64,000 nucleotides of DNA from Haloterrigena gelatinilytica (GTDB lineage Archaea; Halobacteriota; Halobacteria; Halobacteriales; Natrialbaceae), in assembly GCF_013342145.1 (NCBI RefSeq), contig NZ_JABUQZ010000001.1, positions 3,782,001 to 3,846,000 of the forward strand. Direction: 5' to 3'. Below, piece after piece: positions 1-64,000 of the stretch (the first letter of the stretch is position 1; each line of letters opens with the position of its first letter). Below the pieces are notes generated by a model. It was not told the DNA's origin. It did not search any database and saw only the letters and a list, made by a program, of their open reading frames with translations. The position numbers were made by a program, and so were the translations under genes.

Positions 1-464
1 GGGTCGATCTCCGGCAGATCCCGCAGGTCGTTTCGCGACTCGTTGATGTACAGGAGGTGGTCGTCGATCTGCTCGACGATGTCCGCGAGCCGAGCGAAGG
101 CCTGCTTGCGGTGCTTGCGCGCGGTGTCCACGTCGGTCTTGCGCAGGCGGGGCTGGTACTCCTCGTGGATTTCGCGGGCCTTACGGCTGGCCCACATCAC
201 TTCGGAGAGGCTCTGGCGGAGTTTGTCGACGTCGACGATCGCGTCCGCGAGTTCGTAGTAGAACGGGTGGGCGTCGTACTCGAAGTCCGGCCACGCCGTC
301 ACGACGTTCTCTAAGTTGTCCGAGATGATGTTGGCCGCCGTCTGGAGCATCGACTGCTGGGCTTCGAGGCCGCGTTTGGCCTTGCCGGCCCGCGCCGCCC
401 GCGAAAATGCCTTGTCGATCAGCTCTTCCGACGTGGGCGTCGTCGGAAGGTCTTCGAAAATCAT
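1..464 (-). CDS. Nog1-family GTP-binding protein, N-terminal part (runs off window)
   Basis: The reading frame starts at an ATG at 464 and runs leftward off the window, giving about 154 residues. It begins MIFEDLPTTPTSEELIDKAF and continues through an all-helical region with an SRAARAG stretch and a conserved WASRKAREIHEEY-type segment. This matches the N-terminal helical domain that precedes the Obg-like G domain in archaeal Nog1/NOG1 GTPases, which act in large-subunit ribosome maturation. The GTPase motifs would lie beyond base 1 and are not visible, so the family call rests on the N-domain only. It is transcribed divergently from the membrane protein at 625. Confidence 0.8.
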   Translation of the reverse strand, partial: MIFEDLPTTPTSEELIDKAFSRAARAGKAKRGLEAQQSMLQTAANIISDNLENVVTAWPDFEYDAHPFYYELADAIVDVDKLRQSLSEVMWASRKAREIHEEYQPRLRKTDVDTARKHRKQAFARLADIVEQIDDHLLYINESRNDLRDLPEID

Positions 465-624
465 AGCGATACGTACGACGCGCGCTCTTAAAAGGTCGTT
501 CGTTATCGCGCGACCGGTTCCGGTCGGCGGATTCGCCGCGGTCGTCCTGCGAACCCGGGCCACTGATGAACGGTCGCAGTATACGCGCCGTCTCCTTATC
601 GTCGCTCGGCCCCTCTCTCTCTGT

Positions 625-996
625 ATGACCAACTGGCGCGCCGTGTTTATCGGCTTCCTGCTCGCGACCGTCCTCGGAATCGTCGGCCTCGTCGTCCCCG
701 GCATCGGCCAACTCGCCGCGGGGCTGATCGGCGGCTTCGTCGCCGGCTACGTGGCCGGCGGCGGCCTCGGCAGCGGCCTCTGGCACGGACTGCTCGCGGG
801 CTCGCTCGGCGGCATCATCGGCGGCCTCCTGATCGGCGTCGCCGTCGGCCTCGCCGGACTCGCGCTCGGCCCAATCGGGGGCGCGATCTCCGGCGCCGCC
901 GGCCTCGGTATCTTCGCGCTCGCCGTCGCGATCTCGCTGGTGATGGCCCTCGAGAGCGCGCTCGCGGGGGCCGTCGGCGGCGTTCTCAACCCGTGA
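625..996 (+). CDS. DUF5518-like small glycine-rich membrane protein
   Basis: A 123-residue protein made almost entirely of hydrophobic, glycine- and alanine-rich helices. I see about four membrane segments with GG and GxxxG patterns. It resembles the haloarchaeal DUF5518 proteins, whose function is unknown. The frame is open further upstream to 316, but that part overlaps the Nog1 gene antisense and looks non-coding, so the ATG at 625 before MTNWRAVF is the natural start. The stop lies inside a small inverted repeat at 995-1013. Confidence 0.75.
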   Translation: MTNWRAVFIGFLLATVLGIVGLVVPGIGQLAAGLIGGFVAGYVAGGGLGSGLWHGLLAGSLGGIIGGLLIGVAVGLAGLALGPIGGAISGAAGLGIFALAVAISLVMALESALAGAVGGVLNP

Positions 997-1013
997 CCGT
1001 CATCGGGACGGTC
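995..1013. terminator. possible stem-loop at gene end
   Basis: GACCGTC is followed by a 5-nt loop and GACGGTC, a perfect 7-bp stem overlapping the stop codon of the preceding small membrane protein. There is no clear T tract after it, so a role in termination or mRNA 3' stability is only a guess. Confidence 0.25.
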
Positions 1014-1193
1014 ATCGATACGGGCAGCAGTCACGGTACCGAAATGAGGTAGATAACTGACAATATTTCCGCTATTACCGTATCCGATAGCTTCTGTTTT
1101 CTGCTCGCCGGCAGTTCAGTCGGAGTCTCGAGGTCGAACGTTCATCTCTCCTCGAACGCCCTATAGTCAGAATAAGTGAGTTTAATGATAACA

Positions 1194-1221
1194 GTTATAT
1201 CTCGACAATAGACAGGAAGGT
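1194..1221 (+). promoter_or_regulatory. TATA-like box and weak RBS before the lipoprotein gene
   Basis: A GTTATAT box at 1194-1200 lies 24-30 nt ahead of the ATG at 1224. It sits in a locally AT-rich stretch. A GGAAGGTG element at 1214-1221 directly before the ATG could act as a weak Shine-Dalgarno site. If the TATA box is used as spaced, the transcript would have almost no leader, so the two signals need not both be used. Confidence 0.45.
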
Positions 1222-1223
1222 GT

Positions 1224-2423
1224 ATGAATCGACGCGAGTATCTCGCGATGGGAGGTATCGTGGTGAGCGGCACGCTCGCCGGCTGTAGCGAAACCAGCGC
1301 GGACGATCCTGACGATACCGAGGACGGAGGCAACGGCGAGGAGTCGGGAGAGCCGTCGTTCACCGATATCGGAATCTCGACGGCGGGGTCGACGACCGTC
1401 GACGGCGAGTTCACGGTGACGGTATCCGCGACCAACGAGGGCGGTGCGGCCGGCGACTACGAGGACGAACTGGTCGCTACCGAGGGGCCGATCGACCTCG
1501 AGGAGTCGGTCGAACTCACCGATGTCGCCCCCGACGAGACGGCGACGGCGGATTTCGGTCCGTTCTCCGTCGACCACGTCACCGAGTGCGCGTTCGAACT
1601 CTCCGAGGCCGACGTCGACCACGAACTGTCGATCGAACCGCTGACCGCCGCGGTCGGTGAGACGCTCTCGCTCGGCGACGGGCTTCGAGCGACGCTGACG
1701 GACGTCCGCTACCAATCGAGCCTCTTCTACGAGGAGTACGTCTCCGAGCTGTTCGCGACCCAGAACGCGGGACGCGTCTTCACCTCGCCCGACGATGCAA
1801 CGCTCGTCGTCTTCGAACTCGAACTCGAGAACGTCGGTACGAGCTCCGTATCGCTCTCGCCGGCGGAGTTCGCGTTCAGCGAGAGCGAGTTCTACACGTC
1901 GCTGGCGGATCAGTCCCTCGAGAGCGCGGTCATCGATGACGACCCACTGGTCGGGAGCGGCGAAACGCTGCTCGGAACGGGCGTCACCGTCGACTTCTGG
2001 CTGCTGGGTCAGCTCGAGTCGACGGCCGCCGCCGGGACGGCGACCCTCGACTACCACCGCACGTCGGAGTCGGCAGCGGATCTCCAGTGGGAACTACCGC
2101 TCGAGGGCGAGGACGGGCCGGCCTTCCCCACGTTCGAACTCGAGTCCGTCGACGCGCCGGCCGAGGCGTCGGGTGCCTACGATATCACCGCGACGATTCG
2201 GAACACGAGCGACGTCGACGGCCGATTCCGAGGCGTCTTCCAGTACGAAAACGACGACGAGTGGTGGGAACTGACGTCGGCGACGAAATCGCGACTCGAC
2301 GTCGGTATCGCCGCCGGCGAGAGTCGCGAGATCCGTGTCACGAACGAGAGCAGTTCGAGCGGCGAGTACACGTACCGACTCGCCCCGTTCGACGACGAGT
2401 GGGTGACGACCCTGTCCTCCTGA
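1224..2423 (+). CDS. secreted lipoprotein with CARDB-like and DUF4352-like domains
   Basis: A 399-residue exported lipoprotein. It opens MNRREYLAMGG and has a lipobox LAGC with Cys21, typical of haloarchaeal lipoproteins. An acidic linker of about 25 residues follows. Residues about 45-140 look like a CARDB/immunoglobulin-like domain, with the phrases VTVSATNEGG and DVAPDETATADFGPF. A DUF4352-like middle domain spans about 150-270 and carries GETLSLGDGLRATLTDVRYQ. The C-terminal 110 residues form another beta-rich domain. It stands alone with its own promoter. The substrate or partner is unknown; a surface binding or adhesion role is inferred from domain type only. Confidence 0.8.
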   Translation: MNRREYLAMGGIVVSGTLAGCSETSADDPDDTEDGGNGEESGEPSFTDIGISTAGSTTVDGEFTVTVSATNEGGAAGDYEDELVATEGPIDLEESVELTDVAPDETATADFGPFSVDHVTECAFELSEADVDHELSIEPLTAAVGETLSLGDGLRATLTDVRYQSSLFYEEYVSELFATQNAGRVFTSPDDATLVVFELELENVGTSSVSLSPAEFAFSESEFYTSLADQSLESAVIDDDPLVGSGETLLGTGVTVDFWLLGQLESTAAAGTATLDYHRTSESAADLQWELPLEGEDGPAFPTFELESVDAPAEASGAYDITATIRNTSDVDGRFRGVFQYENDDEWWELTSATKSRLDVGIAAGESREIRVTNESSSSGEYTYRLAPFDDEWVTTLSS

Positions 2424-2658
2424 ATCGGTCGCCGGACGGCGGCACTCTCGCCGACTGTGGAGGCGACTGATACCGACGTTTCGAGATCGTCCGGACGTTC
2501 AAAACGGTCCTCCTTAACGCGCATACCAACGGAATCCGGTGCAGAACGTCGAGTTCTCCACTGTCGCAGTGTTCGACGGCGTCAGAGGCTGAGCGGGATC
2601 GTTCCGTTCGTCGCGATGATCGTCAGTCGCGGACCGAGAATGGACTCGAAGCGATGGC

Positions 2659-4541
2659 CTACGAGCTTCCGGCGGCCGTGGGCTGCAGCGAAAATGAGAA
2701 CGCCGACCCCTCGCCGGGCTCGGACTCGACCCAAATTTCGCCGCCGTGGCGCTCGACGATGCGCTCGCACAGCGCGAGGCCGATTCCCGTCCCGTCGTAC
2801 TCCTCGCGACTGTGGAGACGATCGAAGATGTCGAAGATGCGGTTCTGTTCGTCGGCCGGGATGCCGATTCCGTCGTCTTCGACCGTGATCACCCACTCCC
2901 GGTCGCGTCGTTCGGCGTCGACGTGGACGCGGGGCGGTTCGTCGCCGCTGTACGTGATCGCGTTCGACAGCAGGTTCTGGAACACCTGTCGCAACTGACT
3001 GGCGTCGCCCTGGACGCGGGGCAGCGAATCGGCGGTGATCGTCGCGTCGGACCCCTCGATCCGCATGCGGAGGTCCTCGCGGACGCTCTCGAAGACGTCC
3101 TCGAGGGCGACCGGTTCCAGCGGATCGCCCTGCGTCTCGACGCGGGAGTACGCCAGCAGGGCGTCGATCATCTCGCGCATCCGATCGGCGCCGTCGACGG
3201 CGAACGCGAGGAACTCCTCGCCCTCCGCGTCGAGGGCGTCCTCGTATCGGTGCTCGAGCAACTGGAGATAGCTCGAGACCATCCGGAGCGGTTCCTGCAG
3301 GTCGTGGGAGGCGGCGTAGGCGAACTGTTCCAGTCGCTTGTTCGACTCCTCGAGACGGTCGTTGGACCGCTCGAGTCGGCGTTCGCGCTCGTCGCGCTCG
3401 AGTTCGTAGCTGACCCACTGGCCGATCAGGTCGAGAAAGGCGTAGTCGGCGTCGGTGAACTCCCGGTCTCGACCGTCGGTATCGGAGAAGCACACCGATC
3501 CGTAGACGCCGTCGCCGTCGGTCACCTTCGTGCCGAGATAGCAGCCCAGATCGTACTCGCGGTAGAGCGGATCGTCGTCCCAGCCGACCGCCGTGACGTC
3601 CTCGACGCCCAGCGGCGTCTCCATCGTGATCGTTCGCTTACAGTAGTTACCCGGGTTCGCCGAGACCCGCGCGGTGCCCTCCTCGAGGGCCGTCCCCTGG
3701 GTCTTGACGACGCGGAACTCGTCGCCCCGTTTCTCGAGGAGGAATCCCATCTCGAGGTCGAACCGCTCGCGACCCAGATCGAGCAGGCGCTCGGTCTTCT
3801 CGTCGAACGAGAGATCGCTGTCGGCGGTGATCTCGTACAGCTTCTCCTGCGATCGCCTGTGTTTCCGTCGCTCGAGCTCGTAGTTCACCCACTGTCCCAT
3901 CAGGTCGAGGAAGGTGCGCTCGGCGTCCGTGAACGGGCGGGTGCGCGGCTCGGTGGTCGTGAAGAAGAACAAGCGGTCGTGCCCGTTATCGACCTCGATG
4001 TGCGTGCCGAGATACGCTTCGAACCCGAGCTCCTCGTACGCGTATCCGTCGTAGCCTTCCGCGACGGGATCGGTGATGGTCACGGGGCCGTCCGCGCCGT
4101 ACGCCGCCCCGCAATACGTTCCCGATAGCGGCGGTTCGAGCCCGGGCCGAAACGGACCGCACTCCTCGCTCGTGTATTCGACTTCGAGCCGGTCGTCGTC
4201 GGGGAAGACCTTGGCCATGCCGCCGACGTCGAGGCCGAACTGCTCGCTCCCGAGGTCGAACAACGCCTGTAACTTCTCCTCGAAGGTGCGCGCGGGATCG
4301 GACGTGATCTCGTAGCTCTCCTGCAGGTAGCGAACGCGTCGCTGCTGTTCCAGTTCGTAACTCAACCACTGTCCCATCAGGTCGAGGAACGTGCGCTCGC
4401 CGTCGCTGTAGGATCGGTCCCGCGGCGATTCGGAGCCGAAACACAGCGTCCCGTACTCCTCGCCGCCAGCGTGGACGGTCGTCGCGAAGTAGGCGTCGAG
4501 GCCGAACCGCTCGTAGGCGGGGTCGTCGGTCCAGCCGACCT
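2659..4541 (-). CDS. multi-GAF sensor histidine kinase, C-terminal part after a frame break
   Basis: This is the downstream part of a large sensor kinase whose N-terminal part is in another frame (4377-5822). It starts inside a GAF domain at VGWTDDPAYERFGL, continues through two complete GAF modules (each ending in an xGQWxxYELE phrase), then a short coiled coil, HisKA and HATPase_c. The HisKA phosphoacceptor is in SHDLQEPLR, with its His codon at 3304-3306, of the phytochrome-like subtype. ATPase boxes are N (QVFQNLLSNAI), G1 (EDDGIGIP), F (IFDIFDRLH) and G2 (GTGIGLALC). It is cytoplasmic, with no membrane segment. No convincing start codon exists at the junction, so as drawn it could not be made separately. 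The true gene is one kinase spanning 2659-5822. Confidence 0.8.
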
Positions 4542-5822
4542 GAGGTCCCGCAGGAGCCGCTCGTGGCGGCGCTGCTCGAGTTCGTACTTGACCCACTGGC
4601 CCATCAACCGCAGGAAGGTCCGCTCCCGATCGGAGAACGCGCCGTCCGACGGATCCGAGGAGGTGAAGAAGAACGTCCGATCGAGATCGCCCTCGATCGG
4701 GATGCAGGTGCCGAGATACGCCCGCACGTCGTCGGACGCGCGGGACTTCTGTTCCGGCAGTTCGCCGGTGACCGTCGACAGTTCGGTCGGCATGGGGACG
4801 GTGTCGGCCGGCCCGTTCTCGACGACCTCGTGGCAGTACGTTTCCGACAGCGGGATCTCCGTATCGACCTCCAGCCCGTCGTGGTCGCCGCTGATCGCTT
4901 CGATCCGATAGTAGTCGGTCGCCGGATCGACGCGGGCCATGCCGCCGATCTCGAGGTCGAACACTTCGCGGCCGAACGCGAGGAGGTCGTCGATCTTCTC
5001 CTCGAACGACTGGTGGGGATCCGCGGCGATCGCGTACAGCTGCCGCTGGGCCCACTCCTCGGTCTCGAGAGTCGCCTCCGCGTCGGTGCGATCGACCAGC
5101 GTCTGCAGTTTGCGTTCGTTCTCCCGGGCGGGACGGTCGGGACCGAAGTACTCCTCGGGCGGGGTGTAGAAGACGTTCTGGCAGACCGTGCCGTCGTAGA
5201 TGAGATAGGGGTGCGTCTGGATGACGTCCTCGATGATTTCCGGAGGCAACTCGGTGCGGTCGTACTGACACAGGGCCGTGCTCTCCTCGCCGTCGACGAG
5301 GTCGTTTACGTGCGCCTCGCAGCTCATGAACGCTTCCTGTGCGCGCTCGTCGTCGGCGAGCCACGTCTCCTCGGCGGTCACGCGGAACCCCTCGTACTCC
5401 GCGTGCGCCTCTTCCATGGCGCGCTCGAGGAGGTCGTACCCCTCGTCGACGTCGAACGCGCCGCCGTCGAGATACGTCTCCTCGACGGTGTGGACGGTGA
5501 GCTGTCCCGACTCGAGTGCGGCGTCGACGTCGATTCCACCGTTTCGCAGCGCGTCGAGTACCTCCTCGCGCGAACTGTCCGCGCGGATGTACATGCAGCG
5601 TTCGCCGCGCTCGAGTCCCTGTGCGACGTAGGGACCGACCGCCGCGAACCGTTCGGCGTGCGTCTCGTAGATCAGTCCGAAGTGGTCGACCGTCTCGTGG
5701 CCCTCGAGGGGCGCGACCGGACCGCGGAAGTCGGGGAAGTCAGTTCGGTCGCTCGGCCGCTCGAGCTCGCAATCGAGCGCCGGTTCTTCGTCGTCGCCGG
5801 GGTTCCGCGTTGTTTCACTCAT
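4377..5822 (-). CDS. MEDS/GAF sensor histidine kinase, N-terminal part (frame broken near 4541)
   Basis: This is the N-terminal part of the same kinase, starting at ATG 5822. Residues about 40-215 form a MEDS (DcmR-type sensory) domain, with VDHFGLIYETHAERFAA, GERCMYIRAD and the TYLDGGAFD region. Residues about 245-425 form a first GAF domain that ends GQWVKYELEQRRHERLL. After LLRDL at about 4545 the frame leaves family-like sequence and runs on as low-complexity residues to 4377. The neighbouring GAF modules show what is missing: the N-terminal half of the next GAF (YEITAD through the segment before VGW), roughly 110 residues. So the break is a deletion plus frame change, not a single-base slip. 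It may be a real mutation or an assembly loss. Confidence 0.8.
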   Translation of the reverse strand: MSETTRNPGDDEEPALDCELERPSDRTDFPDFRGPVAPLEGHETVDHFGLIYETHAERFAAVGPYVAQGLERGERCMYIRADSSREEVLDALRNGGIDVDAALESGQLTVHTVEETYLDGGAFDVDEGYDLLERAMEEAHAEYEGFRVTAEETWLADDERAQEAFMSCEAHVNDLVDGEESTALCQYDRTELPPEIIEDVIQTHPYLIYDGTVCQNVFYTPPEEYFGPDRPARENERKLQTLVDRTDAEATLETEEWAQRQLYAIAADPHQSFEEKIDDLLAFGREVFDLEIGGMARVDPATDYYRIEAISGDHDGLEVDTEIPLSETYCHEVVENGPADTVPMPTELSTVTGELPEQKSRASDDVRAYLGTCIPIEGDLDRTFFFTSSDPSDGAFSDRERTFLRLMGQWVKYELEQRRHERLLRDLRSAGPTTPPTSGSASTPTSRRPSTLAARSTGRCVSAPNRRGTDPTATASARSST

Positions 5823-6049
5823 AGAATCTGGTAGATCGGGTTGGAATCCGGACCGGTCCGAGTACTGTCGCGTGGTCGGACCGTCAATCGAGAGTGGAGG
5901 GCAATCGGTCTCACCGGAATCGTATCAGAGGAAGATCCTCGACGTACAAAAGAACGCGGCACAGTATCGACAACCCGCTGAAACGTAAGCGCAGTGCTCC
6001 TGACCCGAGCCTGTCACGAGAGCGTCGGTTGCCGCCTCCCGGTTCCGGA

Positions 6050-6394
6050 TCAGGCCGACGCCATCTCCCGACAGCTCTCGGCACACTCCGGCAGGATCTC
6101 CGCGCAGGCCTGACAGTGGTCGTGGTCGTGCTGTTCGCACTCCTCGGCGCACTCCTCGCAGAGGTCGGCGCAGATCTCGCCCAGTTCCTCGTGGTAGCCC
6201 GAGTTGCGGGCCATAAAGCGCGCGTGCAGCGACGCGACGTCCGCCACGTCCCGGCAGAGCCGGATACAGCGGGCCATCCCGTCCTCGTCCGCGCAGGCGT
6301 CGGCACACCACTCGCAGACCTGCGCGGCCTCGAGACAGTTGTCGATACACTCCTGCATGTGGTCGTCCGCGTGGTCGATCTGTTGAAGCGCCAT
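6050..6394 (-). CDS. four-helix-bundle cysteine-rich copper-storage protein (DUF326/Csp-like)
   Basis: A 114-residue protein with 15 cysteines arranged mostly as CxxxC and CxxC pairs along helices, for example CIDNC, CEWCADAC, CIRLC, CADLCEEC, CQAC and CAESC. This is the signature of the DUF326/Csp family, whose four-helix bundles line their core with Cys thiolates and hold many Cu(I) ions. There is no signal peptide, so it is of the cytosolic (Csp3-like) type. The ATG at 6394 is preferred over a GTG one codon earlier. No copper ATPase or copper regulator is adjacent. Confidence 0.85.
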   Translation of the reverse strand: MALQQIDHADDHMQECIDNCLEAAQVCEWCADACADEDGMARCIRLCRDVADVASLHARFMARNSGYHEELGEICADLCEECAEECEQHDHDHCQACAEILPECAESCREMASA

Positions 6395-6532
6395 CACGCG
6401 AACCGATGCCGAGGATAGCCATCAAGCTATGACGGGCGTTTGCAAGGGTGAATTCCGCAGCACGGCCGCGAACGCTCGTATACGGCGGAAAAGTTCGCTA
6501 TCGAGAGCGGTACCCGTCCGGCCCGATCGCTC

Positions 6533-7168
6533 TCACGGCCACGGCGAGTCGTCGTCCCCTTGAGTCGCCTCGTCGGTCGCACCGTCGGAATCGCGGTTCT
6601 GGCCCGAGTCGGTCCACGAAGCGTCCGATTCGTCGCTCGAGTCGTCGGACGACGGGGTAGTAGGGGACGCGCCGTCAGCGGTCGACCGGGGGTCGGCGAC
6701 AGCGTCGGGTTCGGCTGTGGACTCGAGGTCGTCGCCGTCGGCAGCGTCGGGCTCGCTCGCGTCCGGCGACACCGCCGGCACGTCGACCGACCGCAGGGCG
6801 CGCCGCACGATATCGCCGCCCGCGACGCCCTCGACGCTGGCCTCGGTCGTGAGCACGATCCGGTGGGCCATCGTCGGCTCGGCGAGCCGTTTCACGTCGT
6901 CGGGCGTGACGTAGGATCGGCCGTCGATGACCGCCGCGGCGCGGGCCGCCTCGAAGACTCGCTGGACGCCCCGCGGCGAGACGCCGATCTCGGCGTGGCC
7001 GTCCCGGCGGGTCGCCCGCGCGAGGTCGATGATGTAGCGCCGGAGCTTCTCGTCGACGGTCACGTCTTCGGTCAGGTCCTGGATCGCCAGGACCGCGTCC
7101 GGATCGATAACCGGCTCGACGCTCGGCGACAGCGTCCGGCGGTTCGCCCGCCGCTCGAGCAGTCCCAT
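6533..7168 (-). CDS. MoxR-family AAA ATPase, C-terminal part
   Basis: This frame holds the end of a MoxR-type ATPase: the sensor and lid region (MGLLERRANRRTLSP, VTVDEKLRRYIIDLARATRRD, IGVSPRGVQRVFEAARAAA, YVTPDDVKRLAEPTMAHRI). A tail of about 70 residues rich in S, D and T follows. It joins perfectly to the N-terminal part at 7072-8082 if one copy of the 355-bp duplicated segment is removed. The ATG at 7168 is an internal methionine, not a real start. The true gene is about 6533-8082 with one repeat copy deleted. Confidence 0.75.
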   Translation of the reverse strand: MGLLERRANRRTLSPSVEPVIDPDAVLAIQDLTEDVTVDEKLRRYIIDLARATRRDGHAEIGVSPRGVQRVFEAARAAAVIDGRSYVTPDDVKRLAEPTMAHRIVLTTEASVEGVAGGDIVRRALRSVDVPAVSPDASEPDAADGDDLESTAEPDAVADPRSTADGASPTTPSSDDSSDESDASWTDSGQNRDSDGATDEATQGDDDSPWP

Positions 7169-7721
7169 CCCCCGTCGACGTCGGGGTAGCTGAGCGAGGT
7201 CTTGACGCTGAAGCGGTCGCGCTGGGCTCCGGAGGCGGAAGGTTCCCCCTGTTCGATCGGGTTCTGGGTCGCGACACGACGAAGGGCTCGGGCAGGTCGT
7301 AGGTCGTCCTGTCGACGCTGACCTGGCGTTCCTCCATGGCCTCGAGCAGCGCGGCCTGCGTTTTTCGCCCGCGCGAGGTCGATGATGTAGCGCCGGAGCT
7401 TCTCGTCGACGGTCACGTCTTCGGTCAGGTCCTGGATCGCCAGGACCGCGTCCGGATCGATAACCGGCTCGACGCTCGGCGACAGCGTCCGGCGGTTCGC
7501 CCGCCGCTCGAGCAGTCCCATCTCCCCGTCGACGTCGGGGTAGCCGAGCGAGGTCTTGACGCTGAAGCGGTCGCGCTGGGCCTCCGGGAGGCGGAAGGTT
7601 CCCCCCTGTTCGATCGGGTTCTGGGTCGCGATCACGACGAAGGGCTCGGGCAGGTCGTAGGTCGTCCCGTCGACGCTGACCTGGCGTTCCTCCATGGCCT
7701 CGAGCAGCGCGGCCTGCGTTT
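7013..7721. repeat. imperfect head-to-tail duplication of about 355 bp inside moxR
   Basis: Copy A is at about 7013-7364 and copy B at about 7366-7721. Both run from the CGCCCGCGCGAGGTCGATGA side to GCGGCCTGCGTTT. The offset between copies changes from 353 to 358 bases along the unit, because copy A lacks several single bases, mainly in C or G runs (for example CTCCGGAGG against CCTCCGGGAGG), and has a few substitutions. The seam is the run tttttcgccc at 7361-7370. Homopolymer-type losses limited to one copy look like a poor-quality read end. Confidence 0.85.
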
Positions 7722-8082
7722 TGGGGGGCGCGCGGTTGATCTCGTCGGCCAGCACGACGTTGGCGAACACCGGTCCCTCCGAGAACTCGAACTCGCCGCT
7801 GTGTTCGTCGTAGACCGTCGACCCGCTCACGTCGGAGGGCAGCAGGTCGGGGGTAAACTGGATGCGCGTAAACTCCAGGCCCATCGACTCGGCGATCGTC
7901 CGGGCGATGACCGACTTGCCCGTCCCCGGCACGTCCTCGAGCAGGACGTGGCCGCGGGCGAACACGGCCGAGAGCACGGCGTAGAGCACGCCGTGATCGA
8001 CCACGGCGGCTTCCTCGATGCGCCCGACGACGTCGCGGACGGTGGCTTCGGCGTCGGCGGGCGTCACGTTCGACTCGTCCAT
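7072..8082 (-). CDS. MoxR-family AAA+ ATPase, N-terminal part (frame corrupted by duplication)
   Basis: It starts at ATG 8082 (MDESNVTPADAEATVRDV). Walker A is EDVPGTGKSV, Walker B is VVLADEINRAPPKTQAALLEAM, and sensor 1 is VIATQNPIEQGGTFRLPEAQRDRF. These identify a MoxR AAA+ ATPase, a chaperone-like activator of vWA and DUF58 partners, and it ends the operon containing DUF58. After IIDLARA (about 7373) the sequence re-enters a second, error-rich copy of its own KTQAALLEAM-to-LARA segment in a wrong frame, so the last 90 or so residues are not meaningful. Confidence 0.8.
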   Translation of the reverse strand: MDESNVTPADAEATVRDVVGRIEEAAVVDHGVLYAVLSAVFARGHVLLEDVPGTGKSVIARTIAESMGLEFTRIQFTPDLLPSDVSGSTVYDEHSGEFEFSEGPVFANVVLADEINRAPPKTQAALLEAMEERQVSVDGTTYDLPEPFVVIATQNPIEQGGTFRLPEAQRDRFSVKTSLGYPDVDGEMGLLERRANRRTLSPSVEPVIDPDAVLAIQDLTEDVTVDEKLRRYIIDLARAKNAGRAARGHGGTPGQRRQDDLRPARALRRVATQNPIEQGEPSASGAQRDRFSVKTSLSYPDVDGGWDCSSGGRTAGRCRRASSRLSIRTRSWRSRT

Positions 8083-8142
8083 ACGCGAACGTGATACTCG
8101 GTGAACATCAATCCCCTGATCGGTCCCGTCGGAGCCCAACCG

Positions 8143-9606
8143 CTACCCGCGCAACGGCACCAGCAACAGCACCGCGCCGAACGCGATCACGACGGCGCCC
8201 CCGGCGGTGCCGATCCCCGCGAACGCGCCCGACCGCAGCGCCTCGAGGCCGGCCGCAAGCAGGACGGCGCCCAGCGCCACGCCGACGGCGACCGCGGCGT
8301 GGAACAGCTCGAGGCGGCGGGTGTCGGGGAGGTGGCCGAGCTCGGCGGTCAGCCCGAGACCGAACGTCGAGACGTCCCAGACGAGCAAGGCGCCGGCGAC
8401 GGTCGCGAACGTCAGGACGGGTTCGCCCCCGCCCAGCCCGATCGCGACGAACAGCAGCCCCGTCGCGGCGACGGCCGGGCCGGTCGCTCGAGTCGGGAGC
8501 AACTCCAGCCCGTCGGCGAGGACGGCGGCACCGCCGACGACGAACAGCGCCAGCGGTCCGGCCAGCAACAGCGCGGCGACCGGCGCACCGGAGGTCGTCA
8601 GTCCCCAGGCCAGCCGCGGGACGCCCCGGACCAGCCCGAAGAACAGGAGGACGGCCCAGACGACGCCGACGACCGTGATGGCGACGCCGACGGTCATCGC
8701 GACGGCGCTCCGGGTCGACTCGACGCTGATCTGACGGGTCAGGCGCCGCGCGGCGCCGGCCAGCGTTCCGGCGAGTGCGGTTCCGAACCCGACGGCGACG
8801 AGCGGCCAGACGACGAACGGCGACGACAGCCGCCGGAACAGCGCCCCGAGGCCGAGCTCTCGGACGACGCCGCCGAGCCCGCCCCAGGTCCAGAGCGCCG
8901 TCAGGACGATCCCCAGCACGGGGAGCCCGAAGAGCGTCCACCGGAGGCCCCGGTGGACGAGCTCCAGTCGCGCCCCGAGGCGCTCGCGTCGGGACCGGGG
9001 CGTCAACTGTCGGAGCGGAAGCCGTCGGTAGCCGACCAGGATCGCGGCGGCGGTCGCCCACACGACCGCCAGGAAGCCGAGAACGGACATCAGCGGCGCC
9101 GCCGGCCCGGTGACCCACTGCAGGGCGACTCGGCCGACCAGGGCGACGGCGAGCAGCACCGCGACGACGATCGCGCTGACGAGCATCGAGACGTAGGTCG
9201 CGGCCGCGCTCTTGACCGCCCGCGCGACGTCGTCGCTCCCGACGTCGGCCCAGGCCGCCGCGACGCCGACCAGCGAGAGCGCGCAGGCGGCCACGACGAA
9301 CAGCGCCCGGTCGAGGAACGGTCCGACGACGACGAGCACCGCGAGCGCCGAGCCGGCGGTCACCAGCAGGAGGTGGCCGACGAACAGCCGGGCGAAGGAG
9401 TCGCGCTCGAGCAGGGCGACGCCGGCGACGGCGCCGCCGGCGACGAGGGCCAGCGTCGGCAACAGCGACGGCTCGCCGGTCCGGATACCGATCCCGCCGA
9501 CGACGGCGACGACGACGAGCGTGGCCACCCAGAGGCTCGCCGCTCGCGGTCTGCCCTCGTCGCCGATCGCCGACGGACTGTCGAGGCGCGGGCCGGCGAT
9601 GGCCAT
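8143..9606 (-). CDS. polytopic membrane protein of the MoxR/DUF58 operon (DUF7519-like)
   Basis: A 487-residue protein with about 12 hydrophobic segments rich in A, V, G and L. It begins MAIAGPRLDSPSAIGDEGRP and ends with a short charged tail. Its ATG directly abuts the stop codon of the DUF58 gene, and moxR follows about 60 bp downstream, so it is co-transcribed with both. The position and composition match the haloarchaeal DUF7519 membrane proteins seen in MoxR operons. No catalytic motif is visible; a role as the membrane platform for the MoxR/DUF58 pair is inferred from context. Confidence 0.7.
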   Translation of the reverse strand: MAIAGPRLDSPSAIGDEGRPRAASLWVATLVVVAVVGGIGIRTGEPSLLPTLALVAGGAVAGVALLERDSFARLFVGHLLLVTAGSALAVLVVVGPFLDRALFVVAACALSLVGVAAAWADVGSDDVARAVKSAAATYVSMLVSAIVVAVLLAVALVGRVALQWVTGPAAPLMSVLGFLAVVWATAAAILVGYRRLPLRQLTPRSRRERLGARLELVHRGLRWTLFGLPVLGIVLTALWTWGGLGGVVRELGLGALFRRLSSPFVVWPLVAVGFGTALAGTLAGAARRLTRQISVESTRSAVAMTVGVAITVVGVVWAVLLFFGLVRGVPRLAWGLTTSGAPVAALLLAGPLALFVVGGAAVLADGLELLPTRATGPAVAATGLLFVAIGLGGGEPVLTFATVAGALLVWDVSTFGLGLTAELGHLPDTRRLELFHAAVAVGVALGAVLLAAGLEALRSGAFAGIGTAGGAVVIAFGAVLLLVPLRG

Positions 9607-11181
9607 CTACCGATCACCTCCCCGTCGCGGCGAGGCGCCGTCGCCGTCGGCCGAGACCGCTCCCTCGCGTTCGGCTCCCGCGGAGTCGTCGGCCGGCGAC
9701 CGCCACGCGTACTCGGCCGTCGCCGATTCCGACTCGCCCGTTGCGGACCCCGTCGAATCTACGCTCTCGGGCTCGGGTGCGGTCTCGCTATCTGCCCCGA
9801 ACTCGCCCTCGCTGCCGGCTTCGCCGCCGTTCCGGCCACCGCCGCCGGATCCGCCCGAGAGGCGAGCGCTCGAGAGCCGCGCGTCGGCCGTGAAGGCGTG
9901 TTCGATGAGGACGGGCAGCGGCGTCCCGCGGCGCCAGTCGAAGGTCCGGGCGCCCAGCGCCTGGCAGCGGGCCAGCCGGGTCCGCCGCCGGAGCTGTTCG
10001 TACTGGCCGCTGACGGTGTTGGCCGGGACGACGTCGGGCGAGAGCACGACGACCGGGAGACCGCCCCCGCGCCAGCGCTCGACCGCCGTGACCGACCGGT
10101 CGTCGAGCACCGGCGAGAACAGCGCCACCTGCGCTCCCGCCGGCGCGAGTTCGAGCACCTTGCGGACCTGGCGGGGCAGTTGCCCGCGGTCCTGTCTCCC
10201 CGAGGACGTTCGCGAGAACCGCCCGCTCGAGGACTCGTCCGCCGTCGCCGAGCGGACGACCTCGAGTGCGCGCGTGCGCTGCTCGCGGCCGCTCGCGGGT
10301 TCGATCCAGTGGAGGCCCGCGGGCCCGTCGCCGTCGCGACCGATGACGGCGACGCCGACGTCGTGGCCGTGGCCGAGCAGATCGGTCAGCGTCCGGATCG
10401 CCGCGTAGGCCGCGAACTCGACGGCGGTCGGGCGGCCGGGCCCTGCGACGACCGCGTTGGACGGGCGGGCGTCGACGACCAGCACGACGGTCGCCGCGAC
10501 CTGACGCTCGTAGTCGATCGTCGCGAGCGTCCCGCGTTTCGCGTAGTGACGCCAGTCGATCCGGTCGGCCGGATCGTCCGGCCGGTGCTCGCGAACGGAG
10601 TGGAAGGAGAGCCCCTCGCCGGGTCGGTCGGTCGTCAGCTGTCCGATCCGGCCGCGCCCGACCTCCTCGATCGGCGGCGCGTCGGCGTCGAGCCGACACA
10701 CCAGCCGGTCCGCGCCCGCGGTCGACAGCCGCGTCGTCGCGACCGCGCTCGCGCCGAGCCCGCGAACGCGACACTCCGGCGCGTCGAACTCGTACTCGCC
10801 GCGCCGGGCGACGACTATGTACTCGAGGCGGCGTTCCTCGCCGGGCTCGAGGGTCGCGCCGGCCCGCGGCGATCCCTCGAGGACGGCGAGTTCCTCGGGG
10901 ACCCCGTCGACGAGTCGACAGTCGGTGACCGTCCGATCCGACTCGTTTCGAACCGTCAGCGTCACGGTGACGGGGCGGCCGGGCGCCGCCGGCGTCGGCG
11001 AGACCTCGCGGACCGCCGCGAGTCCCTCGGGCACCGAGACGGTCGACAGCGAGCCGTAGGCCACGTAAACGAGCGGGACGATCGCCGCGAGCAACAGGAC
11101 GGGGCTGGCGTCGAGCAGGCCGGCGAGGACGAGTACCACCGTCGCCGCGATCGCACCGCGCCAGCGCAGCCGTCTGCTCAT
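9607..11181 (-). CDS. DUF58 domain protein (vWA-like, MoxR partner)
   Basis: A 524-residue protein. Two N-terminal membrane helices (about residues 8-45) are followed by a beta-rich CARDB-like segment (VTVTLTVRNESDRTV). The DUF58 core is marked by SVREHRPDDPADRIDWRHYAKRG, with the Arg-Asp-Trp signature at about residue 205-215. A vWA-like fold follows (VVLVVDARPSNAV, about 245). The last 90 residues are a disordered Ser/Glu/Gly tail. DUF58 proteins are membrane-anchored partners of MoxR ATPases. The start overlaps the stop of the gene before it by 4 nt, indicating translational coupling. Confidence 0.85.
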   Translation of the reverse strand: MSRRLRWRGAIAATVVLVLAGLLDASPVLLLAAIVPLVYVAYGSLSTVSVPEGLAAVREVSPTPAAPGRPVTVTLTVRNESDRTVTDCRLVDGVPEELAVLEGSPRAGATLEPGEERRLEYIVVARRGEYEFDAPECRVRGLGASAVATTRLSTAGADRLVCRLDADAPPIEEVGRGRIGQLTTDRPGEGLSFHSVREHRPDDPADRIDWRHYAKRGTLATIDYERQVAATVVLVVDARPSNAVVAGPGRPTAVEFAAYAAIRTLTDLLGHGHDVGVAVIGRDGDGPAGLHWIEPASGREQRTRALEVVRSATADESSSGRFSRTSSGRQDRGQLPRQVRKVLELAPAGAQVALFSPVLDDRSVTAVERWRGGGLPVVVLSPDVVPANTVSGQYEQLRRRTRLARCQALGARTFDWRRGTPLPVLIEHAFTADARLSSARLSGGSGGGGRNGGEAGSEGEFGADSETAPEPESVDSTGSATGESESATAEYAWRSPADDSAGAEREGAVSADGDGASPRRGGDR

Positions 11182-12032
11182 CGGTCCGCCACCTCGCGTT
11201 GCCCGTCTGGCCCGTCCGTTTCGGGAGGATCCGCGCCGCTCTCGTTACTACTGTCGGCGTCCTCGGACGCGAACCGCGGCCGCGGCGGTCGCGGCCCGCG
11301 GACGGTCGCCGCCGGATCGACGGCCCGCTGGAGTCGGCCGTCGGCACCGCGCCGGAGTTCCTCGAGTCGCGGTTGCAAGACGGGCTTCGTCCGGGGGGCC
11401 GACTGGCCGGGGACCGACGGGAGGACCTCGTCGGCGGCCCCGGCGACGGCACTCATCGCCCGCCGACTGCGCTCGCGGGCGACTCGCTCGGGGAAGAGCC
11501 ACGCTCGGAACCGCTCGCGCAGCGGTCGATCAGGGGGGTCGATCGACGGCTCGAGGACGCTCGCGGCCAGTCGGTCGTCGGTCCACGAGCCGTCCGCGAG
11601 CGTCGCTTTCGCCGCCTCCCGCGACTGGCCGCCCGCAACGAGGGCCTCGCCCAACGCCTCCCGGAGCGGCGGGCGAACCACCTCGAGGCCGTCTTCGACG
11701 GTCTCGCGGTGGCGCGCTCGCTCGCCGGCTCGCTCGATCACCGACGCGAGCTCGTCGCTCGAGAGTTCGGGGGTCCGATCGCTCCGCTCGGGGGTCGGCG
11801 CGGCGAACGAGTCGCCGGGCGCCCACGAGACGGGCGGTACGTCGGCCGTCGTATCGAGCGCGCCGCGGATCTTCGCGCCGCCGACCGCGATCGCGACGAG
11901 CGCGAGCACGAAGACCCCGAACGCGACGCTCGCCGTCCACGCCCACACCGGCTGCGCCTCGAGGCCGAACAGGAGGCCGGCCGCGACGAACGCGATCCCG
12001 AGGACCACGAGCAGCCACTCGCGGCGCGTCAC
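11178..12032 (-). CDS. DUF7269-like membrane protein of the MoxR operon
   Basis: A 284-residue protein starting at a GTG at 12032, which overlaps the stop of the DUF4129 gene in a GTGA arrangement. Two transmembrane helices lie at about residues 5-50. A soluble, mainly helical, charged cytoplasmic region follows, containing SSDELASVIERAGERARHRETV and WTDDRLAASVLEP. The final 50 residues are rich in P, S, D and E. Haloarchaeal MoxR operons often carry a protein of this layout, named DUF7269. Its function is unknown; the tight coupling to the DUF58 and DUF4129 genes suggests one membrane complex. Confidence 0.65.
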   Translation of the reverse strand: MTRREWLLVVLGIAFVAAGLLFGLEAQPVWAWTASVAFGVFVLALVAIAVGGAKIRGALDTTADVPPVSWAPGDSFAAPTPERSDRTPELSSDELASVIERAGERARHRETVEDGLEVVRPPLREALGEALVAGGQSREAAKATLADGSWTDDRLAASVLEPSIDPPDRPLRERFRAWLFPERVARERSRRAMSAVAGAADEVLPSVPGQSAPRTKPVLQPRLEELRRGADGRLQRAVDPAATVRGPRPPRPRFASEDADSSNESGADPPETDGPDGQREVADR

Positions 12033-12976
12033 GGCCGTTCACCCCCTGGATCGCGATCGGTCGCGTCGTCGACCGTCGATCCGTTCAAATCATCCGCGTT
12101 ATTCGTTTCATCCGTGCCGCCTCCGTCGGCTGCGCTGGTCGTGGTGCCTGCGTTGTCCGTCTCGGCTGCGCCGCCCTCGGTGTCCGCGTCGTCACCACCG
12201 TCGTCAGACTCCGTCTCGAGGAGCGCCGCGTAGGCTGTATCGGCCCGATCCCGGACGCCGCTCGAGAGCGGGCGGCGGCCGTACTCGACCTCCCGAAACA
12301 GCGTCGTCAGTTCGTCGACCGGCCGGTCGGGGTACCCCTGCTGGCGGGCGGCGCGCTGGACCTCGCCGGGCGTGTAGTGGCGCCACCGGCGGGGGGCGAC
12401 CCGTCGGGCGAAGGCCCGCCACAGCTCGCGGAACGTGAGGCGTTCGTCGGTCTCCGGCGCGGTGTCGGGCGCGGCGCCCGTCCGTTCGACGAATTCGTCC
12501 CCGTCGCCGTCGTCCTCGAACTTCTCAGGCTCGTCTTCGCCGCGACCCCGATAGAGCAGCGCCGCGACTCCGAGCGCGGCCGCGACGACGGCGGCTCCCC
12601 GCGGCCCGTCGACGACGTAGCCGGCGGCGACGGCGGGACCGGCGGCGAGGACGCCGATGACCGCCGTCGACGGAACCCGTCGAAGCGTCTCGAGCCGGCG
12701 ACGGCCGATCGCGAGCCCCGCGCCGGGAGCGCGGCCAGCCAGCCGCCGAACGCCGCGGCCAGCGCCCTGCCGGATCGGGCAGCGACGAGGCCCACGCTCG
12801 AGCGGCCGCGAGCCGCGCGCGGAGCCAGTCGACGACGCGCTCGAGGCGGGCGACCAGCCCGAGGAGTCGGTTGACGATCCACTCGAGGGCGTCGTCCGCG
12901 GCGTCGCCGGGGGACGGCCGCGCGTCGAGGATCGTTCGACCGCTCCGGACGGAGGTGACGCCGAGCGCCAGCGCAC
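12029..12976 (-). CDS. DUF4129 domain protein, C-terminal part after frameshift
   Basis: The meaningful sequence in this frame begins near 12730 (LAIGRRRLETLRRVPSTAVI). It continues with two membrane helices (IGVLAAGPAVAAGYV and AAVVAAALGVAALLYR) and then a DUF4129 domain: LTFRELWRAFARRVAPRRWR, HYTPGEVQRAARQQGYP, LTTLFREVEYG. The Asp- and Thr-rich tail of about 70 residues is typical of haloarchaea. The N-terminal part of the same protein is in another frame (12525-14381). The first residues of this frame, upstream of about 12760, are not family-like. Confidence 0.75.
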   Translation of the reverse strand: MRWRSASPPSGAVERSSTRGRPPATPRTTPSSGSSTDSSGWSPASSASSTGSARGSRPLERGPRRCPIRQGAGRGVRRLAGRAPGAGLAIGRRRLETLRRVPSTAVIGVLAAGPAVAAGYVVDGPRGAAVVAAALGVAALLYRGRGEDEPEKFEDDGDGDEFVERTGAAPDTAPETDERLTFRELWRAFARRVAPRRWRHYTPGEVQRAARQQGYPDRPVDELTTLFREVEYGRRPLSSGVRDRADTAYAALLETESDDGGDDADTEGGAAETDNAGTTTSAADGGGTDETNNADDLNGSTVDDATDRDPGGERP

Positions 12977-14381
12977 CGAGAGTCAAGAGGGCGAGGGTGC
13001 CGGCGGCCCGTCCGTAGAACGCCTCGACGGCGAGGACGACCAGGGTCGCCCCCGTCGCGCCGAGGACGCCGGCCGCGCCGCGCCTGCCGTGAGTCCGGGC
13101 GGCGACGACGGTCAGTCCGACGACGGCGACGCCGAGAACGACCGCGACGCTGCCGTACTGGCCGGCGAGACTCACGGTCTCTGTCCGATCGGCCGTGCTG
13201 ACCGTGATCGCCGTCGTCGGGTCGACGGGTAACGCGAGGGCGAGACGGCCGTCGTCGTCCGTCGTGCCGATTCTCTCGCCGCCGACCCGCACCTCGGCGT
13301 CCGCGACCGGCTCGTCGTCGACGGTCGCCTCGAGGACGCCGGGGCTTCCGGGGATCGGCGCCAGCCCCTCGGGGGAGAGCGCCACCTCGAGCAGTCGGAC
13401 GTCGACGGTCGTCGTTCCGGCGAAATCGCCGCGGGCGACGCCGAGTTCGAACGATTCGGTGCCGTCGTCGGGGACGTCGATGACCGCGAGTCCGTCCGCG
13501 TTCGTCTCGCCGACCTCCTCGCCGTCGATCGTCACGCTCGCGTCGGCCATCGGGACGCCCTCGATGGACGCCTCGACGGTCACTGACTCGCCCGGGTCCG
13601 GCTGTCCGCGAACGGCGATTTCGACCTCTCCTTCGACCTCGTACTCGACGCTGCCGTTGTCGACCTCGTCGACTTCCTGAGCGCTCGCGAGCGCCGGCGC
13701 GTTCGCCGTCGAGTCGGTCGGCAACGGGCTCGGACTCGTTCCCGGGCCGGCGCCGAGTAGCGCGGTCGCGGACGCCGTCGCGCTCGCCGTCTCCGCGGTC
13801 CCCGAACACGCCGGATACTCGTCCGACTCGATGCGGACGTTCAGGTTCTCGACGTAGGGGACCGTTCCCGTCACGCGCCCCTGCTCGTCCGTTTTCCCGA
13901 CGTAGTCGTCGTCGTACCAGACGTCGGCGCCGGCGACGGGCTCTCCCTCGTACTGGACCCGCGCCGTCACCTCGCTGCCGGGCGTCGGTTCGCGGTCCAG
14001 CCAGATCGCACACGCCGATGTGGAGGGCCCGTCGCCCCGCTCGATCCCGCGGTCGACGCTGTCGTCGGGTTCGGCGTCGCGGTCGCCGTTCTCGAGCCAG
14101 TCGAACTCGGTCCACTCGAGCAGTCCGTCCCAGTTGATGTCGAGATTCGGGATGCTGTCGGGGCCGTCGCCCTCCGGCTCGGCCGGGGCCGATCCCGGAT
14201 CGACGTTCGGGTTCGTGTCCGGGTCGGCATCGGGATCGACGTTGGCGTCGGGACTCGTGATCCCGCTGCCGGCCGGGGCGAGAAACGCCGCGAGCACGAT
14301 CGCCAGCGCCGCGAGCGCGACGACCGAGAGCTGTCGATAGTCGGGGCCGTCGTCCGTCGGTTCGTCGGGGGGATCTGGCAC
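12525..14381 (-). CDS. DUF4129 domain protein, N-terminal part with Ig-like repeats
   Basis: It starts at a GTG at 14381 (MPDPPDEPTDDG). A signal-anchor helix spans about residues 17-37. An Asp-rich linker follows, with an EF-hand/dockerin-like segment DINWDGLLEWTEFDW at about 80. Three carboxypeptidase-regulatory-like beta repeats come next, each with an EPVAGADV- or DGRLAL-type turn (about 125-190, 235-300, 315-370). Two or three membrane helices lie at about 385-450. Family-like sequence stops near residue 535 (WASSLPD), where one or more indels at about 12730-12790 move the gene into the frame of 12029-12976. The external beta domains probably sense or bind at the cell surface. It is the first gene of the MoxR operon. 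Confidence 0.75.
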   Translation of the reverse strand: MPDPPDEPTDDGPDYRQLSVVALAALAIVLAAFLAPAGSGITSPDANVDPDADPDTNPNVDPGSAPAEPEGDGPDSIPNLDINWDGLLEWTEFDWLENGDRDAEPDDSVDRGIERGDGPSTSACAIWLDREPTPGSEVTARVQYEGEPVAGADVWYDDDYVGKTDEQGRVTGTVPYVENLNVRIESDEYPACSGTAETASATASATALLGAGPGTSPSPLPTDSTANAPALASAQEVDEVDNGSVEYEVEGEVEIAVRGQPDPGESVTVEASIEGVPMADASVTIDGEEVGETNADGLAVIDVPDDGTESFELGVARGDFAGTTTVDVRLLEVALSPEGLAPIPGSPGVLEATVDDEPVADAEVRVGGERIGTTDDDGRLALALPVDPTTAITVSTADRTETVSLAGQYGSVAVVLGVAVVGLTVVAARTHGRRGAAGVLGATGATLVVLAVEAFYGRAAGTLALLTLGALALGVTSVRSGRTILDARPSPGDAADDALEWIVNRLLGLVARLERVVDWLRARLAAARAWASSLPDPAGRWPRRSAAGWPRSRRGARDRPSPARDASTGSVDGGHRRPRRRSRRRRRLRRRRAAGSRRRRGRARSRGAALSGSRRRRA

Positions 14382-14665
14382 GTCGTAACACCTCGAGTTG
14401 CTGGATCGCCGGCGGCGGTCGGTTCAGGGCGGGATCGATTCGGCGTCGAAGCGGCCGGCCCGCGGAGGGGCGGACCGACCGGTCGCGTTCACAACGGAAC
14501 GGTGGAACCTGCCGGTTCATTAAGGTATCCACCGCGCCCGATCGCGCTCGATTTTCCACCGAAGTATCTCGTCGAACGTTCTCGGGCCGAACGGCGCCGG
14601 TGAGATGACCGCGATGAAAGAGACGATCGAAACGGTCTATGAACGTCGGATCGACGTTCGAGTCC

Positions 14666-14881
14666 TTACCGTCGGGCCTCGAGTTCGGCCTCGAGGTCCT
14701 CGAGGCTCATCTCCTTCATCGAGAGCAAGACGAGCAAGTGGTAGACGATGTCGGCGGCCTCGTAGGCGACCTCCTCGCGGTCGTCGTCTTTCGCCGCGAG
14801 CACGAGTTCGGTCGACTCCTCGCCGAGTTTCTCCAGCACCGCGTTCTCGCCCTTCTCGTGGGTGAACAGCGAGGCGGTGTA
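14666..14881 (-). pseudogene. hisE: phosphoribosyl-ATP pyrophosphatase (HisE) lacking its N-terminus
   Basis: The frame encodes [63 protein letters not shown] and a final EAELEARR. That is about 71 of the roughly 95 residues of HisE, which hydrolyses phosphoribosyl-ATP in step 2 of histidine synthesis. The MazG-like EExxE and ExAD metal-binding motifs are present. The first 20-25 residues (start codon, the ELFAVIEDRK-type helix) are absent. Upstream the sequence switches directly into the DUF151 gene, which reads in a different frame. No usable start codon precedes it. Confidence 0.75.
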
Positions 14882-15336
14882 GATACGTTGCGAATATCCT
14901 CGAGTTGCTCGAACTTTTCGCTCTCGTCGCGGCCGTCGGCGAAGACGTCCTCGGTGACCTCGATGGACGCGTTGGTTCGGGCTGCAAGCGCCAGCGAATC
15001 GCTCGGTCTGGCGTCGATGACGGTCTCGCCGCGGGGCGTCTGGACGTGGAGGTCGGCGATGTAGGTCCCGCCCTGGCCGTCCTCGCGTTGCTCGATCTCG
15101 TTGATGACGACGCGATCGATTCGGCTGCCCAGTTCCTCCATCACGTCCAGGAGGAGGTCGTGGGTCAGCGGACGACCGATATCGTCGGCCTCGAGGCCGC
15201 GGGCGATGCTCGTCGCCTCGTTGAAGCCGATGAAGATCGGAACCACGTCGTCCTCGCCCTCGACGGCGAGGACCACTACCGGAACCGGTCCCTCCGGAGT
15301 TCCCGCGACGCGAACCGCGTCGATAGAAGCCTGCAT
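14716..15336 (-). CDS. bifunctional nuclease (DUF151) family protein with corrupted C-terminus
   Basis: It starts at ATG 15336 ([17 protein letters not shown]). Residues 1-150 are a complete DUF151/bifunctional nuclease domain: [64 protein letters not shown] and [15 protein letters not shown]. The family includes nucleases with a beta-rich fold. After QLEDIRNV (about 14890) the frame continues for about 57 residues of non-homologous sequence that is hisE read out of frame. The true stop is missing, lost in the same junction that removed the hisE start. Confidence 0.8.
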
Positions 15337-15619
15337 ATCCTGACCCTCGCGTGCGAGGGAGAAAACATGTCCGGTCGCGAATGCATGCACGCGAGCGCGT
15401 CCCGACCGCCGGGCGAGTGGCGCGCTCCGCTCGAGGCCGTTCGGCGGTCGCTCGACTCGATGTAGCTGATGCGGGTAGCGATCTCAGGTCGCCGTCGCAC
15501 TCGCTCTCGAACGTCGGCGTCGTATCGACCAAGCACTCGAGCGATCGCTCTCGGTGCGTTGTGGGTAGAAGAAACGAAGTCACGTGCTGCCGCTTCTCAA
15601 CGACACTGTGAGTCCGTAG

Positions 15620-15814
15620 TTAGTTGCGGACGACGTTCGTCGCGCGGGGGCCCTTGGGAGCCTGTTCGATGTCGAATTCGATCTCGGTTCCTTCCGTGAG
15701 GTCCTCGCCGCCAACGTCTTCCATGTGGAAGAACACGTCGTCGTCGGAGTCGTCAGTCTCGATGAAACCGTAGCCGCCTGTGTCGTTGAAGAAGTCAACC
15801 TTACCGTTTGCCAT
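15620..15814 (-). CDS. cspA: cold-shock domain protein
   Basis: A complete 64-residue cold-shock domain. It has GKVDFFNDTGGYGFIE (RNP-1-type KGFGFI variant) and DVFFHMEDV (RNP-2-type VFVHF variant), ending with an acidic strand and a short NVVRN tail. It binds single-stranded nucleic acid and works as an RNA chaperone. The frame is open further upstream, but the ATG at 15814 gives the exact family length and lies 27-34 nt after a TATA-like box. Confidence 0.93.
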   Translation of the reverse strand: MANGKVDFFNDTGGYGFIETDDSDDDVFFHMEDVGGEDLTEGTEIEFDIEQAPKGPRATNVVRN

Positions 15815-15840
15815 TGCGACTAAACGAAGTGGGAATACAC

Positions 15841-15848
15841 GGTTAAGT
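15841..15848 (-). promoter_or_regulatory. TATA-like box of the cold-shock gene
   Basis: On the minus strand ACTTAACC lies 27-34 nt before the ATG at 15814, the spacing expected for a leaderless haloarchaeal transcript. Confidence 0.45.
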
Positions 15849-15882
15849 GTTCCGCATTCGTCCGGAAAATATTCTATCAGTT

Positions 15883-15901
15883 GTTGGAATATCATTCCAA
15901 C
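15883..15901. promoter_or_regulatory. perfect inverted repeat upstream of the cold-shock gene (candidate operator)
   Basis: GTTGGAATATCATTCCAAC is two perfect 8-nt arms around ATC. It lies about 70 bp before the cspA ATG and 35 bp upstream of its TATA box, in an AT-rich patch. The placement suits an activator or repressor site. No adjacent regulator gene points to the binding protein. Confidence 0.45.
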
Positions 15902-16089
15902 TCGGATCTGGATGTCAATTTGTCCACGCACCATCGGTTATCCGGAGAATCGCGTCCGATCCGTCGGACTGCCGCGAGGCTTCTGTGGAATCCCCAGTTC
16001 GAGCGAGGCGCCGTGCCGTTCGGCGTCGGCCTCGGCGCCGAGACGCGCCTCCCGACGAGGCTTTACGTCTCCTCCAAGTGCTAGCTCCT

Positions 16090-16755
16090 GTGGATTCTAA
16101 CGATGTTCGGCGTCAGTGGGCGGAGCGATCCGGCGAGTACTCACCGGAGTACTACGCCTACTACGGCCCGAACGAGACGAGCGACGCTATTCTCCGGACG
16201 CTCGAGCGATTCGTCGATCCGACCGCGCCGGTTCTGGAACTCGGCTGCAGTTCGGGCCGCCATCTCTCGCATCTCTACGAACACGGGTTCGACTCCCCGG
16301 TAGGGATCGAACTCAACGCCGACGCGTTCGACGTCATGGAGGACCACTACCCCGACCTCGCCGCCGACGGCGAGTTCTATCTCGACGCGATCGAAGACGT
16401 CGTCCGCGAGTTCGACGACGACCAGTTCGGCGCGGTCTACTCGGTCGAGACCCTCCAGCACCTCCACCCCGACGCGGAGTGGGTCTTCGAGGAGCTGGCC
16501 CGAATCACGGACGACCTCCTCATCACCGTGGAAAACGAGAGCGAACTCGAGGAGCGCGAGACCGAGCGCGACGAACCCGAACACACCGGGTCGACCGATC
16601 CCGAAGTGAGCTATGTCAACGACGACTTCCCGCTCTACTACCGCGACTGGAGCGCGATCTTCACCGACCTGGGGTTCGACGAAGTCGACGTCCAGACGGG
16701 CAAGCGGGACACCATCCGCACGTTTCGAACGACGGCGGACGCGACCGATCGCTGA
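16090..16755 (+). CDS. class I SAM-dependent methyltransferase
   Basis: A 221-residue protein. SAM-binding motif I is VLELGCSSGRHLSHLYEHG (about residues 40-58), followed by the acidic ribose-binding residue in VGIELNADAFDVM. Motif IV lies near AVYSVETLQHLHPD. This is a Rossmann methyltransferase of the Methyltransf_11/25 type. The substrate is not evident. I chose the GTG at 16090 (MDSNDVRRQWAERSGEYS) because upstream sequence in this frame is not protein-like and an ATG at 16103 is out of frame. Confidence 0.8.
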   Translation: MDSNDVRRQWAERSGEYSPEYYAYYGPNETSDAILRTLERFVDPTAPVLELGCSSGRHLSHLYEHGFDSPVGIELNADAFDVMEDHYPDLAADGEFYLDAIEDVVREFDDDQFGAVYSVETLQHLHPDAEWVFEELARITDDLLITVENESELEERETERDEPEHTGSTDPEVSYVNDDFPLYYRDWSAIFTDLGFDEVDVQTGKRDTIRTFRTTADATDR

Positions 16756-16872
16756 CTGCCGGGCGACCGCTGCGTAGCGTTCGACCGAAGACTATCGTTC
16801 TCTCCGACTACTACTCCCGCTGGCTGACAGCCGATGGGTTCCCCGTGCTGTCCGTGTGGCCCGTCGATCGAC

Positions 16873-17502
16873 CTACCGCGCGTCCTCGAGAGCCGGCACG
16901 GCCGCCGCCTCGTTCTCGAAGAACGCGAGCCCGTGGATGCGGCTATCGGGGGTGAGTTCCGGGTGGAACGCGGTGCCGACGACCGGCCCCTGTTTCACGG
17001 CGACCGGGCGGCCGTCCCACGAGGCGAGCACCGCCGCGTCCCCGCCGGCGACGTCGTCGATGGCCGGCGCGCGGATGAACACCGCCGGATAGGGGTCGTC
17101 GTCGGCCAGTCCGTCGACCGCCAGCGGCGCCTCGAAGCTGTCCTTCTGCCGGCCGAAGGCGTTGCGCTCGACGCCGACGTCGAGCAGTCCGAGCTCCTCG
17201 ACGCGGTCGTCGTTCGGCTCGCTCGAGGCGACGATCAGGCCGGCGCAGGTCGCGAGCAGGGGCTTGCCGGCCTCGACGTGGGCCCGAATTTCGGGGGCGA
17301 TTCCCTCGCTGTGGACGAGCCGAGAGATGGTCGTCGACTCGCCGCCGGGCATCGCCAGCAGGTCGCAGTCGGGGACGAGCCCCGACTCGCGGATCTCGCG
17401 GACGGTGACCTCGCGGTCGCGGGCCGCGGCGGCGCGTTCGATGGCAGCGGCGTGTTCCTCGACGTCGCCCTGGACGGCGACGACGCCAGCGGTCAGTGAC
17501 AT
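16873..17502 (-). CDS. pdxT: pyridoxal 5'-phosphate synthase glutaminase subunit PdxT
   Basis: A 209-residue class I glutamine amidotransferase of the PdxT/SNO family. It hydrolyses glutamine and passes ammonia to PdxS for vitamin B6 synthesis. The catalytic Cys86 is in LLATCAGLIVAS. The His180/Glu182 pair is in GTAFHPELT. The N-terminal VVAVQGDVEEH and MPGGESTTISRL (oxyanion region) are diagnostic. The ATG at 17502 gives the family start MSLTAGVVAVQG. pdxS is not in the window. hisE lies nearby on the same strand. Confidence 0.93.
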   Translation of the reverse strand: MSLTAGVVAVQGDVEEHAAAIERAAAARDREVTVREIRESGLVPDCDLLAMPGGESTTISRLVHSEGIAPEIRAHVEAGKPLLATCAGLIVASSEPNDDRVEELGLLDVGVERNAFGRQKDSFEAPLAVDGLADDDPYPAVFIRAPAIDDVAGGDAAVLASWDGRPVAVKQGPVVGTAFHPELTPDSRIHGLAFFENEAAAVPALEDAR

Positions 17503-17768
17503 GCCCGCGGCTAGGGAGGGGGACGGCAAAAAGGTCGCGTCGCCGGTTCGTTCTTCGTCACGCGTCGAACCAAATCGCCTCTTCGGCCGACCGCACCCGG
17601 GCCGGGGAACCTGTCGGCCGTACTACTCGAGGGATGGTTCACTGGTGAATACCGAACGGATCGCTCGACCTGGCGGGCGGTTCTCACGGCGGCTGCCGTC
17701 GATAGCGCGCGACTCCGGACGGCCGTACGCGCAGCAACCTTCCGTGCCCGAACACAAACAAAATTGTT

Positions 17769-17777
17769 TTTATATAT
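17769..17777 (+). promoter_or_regulatory. TATA box of the CitMHS transporter gene
   Basis: TTTATATAT lies 20-28 nt before the ATG at 17797, within a strongly AT-rich island (about 17755-17790) in otherwise GC-rich DNA. This implies a leaderless or nearly leaderless transcript. Confidence 0.6.
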
Positions 17778-17796
17778 GTATCATTGATACACGCCC

Positions 17797-18498
17797 ATGA
17801 TAGGAACTGGCGTATCACTTGGTATCATCGGCTACGGCGCTATACTCCTCATATTGTTGCTGGTAATACGGAAGCGAATGTACGTGATCCCCACGTTGAT
17901 CGTGGTACCGGTGCTCGCCGCGCTGGTCGCCGGCTTCTCGTTCGAGGAGATCGGATCCTTCGCGGAGGAAGGACTCCAGGGAATCGTCGGTATCACAGCG
18001 ATGTTCGCGTTCGCCGTCTGGTACTTCAGTATCATGCGGGACAACGGTCTGTTCGATCCCTTCGTCGCGCGGATCGTCGACAATATCATCGGGAGACCGG
18101 CGCTGCTGACGGTCGGGACCGTCGGCCTCGCGATGATGACGCACTTGGACGGCGCCGGCGCGACGACGATGCTCATCACGATTCCGGCCTTGCTCCCGCT
18201 GTACGACGCGCTCGACGTCGACCGGAGGATCCTCGCCGCGCTCGTCGCCCTCACCGCCGGGACGATGAACATGCTCCCGTGGGGCGGACAGGTCGTCCGC
18301 GGCGTGGCGGCGATCGAACCGGCGACGGTCTCGAATATTTTCAACCCGATGATCCCCGCCCAGGCCGCCGGGATGCTCTCCGTCTTCGGTATCAGGGCCG
18401 GCGGATCGATCTCGTCGCTTCGTCGTCGACGAGGCGACGAGCGATCGACGGCCGCGAGATCGAAACCGACTGGAAGTGGGTCTTCAACCTCCTGCTGA
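17797..18498 (+). CDS. CitMHS-family citrate/metal:H+ symporter, N-terminal part
   Basis: The first half of a CitMHS transporter. It has about six membrane helices and the family's central region LTVGTVGLAMMTHLDGAGATTMLITIPALLPLYDAL, followed by ALVALTAGTMNMLPWGGQ. CitMHS proteins import divalent-metal-bound citrate or related carboxylates with protons. After MLSVFGI (about 18393) this frame turns into Ser/Arg-rich sequence unlike a transporter. The second half is in the +2 frame from about 18390 on. The combined length, about 428 residues, equals the family norm, so a single small indel near 18400-18450 explains the break. Confidence 0.8.
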   Translation: MIGTGVSLGIIGYGAILLILLLVIRKRMYVIPTLIVVPVLAALVAGFSFEEIGSFAEEGLQGIVGITAMFAFAVWYFSIMRDNGLFDPFVARIVDNIIGRPALLTVGTVGLAMMTHLDGAGATTMLITIPALLPLYDALDVDRRILAALVALTAGTMNMLPWGGQVVRGVAAIEPATVSNIFNPMIPAQAAGMLSVFGIRAGGSISSLRRRRGDERSTAARSKPTGSGSSTSC

Positions 18499-19082
18499 CG
18501 ATCGCCGTCCTCGGCGTGTTGATCGCTGGCGTCACCTCTCCGGAGGTTTCCTTCATGATCGGCGTCGTCGTCGCCCTCGCCGTCAACGTACCTGACTACG
18601 AGCGACAGAAGGAGGTCCTCGAGTCCTACGCGCCCGACGTGATGACCTACGTCGGCATCCTCTTCGCCGCCGGCGTGCTCATCGGCGTGCTCGAGGAGAG
18701 CGGGATGATCACCGAGATGGCGAACATTCTGGTCCTGCTCATCCCCGACGCGCTCGGCGCGCACCTCCCGGTCGTCGTCGCGATCGTCTCGCTGCCCGCC
18801 CGGCTCCTGTTCAGCCCCGACGCCTTCTACTTCGGCGTGCTGCCGGTGCTGGCCGAGACGAGCGCGGCGTACGGACACGATCCGGTCGCGGTGGTCCGCG
18901 CCTCCCTCGTCGGTCAGACCGTCGGCTTCCCCGTGTCGCCGTTCACGGGCGCGACCTACCTCCTCATCGGGCTGGCGGGGGTCGAACTCGGCGAACACAT
19001 CAAGTTCACGCTCCCGCTCATGGTCATCCCGTCCAGCGTGATCCTCGTCGTCGGCCTGCTGCTGGGAGCGATTCCCCTCTGA
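18390..19082 (+). CDS. CitMHS-family transporter, C-terminal part after frameshift
   Basis: It continues the transporter from about IETDWKWVFNLLLTIAVLG. About six further membrane helices follow, with the CitMHS second-half features SYAPDVMTYVGILFAAGVLIGVL, FSPDAFYFGVLPVLAE and GFPVSPFTGATYLLIGLAGVELG. It ends at a TGA at 19080-19082. There is no plausible start codon at the beginning, so as sequenced it would not be translated independently. It should be merged with 17797-18498. Confidence 0.78.
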   Translation, partial: YQGRRIDLVASSSTRRRAIDGREIETDWKWVFNLLLTIAVLGVLIAGVTSPEVSFMIGVVVALAVNVPDYERQKEVLESYAPDVMTYVGILFAAGVLIGVLEESGMITEMANILVLLIPDALGAHLPVVVAIVSLPARLLFSPDAFYFGVLPVLAETSAAYGHDPVAVVRASLVGQTVGFPVSPFTGATYLLIGLAGVELGEHIKFTLPLMVIPSSVILVVGLLLGAIPL

Positions 19083-19174
19083 ACAGGCCGTTCGAACACA
19101 GCTAACTTCGTTTTCGCAGTGCAAAACCTCGCTTCCGCGCGCCGGTAGTGGACCCCGTTCGAGGAGCGACGTGA

Positions 19175-20062
19175 CTACTCGCCGTCGCTCGAGCTCGAGC
19201 CCGAGCCCGATTGCGCTCGAAACCGAATTCGAATCCCGTCGGGATCGGTGCACTCGAGGCCGCCGGCGCGCTCGTCGACGGCCGCGCCCGCGTCCTCGAG
19301 TCGATCTCGAATCCGATTCAAATCTTCGCTCGAGGGGACGACGAGATCGAACCGCGAGAGGCCGCGAGCGTCGGGCGGCGCGGGACTCGAGCGGCCGTTC
19401 CAGGTGTTGCAGCCGAGGTGATGGTGGTAGTCGCCGGCGGCGACGAACAGCGCCTTCGGGGAAGCCGTCTTCACGTCGAAGCCGAGCGCGTCGACGTAGA
19501 ACTCCCGGGCGGTCTCGAGCGACGACACCTCGAGGTGAACGTGGCCGAGAGTCGTACCGTCCGGGACGGTATCACCGGCCGTATCATCCGCGGCGGCCGC
19601 GACCGACTCGAGGTCGAGGGGCCACGAGCCGATCTGGATGCCGCCCTCGCCGTCGCGGGGCCACTCCGAGCGCGGCCGATCCCGGTAGAGTTCGACGCCG
19701 TTACCCTCGGGATCGTCGAGGTAGAGGGCCTCGCTGACGCCGTGGTCGGACGCGCCGGTGAGCGACCAGCGGTCGCGGATTCGGGCCAGCCCGTCCCCCA
19801 GCGCCTCGCGACTGGGGACCAGGAAGGCGTTGTGAAAGAGTCCCGCGGCGTCGGTCGGCCGCGGCCGGGCGTCCGGCGCGTGCCGGAGCTCGAGCAGCGG
19901 CGCGTCGCCGGCGCCGAGCACCGTCGTCGATCCGTCTCGCGAGAGCACCGAGAGGCCGATCACGTCCCGGTAGAACTCCGCGACGGCCGATTCGTCGCTG
20001 ACCGTCAGTACGCTTCGTCCGAAGAGAGTCGCCGCCGGCAATCGGTCCCGAGAGTCGCTCAT
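19175..20062 (-). CDS. VOC-family protein, two glyoxalase/dioxygenase domains (CatE-like)
   Basis: A 295-residue protein with two vicinal-oxygen-chelate modules. The first (about 13-130) has SVLTVSDESAVAEFYRDVIGL and ends YLDDPEGNGVELYRDRP. The second (about 168-285) has LGHVHLEVSSLETAREFYVDALGFDV, DYHHHLGCNTWNG and TDPDGIRIRF. Metal ligands are likely the His of LGHVHLEV, the His in DYHHHLG and a late Glu/Asp. The layout matches Bacillus CatE-type catechol 2,3-dioxygenase-like proteins. The physiological substrate cannot be told from sequence. It ends in a Ser/Gly tail. Confidence 0.8.
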   Translation of the reverse strand: MSDSRDRLPAATLFGRSVLTVSDESAVAEFYRDVIGLSVLSRDGSTTVLGAGDAPLLELRHAPDARPRPTDAAGLFHNAFLVPSREALGDGLARIRDRWSLTGASDHGVSEALYLDDPEGNGVELYRDRPRSEWPRDGEGGIQIGSWPLDLESVAAAADDTAGDTVPDGTTLGHVHLEVSSLETAREFYVDALGFDVKTASPKALFVAAGDYHHHLGCNTWNGRSSPAPPDARGLSRFDLVVPSSEDLNRIRDRLEDAGAAVDERAGGLECTDPDGIRIRFRAQSGSGSSSSDGE

Positions 20063-20250
20063 ACGGGAGATATGCGACGCGCGTATATATGCTACCTGAC
20101 CGCACGGTCAGACCGACCGACATCGCGTCGCGTCGAGCGCGCGGGTCCTCGTCGGTCGCTCCGCGGTCCCCGAGATCGCGCCGTGAACCGAGGCGAGCGG
20201 AGCGCTACCGCTCTCGAGCGGGTGGTCGGCGTCGAGAAGTGGGCGTCGGT

Positions 20251-20412
20251 CTACGCGACGAAGGTCAGCAGCTGTACCAGCACCCCGATCATCACGCCGG
20301 TCGCGATGACCGTCTTGGGGTCGATCTTGATCGCGTTCGAGTCCTCGGAGTCGAAGTACCGGACGAGCCCGGCACTGGACATCAGCCCACCGCTGTTCTG
20401 TCCTCGGTCCAT
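20251..20412 (-). CDS. preprotein translocase subunit Sec61 beta
   Basis: A 53-residue protein starting [20 protein letters not shown]. It has a soluble N-terminal arm with the [11 protein letters not shown] segment and one C-terminal membrane helix ([17 protein letters not shown]). This is the archaeal SecG/Sec61 beta, the small tail-anchored subunit of the SecYE beta translocon. The size and motif order are diagnostic despite the shortness. A TATA-like AACTAAATC (read GATTTAGTT on the gene strand) at 20435-20443 lies 23-31 nt upstream. Confidence 0.88.
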
Positions 20413-20434
20413 ACCCGCTACTACGGACGGGCGG

Positions 20435-20443
20435 AACTAAATC
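20435..20443 (-). promoter_or_regulatory. TATA-like box of the Sec61 beta gene
   Basis: GATTTAGTT on the minus strand, 23-31 nt before the ATG at 20412. It is AT-rich against its surroundings. Confidence 0.4.
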
Positions 20444-20502
20444 TTTCGTCCGCCGGTATCACTGACGTCACCGCTTGCGGCAATCGCAGACCGGTGGGAA
20501 AC

Positions 20503-20509
20503 CCTTATG
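20503..20509 (+). promoter_or_regulatory. TATA-like box of the thioredoxin gene
   Basis: CCTTATG within AAACCCTTATGCG, a common haloarchaeal promoter form, lies 30-36 nt before the ATG at 20539. Confidence 0.45.
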
Positions 20510-20538
20510 CGCGACGCGTCGGAACTAGCGATGAACCG

Positions 20539-20808
20539 ATGACTGTCACACTCAAGGACTTCTACGCTGACTGGTGTGGCCCCTGTAAGACCCAGGATCC
20601 GATCCTCGAGGACCTCGAGGAGGACTGGGAGGGCCGATTTGAGGTCGAGAAGATCAACGTCGACGAACAGCAGGACGTCGCCAACGAGTACCAGGTTCGC
20701 TCGCTGCCGACCCTGATCATCGAGAACGACGACGGCATCGTCGAGCGCTTCGTCGGCGTCACCCAGCGCGACGACATCGAAGACGCCCTCGAGTCGGCCG
20801 GCGCGTAA
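20539..20808 (+). CDS. thioredoxin
   Basis: An 89-residue thioredoxin fold with the active site WCGPC at residues 12-16, the cis-proline segment RSLPTLIIE at about 54-62, and the final helix DDIEDALESAG. It reduces protein disulfides in the cytoplasm. It is slightly shorter at the N-terminus than bacterial TrxA, which is usual in haloarchaea. The ATG at 20539 is used. Another ATG at 20531 is out of frame. Confidence 0.93.
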   Translation: MTVTLKDFYADWCGPCKTQDPILEDLEEDWEGRFEVEKINVDEQQDVANEYQVRSLPTLIIENDDGIVERFVGVTQRDDIEDALESAGA

Positions 20809-20832
20809 GCGACGGGCCCCCTCGAGCCGCCG

Positions 20833-20837
20833 TTTTT
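20833..20837 (+). terminator. short T tract after the thioredoxin gene
   Basis: A TTTTT run in GCCGTTTTTCGCG, 25 nt past the stop codon and between convergent genes. Archaeal terminators are often simple T tracts. The evidence is weak. Confidence 0.3.
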
Positions 20838-20878
20838 CGCGACCGCTACGTCTCGATCAGCGACGGCGCTGGCGTCGC

Positions 20879-21634
20879 CTACGGTTCGTCCGGATCGATG
20901 TCGTCGGCGCCGGTCTCCCCGCCGGTGGCCGACTCCTCGTCGGACGCGGACTCGTCGGAGCCGAACGTCTCCTCGCGATCGATCGTCTCGTCGGCCGGCG
21001 GCTCTTCGGTGGCGCCGAACACGTCTTCCGAGTCCGCCTCGTCGCTGCGGTCCGTCTCGTCCGATTCCTCCGTCTCGTCGACGACTCGTTCGTCGTCAGT
21101 GTCCACCTCGGCGGCGTCGCTTCCGTTGATGACGTCCGTCCCGTCGGCGATTTCGACGGTAGTGACGGCGTCCCCGACCGTCTCGCCGGCCGCCGGCTCC
21201 TCGAGGTCGAACTCGTCGGTCGCGAGTTCGTCGCCGCCGACGCTGACCCGACCCTCCTCGATCTCGATGACGACGCCGTCCTCGGCCGCGCCGCGGCCGA
21301 TCAACTGGTTCGCGGTCGACTCGACCTCCTGGTTGACCGACCAGACGAACCGCAGCACCGACTCGAGTTCGTTGCCGGCTTCGCGGACGCCGCGCTGGGG
21401 GGAGAGTTCGCCGAAGCTACGGGCTCCCTCCGGGTGGAGGTACTGGATCGGGTGGTCGTTCGGGACCTCCCGCAGGTCGACGTCGAACGACCAGACGTAG
21501 GGGAGCAACTGGATGGCGTACCCCTGCGGTTTCGGCGCTTTGCGACCGATGGCCGTCGAGGCGACGCCGATCGCCGTCGATCCCGAGTCGGTATCGTAGT
21601 AGACGCCGGGAAGGCCCGGAATTGAGACGCGCAT
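20879..21634 (-). CDS. haloarchaeal protein of unknown function with acidic C-terminal half
   Basis: 251 residues. Residues 1-120 are a compact globular region: MRVSIPGLPGVYYDTDSGST, GRKAPKPQGYAIQLLPYVWS, DHPIQYLHPEGARSFGELSP. Residues about 125-165 look like a short domain with VVIEIEEGRVSVGGDELATDEFDLEE. The remaining 85 residues are nearly all D, E, S and T, with repeats of ETD and DEE. There is no signal peptide or membrane helix. I do not recognise a named family. It is downstream of the SDR gene on the same strand, 86 bp away. Confidence 0.7.
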   Translation of the reverse strand: MRVSIPGLPGVYYDTDSGSTAIGVASTAIGRKAPKPQGYAIQLLPYVWSFDVDLREVPNDHPIQYLHPEGARSFGELSPQRGVREAGNELESVLRFVWSVNQEVESTANQLIGRGAAEDGVVIEIEEGRVSVGGDELATDEFDLEEPAAGETVGDAVTTVEIADGTDVINGSDAAEVDTDDERVVDETEESDETDRSDEADSEDVFGATEEPPADETIDREETFGSDESASDEESATGGETGADDIDPDEP

Positions 21635-21720
21635 ACGCGAGCTATGGGAGCCACCGCGGGTGAGTCTGCACCCGGCACCTGCCACCCCAGTTTTCCCGCG
21701 CGGTCGCGGCCCGCCGGGGC

Positions 21721-22467
21721 TCAAAAGAAGGTGTCGGCGAACTTGTCCCGCGGATTGATATCGATCTCGCTGATGCTCGAGCGGTCCTGACCGGCGGCGA
21801 AGGCGATGACCTCGGCGACCTCCTCGGGTTCGCTCGCCTCGTCTTCGTCGAACGCGTCGGCGAACGCCTGCCCGTCGCCCGTCTCGAACTGCGAGCGGAC
21901 TTCGGCGGGGTTGACGACGGTGATGCCGACCCCGTCGTCGCCGATCTGGGCGGCGACGCTCTTGGCGAAGCCGCGGGTCCACCATTTCGTAGCCGCGTAG
22001 ACGGGGTTGGCCGGCCGCGGGTGGCGGCCGGCGAAACTGGCGACGAAGATCAGGTGGCCGTCGCGCTCGCGAACGTGGGGGATCGCCGCCCGCGTCGCGT
22101 AGAAGACGCCGTCGACGTTGGTCTCCTGCATCGTCTCGTACTCCTCGGTCGTCAACTCCTCGACCTCGCCGCCCCGGGAGAGCCCCGCGTTGTTCACCAG
22201 CACGTCGATCCCGCCGAAGGTCTCGACGGTCTCCTCGATCAGCGCGTCGACCGCGGACTCCTCGCGGACGTTCGTCGGAACGACCAGCGTCTCGGCGCCG
22301 TGGTCGGCCTCGAGTTCGTCCGCGAGGTCGGCCAACTGATCCTCGCTGCGGGCCGCGAGGACGACGTTCGAACCTCTGGCCGCGAGTTCGCGACAGGTCG
22401 CGGCGCCGATTCCCGAACTGGCTCCCGTGACGATCGCCGTCTCCCCGGCGAGTGATCCGTCGGTCAT
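21721..22467 (-). CDS. short-chain dehydrogenase/reductase
   Basis: A 248-residue classical SDR. The nucleotide-binding motif is TGASSGIG (about 13-20), with NNAG in VLVNNAGLS. The catalytic Ser is in FVASFAG, and the Tyr-Lys pair in YAATK (VYAATKWWTRGFAKSV). The acid/Ala-Arg pattern after beta 2 (VVLAARSEDQL) suggests NADP(H) preference, a family-level inference. The ATG at 22467 is preferred over one three codons upstream. The substrate is unknown. Confidence 0.85.
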   Translation of the reverse strand: MTDGSLAGETAIVTGASSGIGAATCRELAARGSNVVLAARSEDQLADLADELEADHGAETLVVPTNVREESAVDALIEETVETFGGIDVLVNNAGLSRGGEVEELTTEEYETMQETNVDGVFYATRAAIPHVRERDGHLIFVASFAGRHPRPANPVYAATKWWTRGFAKSVAAQIGDDGVGITVVNPAEVRSQFETGDGQAFADAFDEDEASEPEEVAEVIAFAAGQDRSSISEIDINPRDKFADTFF

Positions 22468-22710
22468 GGTCGGCACTCACGACGAACGCCCTCTAAAACG
22501 CCCGGGTTGCGTCGCGCTCTCCGAGGCCGACCGACGATTCCCTCGAGCCCCCTCGAGTCGTCCCTGAGCCGTAGCAACCTGGCACGGCCCCCGATCGGTC
22601 CGACGGACCGGTCGTTCACTCGGCGGCCCGAACGCGACGGCGTCGAACGACCGGCGGGGGATTCCGGTATCGAAACCGCGGCAGCCGCACTGCGGCCCGG
22701 GTTCCGCCAG

Positions 22711-23514
22711 TCAGCCGGCGAAATCGGCCAGTTGCTCGTTGATCGTCTCCGTCTCGTCGGCGACGAGGCCGTGACCGCTGTTCTCGAACCGGATCAGTTC
22801 GGCGTTCTCGATACCCTCTTCGAGCACCTCACCGGTGATCTCGATCGGGGTGACCTCGTCGTGGACGCCGTGATAAATTTTCGTCGGCACGGTGATGTCG
22901 TCCACGTCCGGCCGGAGATCGGCGTCGCGCCAGGTCTCGGCGGAGGCGATCGTCGCCTGCCCGGACGCTTCCATCCCGAGGCTCCAGATCCAGTCCGTCA
23001 TCTCGTCGCTCTGGTCGGTGTGAAACAGCATCTCGGCGAAGTCGGCGTTCATCTTCGCGCGGTCGGTCCGCGCGCCCTCGATGAGCGGGTTCACGTCCGA
23101 CTCGTCGAGCCCCTCGGGGAAGTCCGGCTTCTCGGTGATAACCGGACTCGCGGGGGCCAGCAACGCGAGCTTGTCGACGCGGGCCTCGTCGTGTCGACTC
23201 ATGTACCGAGTCGCAGTGCCGCCGCCCATCGAGAACCCCGCTAACGTCGCGTCGTCGACGTCCAGTTCGTCGAGGACCGCGCGCACGTCGTCGGCGAAGC
23301 GGTCGTAGCTGTAGTCTCCGTACGGTTTCTCCGACTCTCCGTAACCGCGGAGATCGATGCCGATACAGCGAAAGCCCTCGTCGAGGAGGTAGGTGTACTG
23401 GTACTCGAACATCCGGTGGTTGAGCGGCCAGCCGTGCAGGAAGACGACGGGGTCGCCCTCGCCCAGGTCACGCGCGAATACGTCGACGCCGTCCTCGGCC
23501 GTGATGTGTGGCAT
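22711..23514 (-). CDS. alpha/beta hydrolase (non-heme chloroperoxidase/arylesterase type)
   Basis: A 267-residue alpha/beta-hydrolase fold. The oxyanion HGWPLNHRMFEYQ segment is followed by the nucleophile elbow GFSMGG (Ser about 99). The acid is in GVHDEVTP and the catalytic His in ENSGHGLVADE. The GIDLRGYGESEKPYGDYSYD phrase is characteristic of the bacterial cofactor-free haloperoxidase/arylesterase subgroup. It is cytoplasmic. The start is ATG 23514 (MPHITAEDGVDVFARD). Confidence 0.87.
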   Translation of the reverse strand: MPHITAEDGVDVFARDLGEGDPVVFLHGWPLNHRMFEYQYTYLLDEGFRCIGIDLRGYGESEKPYGDYSYDRFADDVRAVLDELDVDDATLAGFSMGGGTATRYMSRHDEARVDKLALLAPASPVITEKPDFPEGLDESDVNPLIEGARTDRAKMNADFAEMLFHTDQSDEMTDWIWSLGMEASGQATIASAETWRDADLRPDVDDITVPTKIYHGVHDEVTPIEITGEVLEEGIENAELIRFENSGHGLVADETETINEQLADFAG

Positions 23515-23664
23515 GCGGGGAGCGCTATCTCGCCTACCGGTATCAAGGAGCACCTTTCATGTCCCGACTCAGATTCCGTTACGGTCCGGTACGGACGCGG
23601 CGAACGCCCTCGGTGAGAAAATAGCCGCCGCCCGTTAGTTCGGGCTCGAAACAGTGGTCCGGCG

Positions 23665-25245
23665 TCAGTAGTCCTCGAGGGCGTACAGCTCGCCGTACTT
23701 CGACGTGACGTACTCGAGGAAGGGGTCGGCCGTCAGCTCCTGGCCGGTCGCGCGCTCGATCAGTTCGGGCGTGGTGTAGCGCTTGCCGTGCCGGTGGACG
23801 TTCTCGCGGAGCCAGCCGTTGAGGGCCTCGAAGTCGCCCTCGCGGATGTCGTCGTCGAGATCGCCTCGGGGCTCATCGCCGCTCGGCTTTTCCGAGGCGC
23901 TACGCGCCTCGCTCCCGAGTTCGTCCTCGGCGGCGGCGTACAGCTGCGCCGCGAGCACGGAACCGAGCGAGTACGTCGGGAAGTAGCCGAAGGAGCCGTG
24001 AGACCAGTGGATGTCCTGTAGGCAGCCCTCCGCGTCGGTCTCGGGTCGGACGCCGAGGTACTCCTCGTACTTGTCGTTCCAGACCTCCGGGACGTCTTCG
24101 ACCGCGAGGTCCCCGCGGATCAGATCGCGCTCGATCTCGAAGCGGATCACGATGTGGAGGTGGTAGGTGAGTTCGTCCGCCTCGACCCGGATGAGATTGT
24201 CGTCGTGGACCTGGTTGGCCGACTCGTAGGCCGCCTCGGGCGTGACGTCCTCGAGTTCGGGAAACCGCTCGCGGGCGATCGGCAGGAACTGCTCCCAGAA
24301 GGGCCGGGAACGGCCGACGTGGTTCTCCCAGAGCCGGGACTGGGACTCGTGGACCGAGAGGTCCCGCGCCTCGCCCAGCGGCGTACCGTAGCCCTCGTCG
24401 GGCAGGCCGAGCGTGTAGTTGGCGTGGCCGAACTCGTGGATCGTCGAGGTGATGGAGCCCAGCAGATCGTCCTCCTCGAAGCGGGTCGTCACGCGGGCGT
24501 CGAACTGCGTCCCCGAGGAGAACGGGTGGGGTGCGGTGTCCAGCCGACCGCGATCCCAGTCGTACCCCAGCGAGTCGAGGACGTCCCGCGCCAGCGCCTC
24601 CTGATCGTCGTCGTCGAACTCCCCCGCGAAGGCCTCGGTCTCGAGGTCGGCGTCGCTGTCTTCGACCGCGTCGATCAGCGGCACGAGTTCCTCGCGGAGC
24701 CGCTCGAGGACCCGCTCGGCCGTCTCGAGGTCGATGTAGGGCTCGTAGTCCGAGAACAGCACCTCGTAGGGGTCGGCGTCGGGATCGATGTGTTCGGCGT
24801 ACTCCCGCTTCAGTTCCACGAGCTTCTCGAGGACGGGCGCGAACTCCTCGAAGTCGTCGTTCTCCTTGGCCTGCTTCCAGGCGGGATGAGCGTTGGTCGT
24901 CGTCTCGGAGATCTCCTCGACGAGTTCCTGCGGGACGCTGGTCTCGCGGTCGTACTTGCGCCGGACTTCCCGGACGACCGCGGCCTGTTCCTCCTCGAGG
25001 TCGCCGTCTTCTAACTCCTCGAGCAACGCGCCGGTCTCGTCGGCCGTCAGCAGTTCGTGGCTGATCGCGGACAGCGCCGAGAGCTGCTGTGCGCGGGCGG
25101 GCGTCCCCTCGTCGGGCATCACGACTTCCTGGTCCCACTGGAGGATGCCGGACGCGTTCGAGACGTTCGCGATCCGCCGAACGCGTTCTTCGAACGCCGC
25201 GTAGCTGTCGTCGGCCGCCTCGCTTCGGGCCTGATCGGTCGCCAT
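23665..25245 (-). CDS. M32-family carboxypeptidase
   Basis: A 526-residue zinc (or cobalt) metallocarboxypeptidase of family M32, the thermostable carboxypeptidase Taq type. The active site HEFGH is at residues 270-274, with a downstream zinc-ligand Glu in SVHESQSRLWENHVGRS. N-terminal SGILQWDQEVVMPDEG and the HPFSSGT element before the active site are family hallmarks. It trims C-terminal residues from peptides in the cytosol. The start is ATG 25245 (MATDQARSEAADDS). One insertion rich in S, E and K (about 455-475) is probably a surface loop. Confidence 0.92.
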   Translation of the reverse strand: MATDQARSEAADDSYAAFEERVRRIANVSNASGILQWDQEVVMPDEGTPARAQQLSALSAISHELLTADETGALLEELEDGDLEEEQAAVVREVRRKYDRETSVPQELVEEISETTTNAHPAWKQAKENDDFEEFAPVLEKLVELKREYAEHIDPDADPYEVLFSDYEPYIDLETAERVLERLREELVPLIDAVEDSDADLETEAFAGEFDDDDQEALARDVLDSLGYDWDRGRLDTAPHPFSSGTQFDARVTTRFEEDDLLGSITSTIHEFGHANYTLGLPDEGYGTPLGEARDLSVHESQSRLWENHVGRSRPFWEQFLPIARERFPELEDVTPEAAYESANQVHDDNLIRVEADELTYHLHIVIRFEIERDLIRGDLAVEDVPEVWNDKYEEYLGVRPETDAEGCLQDIHWSHGSFGYFPTYSLGSVLAAQLYAAAEDELGSEARSASEKPSGDEPRGDLDDDIREGDFEALNGWLRENVHRHGKRYTTPELIERATGQELTADPFLEYVTSKYGELYALEDY

Positions 25246-25545
25246 AGGCGACCGATACACGCGGCGGCCGTATCAACGTCGTGGTTCCGGCGGTTTCCGG
25301 TCGTCGGTCGCCGCGGCGGTTCGGGGCTCGCGCGTTCGCCGGCCTTCGAGCCGCTGTGAGTCGAGCGTCGGCCGGCCCGGTCGGCTCGAGCCAGTCGACC
25401 GAAAGCTATCGCGATCACCGACAGTCTCGCTCCCGTATCAGCGCCCTGTTTCGGCGCCATACCGGCATTATACGCGGCCGATGATCGCTGTATAGAACTT
25501 GCAAGCAGTGGACTGTTCGGGCTATCTGACGTGTGTTCCTGTACA

Positions 25546-25914
25546 ATGGTCGCTGCGTCACCAATCGGGTCAGCCATCGTGTTCGTGGTGAGCCTGCTGA
25601 TCGGTGCACTGGGAATCTACGTCGGCGCCCGGATCATCGTCGGGGCCGACGACTACGACCACGCGATCGTCACCGCGTTGATCGGGGCGATCGTCTGGGG
25701 GCTCGTCGGCTTCTTCGTCGGGTGGATCCCCCTACTCGGGCCGCTGCTGGCGCTGCTGGCGTACATCGGCGTGATCAACTTCCAGTACCCCGGCGACTGG
25801 ACCGCCGCGGCGATGATCGGCCTCGTCGCCTGGGTGACGGTGCTGGTCGTCCTCTACGCCCTCGCCGCGCTCGGGGTCACCGCCTTCGACGCCGTCGGTA
25901 TCCCCGGCGCCTGA
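25546..25914 (+). CDS. small integral membrane protein of unknown function
   Basis: A 122-residue protein with four predicted membrane helices: SAIVFVVSLLIGALGIYVG, ALIGAIVWGLVGFFVG, LLGPLLALLAYIGVIN, and a last one around VAWVTVLVVLYALAALG. Only a short hydrophilic stretch, IVGADDYDHA, lies between helices 1 and 2. I do not recognise a named family. The ATG at 25546 is chosen over an upstream start five codons earlier. A universal stress protein gene follows 81 bp downstream. Confidence 0.65.
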   Translation: MVAASPIGSAIVFVVSLLIGALGIYVGARIIVGADDYDHAIVTALIGAIVWGLVGFFVGWIPLLGPLLALLAYIGVINFQYPGDWTAAAMIGLVAWVTVLVVLYALAALGVTAFDAVGIPGA

Positions 25915-25995
25915 GCGGCGCCGCGTCCCTTCTCCGGCCCCACGTTGCGAGTGTCGTCCCATAGACGTAAGCGGATTCGTCCCGAATCACGGTCC

Positions 25996-26919
25996 ATGGA
26001 TATGGATACTCGCATTCTCGTTCCGACCGACGGGAGCGACTCCGCGAGGGCGGCCCTCGAGCACGCGCTGGATATCGCCGCCGACCGGGACGCGGTCGTG
26101 CACGTCCTCAACGTCGCGGACACGAACCAGCCGAGTCTCACGCGCCTCGGCACGCAGGTCGTCGACGCCTTAGAGGAGGAAGGCGAGGAGATCGTGTCGG
26201 CGGCCGCCGAACTGGCCGCGGAGCGCGACGTGGCCGTCAGCACGCACGTCGTCCAGGGCGAACCGCGCGAGACGATCGTCGAGTTCGTCACCGCCGGCGC
26301 GGAGTCGGAGTCGGAGTCGGACGACGCGGACGGCGTCGCGTTCGATTTCGTCGTGATGGGAGCCCACGGCCGACGCGGCCTGGGCGAGTACATCCTCGGC
26401 AGCGTCACGGACTACGTCGTCAACCGGAGCGAGGTGCCGGTGCTGACGGTTCGCGCGGCCGACGACGCGAGGGCGACCTACCCCTACGGGGACGTCCTCG
26501 TGCCGACCGACGGGAGCGTTCACGCGAGGGCGGCGGTCGAACTCGGCGCGCAGTTCGCCAACCGCTGTGGCGGGACGTTGCACCTGCTGTCGGTCATGGA
26601 CGAACTGCCGGAGGTCGCCGACGCGGAAACGGCCCCGCTCCCCGCCCAACTCGAGGAGAACTTGCGGGAGGCGCTCGAGGAGGACGCGGCGACCGCCGCG
26701 CGGGCGGGCGCCGACGACGTCGAGACCGCCATCGAGACCGGCTCGGTGCCGCGAGAGGTCCTCGCCTACGCCGAGGCGGAGGCGATCGACCTCGTCGTGA
26801 TGGGCACCCACGGCCGGACCGGTATCGACCGCCACTTGCTCGGCAGTTTCACGGAGCGCGTCATTCGCACGTCCCCGGTTCCCGTTCTCACGACGCGCCG
26901 CGCCGAGGAGATGGACTGA
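25996..26919 (+). CDS. tandem universal stress protein
   Basis: A 307-residue protein of two UspA domains. Domain 1 is about 3-155 and starts TRILVPTDGSDSARAALEHAL. Domain 2 is about 160-305 and starts YPYGDVLVPTDGSVHARAAVEL. Both carry the ATP-binding G-2x-G-9x-GS/T motif: GAHGRRGLGEYILGSVTDYV and GTHGRTGIDRHLLGSFTERV. Ligand-binding USPs of this type respond to stress or sense nucleotides. An ATG two codons later (26002) is an equally good start. Confidence 0.9.
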   Translation: MDMDTRILVPTDGSDSARAALEHALDIAADRDAVVHVLNVADTNQPSLTRLGTQVVDALEEEGEEIVSAAAELAAERDVAVSTHVVQGEPRETIVEFVTAGAESESESDDADGVAFDFVVMGAHGRRGLGEYILGSVTDYVVNRSEVPVLTVRAADDARATYPYGDVLVPTDGSVHARAAVELGAQFANRCGGTLHLLSVMDELPEVADAETAPLPAQLEENLREALEEDAATAARAGADDVETAIETGSVPREVLAYAEAEAIDLVVMGTHGRTGIDRHLLGSFTERVIRTSPVPVLTTRRAEEMD

Positions 26920-27226
26920 CCTCGTTCGCCCGACGCCGGACGTCGCCGCGACTCGTTCGAAACCCTGACAGTCACCGGTAGAACGCCCGACAGCGGAGAC
27001 GAGAAAGCCTATAAGCGGACCGAGACGGGTCCTACGTAGCCACCTGACGGGCTCGGCCCGTCGTTCTACCGATGAACACTCGAACGATCGCTGACGGGGG
27101 TGACCGCCCATCGAGCGACAGACGCTGATCGCTCTCGGAGCGGTCGCCGTCGCGTGCTTCGCGCTGGCTCTCGGAGCGACCGCCGCCACGTCGGCGGACG
27201 GCCACGAAGCCGACCGACACCAGCAG

Positions 27227-28351
27227 TTGGTGAGCACCGGTGACGAGACCTCGCTGTGGCCGTACACGAGCAGCGCGACGACCGTCGAGGAACGGACGCT
27301 CGCGATCAACGTGTTGATCAACGGCGATCCGGCGGAGACGCGCCGGCACCTAGAAGAGCGGAGTCGAGGCGACTGGAACGAGACCGCGCCCGAAGAGGAG
27401 GACGTGAGCGAGACGAACCCCGAGGACGTCGTCGGGACCGAAACGGCCTGGCGCAGCGCCGACGGCTCGACGCGGTACGTCTACGTCTCCACGGGCAACG
27501 AGACGGCCGAGGGCGTGTGGCTCGACGAGAGCTACCAGCTCCACGACGGCGACTACCTCGGCTCGCGCGAGCACATCCGCGCCTACGAGTCGCCTGACCC
27601 CGACGACGAGTGGACCGCGATCCAGGCCCACAGCGAACACTGGGACTGGTTCCGGCTCAGCCACACGGTCGACAGCGCCGAGGACTCCCAGCGCTACGTC
27701 GAACGCGAGTTCATGGATCGGCGGTACGTGTCGAACGTCTCGCGCGTTCACCTGGGTAACGGTCGCGGCTTCGATTCCGACGGCTGGGTGACGGTCGTCG
27801 ACCTCGAGAGCGGCGACCCGCCGTCCCACGTCGCGATCGTCGGCCTCCTTCCCGGACTCCTGCTCGCGAGCCGGGTGTCGACCCGGACCTCGTTCCCGAA
27901 TCCGGTCGCCGCTCGCGTCCCGCGCGCGCTGTGTTTGGCGGGGTCGCTGCTCGGGCTCTACCTCTTCGTCCGGTTCGGCGCCATCGCCGTCGAGGCGCGC
28001 CTCGAGGGGATCGATCCACGGTTCATCGCGGCGGCGTTCTATCCGCTGCTCGCCGTCGGCCTGCCGGTCTGTACGTACTACTTCGCGCGGTCGCTCGACC
28101 GGCCGACGGCCTTCGCGGCCGGCGCGGTCGGCTTCGCGACCGCGATCCTCCTCGATTACACGCTGCTCGGCGTGACTCGACTCCCGCTGAACGTGCTCGT
28201 CCACCGGTTCTCGACCGCGGTCGCCCTCGGATTCATCGCCGTGGGGGCGTCCCACACCGTCCGGGTCGATCCGGAGGACCACGACTACGTGCGCCTCGGC
28301 GCGCTCCTCTGGGTCGTGACGCTACTCGTGCCGCTGCTTCGATTCCTGTAG
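27227..28351 (+). CDS. membrane protein with LssY_C-like extracytoplasmic domain
   Basis: The frame gives 374 residues from a TTG at 27227. Residues about 15-190 are soluble and contain WLDESYQLHDGDYLGSREHI, WTAIQAHSEHWDWFRLSHTV and QRYVEREFMD, resembling the LssY_C domain. About five to six membrane helices follow to the end. Sequence in the same frame upstream (27110-27226) encodes a typical signal peptide (LIALGAVAVACFALALGATAAT), but there is no ATG, GTG or TTG before it. It begins ATCGAGCGACAG just after a TGA. The true start is probably at 27110, with a non-standard or miscalled codon. The stop overlaps the next, convergent gene by 30 nt. Confidence 0.6.
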   Translation: MVSTGDETSLWPYTSSATTVEERTLAINVLINGDPAETRRHLEERSRGDWNETAPEEEDVSETNPEDVVGTETAWRSADGSTRYVYVSTGNETAEGVWLDESYQLHDGDYLGSREHIRAYESPDPDDEWTAIQAHSEHWDWFRLSHTVDSAEDSQRYVEREFMDRRYVSNVSRVHLGNGRGFDSDGWVTVVDLESGDPPSHVAIVGLLPGLLLASRVSTRTSFPNPVAARVPRALCLAGSLLGLYLFVRFGAIAVEARLEGIDPRFIAAAFYPLLAVGLPVCTYYFARSLDRPTAFAAGAVGFATAILLDYTLLGVTRLPLNVLVHRFSTAVALGFIAVGASHTVRVDPEDHDYVRLGALLWVVTLLVPLLRFL

Positions 28352-28681
28352 CCGCCCTCGACCCTCCGCGGGCATCGACTCGAGGTCGTCGGGGCTCGTG
28401 TACGGGCGCACCCACGGGGAGGTCACCTGCGTGTAGCCGACGACGCCCACGAACGTGGCGAGGTAACACAGCCAGCGCGGGACCCCGAAGTCCTGAATCC
28501 AGAGCACCATCACCAGCGCCCAGCCGGCCAACACGACCGCGTCGCGACAGATCCGTTCGGCGTTGTGCCGGAGGTACGCACGCAATCGGCGACGCCGGGA
28601 CTCGAGGACCGGGCGATCGTCGTCTACCGGGTCGACGTCGGCGCGGTCCGTCCCGGAGTGGAGAGATTCCGTTTCGCTCAC
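28322..28681 (-). CDS. small membrane protein of unknown function
   Basis: 119 residues. An acidic N-terminus of about 30 residues is followed by an Arg-rich helix (ESRRRRLRAYLRHNAERICRD), two membrane helices (AVVLAGWALVMVLWIQDFG and WLCYLATFVGVVGYTQV) and a charged C-terminal tail. It is convergent with, and overlaps by 30 nt, the LssY-like gene. It may form a pair with the divergently transcribed arylsulfotransferase-like gene at 28920. I do not recognise a named family. Confidence 0.6.
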   Translation of the reverse strand: MSETESLHSGTDRADVDPVDDDRPVLESRRRRLRAYLRHNAERICRDAVVLAGWALVMVLWIQDFGVPRWLCYLATFVGVVGYTQVTSPWVRPYTSPDDLESMPAEGRGRLQESKQRHE

Positions 28682-28919
28682 CGTTGCTGCGGAGGTTCGG
28701 GAGCGGTCGCATACGCTTTTCGGTCGCGAGCACGCGCCGGCAGGGGGAGGCGTCGTCGGGGTGCGGTCGGAACCGACTCCGACCGGCGGCCCTGCAACCG
28801 CGGCGTTTCGCTCGCCGTCATCGCTACCGAGTCAGCTAGAAAAAACACTAATACTTCGCTCCGGAAACGAAAGCCAATGGGTTCCCAGCTGGCGTTTCGA
28901 GACTCGAGGGTGGTAGACC

Positions 28920-30356
28920 GTGGCTGATCGTTCGCAATCGCCGCTCGCAGCCGTCCGGTCGGGTGCGTCCCGGGGTCGATCGGCGCTCTCGCGGAACCGC
29001 CTCCGCGTCGTTTTTCTGGCCGTCATCCTCCTCTCGGCCGCCGCCGTGGCGAGCGCGGCGATGAGCGACGACCTCTCGACCGCCTCCGAGGAGGACGTTC
29101 CGGACGCGCCGGCGACCGAGAACCACACGGTCGTAACCGAGTCCGGACGGGCGGGGACGATCACCGTCTACGAGCCCGACGGCGAGGTGGCGTACTACAA
29201 TAACACGCGGACGAAGTACTTCGACGCCGACCCCGTCGAGGGCGACCCGATGACCATCGAGTACACGGCGACGGACACGATCCACAGCGAGGGACCGACC
29301 TGTAGCGACCCGCCGTGCGCGCTGAACGTCATCGAGCGCGTCGACCTCGAGGACGAGAATCCCGAGCCCGAGGTCATCTACGAGCGCTACGACTACAAGG
29401 AGACCGCCGGCGAGTGGCACGACTCCGACCGCATCAACGAGACGCACGTGGTCGTCGCCGACATCGTCGCCGATCAGGTCTTCATCGTCAACACGGAGAC
29501 GGAGGTCGTCGAGTGGCTCTGGGACGCCCAGAGCGACTTCCCCGTCGAGGGCGGCGGCCCGTACCCCGGCGACTGGGCTCACATCAACGACGTCGAGTAC
29601 ATCGACGAGGGCCAACACGAGGGGCGGATCGTGGCCAGCCTCCGGAACCAGGACCAGGTCGTCTTCCTCGACCGGGAGGAGGGACTGGTCGAGAACTGGA
29701 CGCTGGGCAGCGAGAACGACTACGACGTCCAGTACGAACAGCACAACCCCGATTACATCCCCGAATCACAGGGCGGGCCGGCGATCGTCGTCGCTGACTC
29801 CGAGAACGGCCGCGTTCAGGAGTTCCATCGCGAGGACGGCGAGTGGAACCGCACCTGGCAGTGGGAGGACGACCGGATTCAGTGGCCCCGCGACGCCGAC
29901 CGCCTCCCCAACGGGAACACGCTCATCGCCGACAGTCACGGCAACCGCGTGATCGAGGTCAACGAGTCCGGCGACATCGTCTGGGAAGTCGGATCGACCC
30001 TCCCCTACGAGGCGGAACGCCTCGAGACCGGCCCCGAAAGCGAGGGCGGGCAGAGCGCGGCCGAACTCGGCCTCGAGTCGCGCACGGTCGACGACAGCGG
30101 CGGCGGAGGCGGGAGCAGTGGCCTCTTCGGCTTCGATCCGCTCGGCTGGGCCGGCGACCTCCTCGAGGATCTCCTGCCACACCGGATCCACAACGGACTG
30201 CTGTTCGCGTCGCCGGTCTGGATGGGCGCCTCCGAGTTCGCGGCCGTCGGCATCGCGATCCTGACCGGGCTGGCATGGCTCGGGATGGAGACCCGATGGA
30301 AACTCCGCGACGCCGGCGTTCGGTTCCGCCTGCCCGTCTACCGGCGGGGCGACTGA
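28920..30356 (+). CDS. arylsulfotransferase (ASST)-like beta-propeller membrane protein
   Basis: A 478-residue protein starting at a GTG at 28920. An N-terminal signal-anchor helix (VVFLAVILLSAAAVASAA, about 30-47) is followed by an extracytoplasmic beta propeller (about 65-375) with WD-like blades: VVADIVADQVFIVN, WAHINDVEYIDEGQHEGRI, DRLPNGNTLIADSHGNRVIE. One C-terminal membrane helix lies near 440, and a short basic tail ends it. The fold matches the arylsulfotransferase/ASST family, which in bacteria moves sulfate between phenols. The catalytic His cannot be assigned with confidence, so activity is uncertain. It is likely linked to the LssY-like neighbour. Confidence 0.75.
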   Translation: MADRSQSPLAAVRSGASRGRSALSRNRLRVVFLAVILLSAAAVASAAMSDDLSTASEEDVPDAPATENHTVVTESGRAGTITVYEPDGEVAYYNNTRTKYFDADPVEGDPMTIEYTATDTIHSEGPTCSDPPCALNVIERVDLEDENPEPEVIYERYDYKETAGEWHDSDRINETHVVVADIVADQVFIVNTETEVVEWLWDAQSDFPVEGGGPYPGDWAHINDVEYIDEGQHEGRIVASLRNQDQVVFLDREEGLVENWTLGSENDYDVQYEQHNPDYIPESQGGPAIVVADSENGRVQEFHREDGEWNRTWQWEDDRIQWPRDADRLPNGNTLIADSHGNRVIEVNESGDIVWEVGSTLPYEAERLETGPESEGGQSAAELGLESRTVDDSGGGGGSSGLFGFDPLGWAGDLLEDLLPHRIHNGLLFASPVWMGASEFAAVGIAILTGLAWLGMETRWKLRDAGVRFRLPVYRRGD

Positions 30357-30444
30357 TTCCGGCCGACCCTCGATTTTACCGCCGCTATCGGTATCGATCC
30401 CTGTGAGCGACTCGCTGCGGAGCGAGCGGCCGGCTGTCGACCGT

Positions 30445-31428
30445 TCAGCGGGTCGCCGTGTACGCGAGAAACACCGCCGTGCCGAGCGCCGCGGCGTACC
30501 ACAGCGTCCCCACGCGGATCACGACCGTCGCGGCGGCCGCGACGGCTTCGGGGTAGCCGAACGTGAGCAACACGCCGACCATCGACGCCTCCGCCGCCGC
30601 GAGTCCGCCGGGCAGCATCGACACCGCTCCGACGACCGATCCGAGGCCGAAGACGAACAGCCCGATCACGACGCTGGTTTCGACGCCGAACCCGTCGAGC
30701 ACCAGCCAGAGCGCGACGCCCTCCAGACCCCACGCCGCGAGACTGACCAGCGTCGCGACGACCAGCGGGCGGAACCGAAACAACTGGTACGCGCTCTCGT
30801 AGAACCGCTCGAGTTCGGTCGCGTACTCGCCGACGACCGGGAGCGACTCGAGTCGCGCGAGGATCGCCAGACAGGCCCGTCGCCACTGGAGCAGGCCGAT
30901 CCCGGCTCCGATGGCGCCGAGAACGGCGACGATGGGGAGCGACGAACGGCTGTAGACCAGCAGGCCGAGCGCGGCCATCGCGCTGAGCGCGATGAGATCC
31001 GTGATGCGCTCGGCGCCGACGACGGAGGTGGTCTTGCTCGCGGGGACCCCGCGCGTATCGCGGAGGAACCACGCCTTCCAGACCTCGCCGGCCTTCCCCG
31101 GCGTGACGACCATCATCAGGCCGCTGAAGAAGGCGATGGCGCTCGCCTCGAGCGGAACGTCTACCTCGAGGCGCCGGAGGTAGTAGTGCCACTTGGCGAA
31201 GCGGAAGCCGTAGCCGATCGTCGTCAGGCCGATGACGGTCGCGAACGTCCGCCAGCGCAGGGTGGCGAGGGCGTTCGTCACGTCGCCGACGTTCGCGTAG
31301 GCGGCGAGGCCGAGGAAGACGGCGACCGAGAGCAGCGCCGTCAGCCAGACGCCGTGATCGCGGACGACCCGCCGGCAGCGGTCGACGACGCTCCGACCGA
31401 CCCCGCCGGCCTCACCGCTCGTCGTCAC
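30445..31428 (-). CDS. lysylphosphatidylglycerol synthase-like (UPF0104/AglD-type) membrane protein
   Basis: A 327-residue polytopic protein with about eight membrane helices. It has the UPF0104 family landmarks WRTFATVIGLTTIGYGFRFAKWHYYLR, FFSGLMMVVTPGKAGEVWKAWFLRD, ERITDLIALSAMA and SMLPGGLAAAEASMVGVLL. It has the flippase-like membrane domain without the soluble synthase domain. Related haloarchaeal proteins (AglD group) have been tied to surface glycan assembly, so a role in moving or handling polyprenyl-linked sugars is plausible. Its start overlaps the PHP gene stop by 4 nt, in a UbiA-PHP-UPF0104 operon. Confidence 0.85.
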   Translation of the reverse strand: MTTSGEAGGVGRSVVDRCRRVVRDHGVWLTALLSVAVFLGLAAYANVGDVTNALATLRWRTFATVIGLTTIGYGFRFAKWHYYLRRLEVDVPLEASAIAFFSGLMMVVTPGKAGEVWKAWFLRDTRGVPASKTTSVVGAERITDLIALSAMAALGLLVYSRSSLPIVAVLGAIGAGIGLLQWRRACLAILARLESLPVVGEYATELERFYESAYQLFRFRPLVVATLVSLAAWGLEGVALWLVLDGFGVETSVVIGLFVFGLGSVVGAVSMLPGGLAAAEASMVGVLLTFGYPEAVAAAATVVIRVGTLWYAAALGTAVFLAYTATR

Positions 31429-32105
31429 GGTGATCGCCTCGAGGTGAGCGCCGCGACGACGCGACCGGAGGCGGTGCGGAACTGGTGGAGTTTCGTCGCG
31501 ACGTGCCCGGAGAGGTATCGTCCGCGACCGCCCGGACGCACGCGCCCGTCGCGTACCGCGTCCGCGAGCGATCCGGCGCCCTCGACTCGGGTGTACGCGC
31601 GGCCGACTTCCATCGGGAAGTGAGCGTCGCTGCCGCCGGTCGCCGGCAGGTCGCGAGCGGCCGCGAACGAGGCCGCGCGCTCGTTGAACCGGCGGCGAAC
31701 GCAGCGGGAGTTCACCGCTTCGACCCCGTCGACGGCGTCGGCGAGGGCCTCGAGGTCCGTCTCGTAGCGCTGTCGCAGCGCGTCGAACGGATGCGAGAGG
31801 ACGGCGACGCCGCCCTGCTCGTGGACCCGGTCGACCACCGTCAGCGGATCGGCTCGAGGCGGCGCCTCCGTCACGTCGAGGGCCAGCAGGTGGCCCTCGG
31901 TCGTCGTCACTTCGACGCCGGCGACAACGTCGAGATCGGCCGGCGCGGCGTCCCGGACGGCGGCGACGTTGGCCAGCGTGTCGTGGTCGGTGACGGCGAT
32001 GCCGTCGAGTCCGGCCTCGACCGCCGCCGCGGCCACGCGCTCGGGCGGCGTGCTCGAGCAGGGCGAGGCGTCCGTGTGCACCTGGAGATCGTATCGTCGT
32101 GTCAT
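31425..32105 (-). CDS. PHP-domain phosphoesterase
   Basis: A 226-residue PHP domain with the metal motifs in order: LQVHTDAS (His10, Asp12), VTDHDT (Asp40, His41), AGVEVTT (Glu65), VLSHPFDA (His105) and GGSDAHF (Asp160, His162). These build the trinuclear metal site of PHP phosphoesterases. It is cytoplasmic with no signal. It lies 31 bp after the UbiA gene and is coupled to the UPF0104 gene. That suggests its substrate is a phosphorylated product of the UbiA enzyme, for example the 5-phosphate of polyprenyl-phospho-ribose-5-phosphate. This is inference. Confidence 0.85.
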   Translation of the reverse strand: MTRRYDLQVHTDASPCSSTPPERVAAAAVEAGLDGIAVTDHDTLANVAAVRDAAPADLDVVAGVEVTTTEGHLLALDVTEAPPRADPLTVVDRVHEQGGVAVLSHPFDALRQRYETDLEALADAVDGVEAVNSRCVRRRFNERAASFAAARDLPATGGSDAHFPMEVGRAYTRVEGAGSLADAVRDGRVRPGGRGRYLSGHVATKLHQFRTASGRVVAALTSRRSP

Positions 32106-32136
32106 GGCGGGCTCGATTTGGAGCGGGGTGAGACGG

Positions 32137-33051
32137 TCACGCGATCACCTCGAGGAGTCGGGGCGGGACCCGGTACAGGACCGCGACGACGAGAAGCCCC
32201 CAGACGACGAGATTGATGAGAAACGGGGGATCGGCGAAGAGGAACTTCGGGTCGCCGCCCAGCGTTCGCGTGTAGACGAGGAGGTGGTAGCGGAAGGTCG
32301 CGAAGAAGGCGAAGGGGAGCGTGGTCATCATCCACGGACCGCCGCGGAAGAACGTGTAGAGCGAATAGGAGACGAGCAGCGCCGCCAGAACGACGACGAG
32401 CCACTGGTCGAGCGTCTCCTCGGTGTACTCGGCGAGGGTCGCGCGCGACGCGGCCGGATCGTCGCTGACGACCATCTCGTGGCGGCGCTTGCCGAGCGCG
32501 AGCATGAGCGCCCCGAGGAACGTACAGACGACGAGCCAGGGGCTCAGGGAGACGTCGATGGCGACGACGCCGGCGACGGCCCGCAGCACGAACCCGATGG
32601 CGATGACCATCACGTCGACGATGACGACCTCCTTCAGAAACGCGGAGTAGAGCGCGTTCTGTACGAGGTACGCGCAGACGACGAGCAGGAACAGCGGGCC
32701 GAGGTACCAGGAGAGGGTGAGACCGCCGGCGAAGAGCAGGATCGCGAACGCCACCGCCACGGAGACCGGGACCCGTCCGCTGGCGATGGGGCGGTGTTTC
32801 TTTCGCGGGTGGTTGCGATCCTCCTCGATATCGAGGATGTCGTTGCCGATGTACGTCGTGCCCGCGACGGCACAGAAGGCGACGATCCCGAGGGCGACGT
32901 TCGTGACGGCGACCGGATCGAACAGGCTCCTGGAGAAGACGAGCCCCACGAGCAGTATTCCCTGCTTGTACCACTGCCAGGGGCGTATCTCCCTTACCAG
33001 ACCGGAGACGGTCACCGCGACCCGACTCCGGTCGGCGTAGGCGCGGTTCAT
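32137..33051 (-). CDS. UbiA-family prenyltransferase, decaprenyl-phosphate phosphoribosyltransferase-like
   Basis: A 304-residue membrane protein with about nine helices. The N-terminal REIRPWQWYKQGILLVGLVFS and the metal-binding GNDILDIEEDRNHPRKKHRP IASG region match the DPPR synthase branch of UbiA (Mycobacterium Rv3806c type) rather than quinone or lipid prenyltransferases. The second motif lies at GKRRHEMVVS and YTEETLDQ. This branch moves phosphoribose from PRPP onto a polyprenyl phosphate. The start is ATG 33051. It is the first gene of the UbiA-PHP-UPF0104 operon. Confidence 0.82.
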   Translation of the reverse strand: MNRAYADRSRVAVTVSGLVREIRPWQWYKQGILLVGLVFSRSLFDPVAVTNVALGIVAFCAVAGTTYIGNDILDIEEDRNHPRKKHRPIASGRVPVSVAVAFAILLFAGGLTLSWYLGPLFLLVVCAYLVQNALYSAFLKEVVIVDVMVIAIGFVLRAVAGVVAIDVSLSPWLVVCTFLGALMLALGKRRHEMVVSDDPAASRATLAEYTEETLDQWLVVVLAALLVSYSLYTFFRGGPWMMTTLPFAFFATFRYHLLVYTRTLGGDPKFLFADPPFLINLVVWGLLVVAVLYRVPPRLLEVIA

Positions 33052-33414
33052 CCGTCTGTCCTCCCACACAGGTCGGCAAAAAGATCGGGCTTGCCTGTAA
33101 CGGATCTGCGGCGCTACGCTACCGCTTCCCGACGTCAGGCGCCCGGAAACGCGCGCGTGCCGCTCGCTCGAGCAGCGACCGACCGTGGCGCAACGCGGGT
33201 AACTCACCGGATCGCCGTACGCCGAATCACCGCTCGGTTAGCGGCCGACTGACTCGGTTTCACGGGGCGAACGGTCGCTCGTCACGAGCGCGCCGCCCGC
33301 GCTATCGCGCCCCGATCCGCCGGTTCGCGGTCCGCGAGGGGATCGAGCCACGTACGGCCCGCAAAACGCCGATACACTATTGAGGCGCCGTGTTGACGTC
33401 CAGTTTGATTCACG
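33052..33414. other. intergenic stretch between divergent glycan genes
   Basis: 363 bp between the divergent UbiA and epimerase starts. It must hold both promoters. I see a weak ACACTATTGA element about 35-45 nt before the epimerase ATG at 33415 but no strong TATA box, palindrome, tRNA or convincing small gene. Confidence 0.5.
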
Positions 33415-34503
33415 ATGAGCGATAGTGAGCGCGCCGACGACTCGAGCGGCTCGCTTCTCGTCACCGGGGGGACCGGATTCCTCGGCCTGCACGCGTGCCA
33501 GTACTTCCGCGACCGGGGATGGGACGTCACCGCGTTCGATCTCAAGCCGTTCGAGCCGGACGACGATACGGACGGAATCGAGTTCGTCGAAGGGGACGTT
33601 CGAAGCGAGGCGTCCGTCGCCGACGCGCTCGAGGAGAGCGACGCCACCGCGGTGGTGCACACGGCGGCCGCGCTCCCGCTGTGGGACGCCGACCGCATCC
33701 GAGAGACGACCGTCGACGGGACGCGAAACGTGCTCTGGGCGGCGAACGACCGCGACGTCGAGCGGGTCTGTTACGTCTCCTCGACGGCGGTGTACGGAAC
33801 CCACGACACGCACCCCATCACCGAGGAGTCGCCCCTGGACGGGGTCGGCCCCTACGGCGAGGCCAAGATCGAGGCCGAGAAGGTCTGTCAGGACTTCCGC
33901 CGCATGGGGATGTGCGTCCCGATCGTTCGCCCGAAGACGTTCATCGGCCCGCAGCGACTCGGCGTGTTTCAGGTGCTGTTCGACTGGATCGAGGACGGCG
34001 CGAACGTTCCGCTCGTCGGCCGGGGGAACAACCGCTACCAGCTGCTACACGTTCGCGACCTCGTCACCGCCATCGAACTGCTGCTCACCGAGGACGAGGA
34101 ATCGGTGAACGACACGTTCAACGTCGGTACCGACGAATTCGGTACGATGAAGGAGGACTTCCAGGCCCCGATCGACTACGCGGGGACGGGCAAACGAACC
34201 ATCGGAACGCCCGCCTTCCTCACGGTCGCGGTCCTCCGCGTACTGGACGAACTGAACCTCTCGCCGCTGTATCCGTGGGTCTACGAGACGGCCCACGAGG
34301 ACTCCTACGTCTCCGTCGAGAAGCTGAAGGATCTCGGCTGGGAGCCAGAGTACTCCAACCAAGAGGCGCTCGTGGAGACCTACGAGTGGTACCTCGAGAA
34401 CTACGAGGCCGACGAGGTGGCCGACGAGAGCGGCTTGGACCACCGCGTCGCGTGGGACCAGGGCGCCCTCGCCGTCGCGAAGAAGATCTCGCAGCGGATC
34501 TGA
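33415..34503 (+). CDS. NAD-dependent epimerase/dehydratase
   Basis: A 362-residue extended SDR. It has TGGTGFLG (residues 17-24) for NAD(P) binding, VVHTAAALPLWDADRIRET in the place of the NNAG motif, a catalytic Ser/Thr in VSSTAVYG, and Tyr-Lys in PYGEAKIEAEK. Conserved LVGRGNNRYQLLHVRDLVTAI is typical of nucleotide-sugar or polyprenyl-sugar epimerases. The last 60 residues form a variable substrate domain. It is 1 bp from the GT-C gene downstream, so the two are coupled. The sugar is unknown. Beside the UbiA enzyme, a ribose-to-arabinose-type epimerisation is one possibility. Confidence 0.87.
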   Translation: MSDSERADDSSGSLLVTGGTGFLGLHACQYFRDRGWDVTAFDLKPFEPDDDTDGIEFVEGDVRSEASVADALEESDATAVVHTAAALPLWDADRIRETTVDGTRNVLWAANDRDVERVCYVSSTAVYGTHDTHPITEESPLDGVGPYGEAKIEAEKVCQDFRRMGMCVPIVRPKTFIGPQRLGVFQVLFDWIEDGANVPLVGRGNNRYQLLHVRDLVTAIELLLTEDEESVNDTFNVGTDEFGTMKEDFQAPIDYAGTGKRTIGTPAFLTVAVLRVLDELNLSPLYPWVYETAHEDSYVSVEKLKDLGWEPEYSNQEALVETYEWYLENYEADEVADESGLDHRVAWDQGALAVAKKISQRI

Positions 34504-34504
34504 G

Positions 34505-35860
34505 ATGACCGTCCGCTCGCGTCTCCCGTCTCGCAGTCCGTGGTTCGCCGTCCTCGGTCCGATCGTCGCCGTCCTGTTCGTCGTCGGGTTCGGCAGGCAC
34601 CTGCTCGTCGACTGGCCGACGATCGCGACCGACCCGGCGTTCTTCCAGCACACGGGTTGGTACGTCCTCGAGGGCGGCGTACCGTACGTCGACGTCTGGG
34701 ACGTGAACCCGCCCGTTCCGTTCGGAATCGCGGCCGCGCTCGCCGCCCTCTCCGGCGGGAACATGCTCGTTTTGCACGGTCTCGGAGCGACGCTCACGAC
34801 GCTCGTCGCAGCCGCGAGCGTCCCGCTCGTCGGGTGGATCGCCCGCCGCGTGACCGGGGACGACGCGGCGGCGATCGCCGCCGGCCTCACGATGCTCGTC
34901 GTGCCGGAGCTCTTTCTCCTCTCCCCGGAAGGCGTTCGAGCGCAGTTCTATGCGCTGTTTTTCGGCGTCCTCGCGCTCGCGCTGGCCCTCCGCGATAGGC
35001 CGTTCCTCGCCGGGGCTCTCGCGGCGCTGAGCGCAGGGTCGTGGCAGTCGGGGGCGGTTTTTGCGCTGCTGGTCGTCGGGATGGCGTACCAGCGAACCGG
35101 CGGGAAGGACGCGCTCTCGGCGGTCGCCGGCGGCGCCGTCGTCACCGGTGCCGTCGTCCTCGCGTTCGCGGCCACGGGGGGGCTCGTTCCCATGGTCGTC
35201 CAGACGGTGGTCGCCCCGCTGACCGCCGGATCGTCGTACACCCTGGCCGAGCGCGTCTACACGATACTGCTGGTGTTCGGCTACGGAACGGTGCTCCTCC
35301 CGGTCGCGCTCTACGGCTGGGCGCGCGCCGTCGTCCGCGATTTCCGAGCGCAGTGGTGGGTTCCGGCGGGCGGCGTGTTACTCACCGTTCAGGTGCTGTT
35401 CGTCGACTTAGACGGCTCGACGGACGCGCTTCTCTGGCTCGCGTTCGTCGCGCTCGGCGTCGCCGTCGCCGTCGATCGCGGTTTCGGACGGCGACCGGCG
35501 ACGACGGACCGCCGCGATCGCGACGCGACGCGGACGAACCGAACTCCGTGGGCGGCCGTGGCCGTCGTCGCCGTCGTCGGCCTGCTCGTCCTCTCGGGAC
35601 TGGTCTGGCACTTCGGCTCGCCGGCTCCGCAGTCGACGCTCCGGACGATGCAAGCGGAGGCCGAGACGGACGAGGACCTCCCGATTTCGCCGGGCGACGC
35701 GGACGTCCCGTCGATGCAGACGATCTACTGGGAGCAGGCGAAACCGGAGACCTGTCACTACCGACTGAGTTGGAACGAGGTGCGGTGGATCGCGATAACC
35801 GACGACCGACTGAACAGGCGGCAGTGTGACGCGTGGCCGAGTCGAATCGACCGCGGCTAG
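34505..35860 (+). CDS. GT-C type membrane glycosyltransferase (DolP-mannose mannosyltransferase-like)
   Basis: A 451-residue protein with about 11 membrane helices and a soluble tail of about 80 residues. The first extracytoplasmic loop contains PAFFQHTGWYVLEGGVPYVDVWDVNPPVPFG, with acidic residues placed as in the catalytic loop of GT-C enzymes that use lipid-phosphate sugar donors. This matches haloarchaeal DolP-mannose mannosyltransferase-like annotations, though the actual sugar is not set by sequence. It starts 1 bp after the epimerase stop. Confidence 0.75.
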   Translation: MTVRSRLPSRSPWFAVLGPIVAVLFVVGFGRHLLVDWPTIATDPAFFQHTGWYVLEGGVPYVDVWDVNPPVPFGIAAALAALSGGNMLVLHGLGATLTTLVAAASVPLVGWIARRVTGDDAAAIAAGLTMLVVPELFLLSPEGVRAQFYALFFGVLALALALRDRPFLAGALAALSAGSWQSGAVFALLVVGMAYQRTGGKDALSAVAGGAVVTGAVVLAFAATGGLVPMVVQTVVAPLTAGSSYTLAERVYTILLVFGYGTVLLPVALYGWARAVVRDFRAQWWVPAGGVLLTVQVLFVDLDGSTDALLWLAFVALGVAVAVDRGFGRRPATTDRRDRDATRTNRTPWAAVAVVAVVGLLVLSGLVWHFGSPAPQSTLRTMQAEAETDEDLPISPGDADVPSMQTIYWEQAKPETCHYRLSWNEVRWIAITDDRLNRRQCDAWPSRIDRG

Positions 35861-35921
35861 CGGGTCGGCGTTCGGCACGGTCGCGCGGATTCGACCGACG
35901 GAGACGCCGAGGGTGGCTCTA

Positions 35922-37496
35922 TCAGCCACCCGACGTCCGCTCGAACTCGACGACTACGATTCCGTTGTACCGGTTCACCTGTACCGGCCCCCGGTACTCG
36001 GCGCGGCTCTCCACCGCCTCGAGAATCCGCTGGTTGGTCGACGAATCGGTGTACGAGAGCACGATCCAGACGTCGTCGTGTCCGTCGACGGACGCCCGTA
36101 TCTCGTCGGCCGACGCGTCGGGCGGGATCCGAACCGTGGGCGCGACCGATCGGTCGAAGTAGTAGCCGAACGTCCGCTCCGTGAACGGCCTGCTCACGAG
36201 GACGACGTCGTCGCCGTCGACGCTCGACTCGACGTCGGCGGCGGCCGCCCGCCACTGCTCTTTCTGGTCGTCCTGATAGTACGCCGGGAGGGGCGCCGCG
36301 AGACCGACGAGGAGCACCCCGACGACGACGTACCGAAGCGACGGGCGAGAGATCGTCCGCACGCCGATCGCGATCAGGAGGAAAAACGCCAGCGACGCCC
36401 CGATCGAGTAGCGATCCACGAAAATCGGCGTGACGACGTGCGAGAGGGCGATCGGGACGAGTATCGGCACGACGAACCAGAGGAGAACCACGTACACGGC
36501 GTTTACCGGCGTGTCCTCGCGGTCGGTCGCCGTCGTCGCACCCGACGCATCGCGGTCGGTCGCCGTCACCGCGTCCCGGCCGCTCGAGAGCGCGAGCACC
36601 AGACAGCCGACGACGACGAGCGAGACGAGAACCGGGAACGACTCCTCGAACAGCTGTCCGCCGAGATACGCGGCGAACGTCCCTCTGACCGTCTCGCCCG
36701 TCGGTAGCGGAATCCACGAGACGTTGCCCGTATCGCCGGCGCTGGCCGCCACCGTTCGGCGGAGCAGCCTCACTAGCCACGGGAGGAGGAGCAGGGCGGT
36801 GACTCCTTCGAGGGCGATCCAGCGGCGGAGCGTCAGCCGCGAACGAGGGACGGTCCGGACCAGATACCGGGAGAAGACGTACGCGTTCTGGGCGAGTATC
36901 GCGAACAGCCCGAAGACGTGGGTATAGCCGAGGAGGACCGTGGAGACAACGTACCAGATATCGTCCCGAATGCCGGTCTCGTCGGTCGATTCCGCCGTCT
37001 GCAGTCGCACGAACCAGTAGAACGAAAGGACGGTCAGCAGCCCGAGCAGATTGTACATTCGCACTTCCTGCGAGTACCAGACGTGGAACGGTGAGACGGC
37101 GACGAGCACCGCGGCGATCGCTCCGACTTGCCTGTCGAAGAGTCGTCGACCGACCCCGTAGAGGACGACGACGGTGGCAACGCCGACGAGAGCCGACAGT
37201 AGTCGCGTCGCCAGTTCGCCCGTTCCGAAGACCGTCGTCCAGCCGGACAGGAGGAGGTAGTAGAGCGGCGGATGGGGGTCGTTCCCCGGTACGCTGACCA
37301 GGAGTTCGAACGGCGTGTTCGACGTGACGATGGTCACCGAGACGACTTCGTCGACCCAGTAGCTCTCGGACTCCAGCCGGAACAGCCGCAGCGCGGCCGC
37401 GACGAGGACGATCGGATACAGTTCGACCGGGACGTCCGCCAGTGATCGATCCCGGCTACCCTCACCGTCCGTCTCGATCGGCAGGGACGGCGACAT
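35922..37496 (-). CDS. glycosyltransferase family 39-like membrane protein
   Basis: A 524-residue GT-C protein. After a short cytoplasmic tail it has the GT39/ArnT signature SESYWVDEVVSVTIVTSNTPFELL with the catalytic acidic pair at Asp-Glu, then NDPHPPLYYLLLSGW, and about 11 membrane helices to residue 400. The C-terminal 120 residues are a soluble extracytoplasmic domain (VVLVSRPFTERTFGYYFD). It probably transfers a sugar from a polyprenyl-phosphate donor to a surface glycan or protein. It is convergent with the GT-C gene at 34505. Confidence 0.83.
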   Translation of the reverse strand: MSPSLPIETDGEGSRDRSLADVPVELYPIVLVAAALRLFRLESESYWVDEVVSVTIVTSNTPFELLVSVPGNDPHPPLYYLLLSGWTTVFGTGELATRLLSALVGVATVVVLYGVGRRLFDRQVGAIAAVLVAVSPFHVWYSQEVRMYNLLGLLTVLSFYWFVRLQTAESTDETGIRDDIWYVVSTVLLGYTHVFGLFAILAQNAYVFSRYLVRTVPRSRLTLRRWIALEGVTALLLLPWLVRLLRRTVAASAGDTGNVSWIPLPTGETVRGTFAAYLGGQLFEESFPVLVSLVVVGCLVLALSSGRDAVTATDRDASGATTATDREDTPVNAVYVVLLWFVVPILVPIALSHVVTPIFVDRYSIGASLAFFLLIAIGVRTISRPSLRYVVVGVLLVGLAAPLPAYYQDDQKEQWRAAAADVESSVDGDDVVLVSRPFTERTFGYYFDRSVAPTVRIPPDASADEIRASVDGHDDVWIVLSYTDSSTNQRILEAVESRAEYRGPVQVNRYNGIVVVEFERTSGG

Positions 37497-37724
37497 GGTT
37501 CCGATTGCAACGACTTACGGTATGAACCTTGGTCGGCCGGGGCAGATAGCAGATCCGCGACGAGAACGTCACCAGAGTCGACTCGTCTGGCCAGAAACCC
37601 GCGACGTAGCGAACTGCTGGCTGGCGGTGGTTTCGAGCGGGCGCATCAACCGAGCGATCAGTGCGCTGCGCCGCTGGCGTATGGCAGAGTCGACGATGCG
37701 CCCGTTCACCGGTCACCGGCTCCG

Positions 37725-38249
37725 TCACAGGGCCAGCAGATAACCGCCGAACAGGTAGAGGGCGGCGAGGATCGACTGGAAGGAAAGCGAGCCGAGCGCC
37801 GACAGCGCGACGAACGTCCGGCCGTCCATCTCCGAGAGCCCTGCGGGAATCGTGAGCAGCCCCCTGACGACCAGCATCGTGTTACTCGCGGCGACGGCGA
37901 TCCCGCCCCAGCGGTCGAACCAGCCGTCGAAGCGCTCGAGTCGCGACTCCGTGAGGGGGAACCACCGCTTCTGGATGACGTACTCCCGCCCGGCGCGGCG
38001 GACGAGACAGAACAGCAGGAACTGACCGATCGTCGTCCCGACGACGGCGACGGCGACGATCGCGACCGTTTCCGGGATCGACGATCCGATTAGCGCCAAC
38101 GCGGACGGCACGACCAGTTCGCTCGGCATGAACCGCAGCATCATCGCGCCCTCGAGGATGCAGATCCCGAGCAGGACCGCGAACGCGAACTCCGACGTGA
38201 ACAGCGACTCGAGCCAGCCCGGCATCCCCTCGAGTTGCAGCGGTACCAT
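37725..38249 (-). CDS. DedA-like (VTT domain) membrane protein
   Basis: 174 residues and about five hydrophobic segments. The DedA features are the glutamate in ICILEGAMMLRFMPSELVVPSALALIG, the glycine-rich TTIGQFLLFCLVRRAGREYV, FDRWGGIAVAASNTMLVVRGLLTIPAGLSEM and a C-terminal hydrophobic helix. DedA proteins act in membrane-potential homeostasis and lipid carrier (polyprenyl-phosphate) recycling in bacteria. The second role would suit this glycan region. Somewhat shorter than bacterial DedA, it keeps the core. Confidence 0.8.
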   Translation of the reverse strand: MVPLQLEGMPGWLESLFTSEFAFAVLLGICILEGAMMLRFMPSELVVPSALALIGSSIPETVAIVAVAVVGTTIGQFLLFCLVRRAGREYVIQKRWFPLTESRLERFDGWFDRWGGIAVAASNTMLVVRGLLTIPAGLSEMDGRTFVALSALGSLSFQSILAALYLFGGYLLAL

Positions 38250-38377
38250 ACCTCGGTCCTATTCCGTCCCGAATGTAAGCGTTGTTGGTTCCCGGAGGTC
38301 CGCGATCGGCGCGGCGATTCGTTCGAACGCGTTACCGGGCCCAAAGCATGTCGTGATGGAGGCGGAATATCGAGACG

Positions 38378-38902
38378 ATGGACACGACGCGGATCGCGTT
38401 TCTCGCCGCTGCCTTCGCCACCCACGCGGTCGTCGGTTACGCCCTCGTCCGTGGAGCTACCGACGTCGATCCGCGGCTCGGCGTCGTTCTCGGTCTCCTC
38501 CCGGACGCGGACTTCCTGTTCCCCGAGGCGTGGGGGTGGCCGCTGGTTCACCGCGGACTCACGCACACGCCGGTGTTCGCGGCCGCCGCCGTCGCCGGCG
38601 CGTACGCGCTCCGGCGGGATCGGACGGTCGCGATCGCCGTCGGACTGGGACTCGGCTCGCACCTCGCTATCGACTCCCTGTCGGCGAAGGGGATCGACTG
38701 GCTGTTCCCGCTCGCGGACACCGCGGGACCCGGCGTTCCGATTCACGGTCCCGCGGCGACGGCGCTGCTCTGGGCGACGTCGCTCGGCGTCCTCGCGTGG
38801 CGGACGGAGGACCCTCTCGTCGCGTCGGTTCCGAGCGACCGATCAACCCACCGGAGCGACCGCTCCGACGCGTCCGATCGTCAGGCCCAGCGACGCGAGT
38901 AG
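38378..38902 (+). CDS. membrane-bound metal-dependent hydrolase (YdjM/DUF457-like)
   Basis: A 174-residue membrane protein with His and Asp motifs typical of the YdjM/DUF457 group: FATHAVVGYAL, LGLLPDADFLFP, VHRGLTHTPVF and GSHLAIDSLSAKGID. These form an integral-membrane metal site. The substrate is unknown. The last 25 residues (Ser/Arg/Asp-rich) overlap the opposite-strand neighbour by 60 bp, tail to tail, and may not be functionally important. Confidence 0.78.
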   Translation: MDTTRIAFLAAAFATHAVVGYALVRGATDVDPRLGVVLGLLPDADFLFPEAWGWPLVHRGLTHTPVFAAAAVAGAYALRRDRTVAIAVGLGLGSHLAIDSLSAKGIDWLFPLADTAGPGVPIHGPAATALLWATSLGVLAWRTEDPLVASVPSDRSTHRSDRSDASDRQAQRRE

Positions 38903-39337
38903 CGCGGTCGATCCGACCAGCAGGAACGCCCGGTTGATCCGCCCGTTCTTGGACTTGAACCAGTTGAGGGTGACGTGGTACCGCGAGACCGGCGCGAAGG
39001 GGCTGATCCCCATCGGCGTCACGATATCCCCCGCGAGGTGGGCGACGATGCTGCCGGTCCCGACGACGAATCCGAACCGGAAGGCCGACGTCGAGGGGAC
39101 GGCCAGCGCCGTTGCGACGCTGGCCAACAGCCCGACGAGCAGGGCGAACCAGATCGTGTGCGTCGGCCCGCGGTGAGGGACCCGCGGCAGCGGCTGGTCG
39201 ACGTCCGGGAGGTTCGCCAGCCCGACGGCGAGGACCGCTCCCGCGAGCGCCATCTCGAGCGACCAGCCGCGGCTCACCAGCGGGACGAACGGAGCGTACA
39301 GGAGGGCGTTGAAGCCGATGTGACCGCCTCGGTACAT
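38843..39337 (-). CDS. membrane-bound metal-dependent hydrolase (YdjM/DUF457-like)
   Basis: A 164-residue protein of the same family as its convergent neighbour. Motifs are MYRGGHIGFNALLYAPF, GLANLPDVDQPLPRVPHRGPTHTIWF and GSIVAHLAGDIVTPMGISPFAPVS. Four or five membrane helices are seen. The pair of related genes tail to tail suggests an old duplication, though the two are now quite different. The reaction is unknown. Confidence 0.8.
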   Translation of the reverse strand: MYRGGHIGFNALLYAPFVPLVSRGWSLEMALAGAVLAVGLANLPDVDQPLPRVPHRGPTHTIWFALLVGLLASVATALAVPSTSAFRFGFVVGTGSIVAHLAGDIVTPMGISPFAPVSRYHVTLNWFKSKNGRINRAFLLVGSTALLASLGLTIGRVGAVAPVG

Positions 39338-39402
39338 GCGTTTCGACGACCGATCGTCCGTGCCCGACGGGGATCAACCGCTCGGTCGCTCGCGTCCGGC
39401 CG

Positions 39403-40422
39403 TCACTCGAGGGCCTTGACGCCGAAGGCGGACACCGAGAGGCCGCCGATCAGGATGGGCATCCAGTAGATCGCCCCGCGGAAGATGAGTACGGCCGCGG
39501 TGACCGTCGACGCCGGGATGCCGGTGGTCGGCACGAGCAGCGTGACGAAGGCGGCTTCGATACCGCCGAGCCCGCCGGGGAGCGGAGCGGCGCCCGCGAG
39601 GTTCGCGAGCGGGATCGCGAACAGCAGGATGTACGGCGCGACGGGTTCGCCCAGCGCGGCGAAGGCGGCCATGAGCGCGACCGTCTGGAAGAGCCAGCCG
39701 GCCAGCGAGAGACCGACGACGGCGGAGAGTCGCCAGCGATCGGTCGAGACGCGCTCGATGTTTTCGAAGAAGCGGCCCATCCGATCGGTCAGGTCCGCCT
39801 CGAGCGTGTCGCTCTGGAAGCGGGCGAGCCCGAGGCGACCGAGACGGGGGGCGATGACGGCCGGCAGCCGCTCGGTGAGCGCGTGCCGGTGTCGCCAGAC
39901 GAACGCCATGGCGAGGACGATCGCCGCGATCAGCACGACCGCCGAGCCGACGGCCGTCTCGAGGCGGTCGCCGACGGCGGCGGTGGTCCCGTAGTAGCCG
40001 ACCCCGACGAGGATCAGCGAGATCGAGGGGACGACGTTGAGCACGTCGACGCTGGCGATCCCGGCCAGCCCCGTCTCGTAGCGCGCGTCGGCGGTCTTCG
40101 AGATGAGCAGCGCCGCGACCGGCTCCCCACCGGCCTGGCCGAACGGCGTGACGTTGTTGGCGAAGACGGCGCCGGCGTAGACGAAAAACGCCTTGACGAC
40201 CGACAGCTCGACGTCGAGGGCGACCAGTACGGTCCGGAGCATCAGGCTCCACGCGGCCAGCCAGCACAGCGCGAGGGCGAAGGTCGCGACGACCAGCGAG
40301 GGCGCGGCCGAGAACAGCGTGTCGATGACGTCGCGCGCACCGACCGCGAAGAACAGCACGGCGAAGACGGCGAGCGCGCCGAACGCGCCGATGAGGAGCC
40401 GCCGCCGATTTCGCTCGTTCAT
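39403..40422 (-). CDS. lysylphosphatidylglycerol synthase-like (UPF0104) membrane protein
   Basis: A 339-residue polytopic protein with about eight membrane helices. UPF0104 landmarks are VKAFFVYAGAVFANNVTPFGQAGGEPVAALL, ASVDVLNVVPSISLILVG and LANLAGAAPLPGGLGGIEAAFVTLL. It is the second member of this family in the region (the other is at 30445) but clearly a different subfamily. It is probably a lipid- or glycolipid-handling membrane protein, function inferred. It is divergent from the sulfatase-like gene at 40588. Confidence 0.83.
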   Translation of the reverse strand: MNERNRRRLLIGAFGALAVFAVLFFAVGARDVIDTLFSAAPSLVVATFALALCWLAAWSLMLRTVLVALDVELSVVKAFFVYAGAVFANNVTPFGQAGGEPVAALLISKTADARYETGLAGIASVDVLNVVPSISLILVGVGYYGTTAAVGDRLETAVGSAVVLIAAIVLAMAFVWRHRHALTERLPAVIAPRLGRLGLARFQSDTLEADLTDRMGRFFENIERVSTDRWRLSAVVGLSLAGWLFQTVALMAAFAALGEPVAPYILLFAIPLANLAGAAPLPGGLGGIEAAFVTLLVPTTGIPASTVTAAVLIFRGAIYWMPILIGGLSVSAFGVKALE

Positions 40423-40555
40423 AGCGGACGTGGATCGTCAGCGGACTTGAAACGTCTGATTATCGTCGAGGCGGTCCGATACGGGAGAGACGAGTCAGCC
40501 GTCAGAAATTCACTACCGCTGACGACTTTCGCGGTGACTCGAGACAGTTGACGCG

Positions 40556-40564
40556 TTTTATTTA
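40556..40564 (+). promoter_or_regulatory. TATA box of the sulfatase-like gene
   Basis: TTTTATTTA lies 24-32 nt before the ATG at 40588, giving a leaderless transcript. An alternative TTG start 12 nt upstream is therefore unlikely. Confidence 0.6.
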
Positions 40565-40587
40565 GATGGACTCAGTTGTCTCCCGTA

Positions 40588-42201
40588 ATGGACGACGCTC
40601 AGCAATCCAACGTCCTTTTCGTCGTGCTGGATACGGTCCGCAAGGACCGACTGGGTCCGTACGGCTACGAGCGGGAGACGACGCCCGAACTCTCCGCGTT
40701 CGCAGAGGAGGCGACCGTCTTCGAGTCGGCCGTCGCGCCCGCGCCGTGGACGCTACCGGTCCACGCCTCGCTGTTTACCGGCCGGTACCCGAGCCAGCAC
40801 GGGGCCGATCAGGGGAGTCCGTACCTCGAGGACGAGACGACCCTCGCGTCGATCCTCTCGGCGGCCGGCTACGACACGGCGTGTTACTCCTCGAACGCCT
40901 GGATCACCCCCTACACCGGACTCACCGACGGGTTCGACGCGCAGGACTCGTTCTTCGAGGTCCTCCCCGGCGACGTCCTCTCGGGGCCGCTGGCCAGCGC
41001 CTGGCAGACGGTCAACGACAACGACTACCTCCGCGATCTGGCGTCGAAACTCGTCAGACTCGGCGCCATGGCCCACGAGAAGCTCGCCAGCGGCGAGGGC
41101 GCCGATACGAAGACGCCGTCGGTCATCGACCGGACGAAGTCCTTCGTCGACGACAGCGAGAGCGACGAGGGGTGGTTCGCCTTCGTCAACCTGATGGACG
41201 CTCACCTGCCCTACTATCCGCCCGAGGAGTACCGCGAGGAGTTCGCTCCCGGCGTCGATCCGGGGTCGGTCTGCCAGAACTCGAAGGAGTACAACTCGGG
41301 CGCCCGCGACATCGACGGCGAGGAGTGGGAGGCCATCCGCGGGCTCTACGACGCCGAAATCGCCCACATGGACGCCGAACTCGGCCGCCTGTTCGACTGG
41401 CTGCGCGAGACCGGCCAGTGGGAGGAGACGACCGTCGTCGTCTGCGCCGACCACGGCGAACTCCACGGCGAACACGACCTCTACGGCCACGAGTTCGCCC
41501 TCTACGACCAGTTGATCAACGTCCCGCTGCTGGTCAAACACCCCGCACTCGAGGCCGACCGACGCGACGACCTCGTCGAGTTGCTCGACTGCTATCACAC
41601 GGTCCTCGAGGCGCTGGACGTCGATCCCGCCGACGCGCTCGCGCCGGCGGACGACGGCTCCGTCGCCGGCCGCGATCCGACGCGATCCCTGCTCTCGAGC
41701 GAGTATCGGGCCTTCGAGGCGGCGCCGGAACCGGATCCCGGACAGCGGGCGGTGCTCGACGCCGCGAGCGACGAGGCGTCCGACGATACCTCGAGCAGCG
41801 ACGGGGCTGACGACTACGCGTTCGTCGAGTACGCCCAGCCGGTGATCGAACTCCACCACTTAGAGGAGAAGGCCAGCGAGGCCGGGCTCGAACTGCCCGA
41901 CGACCACCGTGCCTACTCCCGCCTGCGCGCGGCCCGCAGCACCGACGCGAAGTACGTCCGGGCCGACCGCATCCCCGACGAGGGGTACCGACTCGACGAG
42001 GACCCCGCGGAATCGACGCCCGTCGATCCGGCCGACGACGAGGTCGTCGCCGCCGCCGAACGCGCGCTCGCCCGCTTCGAGCGGGCCGCCGGCGGCGCGT
42101 GGGTCGATCCCAGCGAGACGGACGCCGAGGACGCCGACGCGCTGGCCGAGGCCGACGAGGAGACCCGCGACCGCCTGCGCGAACTCGGCTATCTCGAGTA
42201 G
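40588..42201 (+). CDS. sulfatase-like alkaline-phosphatase-superfamily hydrolase
   Basis: 537 residues. The N-terminal NVLFVVLDTVRKDRLGPYGY supplies the first metal Asp. The nucleophile region is APWTLPVHASLFTGRYPSQHG. The second metal site is VVVCADHGELHGEHDLYGHE. This is the sulfatase branch of the alkaline-phosphatase superfamily. The residue aligned with the Cys/Ser converted to formylglycine is Thr55, so it is not a classical formylglycine sulfatase and may be a phosphoesterase or phosphotransferase. There is no signal peptide. An acidic C-terminal domain of about 150 residues is variable. It sits with two GT4 genes. Confidence 0.82.
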   Translation: MDDAQQSNVLFVVLDTVRKDRLGPYGYERETTPELSAFAEEATVFESAVAPAPWTLPVHASLFTGRYPSQHGADQGSPYLEDETTLASILSAAGYDTACYSSNAWITPYTGLTDGFDAQDSFFEVLPGDVLSGPLASAWQTVNDNDYLRDLASKLVRLGAMAHEKLASGEGADTKTPSVIDRTKSFVDDSESDEGWFAFVNLMDAHLPYYPPEEYREEFAPGVDPGSVCQNSKEYNSGARDIDGEEWEAIRGLYDAEIAHMDAELGRLFDWLRETGQWEETTVVVCADHGELHGEHDLYGHEFALYDQLINVPLLVKHPALEADRRDDLVELLDCYHTVLEALDVDPADALAPADDGSVAGRDPTRSLLSSEYRAFEAAPEPDPGQRAVLDAASDEASDDTSSSDGADDYAFVEYAQPVIELHHLEEKASEAGLELPDDHRAYSRLRAARSTDAKYVRADRIPDEGYRLDEDPAESTPVDPADDEVVAAAERALARFERAAGGAWVDPSETDAEDADALAEADEETRDRLRELGYLE

Positions 42202-42326
42202 TACCGTCCGATCTCGACGCTCTGAGGTCCGTTTTCGGACCGATACTGATCGAAACGGGAAAGTTACAGTGACTGTCCGGACACCAGTAAGCATACGTTT
42301 GTCGACTCGAAACCCCAACCTAACCG

Positions 42327-43187
42327 ATGGAGGACCAGCATTTCCTCGAGTCAGAGTGGGACTACTGTCTGGTGCTGGACGCGTGCCGGTACGACGTGTT
42401 CCGCGACGTCTACGACGAGTATCTCGACGGAACGCTCGAAAAGCGGTGGAGCACCGGCTCGTCCACGCCGGAGTGGGCGTACCGGACGTTCACCGACGAA
42501 CACGATATCGCCTACTTCTCCGGAAACCCGTTTATCAACGACCTCGGAATCCCGCTGAACGAACTCAAGTGGGGGGCCAGCTGCGACTACGAGTGGACGG
42601 CGTCGGAACACATCAGCGACGTCTTCGACGTCTGGAAGTCCGGCTGGGACGACGACCTCGGGACGGTCCCGCCGGAGGGGCTGGCCGAGGCGTTCCGAAA
42701 CAACCAGGACGCCGTCGAGCGGGCTGACCGGACGGTCCTCCACTACATGCAGCCCCACGCTCCGTACCTCTCCCGCGGAAAGGGACAGAAGCTCAAGCAG
42801 ATTCAGAAGGGGATCCGCCGCCAGGAGGAAGCCGAGAAGGCGACCGACGGCGGCGATGGGACGCTGTCGTCGCTCAGCGACACCATCCGACCGAAAGTCG
42901 AGAGCCGACTCGAGGACAGCGAATTCGCGCAGAAAGCGGGCCTCTGGCTCGAACTCGATCCGACCGACCTCGTCAAGAACGGCACGCGGGAGGCGGCGCT
43001 GGAGCTCTACGAGGAGAACCTTCGGATCGCCCTCGAGTCCGTCGCCGAACTGATCCCGGAACTGGACGGGCGGGTCGTCGTGACCGCCGACCACGGCGAG
43101 GCCTTCGGCGAGGAGGGCGTCTGGGAACACCACATCGAGACGTACATCCCGCCGCTCATGGAGGTGCCGTGGCTCGAAGTCGAGTAA
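42327..43187 (+). CDS. sulfatase-like/alkaline-phosphatase-superfamily protein, short form
   Basis: A 286-residue cytoplasmic protein. It has WDYCLVLDACRYDVFRDVY (first metal Asp), WSTGSSTPEWAYRTF (likely nucleophile Ser/Thr region), LHYMQPHAPYLSRG, and RVVVTADHGEAFGEEGVWEHH (second metal Asp-His plus a later His). This short form is common in haloarchaeal surface-glycan clusters. About 80 charged residues in the middle look like an insertion. It follows the larger sulfatase-like gene by 125 bp and precedes two GT4 genes. The substrate is unknown. Confidence 0.78.
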   Translation: MEDQHFLESEWDYCLVLDACRYDVFRDVYDEYLDGTLEKRWSTGSSTPEWAYRTFTDEHDIAYFSGNPFINDLGIPLNELKWGASCDYEWTASEHISDVFDVWKSGWDDDLGTVPPEGLAEAFRNNQDAVERADRTVLHYMQPHAPYLSRGKGQKLKQIQKGIRRQEEAEKATDGGDGTLSSLSDTIRPKVESRLEDSEFAQKAGLWLELDPTDLVKNGTREAALELYEENLRIALESVAELIPELDGRVVVTADHGEAFGEEGVWEHHIETYIPPLMEVPWLEVE

Positions 43188-43271
43188 CGTCACCTCACGG
43201 TCACCGCTACCGCACCGCCCCGTCGATCCCTCGAACGCGACCGAACCCACCACAGCCACGAGAGACTCCGG

Positions 43272-44261
43272 ATGAAGATCAGCCACTACTTCGAACTCGA
43301 GGAGCACGTCACCGGCGGCATCCGCGAGTCGGTCGTCCACCAGCGGAAGATGCTGGATCGGCTGGACGTCGAGTACACGACCGAGCCGACGCTGGACGCC
43401 GACGTCCTCCACTGTAACCTCATGGGACCGCGCTCGGTCTGGTACGCGCGGCGGGCGCGATCGCGGGGGATCCCCGTCGTCGCCCACACCCACGTCACCG
43501 CCGAGGACTTCGGGGACAGCTTTCGGTTTACCAACGCGCTCGCGAGGCCTCTGAAACCGTACCTCGAGTGGGCCTACGGGCTGGCCGACGCGCTGGTCTG
43601 TCCCTCCGAGTACAACCGACGGCTGATCGAGACGTACACCGACGCGAGGACGACCGTCGTCTCGAACGGCGTCGACGGCGAGAAACTCGACGGGTTCGAG
43701 TCCCTCGAGGCGGAGTACCGCGAGCGCTACGACCTCGAGTCGCCGACGGTCTTCCTCGTCGGCCACGTGATCAAGCGCAAGGGTCTCGAGACGTTCGTCG
43801 AACTGGCCCGCCGGCTGCCCCACCTCGATTTCGCGTGGTTCGGCCCGCTGGACCTCTCGCTCAAGGGTCGAGAAACGACGCGGCTCATCGAGGAGTCGCC
43901 GGACAACTGCACGTTCACCGGCTACGTCGACGACATCCGCGGCGCGTTCGCAGCGGGAGACATCTTCTGTTTCCCCACCCACGAGGAAAACGAGGGCATC
44001 GCGCTGCTGGAAGCGATGACGGCCGGCAAACCGATCCTCGTCCGCGACATCGAGACGTTCTCCTGGCTCGAGGACGGCGAGGACTGTCTGAAGGTGGCGG
44101 CGTCGGACGCCGGCGTCGACGCGTTCGCAGACGCCATCGAGCGACTCGAGGACCCAGACCTCCGGGAGCGACTCGGATCGAACGCAGCCGAACGGAGCGA
44201 GGCGTTTACGCTCGAGTCGGTCGCGAACCGGTACCAGACACTTTACGACGAGGTGACCTGA
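43272..44261 (+). CDS. glycosyltransferase family 4 protein
   Basis: A 329-residue GT-B fold enzyme. The N-terminal Rossmann half has a glycine-rich TGGIRESVV loop. The C-terminal half has VVSNGVDGEKLDGF, TVFLVGHVIKRKGLETFVELARRL and the GT4 donor motif FPTHEENEGIALLEAMTAGKPILVRD, with the E-x7-E pair. It is cytoplasmic and uses a nucleotide-sugar donor. Its stop abuts the ATG of the next GT4 gene, so the two are co-translated and probably act in sequence. Confidence 0.87.
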   Translation: MKISHYFELEEHVTGGIRESVVHQRKMLDRLDVEYTTEPTLDADVLHCNLMGPRSVWYARRARSRGIPVVAHTHVTAEDFGDSFRFTNALARPLKPYLEWAYGLADALVCPSEYNRRLIETYTDARTTVVSNGVDGEKLDGFESLEAEYRERYDLESPTVFLVGHVIKRKGLETFVELARRLPHLDFAWFGPLDLSLKGRETTRLIEESPDNCTFTGYVDDIRGAFAAGDIFCFPTHEENEGIALLEAMTAGKPILVRDIETFSWLEDGEDCLKVAASDAGVDAFADAIERLEDPDLRERLGSNAAERSEAFTLESVANRYQTLYDEVT

Positions 44262-45365
44262 ATGAAAATCGGTTTCTTTACGGACAGTTACTTCCCCGAG
44301 ATCGACGGCGTCACGTATACGATCAAACTCTGGCGCGAGGAGTTAGAACAGGACGGACACGAGGTGTACGTCGTCTACCCGGACGGCGACTACGAGCCCG
44401 GCGACCGCGAGATCCCGGTCAAATCGGTGTCCAATCCGTTCTACCCCGGCTATCGGATTCCCGTGTTCAAACGCCCGTCGACGCTGCCGGAGCTGGACGT
44501 CGTCCACTGTCACGGGCCGGCGACGGTCGGCGTACTCGGGCGGTACTACGCCCGGAAACACGATCTGCCCGCGGTGTACACCCACCACACGCCGATCGAG
44601 GAGTACTTCCACCAGAACGTCAAGTTCGAGTCGATCGCCGACGCGCTCTCGAGGCTGTACGTCCCGCTGGAGAACGCGCTCCTCCGGAGCTTCGATATCG
44701 TCACCGCCTCCACGAGCCGAATCGAACGCGACGTGGAACACGTTCAGCTCCCCGTCGGCATCGACATGGAGTTCTTCCAGCCGACCGACGAGGACTGGTA
44801 TCCCGACCGGACCGTCATCGGCTACAGCGGTCGGCTCAGCATGGAGAAAAACGTCAGTGAGATCCTCCGCGTCGCCGAGACGCTCCCGGAGTATGACTTC
44901 GTCATCGTCGGCGACGGCCCCTACCGCGACTGCCTCGAGCGCGAGGCGCCCGACAACGTCGAGATCCGCGGCTTCCTCCCCCGCGAGGAGCTGCCGATCT
45001 TCTACTCCTCGATCGACGCGTTCGTCACCGCCTCGACCGCCGACACGCTCGGGCTCTCGACGCTCGAGGCCAACGCCTGCGGCACGCCCGTCGTCGCGTC
45101 CGACGTCCCGCCGTTCGACCGGACGATCGGGCCCGACAACGGCGAGCGGTTCGCCTACGGCGACCTCGAGGCGATGGCCGACGCCGTCGAACGCTGTCTC
45201 CGGTCGGATCGGGACACGCGGGCGGCCATCGAACGCTACGACGTCCGGCAAACGCTCGAGCACCTCGAGCACCTCTATCGGACCGTCCGATCCTCGGGAA
45301 CCGCGTCTCCGACGGACGTCACCGACGACTGGTTCTCCGACGACTCGCACAGTTCGCCGAAGTAA
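44262..45365 (+). CDS. glycosyltransferase family 4 protein (glycolipid synthase-like)
   Basis: A 367-residue GT4 enzyme. The N-terminal FFTDSYFPEIDGVTYTIKLWREEL motif and YTHHTPIEEYF are typical of diacylglycerol or alpha-monoglucosyl-lipid type GT4s. In the donor half are GYSGRLSMEKNVSEILRVAE, VIVGDGPYRD and ASTADTLGLSTLEANACGTPVVASD (E-x7-E variant). A role in glycolipid synthesis is inferred from subgroup resemblance. It begins at the base after the upstream GT4 stop codon. An acidic C-terminal tail of about 20 residues is present. Confidence 0.87.
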   Translation: MKIGFFTDSYFPEIDGVTYTIKLWREELEQDGHEVYVVYPDGDYEPGDREIPVKSVSNPFYPGYRIPVFKRPSTLPELDVVHCHGPATVGVLGRYYARKHDLPAVYTHHTPIEEYFHQNVKFESIADALSRLYVPLENALLRSFDIVTASTSRIERDVEHVQLPVGIDMEFFQPTDEDWYPDRTVIGYSGRLSMEKNVSEILRVAETLPEYDFVIVGDGPYRDCLEREAPDNVEIRGFLPREELPIFYSSIDAFVTASTADTLGLSTLEANACGTPVVASDVPPFDRTIGPDNGERFAYGDLEAMADAVERCLRSDRDTRAAIERYDVRQTLEHLEHLYRTVRSSGTASPTDVTDDWFSDDSHSSPK

Positions 45366-45383
45366 CTGGTTCTCGTTGCGCGC

Positions 45384-46568
45384 CTAACTGAGCCACGACG
45401 CCGCCACCGTCCGGTAGGTCTCCCGGCACCGCTCGAGGACTTCGAGGGAGACGCTCTCGTCTTCGGTGTGGGCCTCGCCGGGTTCGGCGGCGCCACAGAT
45501 CACGCACTCCGTGCCGGCCGCGGCGAGCCACCCCGCATCGGTCGCGTGGGGCTTCGCGATCAGTTCCGGCGACCCCGGTTGAGCGTCGTCGGCCGCCTCG
45601 AGGACTGCCGTCGCGAACGCCTCGTCGTCGCAGCGCATCGGCGGCAGGTCCTGGTCGACGGTCCACTCGACGCCAGCGAGGTCCTCGACGCGCTCGAGGG
45701 CGGCCCGCTCGCCCGGGACGGTCCGCTCGTCGACGGTCAGTTCGCAGCGGTCCGGGACGACGTTCATCGCCGAGCCGCCCTCGATTTCGGTGACGGCGAG
45801 GCTCCCCTCGATGGCCTCGCCGGCCACCTCGACCGACGGCGGCTCGAGGTCGCGGACGCGGTCGACGGCGTCGGTCGCGCGGTAGATGGCGTTCTCGCCG
45901 GCGCCGACCTCGCTGGCGTGGGCGGCCGTCCCGCGGGCGGTGATCGTCGATCCGCGACGGCCCTTGTGGGCGACCGCGACGTCCGTGACGTCCGGCCCCG
46001 AGTAGCCCGTCGAGCCCTCGCCGACGACGGCGTAGTCGGGCGCGAACCCCCGGTCGATGGCGTGGCGCGCGCCGACGCCGCCGACCTCCTCGCCGACGAA
46101 GCTCGCGAAGACGAGTTCCGCCGCCCCGTCTCCACCTCTGTCGCCGTCTTCCTCCCCCTCGTTGCTCCCACTTGTAGCGTCGCGAAACGCGAGCATCGCG
46201 GCTGCGACGGCGCCCTTCATGTCGGCCGCACCGCGGCCGTAGAGGCGACCGTCCCGCTCCTCGAGGACGTACTCGCCGTCCTCGAGCTGCGCGTCGGCCG
46301 GCTCGACGACGTCGTGGTGGCCGACCAGCGCCAGCGACCGTTCCGCCGGCGTCGTCTCGCCTCCCGGGCTCGAGTCCGTCCGCGAGTCTGCACCTGCGCC
46401 AGCGCCCACGCCTCCGCTCCGGCGGGCGATTACGTTCCCGACCTCGTCTCGCGCCACGTCGGCGTCGGTTTCGCGGCGGAGCCACGCTTCGATGTAGTCC
46501 CCCGCGGCCGTCTCGTCCTCGTGGCTGGGGATCGAGACGAGTTCGCGGGTCAGGTCGACGACCTCCAT
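45384..46568 (-). CDS. M20-family metallopeptidase (ArgE/DapE type)
   Basis: A 394-residue zinc amidohydrolase. Metal-site motifs are LVGHHDVVEP, GRLYGRGAADMKGAVAAAML (bridging Asp), FVGEEVGGVGARHAI (catalytic Glu-Glu) and a late His in GEAHTEDESV. The dimerisation domain (about 180-290) contains HKGRRGSTITARGTAAHASEV. It removes acyl groups from amino acids such as acetylornithine or succinyl-diaminopimelate. No pathway neighbours are present to choose between them. ATG 46568 (MEVVDLTRELVSIPSHED) is the family-like start. Confidence 0.87.
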   Translation of the reverse strand: MEVVDLTRELVSIPSHEDETAAGDYIEAWLRRETDADVARDEVGNVIARRSGGVGAGAGADSRTDSSPGGETTPAERSLALVGHHDVVEPADAQLEDGEYVLEERDGRLYGRGAADMKGAVAAAMLAFRDATSGSNEGEEDGDRGGDGAAELVFASFVGEEVGGVGARHAIDRGFAPDYAVVGEGSTGYSGPDVTDVAVAHKGRRGSTITARGTAAHASEVGAGENAIYRATDAVDRVRDLEPPSVEVAGEAIEGSLAVTEIEGGSAMNVVPDRCELTVDERTVPGERAALERVEDLAGVEWTVDQDLPPMRCDDEAFATAVLEAADDAQPGSPELIAKPHATDAGWLAAAGTECVICGAAEPGEAHTEDESVSLEVLERCRETYRTVAASWLS

Positions 46569-46733
46569 GGGCGAGTCGTCGACGGGCGGCGAGTTGAGAC
46601 CACCGGTCGCAGTCGGCGGAGCGGCCGCTCGATTCCTGTCGAACGCGAAGACGGTCGCGGCCTCGAGCACGTCGAATACGGGACCTACGAGCGTCGTAGA
46701 TCCCGCCGATACGACTTTCGCAGGTGGAACACC

Positions 46734-46740
46734 CTTATAG
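46734..46740 (+). promoter_or_regulatory. TATA box of the PIN-ATPase gene
   Basis: CTTATAG within ACACCCTTATAGGC lies 23-29 nt before the ATG at 46763, the canonical haloarchaeal leaderless spacing. Confidence 0.55.
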
Positions 46741-46762
46741 GCGTCCGTCGACCAGTTAGCGT

Positions 46763-48640
46763 ATGAACGTCGTGCCGGATACGAGCGTGGTCATCGACGG
46801 CCGCGTCTCGGCGACAGTCGACGACGGGCAGTTCGAGGGAGCGACGATTTCGGTGCCGGAAGCCGTCGTCGCGGAACTCGAAGCGCAGGCCAACGACGGG
46901 ATCGATACCGGCTGGGACGGGCTGGAGGAGCTCCAGCGTCTCGCCGACCTCGCCGACGAGGGCGTCATCGAACTCGAGTACGTCGGCGAGCGGCCCAACG
47001 CCATCGAGCGGGGCCACGCCTCGGAGGGCGAGATCGACGCCCTCATTCGGGATCTCGCCGAGGATCTCGGCGCCACCTTCCTGACCAGCGACGTCGTCCA
47101 GGCGGAGGTCGCCCGGGCGAAGGGGCTCGACGTCGAACACGTCTCCCCCGAGACCCGCGAGGTCGGCACGCTCACCGTCGAGACCTACTTCGACGATCAG
47201 ACGATGAGCGTCCACCTCAAGACGGGCGCGGTGCCGAAGGCAAAGCGCGGCGAACTCGGCGAGATGCGCTACGAGGCGATCGCCGACGAGCCGTTAGACG
47301 AGGCGACGATGGACGAGTACGCCCGCGAGATCGTCGACGCCGCCAAGGAGTCCCCCGACGGCTTCCTCGAGCTCTCCGAGCCGGGGATGAAGATCGTCCA
47401 GTTCCGGGACTACCGGATCGCGATCGGCCGGCCCCCCTTCGCCGACGGCATCGAAATCACCGCCGTCCGGCCGATCGCCCAGACCGACATCGAGGACTAC
47501 GAGAACGCCGACGAGCTGAAAGAGCGACTGCTCGAGCGCCAGCGCGGCGTCCTGATCTCGGGCGCCCCCGGTGCCGGGAAGTCGACGTTCGCGCAGGCGG
47601 TCGCCCGCTTCATCTCCGATCACGACTACGCGGTCAAGACGATGGAGAAACCGCGGGACCTACAGGTCGGCCCCGACATCACCCAGTACACCGAACTCGG
47701 CGGCGAGATGGCCAAGACGGCCGACGCCCTGCTGATGGTCCGCCCGGACTACACCATCTACGACGAGGTCCGGAAGACCGACGACTTCGAGGTCTTCGCG
47801 GACATGCGGCTGGCGGGCGTCGGCATGATCGGCGTCGTCCACGCGACGCGGCCGATCGACGCCCTCCAGCGGCTCGTGGGTCGCGTCGAACTCGGGATGA
47901 TCCCGCAGGTCGTCGACACCGTCGTCTACATCGAGGCCGGCGAGGTCAACACCGTCTACGACGTCCGGACGGAGGTCAAGGTCCCCGCCGGACTCACCGA
48001 GGAGGACCTCGCGCGGCCGGTCATTCAGGTCACGAACTTCGAGACCGGCGAACCCGAGTACGAGATCTACACCTTCAACCGCCAGGTCGTCACCGTCCCG
48101 CTCACGGACGACGAGGGCGGCCCCGGCAACGAGTCCGGCGTCGACCGCATCGCCAAACAGGAGATCGAACGCGAGATCCGCTCGATCGCCCGCGGCTACG
48201 TCGACGTCGAACTCAAGAGCCAGGACAAGGCCGTCGTCTACGTCGAGGAGGACGACATCTCGAGCGTCATCGGCAAGGGCGGCGGTCGCATCACCGACGT
48301 CGAGAACCGCCTCGGGATCGACATCGACGTCCGGACTCACGACGAGAACCCCAACTACGGGGCCGGTAGCGGCGGCGGCAGTGCCAGCGCGGACGGCAGA
48401 GGCGGAGGCGGTACCCAGGCCGGACAGATGGTCACCCCCGAGATCACCTCGCGACACATCGTCATCCCCGTCGACGGCAACCACGGCGAGACCGTCGAGG
48501 TCCAGGCCGGCGGCGAGTACCTCTTCACCGCGACGGTGAGCCGCGGCGGCGAGATTCAGGTTTCGCGTGGCAGCGCGATCGCCGAGGAGTTAGAGCAAGC
48601 GATCGATCGGAAGGAGCCGGTGACGGTCGTGCCGTCGTAG
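46763..48640 (+). CDS. PIN domain, PilT-type ATPase and KH domain protein
   Basis: A 625-residue conserved archaeal protein. Residues 1-130 are a PIN (VapC-like) domain with VVPDTSVVIDGR and FLTSDVVQAEVARAKG. A linker leads to a PilT/VirB11-like ATPase (about 215-420) with P-loop SGAPGAGKSTFAQA, an acidic MVRPDYTIYDEVRKTDDF Walker B region, and GVVHATRPIDALQRLVGR. A KH domain (about 480-540) holds VEEDDISSVIGKGGGRITDV. A Gly/Ser linker and an OB/TRAM-like tail (about 560-625) complete it. It probably acts on RNA. It has its own promoter and stands alone. Confidence 0.92.
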   Translation: MNVVPDTSVVIDGRVSATVDDGQFEGATISVPEAVVAELEAQANDGIDTGWDGLEELQRLADLADEGVIELEYVGERPNAIERGHASEGEIDALIRDLAEDLGATFLTSDVVQAEVARAKGLDVEHVSPETREVGTLTVETYFDDQTMSVHLKTGAVPKAKRGELGEMRYEAIADEPLDEATMDEYAREIVDAAKESPDGFLELSEPGMKIVQFRDYRIAIGRPPFADGIEITAVRPIAQTDIEDYENADELKERLLERQRGVLISGAPGAGKSTFAQAVARFISDHDYAVKTMEKPRDLQVGPDITQYTELGGEMAKTADALLMVRPDYTIYDEVRKTDDFEVFADMRLAGVGMIGVVHATRPIDALQRLVGRVELGMIPQVVDTVVYIEAGEVNTVYDVRTEVKVPAGLTEEDLARPVIQVTNFETGEPEYEIYTFNRQVVTVPLTDDEGGPGNESGVDRIAKQEIEREIRSIARGYVDVELKSQDKAVVYVEEDDISSVIGKGGGRITDVENRLGIDIDVRTHDENPNYGAGSGGGSASADGRGGGGTQAGQMVTPEITSRHIVIPVDGNHGETVEVQAGGEYLFTATVSRGGEIQVSRGSAIAEELEQAIDRKEPVTVVPS

Positions 48641-48667
48641 GGATCGTATCGCGAACGGAGTGAGCGG

Positions 48668-48672
48668 TTTTT
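48668..48672 (+). terminator. T tract after the PIN-ATPase gene
   Basis: GAGCGGTTTTTATTCGTTT begins about 20 nt past the stop codon, with two T runs close together. This is typical of archaeal termination. Confidence 0.4.
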
Positions 48673-48690
48673 ATTCGTTTCAGAGGACGC

Positions 48691-48798
48691 TCAGCCGTCG
48701 GCCCGGCGATTTCCGGAAGCCGTACATCCCCTCGCGGTGACGGCGATCCGGTCGTCGACGAGGAAGTAGCTTCCTGCACAGCCCAGGTCCTCGAGCAT
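48691..48798 (-). CDS. possible 35-residue small protein
   Basis: A minus-strand frame from ATG 48798 begins MLEDLGCAGSYFLVDDRIAV with haloarchaeal codon use (GC-rich third positions, GAC/CTC/GTC) and ends at a TGA at 48691. The tail (TARGCTASGNRRADG) is less convincing. A one-base shift near 48735 would instead give a GMYGFRKSPGRRLSVL ending, so the gene may be frameshifted. I recognise no family. Low confidence. Confidence 0.3.
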   Translation of the reverse strand: MLEDLGCAGSYFLVDDRIAVTARGCTASGNRRADG

Positions 48799-49059
48799 GG
48801 ATGGCGTCCACTTCCGCAAACGGAGAGGAGACGGCTGAACCCAGCTGCATCGTAGTTCGCCCCCGGACCTGTTGTATACTAACTGAATTCTACGAGGAAC
48901 GAACGGGGGTGAACGGGAATGGACGTTTACAGTCGATTACTCTATATCTGCAACTGTTTGACCTCCGATTGCGCATAGGAGAATATATTATTTAAGGATA
49001 AAGCACTTATACGAGACAAATGTCTGGGGGAAGTGTGAAACAAATGGTGTTTGATCGCT
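48799..49059. other. AT-rich intergenic region before nadE
   Basis: About 260 bp of unusually AT-rich DNA, especially 48870-49030. It includes a TATTATTTA run at 48986-48994 and CACTTATAC at 49005-49013. These are the best promoter candidates for nadE, although 45-75 nt from the start codon. I see no convincing gene and no IS end or repeat. The composition drop could mark a regulatory island or a decayed insertion. Confidence 0.4.
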
Positions 49060-49968
49060 ATGGGCGCTGAGAGGAAGACGATCGTCGATGCTGGAATCGG
49101 GCGCACGACCGGGACGTTCATCACGGATCGACCGGGACTCGAGCGCGTCCGCTCGCGGATCGTCGACGACATTCGGACGACGGTCGAGGACGCGGGCGCC
49201 GCGGGCGTCGTCGTCGCGATGAGCGGCGGGATCGATTCGACGGCGACCGCCGAACTGGCCGTTGAGGCCCTCGGCAGCGATCGGGTTCTCGGGCTCGGGC
49301 TCCCCTGCCACAAGAGCGAACGAGCCGGCGTGAGCGAGGCCAGAACGATCGCCGAAGGGCTGGGCATCGAGTTCAGAGAGATCCAGTTGCGGCCGGTCCT
49401 CGAGGCGTTCGAGGAGGCGGCCGCGATCGAACTCGAGCCGGGAGACGACGGCGACGACGCACGTCCCGACGAGCGCACCCACGCGATCGGCAACGTGACC
49501 GCACGGTTGCGGATGTGCTGTGCGTACTACGCGGCGAACCGCCAGCGCCGACTCGTGCTCGGCACCGCCAATCGCTCCGAGCTGCTGCTGGGCTATTTCA
49601 CCAAGCACGGCGACGGGGCGGCCGACGCGTATCCCCTCGGTGACCTCTACAAGACCGAAGTGCGGGCGCTCGCGAAGCGGATCGGCGTTCCGCGCCGGAT
49701 CGTCAGCAAGGAGCCGTCGGCGGGGTTCTGGGCGGGCCAGACCGACGCCGACGAACTCGGCGCCACCTACGACGTCATCGACCCGCTGTTACGACGGCTC
49801 GTCGACGAGGACGAGTCGATCGAGGACGCCGCGACGACGCTCGAGATCGACCGCGAGACGGCGCGGTCGATCGCGTGGCTCTGTGACGAAACCGAGCACA
49901 AGCGATCGATGCCGCCGACGCCCGGAATCGCCGACCGCGGCGCCGAGCGACCGCTGACGGGACAGTGA
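49060..49968 (+). CDS. nadE: NAD+ synthase (ammonia- or glutamine-dependent NadE)
   Basis: A 302-residue N-type ATP pyrophosphatase. The PP-loop SGGIDST is at residues 55-61. NadE-specific segments are CAYYAANRQRRLVLGTANRSELLLGYFTKHGDGAADAYPLGDLYKTEV and KEPSAGFWAGQTDADELG. It amidates nicotinic acid adenine dinucleotide to NAD+. It has no nitrilase domain, so ammonia is supplied directly or by a partner. The ATG at 49060 (MGAERKTIVDAG) is used. An ATG at 49044 is out of frame. Confidence 0.92.
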   Translation: MGAERKTIVDAGIGRTTGTFITDRPGLERVRSRIVDDIRTTVEDAGAAGVVVAMSGGIDSTATAELAVEALGSDRVLGLGLPCHKSERAGVSEARTIAEGLGIEFREIQLRPVLEAFEEAAAIELEPGDDGDDARPDERTHAIGNVTARLRMCCAYYAANRQRRLVLGTANRSELLLGYFTKHGDGAADAYPLGDLYKTEVRALAKRIGVPRRIVSKEPSAGFWAGQTDADELGATYDVIDPLLRRLVDEDESIEDAATTLEIDRETARSIAWLCDETEHKRSMPPTPGIADRGAERPLTGQ

Positions 49969-50020
49969 GCGGCGGCGAACGCGGTCACACCCGTCGGAGC
50001 GACCGGAGCGACGCTCGTGA

Positions 50021-50434
50021 TCAGCGGCCATCGAGATCGCGGTACAGCTCCGTGTTCCGCCACCAAAACAGTCCCCACGAGAGCATGAATCCGATAGCCA
50101 TGGCGATGACGTCTTCGACGAACGGCGGGAGCCCGATCCCCTCGGTCGCGACGACCCCCATGCCCGCCCCGATCGCCGCGCCCGTGATGACGAACACGAT
50201 ATCGCCGACGATGTGTTCCCGCGAGTGGTCCCAGTACTGCTGGCGGTCGTCGTCGTACCAGACGCCGACGTAGATCAACACCGGCGCCATCGACGTGATG
50301 ACGGTGACGACGTGGTACCGCTCGGGAACGCCCGCCGGACCGAGAACGAAGAGATTGAACGTGTTCGCGACGACCGCCATCGCGAACAGCCCCAGCAAGA
50401 GCCATCCCCATCGCGGCAGCGTCTCCTTGTCCAT
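50021..50434 (-). CDS. small four-helix membrane protein of unknown function
   Basis: 137 residues with four membrane segments: WLLLGLFAMAVVANTFNLFVLG, YHVVTVITSMAPVLIYVGVWY, GDIVFVITGAAIGAGMGVV and VIAMAIGFMLSWGLFWW. A charged cytoplasmic loop DDDRQQYWDHSREHI lies between helices 2 and 3. I do not recognise a named family. It lies 49 bp from the winged-helix gene on the same strand and may be co-transcribed with it. Confidence 0.6.
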   Translation of the reverse strand: MDKETLPRWGWLLLGLFAMAVVANTFNLFVLGPAGVPERYHVVTVITSMAPVLIYVGVWYDDDRQQYWDHSREHIVGDIVFVITGAAIGAGMGVVATEGIGLPPFVEDVIAMAIGFMLSWGLFWWRNTELYRDLDGR

Positions 50435-50483
50435 ACTAGTGGACGGTCACCGACTGAAAATAATCCTCCCGGTTTCCGCGCCG

Positions 50484-50777
50484 TTATTCGGCGCAGCAGG
50501 CGTCCTTCTTCGGGGACTCCTCGACGCCGTTTCCGTCGGCTGCCACCGGCTCCTCGAGTCGATAGAGGCTCTGGCGCGCGTCGGCGAAGTAGATGTCCTC
50601 GTCGACGATCCCGATCTCCTCTAACCGCTCGAGCGCGTAGCGGACGGTTCGGGCTGACAGCATCGACTCTTCGACGATCTGTTTCTGGGTCAGCGGCCCG
50701 TCGTACTCGAGAACCTTGAAGACCAGTTTGGCGCTCGGTGGCAAATCTTCGATGTCCTCCCCGTCGGTCTCTGCCAT
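50484..50777 (-). CDS. winged-helix (MarR/TrmB-like) DNA-binding protein
   Basis: A 97-residue protein. Residues about 10-72 form a winged helix: PPSAKLVFKVLEYDGPLTQK, QIVEESMLSARTVRYALERLEEIG (recognition helix) and a wing around DEDIYFADARQSLYRL. The 20-residue tail ends KKDACCAE, with a vicinal Cys pair that could sense metal or redox state (inference). Haloarchaea carry many such small regulators. ATG 50777 lies 26-33 nt downstream of a TATA box. Confidence 0.8.
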   Translation of the reverse strand: MAETDGEDIEDLPPSAKLVFKVLEYDGPLTQKQIVEESMLSARTVRYALERLEEIGIVDEDIYFADARQSLYRLEEPVAADGNGVEESPKKDACCAE

Positions 50778-51080
50778 ATTACGAATCGAAAGCTCCCAGC
50801 AGCATAAAAGTTGAGCCTTACGAACGGTGCCCATCACAAAAGTTTCCAACAGATTTTGAACGGTAAAGTGGCGAGTGAAAGCCTCTTTACCGAGATATCG
50901 AGAGTTGACTGGCTGGTCAGGGGTCGGTGAAATTTGGGACTACCGAGAGCGCTGCGACGGTCGGTCGACGACTCACCGCGCCGGTGTCTGACGCCCTCAC
51001 TGCTGATTGGTAACACACCTCTCCCTGTCGATGTATGGCATGATATAGAAGCAGGCAACCGCACCCCGTCTCCCGCACGC
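50778..51080. other. intergenic region with promoter of the winged-helix gene
   Basis: 303 bp, AT-richer than its surroundings. The minus-strand CTTTTATG box at 50803-50810 lies 26-33 nt before the ATG at 50777. The rest holds no convincing gene, repeat or RNA. Confidence 0.45.
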
Positions 51081-52316
51081 TCAGAGCTTTCGCCAGACGT
51101 CCGCGTCGTCGTCGAACCCGTCGTCCGGATCCGAGAACTCGTCGCTCCCCTCGAGTTCGAGTTCCTCCGGGTTCAGCGGCGCGTCGGCGTCGACGACCGC
51201 GGACCCGTCGTCGAGATCCATCTCGGGCCAGGCGGTTTCCTCCCAGAGCCCGCGGTCGCTGTAGTAGTAGACCACGCCGTCGTTGACGACGGCGAACAGC
51301 CCGCGTTGGGTGTCGTGGACGACGCGCTCGTTCGTGTCGATCGCGACGTCGACGACGTCCTCCAGGGTGTCGAGCGAGACGTGGTAGTCGCCGATCCACA
51401 TCGGGATCGATCCCCGGGAGATCCACTCGGCGTAGCGCCGCTCGTGGACGGCTCGTCGAGCGGCCGCCTCGTCGACCGGCGAGCGACGGGCGAGGGAGAC
51501 GGCGGCGGCCAGCGAGAGCGTTCCGAGCAGCGAGAGGCCGGCGATCAGTCCCAGGTTCCGCGACTCGGTCGTCACCGTCGTTCCCGTCCGGTAGCGCCGT
51601 TCGTCCGACGCGGACAGCGAGTCCGCCATCCAGTAGGCGTCGTCGGTGATCTCGAGCGTCGTCGACGCCTCCTGTACCCCCCGTCCCGCGCCCGTCTCGT
51701 AGGCGGCGCGGAACTCGAGGCGGACGTCGACGGCCCCGACGCCGGACAGTTCGCGCTCGATCTCGCGCTGTCGGTCCCGGACGGATTCGACGTCGATAGT
51801 CGTCTCCGATCTCGCGACGCCGTTCTCGACCGCCGGCGACTCGTCGACGAGCGTCTTGGTCTCGTTCCAGAACGCCGTGCCCTCACGCGTCGCTTCGAAC
51901 CGAAGCGTCAGTTCGTGGCTCACGGTCCCGTCGTCGACGGGCGCCTCCGCGGTCGCGTTCGTCAGCCTGGTCTCCGGGCGAAGCGTCAGTTCCGGCGACG
52001 CGTTCAGGATGTAGACGCCGCTGTTCTCGAGTCGGTCGCCCTCGTTCCAGAGCGTTCCGTTCCGCACGACGACGGCGCTCGTGTCGACGTCGCTCGAGAC
52101 GCGTTCGTCGGCGTACTGGTGGCTCGTCGACGTCGACGGCGTCGCGACGACCCACCCGGAGGCGAGAAACGCGAGGATGCCGATCCCGACGAGAACGACG
52201 ACGATCGACCGCCCGTATTTGGCGAGCACCAGGTCGAGACGCGGATTATCGATCACGTGTTGGACACCCCTGTCGAAGCCGTCCCGTACGGCGTTTCTTC
52301 CCCCGCTCGTCCGCAC
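51081..52316 (-). CDS. DUF5305 domain membrane protein
   Basis: A 411-residue protein. A cytoplasmic start is followed by membrane helix 1 (SIVVVLVGIGILAFLASGWVV, about 36-56). An extracytoplasmic beta-rich domain (about 60-245) contains LWNEGDRLENSGVYILNASP and VSHELTLRFEATREGTAFWNE. Membrane helix 2 (about 252-272) is followed by a cytoplasmic region with VHERRYAEWISRGSIPMW and YHVSLDTLEDVVDVAIDTNERVVHD and an acidic tail. This is the DUF5305 layout. It is the last gene of the minus-strand signal-peptidase/TasA-like set, so it probably assists assembly or anchoring of the secreted products. Confidence 0.8.
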   Translation of the reverse strand: MRTSGGRNAVRDGFDRGVQHVIDNPRLDLVLAKYGRSIVVVLVGIGILAFLASGWVVATPSTSTSHQYADERVSSDVDTSAVVVRNGTLWNEGDRLENSGVYILNASPELTLRPETRLTNATAEAPVDDGTVSHELTLRFEATREGTAFWNETKTLVDESPAVENGVARSETTIDVESVRDRQREIERELSGVGAVDVRLEFRAAYETGAGRGVQEASTTLEITDDAYWMADSLSASDERRYRTGTTVTTESRNLGLIAGLSLLGTLSLAAAVSLARRSPVDEAAARRAVHERRYAEWISRGSIPMWIGDYHVSLDTLEDVVDVAIDTNERVVHDTQRGLFAVVNDGVVYYYSDRGLWEETAWPEMDLDDGSAVVDADAPLNPEELELEGSDEFSDPDDGFDDDADVWRKL

Positions 52317-52399
52317 CGATCCCCCGGCTGACTGCGGAGTTTCGTTCGTTCATTCATCCGATCCGACCATTATAACGATATTGGCCGTCGGCGAACGGA

Positions 52400-53575
52400 T
52401 CACTCCCGGAGCCACTCGCGCAGTTTCCGCTCGAGGCGGGTCGATACGGGGACGTGATCGCCCGCCGAGCGAAGGCGCAGATCGCCGTGCCCGAAGACGA
52501 CGAGCACGATCGCGACGGCGAGGCCCACGACGACGCCGTTGACCGCGGCGATCGCGGCGAGCGGGTGCAGCCCGTGCAGCCAGACGACCGCCGCCGGCGG
52601 GAGCACCGCGAGGTAGCGGTACTCGCCGACGTGTCGCGCGTACGATCCGGTCTCGTCGGGCGCGGTCAGCGAGACCGTCGTCTCCCCGCTCGAGCGGCTC
52701 CCGACGGTCTGCGTGGCGGGTTCGATCTCGACGTTGTTACTCTCGGCTTCGTGGACGGCCACGATCGGGAGATAGCCCGCGTTGTCGACCGTGCGGGTGA
52801 GTTGGGTCGTCTCGCCCGGAGCGATCACCTGCGGATCGTCCGTCGGCGAGTCGGTGCTCACGAGTTCGTACTCCGCGGTTCCGGAGGGAACGACCATCGC
52901 CGCGGTCGCGAAGGTCACGAACACGAGCAGGACCAGCCCCAGCGCCGTCCAGAACGCGATCACGTTCTCTCGAGAGCGCGATCGGTGCGTCTCGCGTCGC
53001 CCCGGGCCGAGTCGCTCGAACACCGTCCCGAACCCGAGCAGGGCGACGCCGACGGCGACGAGGACGGCGCCGAGTCCCTCCGAGTCGCCGGTCGCCGTCA
53101 GTCCGACCACCGAGGCGACGGTTCCGGAGGCCGACTCCGCGACGTTCTGGGCGCCCATGGTCGCCGTTCCGAGATGGGGGATCGTCACGACCCCACCGTT
53201 TACTCGCCACGCTTTCGCGACGATCTGGCCGTCCGTGACGTGGGGTTCGCCGCCGTCCTGGTCAGTGAACGGGTTGGCGTCGCCCTTCGTGACGTACCCC
53301 GCTTCGGTCTCGCCGACCACGCGGTGGGTCGTCAGCCCGCCGCCGTGGAGTTCCCGGGCCTCGAAGACGACGACGTCCCCCTGTTCGACCGAGCTATCGG
53401 CGAGGTCGGGAATCGCGACGAACCCGTCGCCGGCGTCCATCGCCGGCTCCATGCTGCCGGTCGCGACGTACCCGAGCAGGATCGGCTGTCCGAGGAGTTG
53501 CCCGACCAGCAATAGGACGACGACGAGGGCGATCCCCGCCCCCAGCGTTCGCTTCAGGAGCGCCGTCCACGTCAT
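52400..53575 (-). CDS. archaeal signal peptidase I, SipW-like, with large C-terminal extension
   Basis: 391 residues. Residues 1-130 are a signal peptidase I of the archaeal/ER Ser-His type. An N-terminal membrane anchor is followed by ATGSMEPAMDAGDGF (Ser41), GDVVVFEARE, LTTHRVVGE (His84) and YVTKGDANPFTD. The extension has a membrane helix at about 165-185, another at about 210-235, an extracytoplasmic beta domain (DDPQVIAPGETTQLTRTVDN; about 245-320) and two more helices before a basic tail. Ordinary archaeal Sec11 is about 180-300 residues. The fused DUF5305/CARDB-like domain and the neighbours point to a dedicated peptidase for the adjacent TasA-like proteins. Confidence 0.87.
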   Translation of the reverse strand: MTWTALLKRTLGAGIALVVVLLLVGQLLGQPILLGYVATGSMEPAMDAGDGFVAIPDLADSSVEQGDVVVFEARELHGGGLTTHRVVGETEAGYVTKGDANPFTDQDGGEPHVTDGQIVAKAWRVNGGVVTIPHLGTATMGAQNVAESASGTVASVVGLTATGDSEGLGAVLVAVGVALLGFGTVFERLGPGRRETHRSRSRENVIAFWTALGLVLLVFVTFATAAMVVPSGTAEYELVSTDSPTDDPQVIAPGETTQLTRTVDNAGYLPIVAVHEAESNNVEIEPATQTVGSRSSGETTVSLTAPDETGSYARHVGEYRYLAVLPPAAVVWLHGLHPLAAIAAVNGVVVGLAVAIVLVVFGHGDLRLRSAGDHVPVSTRLERKLREWLRE

Positions 53576-53697
53576 CGTCTCCCCTCGAGAAATATCATCG
53601 ATATCTGACCGGTCTATCGAGACGACGTTCGAATCGGGCCGTCTTAACAGTCCCGAACGAGCCGGGATGCAGGTGTTCGTCGGTTCTCATGGTCGGA

Positions 53698-54855
53698 TCA
53701 GTAGTCGCTCGAGACGATCGCCCAGCGCCGGTTCGCGGCGGCGCCGAGGAACAGAATCCCCATCGTCAGCGGCGGCGCGAGCGCGGCCGTCGTCGCCGCC
53801 GACAGCTGCCGATTCCGGATCGGAAACGGCTCCGGCTCCGAGACGGTGACGGAACCGGCGTCGACGCCGTTGATCGACAGGTCGTACGTTCCGGGAGCGT
53901 CGAACCGGCGCTCGAACGTCACCGTTCGCTCCGTTCCCGGTTGGACGACGACCGTTCCGGTATCGACGACGATCCCGTCGACCGCCAACTCGAGGGTGCG
54001 CTCGACGGGTTCGTTCGTCGGGTTCTCGACGGTCGCCGAGACCGTCGTCCGATCGCCCCTGGTGAGTTCGGCGTCGGCGACCGACGCTTCGCTGATCTCG
54101 GCGCCCGGTCCCGTGACCGTTACCCGTTCGCTCGCCGCGCCGTCGAGTCCGACGTCGTAGCCGCCGGGCCACTGCATCGCCCGTTCGAAGGAGACCGTTC
54201 GCGTCCCGCCGCTCTCGATCTCGACTGTTCGGCTGTCGACGACGGTGCCGTCGACGGTCAGTTTCGCGGTGTGTCCCTTTGCCGTGTCGTTCTCGTTTCG
54301 GTAGGTCCCCTCGACCGTCACCGACTCGCCGGCCTCGAGGCTCGTCGGGGAGACCGTGAGGGACTCGAGGGTGACTCCTTGGGATGTCTCGTTTTCGTCG
54401 CCCTCGTCGTCGTCATCGCCGTCATCGTCGTAGCGGACGTGCACCGTGAACGTCTCCGTCCCCGTGTGAGCGACGTGTGTATCGACCGCGACGCCGACGT
54501 GGATCGTCTCGCCCGCTGACGGCTCGATCGGGCTCGCTCTGGCGATTTCGGCCGTCGGATCGTTTCCGGAGTAGAACTCGAGACCCTCGACGTCGTTCTC
54601 GATCCAGACCCGCTGGACGTCGGTATCGGCGATCGCGATCGTGAAGACATCAGCGGTTGTTATTGCGTCTTTGTTTAGTTCCTCGAGGTCGAGTTCGAGT
54701 TGGTTGTCTTGAATCGTGGCGTATCGGGACGTCGGTTCGAGGAGGACGTCGTCAGCCGCCGAATTCTCACCCACCGTGATCGCGACCGTCGGAACTACGA
54801 ACGCGAGGAGAACGCAAGCAGCCGCGGCGGTAAGTCGGACGTCAGTGGATAGCAT
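53698..54855 (-). CDS. secreted CARDB-repeat protein with DUF1102-like N-terminus
   Basis: A 385-residue exported protein. The signal peptide is LTAAAACVLLAFVVPTVAIT (about 7-28). Residues 35-150 resemble a DUF1102-type fold, with YATIQDNQLELDLEELN and VDTHVAHTGTETFTVHVRY. A short DDDGDDDDEGDENE linker is followed by two CARDB-like Ig repeats (about 165-255 and 258-345), each with LTVSPTSLEAGESVTVEGTYRN-style motifs. A C-terminal membrane helix (about 358-375) with a short basic tail looks like a cell-surface anchor. It lies between the TasA-like gene and the signal peptidase on the same strand. A role as an anchor or accessory fibre subunit (TapA analogue) is inferred. Confidence 0.75.
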   Translation of the reverse strand: MLSTDVRLTAAAACVLLAFVVPTVAITVGENSAADDVLLEPTSRYATIQDNQLELDLEELNKDAITTADVFTIAIADTDVQRVWIENDVEGLEFYSGNDPTAEIARASPIEPSAGETIHVGVAVDTHVAHTGTETFTVHVRYDDDGDDDDEGDENETSQGVTLESLTVSPTSLEAGESVTVEGTYRNENDTAKGHTAKLTVDGTVVDSRTVEIESGGTRTVSFERAMQWPGGYDVGLDGAASERVTVTGPGAEISEASVADAELTRGDRTTVSATVENPTNEPVERTLELAVDGIVVDTGTVVVQPGTERTVTFERRFDAPGTYDLSINGVDAGSVTVSEPEPFPIRNRQLSAATTAALAPPLTMGILFLGAAANRRWAIVSSDY

Positions 54856-54997
54856 CTGTGCGGTTTGCTGGCACGACTCGCGGGCCGTCGTTTACTGGCG
54901 ACACGTTCGGGCGTTCTGTAGCCAGTGTCCTCCGTCCTCGAGGGGCGGACACCGTTATTCCGATCTACCGAGCTCGGGTCGGGTAGACGGATCTCTA

Positions 54998-55558
54998 CTA
55001 GCTACTGCCGTCGTCGGCGTAGAGCGTCAGCATTTCATCGTCGCCGCTATTATCGACAGCGGTATTGATTTCAGCGTCAACGGTTGTCGTTCCTCCGTCT
55101 GAAACGGTAGCGTACGCCAGATCACCGTCTGTACCTGTGTCCGGGTCGCTCAGCGTGAAGGTGACGTCTGCACCGGCGATCGAAACGGTCTGGCTTTTCG
55201 AGTGACCGTTTGCGGCACTTCCGAGGCTGACCTCGATACTGTTGCCGTCGGCAGCGTTGTTGGTGAGTTCTAAAATACCATTTACGTACGTCGTCGCATC
55301 GTCGTTGAAGCCGACGCTCTCATTGCCCGTGTCTCCCAGATCGATCGTGACAGCAGCCTCGCTCTCACTGCTGCCGTCCACCGCATACGCACTATTAGTA
55401 ACGCTGACACCCAGATACGCCTGACCGTCTCCCGTTGTCCCGACCGACACGGTTCGGTCTGCCTCCACGCTACTAAACGCCCCCGTCCCAAGCGCTGCTC
55501 CGCCGCCCGCGACGATCGTTCCCAGTCCGACTAACACATTGCGTCGATTCATTCTCAT
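54998..55558 (-). CDS. TasA/camelysin-like secreted protein (DUF1102-like)
   Basis: A 186-residue exported protein. The N-terminus MRMNRRNVLVGLGTIVAGGG is a signal peptide. The motif GTGAFSSVEADRTVSV (residues 24-39) recurs in the second family member at 59255. The mature part is beta-rich, acidic and Cys-free, with many Asn, Ser, Thr and Gly: AYLGVSVTNSAYAVDG, ATTYVNGILELTNNAADG, ISIAGADVTFTLSD-type strands. That agrees with a TasA-like jelly-roll subunit. A start at 55552 (MNRRN) is as likely. It is the first gene of the set running to the SipW-like peptidase and has a hairpin in its 5' leader. Confidence 0.78.
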   Translation of the reverse strand: MRMNRRNVLVGLGTIVAGGGAALGTGAFSSVEADRTVSVGTTGDGQAYLGVSVTNSAYAVDGSSESEAAVTIDLGDTGNESVGFNDDATTYVNGILELTNNAADGNSIEVSLGSAANGHSKSQTVSIAGADVTFTLSDPDTGTDGDLAYATVSDGGTTTVDAEINTAVDNSGDDEMLTLYADDGSS

Positions 55559-55590
55559 GGTTATGGTTCCGTCTGACCGCGTCGGGTCTC

Positions 55591-55606
55591 CCCGCCTCGA
55601 GGCGGG
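55591..55606. promoter_or_regulatory. 16-bp perfect palindrome in the TasA-like gene leader
   Basis: CCCGCCTCGAGGCGGG lies 33-48 nt before the ATG at 55558. If transcription starts near 55625, it is transcribed and forms a stable GC hairpin in the mRNA leader close to the start codon. Confidence 0.5.
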
Positions 55607-55696
55607 AGTCCAGCGCGCGGTTCTTACGCTCACCGTGGAGTGCAACCCACTTTGTATTAGGTCGCCAGAAATCCCGAAAGCTCGGTAATACACCCG

Positions 55697-55713
55697 TTCA
55701 AGACAGTCTTGAA
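55697..55713. promoter_or_regulatory. 17-bp perfect palindrome, candidate operator
   Basis: TTCAAGACAGTCTTGAA is two perfect 8-nt arms around a central A. It lies between the divergent promoters, upstream of both. It suits a homodimeric regulator controlling both halves of the block. The winged-helix protein at 58716 is a candidate binder. Confidence 0.55.
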
Positions 55714-55874
55714 GACTATAGATTGGCGTCTCCGGTCGCGACAACTCCGATAACGGCTAGCTGGTGCGATTCCTCGCCAGTAGCACTGGAAGCGGCTCGT
55801 CGAATTCTCTCCGGACGCATTGTTCGTTAGCGACCAGAATTGTTCTATTGAAGATGAGATCAACACTCATTACA

Positions 55875-55884
55875 TTTTATAATA
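55875..55884 (+). promoter_or_regulatory. TATA box of the vWA adhesin gene
   Basis: TTTTATAATA lies 23-32 nt before the ATG at 55907, in an AT-rich stretch. The transcript is likely leaderless. Confidence 0.6.
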
Positions 55885-55906
55885 CAGTAATTAATACGGA
55901 TTCGTA

Positions 55907-58555
55907 ATGGGACGGATTGGTAGAAACGCTGCGCACTCTCTTTCCGAACGGGCCGATCGGGGGGCGAGCCCTCAGTTAGGGATTGTATTGCTATTCGTAC
56001 TGGTATTCCTCGGCGCAACGAGCGTTTACGTCGTCGGGATGGGTGCGTTCGACGCCGCCGAGTCGCAGGCGTATCACGAACAGAGTCAGCAGGAACTCCG
56101 GCAGTTCGATTCGACGATATCGTCGCTCGGAAAGCAGGACGATACCCCGAAACCTGTTCGAATCGATAATTTAGACGGAGAACTGGTTACCGACGGAGAG
56201 CTCGAGGTCACCGTCTCGGACGGATACGTGAACGATAGTCGTTCGATAGCGCTCGAGACGCTGGTTGCAACCGATAAGGGTGGCAACGAGTTCGCGTATC
56301 AAGCCGGCGGAGCCTGGGACGTTTCCGGCGATCGAGCGACTGCCGTTTCGGATCCGAACCTCCGGTATTACTACGAGTCGACCGAAGACGGGGAAGTCGG
56401 ACGAGTCGATATCGAACCGGTCACGCTCGAGGGAAGCGTCGGCACGGGCGAGCATACGGTTCGAGAAATCCCGAATCCCGATACCGACTCGTTCGAATCG
56501 CTCGGGGAGGATATCGAGGTCGTCAGTTACACTACGGTCGAGGTCTCCGAATCGTCTTATCACCACGGGTGGTACGACTTTCTGAAAGACGAGTTCAACG
56601 CGACCGATGCCAACGACTGTGAGATCTCCGGTTCGGTCGACGAGAACATCATCTGCCACGACGAATCCGAAGAGACGGTTACGGTCGTCGCAAACGTCGA
56701 TGGCGAGAAACCGCTCCGCGAACTCGCCGATATCGAGCCGACGGTTCGCAGCGGACTCTACATCGACGGTGAAACGGGGACGCTACGGTCGTCGCTTTCG
56801 ATGAGCGCGTACGAAAATCATAACGCGAATGGCGCCGGCTCCCCCGGCTTCTTGCTCGCGAATTACGATGAATTCTACCTTCACAATCACGCCGATATCG
56901 AAGGTATCCCGGTCGTAAACGGAGAACTGGGTTCGAAAGGGAATCCGTCGATCTCACCGATCGGCTACGGAGTAACCGTCAACGGGACCGAGCAGGGCGA
57001 ATCGGAGAGCGGCAGGAACCTGTATCGGTTAGATTCGGAGAACGAAGGGAAGGGGAACGGCGTCGAAGGAACGGCGCTCGCCACCGAACTTTCGCAGCCG
57101 TACGCCGACATTGCTCCGATCGACGACGAGATCAATCGGCTCCTGACGTCGTATCTCGCCGGCAACCCGCCGGCCGATGGTGACGTTTCTGCGGGCATGT
57201 ACAGCGGAGAAGACGGGATCGAGTCGACGGATTCCTCCGATGGAAACGTCAACGTCGGTGTCGACGGCGATCTCGAGCTCTCGAACGTCGAAATTAACGG
57301 CGACAATCAGACGAACTTCTACGTCGACGGTCGCGCCGAACTCTCGGACGTCAGTATCGGACCCGACGACCGGGCGGACGCCCTGTGGGTGTACGCCACC
57401 AGCGATTCGACGATTACCATCGAGGACGACTTTCAGGGGGTCGTCTACGCTCCCGGTGCCGACCTCGAGATCGAGGACGGTGTGACTATCGACGGGGCCG
57501 TCATCGCCGGCGATGCGGCCGGGCGTGGCGGCACGCTCGAGATCGGCGACGACGTTCAGATTAACTTCGATCGCTCGCTCCGGAGTGCAACACCGTTATC
57601 TGAGGAGGACACCGATCTGTTATTCGAGTACAGCGACACGCGGCCTCCGGTCGACGTAACCTTCGTTCTCGACCGGTCGGGATCGATGGGGCCGCACAAT
57701 CCGTACGGGCACGCGTATGAGCCCGAGTACGAGATTCAAATCGGTGACGAATGGGAGCCGATCCCGACGGACGAACCGTTCAGAAATACGCATGGCTGGA
57801 AGGTTCTCCAAGTTCGAGACGAAAACGGGACGACCAGAACGCTTGAGTCCTTGGAATTTGCCCATCCTGATGACTGGACGGAGATTCGGGTCCATCCGTA
57901 CTATCAGTTCGGACTGAGACCGGCCTCGATCGGCGTCTACGCTCACCCGGGGAACGATCCGACGGGCCAGCGTGTCGAGGCGACCAGAAACGTTATCGAC
58001 GAACTCGACCCCAGCGCCGATCGGGTCGGAGTCTACGATTTCGCCGGCAGTGGTCGGACCCTCCATCCCCTTAGCGGTGATCTCGAGGCGGCGAAAGAGA
58101 GCGTCGCCGGCACCGCTTACGGCGGGACGAACATGGCCGCCGGGCTGGAAGCGGCACTCGACGATTACGCCACTCGCGGTGCCGATGACCGCGAGCGAGT
58201 CGTTATTCTCCTGAGCGACGGGAAAAACTCTAACGCTGCCAACGACGAGCGGATGGACGAACTGGTCGACCGGTCGGACGATCTCGATTACACCCTTCAC
58301 ACTGTCGGTCTCGATGGCCTCGAGCACGACTCGATACCCGAGGACAAGCTCGAAGGGTGGGCGGCCGAGACCGGCGGGAACTACTATCAGACCGCCGACC
58401 CAGACGAGCTACTCGATCTCTTCGAGGAAATCGTCGACGAAGAGATCGACCTCGAGATGGATACGCAGATGCAACTCGCCGTGAACTACGAGACAGGAGG
58501 TACCGCTAACTATGCGGTACACGTTTCCGAACGGACCGTAGCGATCGACCGTTGA
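55907..58555 (+). CDS. pilin-like surface protein with vWA domain
   Basis: 882 residues. The N-terminus ADRGASPQLGIVLLFVLVFLGATSVYVVG (about 14-42) resembles the haloarchaeal type IV pilin signal and H-domain. A beta-rich region (about 60-290) follows, then a parallel-beta-like, polymer-forming section (about 290-570) with VDGDLELSNVEINGDNQTNFYVDGRAELSDV and VVYAPGADLEIEDGVTIDGAVIAG. A vWA domain (about 585-850) has an intact MIDAS: DRSGSMG (Asp589), GGTNMAAG (Thr741) and LLSDGKNS (Asp771). A long insertion sits in the vWA. The layout suggests a surface adhesin or minor pilin. It is divergent from the TasA-like set. Confidence 0.82.
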   Translation: MGRIGRNAAHSLSERADRGASPQLGIVLLFVLVFLGATSVYVVGMGAFDAAESQAYHEQSQQELRQFDSTISSLGKQDDTPKPVRIDNLDGELVTDGELEVTVSDGYVNDSRSIALETLVATDKGGNEFAYQAGGAWDVSGDRATAVSDPNLRYYYESTEDGEVGRVDIEPVTLEGSVGTGEHTVREIPNPDTDSFESLGEDIEVVSYTTVEVSESSYHHGWYDFLKDEFNATDANDCEISGSVDENIICHDESEETVTVVANVDGEKPLRELADIEPTVRSGLYIDGETGTLRSSLSMSAYENHNANGAGSPGFLLANYDEFYLHNHADIEGIPVVNGELGSKGNPSISPIGYGVTVNGTEQGESESGRNLYRLDSENEGKGNGVEGTALATELSQPYADIAPIDDEINRLLTSYLAGNPPADGDVSAGMYSGEDGIESTDSSDGNVNVGVDGDLELSNVEINGDNQTNFYVDGRAELSDVSIGPDDRADALWVYATSDSTITIEDDFQGVVYAPGADLEIEDGVTIDGAVIAGDAAGRGGTLEIGDDVQINFDRSLRSATPLSEEDTDLLFEYSDTRPPVDVTFVLDRSGSMGPHNPYGHAYEPEYEIQIGDEWEPIPTDEPFRNTHGWKVLQVRDENGTTRTLESLEFAHPDDWTEIRVHPYYQFGLRPASIGVYAHPGNDPTGQRVEATRNVIDELDPSADRVGVYDFAGSGRTLHPLSGDLEAAKESVAGTAYGGTNMAAGLEAALDDYATRGADDRERVVILLSDGKNSNAANDERMDELVDRSDDLDYTLHTVGLDGLEHDSIPEDKLEGWAAETGGNYYQTADPDELLDLFEEIVDEEIDLEMDTQMQLAVNYETGGTANYAVHVSERTVAIDR

Positions 58556-58670
58556 TCGCCGTCCGTTTTCGCCCGGCAGCCGGGTAGGCACAACCCGGGC
58601 CGCCGTACGGTGCTGACCGAGTGGTCGGGCCCGTACGATGGGAAATAGACGCATTTCGCGGCAATAAGCG

Positions 58671-58680
58671 TTATATATAA
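58671..58680 (+). promoter_or_regulatory. TATA box of the winged-helix/TasA-like gene pair
   Basis: TTATATATAA lies 36-45 nt before the ATG at 58716, so a leader of about 10-15 nt is expected. Confidence 0.6.
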
Positions 58681-58715
58681 GCAATCAGTATTTTCTCCAC
58701 AGTACGAACGATCCA

Positions 58716-59252
58716 ATGGCAACGCAGATGGGGAGCGATTCGGATCGGGGGGAGATCTTCGATCTGCTGAGCAATCACCGGCGGCGATACGCGATTCACT
58801 ACTGCAAGCGCGAGGGCGAGCCGGTCACGTTGGGGGACCTCGCCGAGCACGTCGCCGCCTGGGAACTCGACAAGGAGGTCGAGGAGATCACCTCCGCCGA
58901 ACGGAAACGGGTGTACACGTCGTTACAGCAGACGCATCTGCCGACGCTCGAGCGAGCCGAGATGATCGAGTTCGATAACCGAACGATCGAACTCACGGAC
59001 GAGGCCTCGGAGTTAGACGTCTATCTGGACGTCGTTCCGGCGGACTCGATCCCCTGGGGACTGTACTACCTGGGGCTGGCCGCCGTCGGCTCGATCGTGA
59101 TGGCGGGGCTCTGGCTCGAGGTCGTACCGACGGGGGCGGTGTCCGCACTCGGCTGGTCGACGTTGGTGTTCGCGCTGTTTGCGATTTCTGCAGTCGTCCA
59201 CGTGGCACAGAGCCGGCGGATGCGTCTCGGTGAGATGGAGCGGCCACCGTAA
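58716..59252 (+). CDS. membrane-anchored winged-helix protein (DUF7344-like)
   Basis: 178 residues. Residues about 10-95 form a winged-helix domain: GEIFDLLSNHRRRYAIHYCKREGEPVTLGDLAEHVAAWE, RVYTSLQQTHLPTLERAEMI and a wing at EFDNRTIELTD. It is the haloarchaeal DUF7344-type HTH. Two membrane helices (about 115-137 and 145-163) and a short basic tail follow. Only 2 bp separate it from the second TasA-like gene, so the two are co-expressed. It probably controls this block from the membrane (inference). Confidence 0.8.
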   Translation: MATQMGSDSDRGEIFDLLSNHRRRYAIHYCKREGEPVTLGDLAEHVAAWELDKEVEEITSAERKRVYTSLQQTHLPTLERAEMIEFDNRTIELTDEASELDVYLDVVPADSIPWGLYYLGLAAVGSIVMAGLWLEVVPTGAVSALGWSTLVFALFAISAVVHVAQSRRMRLGEMERPP

Positions 59253-59254
59253 CT

Positions 59255-60067
59255 ATGATCCGAACGATCTCCGTCATCGGTATGTGTCTGATCGTCCTCG
59301 GAGCGGCTACGATAATCAGTCCGGCGTTCGGTTTCAGTTCACTGGCGGCTGATCGAGGCGTCAGCGTTAGTACTGCCGGCCACCCGGACGCACTCATCGG
59401 TATTACGGCACAGAGCTCGACGGTTGATAAACATAATAAACAGACCGAAATTGCAACTGTCGGGAGTAATACGAACGCCATCGATATAACCAGCCTCGAC
59501 AGTACCGATATCGACGTTACCCAGAGCGACGAACTACTAGATCTGACCGTTAGCCAACAGGACAACAGTTGGAGCGTCTCCGGTTCCTGTACATCGAATA
59601 AGGCAGCTGGAAAGACGGACGTTACAATAACGGTCGTCGACGCTTTCGGCGACGGCGTATCCGTCCACGGAGCTACGAGAACGATCAACGATATTACCGT
59701 CAGTTGTGGAGACGGGGACTTCAGTGCCGATTGGTACGAATTCACTGACGAATACACCGGGAACGGCCAATCAGTCGCGTTTTCGATACGGAATACGCAC
59801 AACGAATCGGTAACGGTGACTGGTCTCAAAATAGATGATACCAGTAATAAGCCGCCCCAGTCCTATCAGGTCATGGAGCTCGATTCCTCGAATACTACCG
59901 ATACCGAGGTCAGAAACGAGGGAGACTATGCTGTCGGAGCGGAGGAGTTCCACGACCCATACACGATCAGTACGGACGAAGAAGTAACCTACCGACTGGA
60001 AGGGTTCGACCGGAACGTCAAGGGTAAGGATGTAATCATAACGATACTCACTGACGAGAACTCCTGA
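59255..60067 (+). CDS. second TasA/DUF1102-like secreted protein
   Basis: A 270-residue exported protein. The hydrophobic signal ISVIGMCLIVLGAATIISPAF is followed by FGFSSLAADRGVSVSTAG (residues 25-42). This repeats the FSSxxADRxVSV motif of the gene at 54998 and is probably the processing site for the SipW-like peptidase. The mature part is beta-rich and hydrophilic, with conserved ALIGITAQS, VTITVVDAFGDGVSVHG and VAFSIRNTHNESVTVTGLKIDD. It has two Cys (CTSNK and VSCGDGD) that may form a disulfide. Codon use is less GC-rich than its neighbours, as often seen in surface proteins. Probably a minor or variant fibre subunit. Confidence 0.75.
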   Translation: MIRTISVIGMCLIVLGAATIISPAFGFSSLAADRGVSVSTAGHPDALIGITAQSSTVDKHNKQTEIATVGSNTNAIDITSLDSTDIDVTQSDELLDLTVSQQDNSWSVSGSCTSNKAAGKTDVTITVVDAFGDGVSVHGATRTINDITVSCGDGDFSADWYEFTDEYTGNGQSVAFSIRNTHNESVTVTGLKIDDTSNKPPQSYQVMELDSSNTTDTEVRNEGDYAVGAEEFHDPYTISTDEEVTYRLEGFDRNVKGKDVIITILTDENS

Positions 60068-60282
60068 TCTCGGCTGCGTATCGCCCGCTCTCGCGGCGGC
60101 ATTTTTCGGTCTGAACTGTTCCTTTCGGGCCGTATCGGAGGCGTGGTACCGAACCGATCTCTTTCGAGGCCATCGTTTCTATCGAGCGGCTGCCAGAACG
60201 ACAGAGGTTCGATGCGTGCACACGGGATTCATTTCGAGACCAACCCGAACTCCTTTTCACCACCGGCCACTGAATTCGATCC

Positions 60283-60609
60283 ATGTCGACCGAATCGATC
60301 AGTGACCGACGCGAGCACATCCGCTCGATCAGCGTGACCGCCCTGGCCGCGCTGTTGGGTGTCGCCGCGGCGTTCGGCTCGATGGCACTGGTGGGTGACG
60401 TGTCATCGGCCGACGCGGCCGCGAACGACACGCGAACGCTCATGCTCGTCGCCGGTGCGATTCTCGCCCAGTTCGTGCTCTACGATTTCACGAGCATCTA
60501 CGATGACGACGAGTTCGGACCGAAACACTACCTGTTCATCGTGTTCATGACGTTCGCCCTGTGGTTCGTGACGTGGGGAATCTTGCTCACGACGGGGGCC
60601 GCCGCGTAA
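60283..60609 (+). CDS. EMC6-like membrane protein
   Basis: A 108-residue protein with three membrane helices: SVTALAALLGVAAAFGSMALVG, LMLVAGAILAQFVLYDFTS and YLFIVFMTFALWFVTWGILLTTG. The layout and the helix-3 acidic/aromatic pattern match archaeal homologues of eukaryotic EMC6, a subunit of the ER membrane-protein insertase. It lies 2 bp before the ABCE1 gene, so the two are co-translated. Confidence 0.75.
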   Translation: MSTESISDRREHIRSISVTALAALLGVAAAFGSMALVGDVSSADAAANDTRTLMLVAGAILAQFVLYDFTSIYDDDEFGPKHYLFIVFMTFALWFVTWGILLTTGAAA

Positions 60610-60611
60610 CC

Positions 60612-62426
60612 ATGGCCGACGACAGCATCGCCGTCGTAGACCTCGATCGGTGCCAACCCGACCGCTGTAGCTACGAGTGTAAGAACTACTGTCCGCCCAA
60701 CCGAACCGGCAAGGAGTGTATCACCCTCCGCGGGGAAGAGGCCGACGAGGGCCAGCCCGACCAGGTCCACATCTCCGAGGAGATCTGTCTCGGCGAGACC
60801 TGCGGGATCTGCGTCGAGAAGTGTCCGTTCGACGCCATCGAGATCATCAACCTACCGGAGGAACTGCAGGACGACCCCGCCCACCGCTACGGCGAAAACG
60901 CCTTCTCGCTGTACGGACTCCCTGCGCCCCAGGAAGGGCAGGTAACGGGGATTCTGGGTCCCAACGGGATCGGGAAGACCACCGCCGTCCGCATCCTCGC
61001 CGGCGAACTCGAGCCGAACCTCGGCCGCCACGAGGAGTCCCCGGGCTGGGACGAGGTCCTCGAGGCCTACCGCGGAACGGAACTGCAGGATTACATCGCC
61101 GACGTGCGCGACGGGGACGTCACGATCGCGCGCAAGCCCCAGTACGTCGACCAGATTCCGAACAGCTTCGACGGCAACACCCGCGAGTTGCTCGAGCAGA
61201 CCGACGAGCGCGGCGTCTTAGACGAACTGGTCGAGCGGCTCTCGATCGGCCCCGTCATGGAGCAGTCGATCGACGACCTCTCGGGCGGCGAACTCCAGCG
61301 GGTCGCCATCGCGGCCACGCTGGCTCGAGATACGGACTTCTACTTCCTCGACGAAATTACGCCCTACCTCGACATCGGGCAGCGCGTCACCGCGGCGCGG
61401 CTGATCCGGGAGCTCGCGGAGGAGGAGAACCGATCGATGCTCGTCATCGAACACGACCTCGCGATCCTGGACCTGCTCGCCGATACGCTCCACGTCGCCT
61501 ACGGTGAGCCCGGCGCCTACGGCGTCATCACGGCGCCCAAGTCCGTCCGCAACGGGATCAACGAGTACCTCTCGGGCTACCTCGACAACGAGAACATGCG
61601 GATCCGACCGGATCCCATCGAGTTCGAGGAGCACGCGCCCCGAACCGCGAGTCACGCCGACGCGTTGATCGAATACCCCGACCTCACCAAGAGCTACGGC
61701 GACGGCGAGTTCACTCTCGAGGTCGAGGGCGGGACGATCCGAGAAAACGAGGTGCTGGGCGTCGTGGGTCCCAACGGAATCGGGAAGTCGACGTTCGCGA
61801 AGCTGCTGACGGGCAATCTCGAGTCCGACGAGGGCGATGCGGATCTCGACCTCGATATTTCCTACAAGCCCCAGTACGTCACCATCGACCAGCACATGCG
61901 GGTCGACGCGTTCCTCTCGTCGATTACGGATCAGTTCGGCTCCTCCTACTGGAACACCGAGATCGCCCAGCCGCTCCAGTTAGAGCGGATCATGGAGCAG
62001 AACCTCTCGGACCTCTCGGGCGGGGAGCGCCAGCGGGTGGCCATCGCGGCCTGTCTCTCTGACTCGGCCGACCTCTACCTGCTCGACGAACCCTCGGCTC
62101 ACCTCGACGTCGAGCAGCGAGTCCAGGCGACGAAGGCGATCCGACGCTACGCCGAACAGCAGGACGCCACCGTGATGGTCATCGATCACGACATCTACAT
62201 GATGGACCTGCTCGCCGATCGGCTGATGGTCTTCGACGGCGAACCCGCCGTCCACGGCCGCGCTGGCCAGCCCCAGCCGATGCGCGACGGGATGAACGAG
62301 TTCCTCGCGAACCTCGAGGTCACGTTCCGCCGCGACGAGCGCACCTCGCGACCGCGGATCAACAAGCCCGAGTCGCAACTCGACAAACAGCAGAAGCAGA
62401 ACGGCGAGTACTACTACGCGCCCTGA
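60612..62426 (+). CDS. ribosome-recycling ATPase ABCE1/RLI
   Basis: A 604-residue protein. The N-terminal two-[4Fe-4S] ferredoxin domain has CSYECKNYCPP and CLGETCGICVEKCPF. Two ABC ATPase domains follow: Walker A GPNGIGKTT with signature LSGGELQRV and FLDEITPYLDI; then Walker A GPNGIGKST with LSGGERQRV and LLDEPSAHLDV. The hinge and C-terminal end (FRRDERTSRPRINKPES) are typical. It splits ribosomes after termination. The ATG at 60612 is the family start (MADDSIAVVDLDRCQPD). The first Walker B has DEIT in place of the usual DEPS. Confidence 0.97.
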   Translation: MADDSIAVVDLDRCQPDRCSYECKNYCPPNRTGKECITLRGEEADEGQPDQVHISEEICLGETCGICVEKCPFDAIEIINLPEELQDDPAHRYGENAFSLYGLPAPQEGQVTGILGPNGIGKTTAVRILAGELEPNLGRHEESPGWDEVLEAYRGTELQDYIADVRDGDVTIARKPQYVDQIPNSFDGNTRELLEQTDERGVLDELVERLSIGPVMEQSIDDLSGGELQRVAIAATLARDTDFYFLDEITPYLDIGQRVTAARLIRELAEEENRSMLVIEHDLAILDLLADTLHVAYGEPGAYGVITAPKSVRNGINEYLSGYLDNENMRIRPDPIEFEEHAPRTASHADALIEYPDLTKSYGDGEFTLEVEGGTIRENEVLGVVGPNGIGKSTFAKLLTGNLESDEGDADLDLDISYKPQYVTIDQHMRVDAFLSSITDQFGSSYWNTEIAQPLQLERIMEQNLSDLSGGERQRVAIAACLSDSADLYLLDEPSAHLDVEQRVQATKAIRRYAEQQDATVMVIDHDIYMMDLLADRLMVFDGEPAVHGRAGQPQPMRDGMNEFLANLEVTFRRDERTSRPRINKPESQLDKQQKQNGEYYYAP

Positions 62427-62442
62427 TTTCGGCCGCGACTCG

Positions 62443-62447
62443 TTTTT
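62443..62447 (+). terminator. T tract after the ABCE1 gene
   Basis: CTCGTTTTTCGATC begins about 14 nt past the stop codon, between convergent genes. A weak but typical archaeal termination signal. Confidence 0.35.
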
Positions 62448-62562
62448 CGATCGCGCGATCGCCGACCGAGCGGACGCTACTCGAGGCTGCGTGGCACGCC
62501 GCCAGTACGACTCCGCGTCAAAACCAGTCAGTACGATTCCGTCGAAAAGGGATCGACTCTAC

Positions 62563-63084
62563 TCAGCTGATCAGCCGCTGACAGCTCCCGCAGAGGTTCT
62601 CTTCCTTGATGTCGACCTCGCGGACCGTCGGCGAGAAGTTCATGACACAGCGGTTGTTGTCGCAGTGTTCTAACCCGTAGGTGTGGCCGATTTCGTGGAC
62701 GATCTCCTTGCGGACCCGGTCCTCGAAGATGTCCTCGGCGCTCTGGTTCGAGAAGCCGCCGTCGCTCGAGGTCTGGAGGCGGTAGGTCGAGACGACGCTC
62801 CCGCTGCCGTCGAGGTAGGCCAGCCCGAAGACGTAGTTGCGCCGGCGGTAGAAGAGGTCGTGCGGCGTGATCGCGATGTTTTTCGTCCCGCGGCCGACCC
62901 GTTCGGCGAGCTGGATGAACGTTTCGGCGGCGTACTGGTTCCGGTCGGCGTCGTAAGCACCGTTCGGGACCGACTGCGAGTCGTTGACCGTGACGTCGCA
63001 GTCGTAAACCGATCGCAACGCAGCGGAGGCCGCCCGCTTGACGTTCGCGGGGACGTTGCCGACCGGCACGATATCGACGAGCAT
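62563..63084 (-). CDS. amzA: archaemetzincin (AmzA-type metalloprotease)
   Basis: A 173-residue metalloprotease with the metzincin zinc site HEIGHTYGLEH at residues 130-140, directly followed by CDNNRCVMNFS (Cys141, Cys146 and the Met-turn), and a C-terminal NLCGSCQRL (Cys165, Cys168). These four Cys bind a second zinc, the archaemetzincin hallmark. It is cytoplasmic. Start ATG 63084 (MLVDIVPVG). It is divergent from the UPF0146 gene, starts 39 bp apart, so they share a promoter region. Confidence 0.93.
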   Translation of the reverse strand: MLVDIVPVGNVPANVKRAASAALRSVYDCDVTVNDSQSVPNGAYDADRNQYAAETFIQLAERVGRGTKNIAITPHDLFYRRRNYVFGLAYLDGSGSVVSTYRLQTSSDGGFSNQSAEDIFEDRVRKEIVHEIGHTYGLEHCDNNRCVMNFSPTVREVDIKEENLCGSCQRLIS

Positions 63085-63123
63085 GGCAAGGGCTATGGCC
63101 GCGGGTGGCATAAACGTCCCGCC

Positions 63124-63537
63124 GTGGCCCACTCTCGCCGGAACGCGGAGACGCTGCTCGAGACCCTGACCGAGTACGATCGGCTCGTCGAGGTCGGAAT
63201 CGGTCGTCGGACCGACGTGGCGGCCGCGCTGGCCGATCGCGGCGTCGCCGTCACCGCGACGGACGTCCACGACCGATCGGTCCCCGACGGCGTGCGGTTC
63301 GTCCGCGACGACATCGTCGACCCCGATCCGGCGGTCTACGCCACCGCCGACGCGATCTACGCGCTACATCTCCCGCCGGAACTCCACCGACCGGCGCTCG
63401 CGGTCGCCCGCGAGGCCGACGCCGACCTCCTGTTTACGACCCTCGGCGGGGACCAGCCCGCGATCCCGGTCGAACGTCGGACGATCGAGACGGGGACGCT
63501 GTACGTCGCTCGAGCGGCGGCCGGACGCCGACGGTGA
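63124..63537 (+). CDS. UPF0146 family protein
   Basis: A 137-residue protein of the UPF0146 family: TEYDRLVEVGIGRRTDVAAAL, VTATDVHDRSVPDGVRFVRDD, YATADAIYALHLPPELHRPALAVA and LLFTTLGGDQPAIPVE. It has a Rossmann-like, methyltransferase-derived fold without a clear SAM site. Function unknown. A GTG start at 63124 (MAHSRRNAETLLET) is used because no ATG is in frame nearby and upstream frame sequence lies antisense to amzA. Confidence 0.83.
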   Translation: MAHSRRNAETLLETLTEYDRLVEVGIGRRTDVAAALADRGVAVTATDVHDRSVPDGVRFVRDDIVDPDPAVYATADAIYALHLPPELHRPALAVAREADADLLFTTLGGDQPAIPVERRTIETGTLYVARAAAGRRR

Positions 63538-63603
63538 TCGTCGCCCGCGCCCCATCGTTCGTGGTCGAAGGAATTACCACCGTTCGGAACGGTTCAGTTA
63601 CCG

Positions 63604-64000
63604 ATGATCCCTGATGCCGCTTCGCCCCTCGTCGCGACCCTCGTCGTTCTCGTCGCGGTGACGGTGATCGTCGCCGTCGTCGGCTCGATCACCCGAGTCG
63701 TGATGCGCCTCCTCGCCGCCCCCGGCGTCGTCGTCCACGAACTCGCCCACAAGCAAGTCTGTCACCTCGTCGGGGTGCCCGTCAAGGAGGTCGTCTACTT
63801 CCGGTTCGGCGACCCGCCGGGCTACGTCCGCCACGCCCAGCCCGGACGGTACCGCGAGTCGTTCGCGATCAGCGTCGCCCCGTTTCTGGTCAACACCGTC
63901 GTCTCGGTCGCGGCCTTCCTCGGGTTCGCCGCGCTCGCGTCGTCGCTGGGGATCGCGGACGCTCTCGCCACCGCGACCGCGGATCCGATCGCGTCGGTGA
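63604..64000 (+). CDS. membrane zinc metalloprotease-like protein (runs off window)
   Basis: The reading frame is open to the window end (about 132 residues seen). A first membrane helix (LVATLVVLVAVTVIVAVVGSI) is followed by MRLLAAPGVVVHELAHKQVCHLVGVPVKEVVYFRFG. The HELAH zinc motif is at about residue 44, and a second helix (VAPFLVNTVVSVAAFLGFAAL) follows. It resembles the M50/DUF3267-type membrane metalloproteases of haloarchaea, which cleave near or within the membrane. The C-terminal zinc ligand is not visible. Confidence 0.75.
   Translation, partial: MIPDAASPLVATLVVLVAVTVIVAVVGSITRVVMRLLAAPGVVVHELAHKQVCHLVGVPVKEVVYFRFGDPPGYVRHAQPGRYRESFAISVAPFLVNTVVSVAAFLGFAALASSLGIADALATATADPIASV

Follow-up and report, generated by a model that had tools for sequence, protein, structure and literature searches.

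The loading of ribose from PRPP onto a lipid carrier is a route known from the bacteria that cause tuberculosis and from a small number of others. In the mycobacterial decaprenyl-phospho-arabinose pathway (Rv3806c, Rv3807c, DprE1/DprE2, Rv3789 and Emb/Aft), epimerisation is divided between two enzymes, DprE1 and DprE2, and the lipid-phosphate pentose is used by GT-C enzymes. The dolichyl-phosphate mannose branch of Haloferax draws its donor from a GT2 DolP-mannose synthase and a nucleotide sugar, not from PRPP. This branch ends in AglS, which has DolP-mannose mannosyltransferase activity (PMC4973528). A three-component pentofuranose system described in Citrobacter youngae O1/O2 (ORF12-ORF15) comprises a PRPP-dependent UbiA-type synthase, a dedicated phosphatase, an optional single SDR that sets the identity of the sugar, a flippase and a GT-C enzyme (PMC11127046). 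The main text of that study names archaea only in the title of a reference, and we found no report in the literature of a PRPP-to-dolichol pentose route in archaea.

Here we describe a locus of Haloterrigena gelatinilytica, lying within a window of 64,000 nucleotides (the whole stretch of DNA that was analysed), which probably encodes a haloarchaeal lipid-linked pentofuranose donor module together with its own external glycosyltransferase (Table 1). Comparative genomics gives good support to the original prediction of a polyprenyl-phosphate-pentose donor pathway, with family membership, substrate-site conservation in UbiA, operon structure and co-inheritance all established by comparison of sequences. 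The UbiA, PHP and UPF0104 genes form the tight, single-strand operon that had been claimed, the PHP gene following UbiA after a gap of 31 bp and its reading frame overlapping that of UPF0104 by 4 bp. The epimerase gene said to face this operon is indeed divergent from UbiA, at an intergenic distance of 363 bp, and is coupled to the GT-C gene, which starts 1 bp past the SDR stop; the neighbouring GT39 enzyme is likewise present. The reading frames of the UbiA, PHP, UPF0104, SDR, GT-C and GT39-like genes are intact, and an upstream GTG at 33207 offers a possible alternative start for UbiA. Because the order and strand of UbiA, PHP and UPF0104 are identical in all of the other haloarchaeal survey loci (23/23), this arrangement is not by chance. 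A search against PHROGs, a collection of phage protein families, gave no relevant match.

Table 1. Predicted features of the locus and its surroundings (positions in the window)
Feature	Position	Strand	Remarks
UbiA-superfamily polyprenyl/dolichyl-phosphate 5-phosphoribosyltransferase (DPPRS/PPPRS type, predicted)	32137-33051	-	304 aa from ATG at 33051
PHP-family phosphoesterase, proposed 5-phosphatase on dolichyl-P-ribose-5-P	31425-32105	-	PF02811/PF13263
LPG_synthase_TM/UPF0104 (MprF flippase-domain family) membrane protein, proposed lipid-linked-pentose flippase	30445-31428	-	PF03706 1.4e-42, TIGR00374
Extended SDR, proposed lipid-linked ribofuranose epimerase	33415-34503	+	Epimerase PF01370 1.4e-43
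GT-C glycosyltransferase, proposed acceptor-specific pentosyltransferase	34505-35860	+	PF15971 (DolP-mannose mannosyltransferase) 2e-29
GT39/PMT_2-like GT-C glycosyltransferase, probably an additional or alternative transferase	35922-37496	-	PMT_2 PF13231 6e-16
Membrane protein with VTT/DedA domain, possibly a partner in dolichyl-phosphate recycling (tentative)	37725-38249	-	PF09335 3.5e-12
Arylsulfotransferase-like (ASST) protein, may sulfate glycan (tentative)	28920-30356	+	PF05935 5.5e-9

The UbiA protein (PF01040, 1.9e-31) had been taken for a decaprenyl-phosphate phosphoribosyltransferase, a typing borne out by the NCBIfam equivalog model of that name, NF008977, whose cut-off of 234 it exceeds with 244.9 bits. 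It does not reach the cut-offs of the two sister models with the same name, NF008978 and NF008976, and geranylgeranylglyceryl-phosphate models gave 19-39 bits. In a phmmer search of the PDB the best match was Rv3806c (8j8j, 5e-35), as against 2e-4 for DGGGP synthase. At the Rv3806c residues reported to bind PRPP or decaprenyl phosphate (PMC10994848), the protein is identical in 10 of the 12 checked, a scored set to which K208 does not belong, the exceptions being Q135, replaced by N132, and Y157, replaced by F154. R22, K28, Y70, N73, D77, K87, R90, Y138, K143 and K191 are invariant, where covered, in 27 haloarchaeal rows, and the ten are likewise kept in all six of the other archaeal UbiAs (6/6). 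The ribose position Q135 is Asn in the haloarchaeal UbiAs, and their Phe at Y157 is shared by 41 of 44 bacterial rows. K28 and K191, and mostly Y70 as well, are missing from four further UbiAs of the same genome. A quick tree (SH-aLRT support, with long branches within the other UbiAs) separates the DPPRS-like rows from the remaining UbiAs with a support of 95 and unites the haloarchaeal rows in one clade (100), so that the protein groups with DPPR synthases and apart from the ether-lipid and quinone UbiAs.

Membership of PF01040, of which haloarchaea need several enzymes and this genome holds seven others, could also mark a conventional prenyltransferase that serves ether-lipid or quinone synthesis, as could the finding that some Chloroflexi relatives adjoin GHMP-kinase and amino-acid-kinase-family genes, possibly isoprenoid genes. 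The NCBIfam scores, the PDB search, the tree and the PRPP-specific residues led us to reject this assignment as highly improbable, and a core lipid enzyme would be expected in more than the roughly 9% of haloarchaeal genomes that carry this gene. By family membership and substrate-site conservation, UbiA is of the DPPR/PPPR-synthase type.

Among the 242 haloarchaeal genomes surveyed, UbiA and the SDR are present in an identical 22, with carriers and non-carriers coexisting within at least eight genera, while PHP and UPF0104 occur in 23, that is, in the same 22 and in one further genome, G066. In the latter a C-terminal fragment of UbiA (residues 233-303, 60%) lies directly upstream of PHP and UPF0104, which indicates that the locus has decayed; PHP-UPF0104 as an independent unit was rejected on this ground. 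Conservation of the PHP gene without UbiA, which the original prediction had named as contrary evidence, was therefore not observed, the one genome of the 23 without an intact UbiA having its remnant beside PHP. UbiA, PHP, UPF0104 and the SDR are one unit, and the larger set that had been expected, in which a GT-C enzyme was included, is conserved except for its GT-C member, which varies between lineages. The UbiA-PHP-UPF0104 trio is also found in seven genomes of other archaeal orders; a tblastn search of 64 bacterial UbiA loci recovered the PHP-UPF0104 partner set in none.

The operon has no HAD PRP domain, and every intact haloarchaeal locus has PHP linked to UbiA. The strongest argument for a 5-phosphatase role of PHP and a flippase role of UPF0104 is an exchange seen in two other archaeal genomes (n=2), which have a HAD phosphatase in place of the one and a GtrA flippase in place of the other. 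One of these (L153) carries the gene string UbiA-HAD/GtrA fusion-SDR-GT39, and the other (L166) the string UbiA-HAD-methyltransferase-SDR-SDR-FAD enzyme-GtrA-multi-TM protein. Both resemble the present locus in that a GT39 or GT-C-like enzyme shares a gene string with relatives of its UbiA and SDR, and they differ from it in the HAD and GtrA components, L166 also in its additional SDR, methyltransferase and FAD enzyme. The exchange thus supports both of the roles that had been assigned, phosphatase for PHP and flippase-like partner for UPF0104. The PF03706 match of the latter extends across 285 residues with about eight TM segments, TIGR00374 is a flippase-like family, and proteins of the UPF0104/MprF type have been predicted to act as glycosylation flippases (PMC5898192).

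The metal site of PHP is altered, in that the first His of motif I (HxH) is Gln8, a Gln found in all haloarchaeal members, and activity is therefore not assured; PHP proteins of other archaea have His at this position. The AF2 model (pLDDT 91) finds fold matches in the PDB to TM0559, RNase AM, PsfC and the Mn/AMP-bound 2yb1, and the closest matches in fold and sequence include an exoribonuclease, RNase AM. It is conceivable, then, that PHP is a nuclease, a regulatory protein or inactive and that a dolichyl-P-ribose donor is still made with the help of some other phosphatase of the cell, much as the D18A variant of Citrobacter ORF15, which has no phosphatase nucleophile, still yielded some dephosphorylated product (PMC11127046). 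We consider this unlikely given the HAD phosphatase found in the place of PHP, the conservation of the remaining metal-site residues (H10, H41, E65, H105, D160 and H162; D40 is Asn in some), the invariable position of the gene between UbiA and UPF0104 in Halobacteria, and the persistence of PHP and UPF0104 after the loss of UbiA in the decaying locus. Phosphatase remains the preferred reading of PHP.

The SDR contains the motifs TGGTGFLG and YGEAK, matching TGxxGxxG and YxxxK. Its substrate is not readable from the sequence, most haloarchaeal loci have the gene pointing away from UbiA, and no SDR relative accompanies the trio in L066-L068 or in the seven DUF362-linked loci of other archaeal genomes, all of which would suit an SDR and GT-C that came from an unrelated nucleotide-sugar pathway and merely neighbour the lipid operon. 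The occurrence of the SDR in exactly the genomes that carry UbiA makes such a coincidence decidedly improbable, as do L153 and L166, where UbiA and a related SDR are read in the same direction within a single gene string (in L153 the relative, at 54%, comes after UbiA). Trios lacking the SDR fit an accessory epimerase, for which Citrobacter ORF13 is a precedent (PMC11127046). We retain the SDR as a predicted epimerase of the lipid-linked pentose and GT-C as its candidate partner. GT-C has about nine TM segments, and its predicted structure is of low quality (pLDDT 43) and unusable. Its gene comes after the SDR in those survey loci that belong to the window's family, and in L049-L051 and L153 a relative of the GT39-like enzyme (37-39%) lies directly behind the SDR; variation of this kind is expected of an acceptor-specific enzyme.

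Ribose- or arabinose-modified surface glycans had been proposed as the product, and the two sugars fare differently. No match to the ALO domain (PF04030) of the DprE1-type FAD oxidase was found in the whole genome, whereas control genomes, including that of Corynebacterium glutamicum, did match, and the DprE1-type arabinose route was rejected. With a single SDR and no such oxidase, arabinose made in the mycobacterial manner is unlikely, and a better fit appears to be ribofuranose or an epimer formed by one SDR, such as the xylofuranose of the Citrobacter precedent. Literature searches turned up neither a report that the glycans of the carrier species contain pentofuranose nor useful information on pentoses of glycans or exopolysaccharides from haloarchaea.

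From these comparisons we infer the catalytic steps, the carrier, the sugar and the acceptor as follows. UbiA would move 5-phosphoribose from PRPP to dolichyl phosphate at the cytoplasmic face, releasing pyrophosphate, and PHP would remove the 5-phosphate to give dolichyl-P-ribofuranose, some or all of which the SDR may epimerise to another pentofuranose. The MprF-like UPF0104 would flip the donor to the outer leaflet, where the variable GT-C enzyme (here PF15971 and/or GT39) would add the pentose to a surface glycan or glycoprotein. Of the mycobacterial analogy drawn earlier, the homologous first enzyme with the same active-site residues and the predicted use of lipid-P-pentose by GT-C enzymes hold; the phosphatase and proposed flippase belong to other families there, and the Citrobacter system is the closer precedent (PMC11127046). 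The latter differs in its HAD phosphatase domain fused to UbiA, where PHP stands here, in its MATE rather than MprF-type flippase and in its GT136 rather than PF15971/GT39 enzyme (PMC11127046); unlike in Citrobacter, the carrier in an archaeal host should be dolichyl phosphate. With the Haloferax branch the module would share the extracellular use of a DolP-monosaccharide by an enzyme of the DolP-mannose mannosyltransferase family.

In its wider form, with somewhat less assurance, we favour an archaeal PRPP-dependent dolichyl-phosphate pentofuranose pathway in which the Gln-site PHP serves as a phosphoribosyl-lipid phosphatase and the MprF-family protein as a dolichyl-monophosphate-sugar flippase, the pair being interchangeable with HAD/GtrA across archaea. 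If true, the PRPP-to-lipid-pentose route would extend to archaea, two enzyme families would be newly tied to it, and pentofuranose would be predicted in the surface glycans of Natrialba asiatica, Halococcus morrhuae, Natrinema, Natronococcus jeotgali and Halalkalicoccus. The locus would also provide a genetic system for asking whether MprF-like UPF0104 proteins, which are common in archaea and whose role as glycosylation flippases is predicted but unproven, flip dolichyl-phosphate sugars.

Two further kinds of neighbour recur around the module. A VTT-domain protein other than that of Table 1 (cluster c7) adjoins UPF0104 in six loci, and the ASST-like protein (cluster c5) is a recurrent neighbour, present in eight.

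The original prediction read this locus as a pathway to a lipid-linked pentose donor, and in its core that reading is right. All six genes that it named are present and intact (see table), with UbiA, PHP and UPF0104 forming a tight operon in a genome (4.55 Mb, 99% complete) that encodes seven further UbiA members. The open-access literature searched holds no report of such a pathway in archaea. The archaeal module, consisting of this trio and an SDR followed by a variable GT-C enzyme, is a new variation on a known pathway type, for which PHP and UPF0104 are proposed, with good support, as replacements of the phosphatase and flippase.

Genes of the proposed pentose donor locus (window positions)
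Gene	Position	Strand	Remarks
UPF0104/LPG_synthase_TM	30445-31428	-	intact; 4-bp overlap with PHP
PHP	31425-32105	-	intact; 31 bp gap to UbiA
UbiA	32137-33051	-	intact frame
SDR	33415-34503	+	intact; divergent to UbiA operon
GT-C	34505-35860	+	intact; 1 bp from SDR
GT39-like enzyme	35922-37496	-	intact; beyond GT-C, opposite strand

The window UbiA scores 244.9 bits against NCBIfam NF008977 'decaprenyl-phosphate phosphoribosyltransferase' (DPPRS; cut-off 234) and 19-39 bits against geranylgeranylglycerol-phosphate geranylgeranyltransferase models; its closest solved structure is Rv3806c of M. tuberculosis (E 5e-35), followed by DGGGP synthase (2e-4). In Rv3806c, R22, K87, R90, Y138 and K143 contact the pyrophosphate of PRPP, N73 and D77 the Mg, N73 and Q135 the ribose, K28, Y70 and Y157 the 5-phosphate, and K28, Y157 and K191 decaprenyl phosphate (PMC10994848). 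By alignment, the window protein retains every one of these but two (Q135 to N132, Y157 to F154). They are conserved at the covered positions of 27 haloarchaeal and six other archaeal UbiAs, with Q135 varying, and nearly all are conserved in 44 bacterial sequences (one K143Q); four other UbiAs of the H. gelatinilytica genome have lost K28, K191 and mostly Y70. A quick tree likewise bears out the DPPRS assignment, placing the window UbiA with the DPPRS-like sequences, apart from the genome's other UbiAs (support 95), and the haloarchaeal sequences in a single clade (100). Because Rv3806c and the genome's other UbiAs sit on long branches, this tree does not fix placement within the bacterial set; acquisition of the haloarchaeal gene from bacteria by transfer is possible. 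After the DPPRS-like UbiA in two Chloroflexi loci (L085, L086) lies a GHMP-kinase-family gene, joined in L086 by an amino-acid-kinase-family gene; these are possibly isoprenoid kinases.

UbiA, PHP, UPF0104 and the SDR form a conserved set. Across 242 genomes of the haloarchaeal class (73 genera), UbiA occurs in 22 genomes from 10 genera and the SDR (E<=1e-60) in the identical 22, while UPF0104 and the PHP orthologue, the latter set off by a clear score gap (E<=9e-43, next >=5e-36), occur in these and in one more, G066. Carriers include Natrinema zhouii, Natrialba asiatica, Natronorubrum thiooxidans, Natronococcus jeotgali, Halococcus morrhuae, Haloarcula amylolytica, Halalkalicoccus paucihalophilus and Halocatena. 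Since carriers and non-carriers coexist within at least eight genera, the module genes have been gained or lost jointly. The G066 locus (L056:7457-9284) is a decayed copy: PHP and UPF0104 are intact, the SDR is missing, and upstream of PHP lies just a 72-residue C-terminal piece of UbiA (60% to L041). In all 23 other haloarchaeal loci surveyed the trio is adjacent, on one strand and in constant order, and adjoins an SDR-family gene; in L055 the frame of this gene is broken, and in L052 and L053 its sequence is more divergent. L055:6585-7591 belongs to a second module copy in genome G169, its SDR being in two pieces with internal stops; the divergent modules L052 and L053 each have two SDR genes, one of which lies 9-10 bp upstream of UbiA in the same orientation.

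Beyond the class, the trio occurs together with a DUF362 protein (PF04015) in seven genomes from other orders of the phylum: L149-L152, where the protein was assigned by Pfam, and L167-L169, where it was recognised by 66-70% identity. L150 and L167-L169 have another gene between UbiA and PHP. The DUF362 protein, which may perform a further sugar- or lipid-modifying step, is also directly linked to UbiA in three bacterial loci (L087, L100, L130), two of them from Latescibacterota. A tblastn search of 64 bacterial UbiA loci detected no PHP, UPF0104 or HAD-GtrA partner.

Two further archaeal loci retain UbiA and SDR and have HAD and GtrA in place of PHP and UPF0104. L153 reads UbiA, HAD-GtrA fusion (PF12710 + PF04138), SDR (54% to the window SDR) and GT39; L166 (3747-11474) reads UbiA, HAD, methyltransferase, SDR (85% to the L153 SDR), a further SDR, FAD enzyme, GtrA and a 529-residue protein that matches no Pfam family and is provisionally taken, from its N-terminal sequence, for a GT-C enzyme. 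The L166 string looks like a complete modified-pentose pathway. HAD phosphatases perform the 5-dephosphorylation in the three-component pentofuranose system of Citrobacter, while for GtrA proteins a role as flippases of polyprenyl-P-sugars has been proposed (PMC11127046). The exchange, seen in two genomes, is thus the strongest argument for PHP as 5-phosphatase and UPF0104 as flippase. UPF0104 had been suggested as a flippase-like partner. From gene context, Makarova et al. (PMC5898192) predicted that lipids or lipid-linked sugars are translocated by archaeal proteins related to the MprF flippase domain, and the UbiA-PHP-UPF0104 operon offers a specific, testable case of this.

PHP is the putative phosphatase, favoured by the HAD exchange, but all haloarchaeal members (the window protein and those in L033-L072) read D-L/F-Q-x-H, so that the metal motif HxH has Gln at its first His, a change that may affect activity. 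That His is present in other archaeal operon PHPs and in a PHP paralogue of H. gelatinilytica, and the remaining metal positions are conserved in the haloarchaeal members, D40 being Asn in some. The AF2 model (pLDDT 91) matches the PHP structures TM0559, RNase AM and PsfC, as well as 2yb1, which contains Mn, AMP and phosphate.

As to the sugar, known epimerisations lead to arabinofuranose through DprE1/DprE2 and to xylofuranose through the single Citrobacter SDR, ORF13 (PMC11127046). The H. gelatinilytica genome has no ALO/DprE1 domain, so the arabinose that had been considered is unlikely to arise by a mycobacterial-type route. The window SDR carries the motifs TGGTGFLG and YGEAK. Three Halobacteriales MAGs (L066-L068) have the trio and no SDR match; the simplest reading is that SDR-less loci would make ribofuranose and the others an epimer.

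The gene after the SDR belongs to PF15971 in the window's family, to GT39 in L049-L051 and L153, and elsewhere to PMT_2 or to unassigned multi-TM proteins; in Halococcus loci no such glycosyltransferase immediately follows the SDR. In an acceptor-specific modification system one would expect the donor module to stay constant and the GT-C to vary, as seen here. The family PF15971 carries the description DolP-mannose mannosyltransferase and presumably includes AglS of Haloferax. Together with that activity of AglS (PMC4973528), the description supports use of a dolichyl-monophosphate donor by the window GT-C.

Nearby, a second UPF0104/LPG_synthase_TM gene (39403-40422) adjoins a sulfatase gene on the opposite strand (40576-42201), and two neighbouring family-1-type glycosyltransferase genes (43272-45365) may belong to the same surface-glycan region. 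VTT/DedA-domain proteins adjoin the module in several loci (window 37725-38249; L041:5699-6394; cluster c7); in bacteria, DedA proteins are candidate polyprenyl-phosphate recyclers (PMC9876793).
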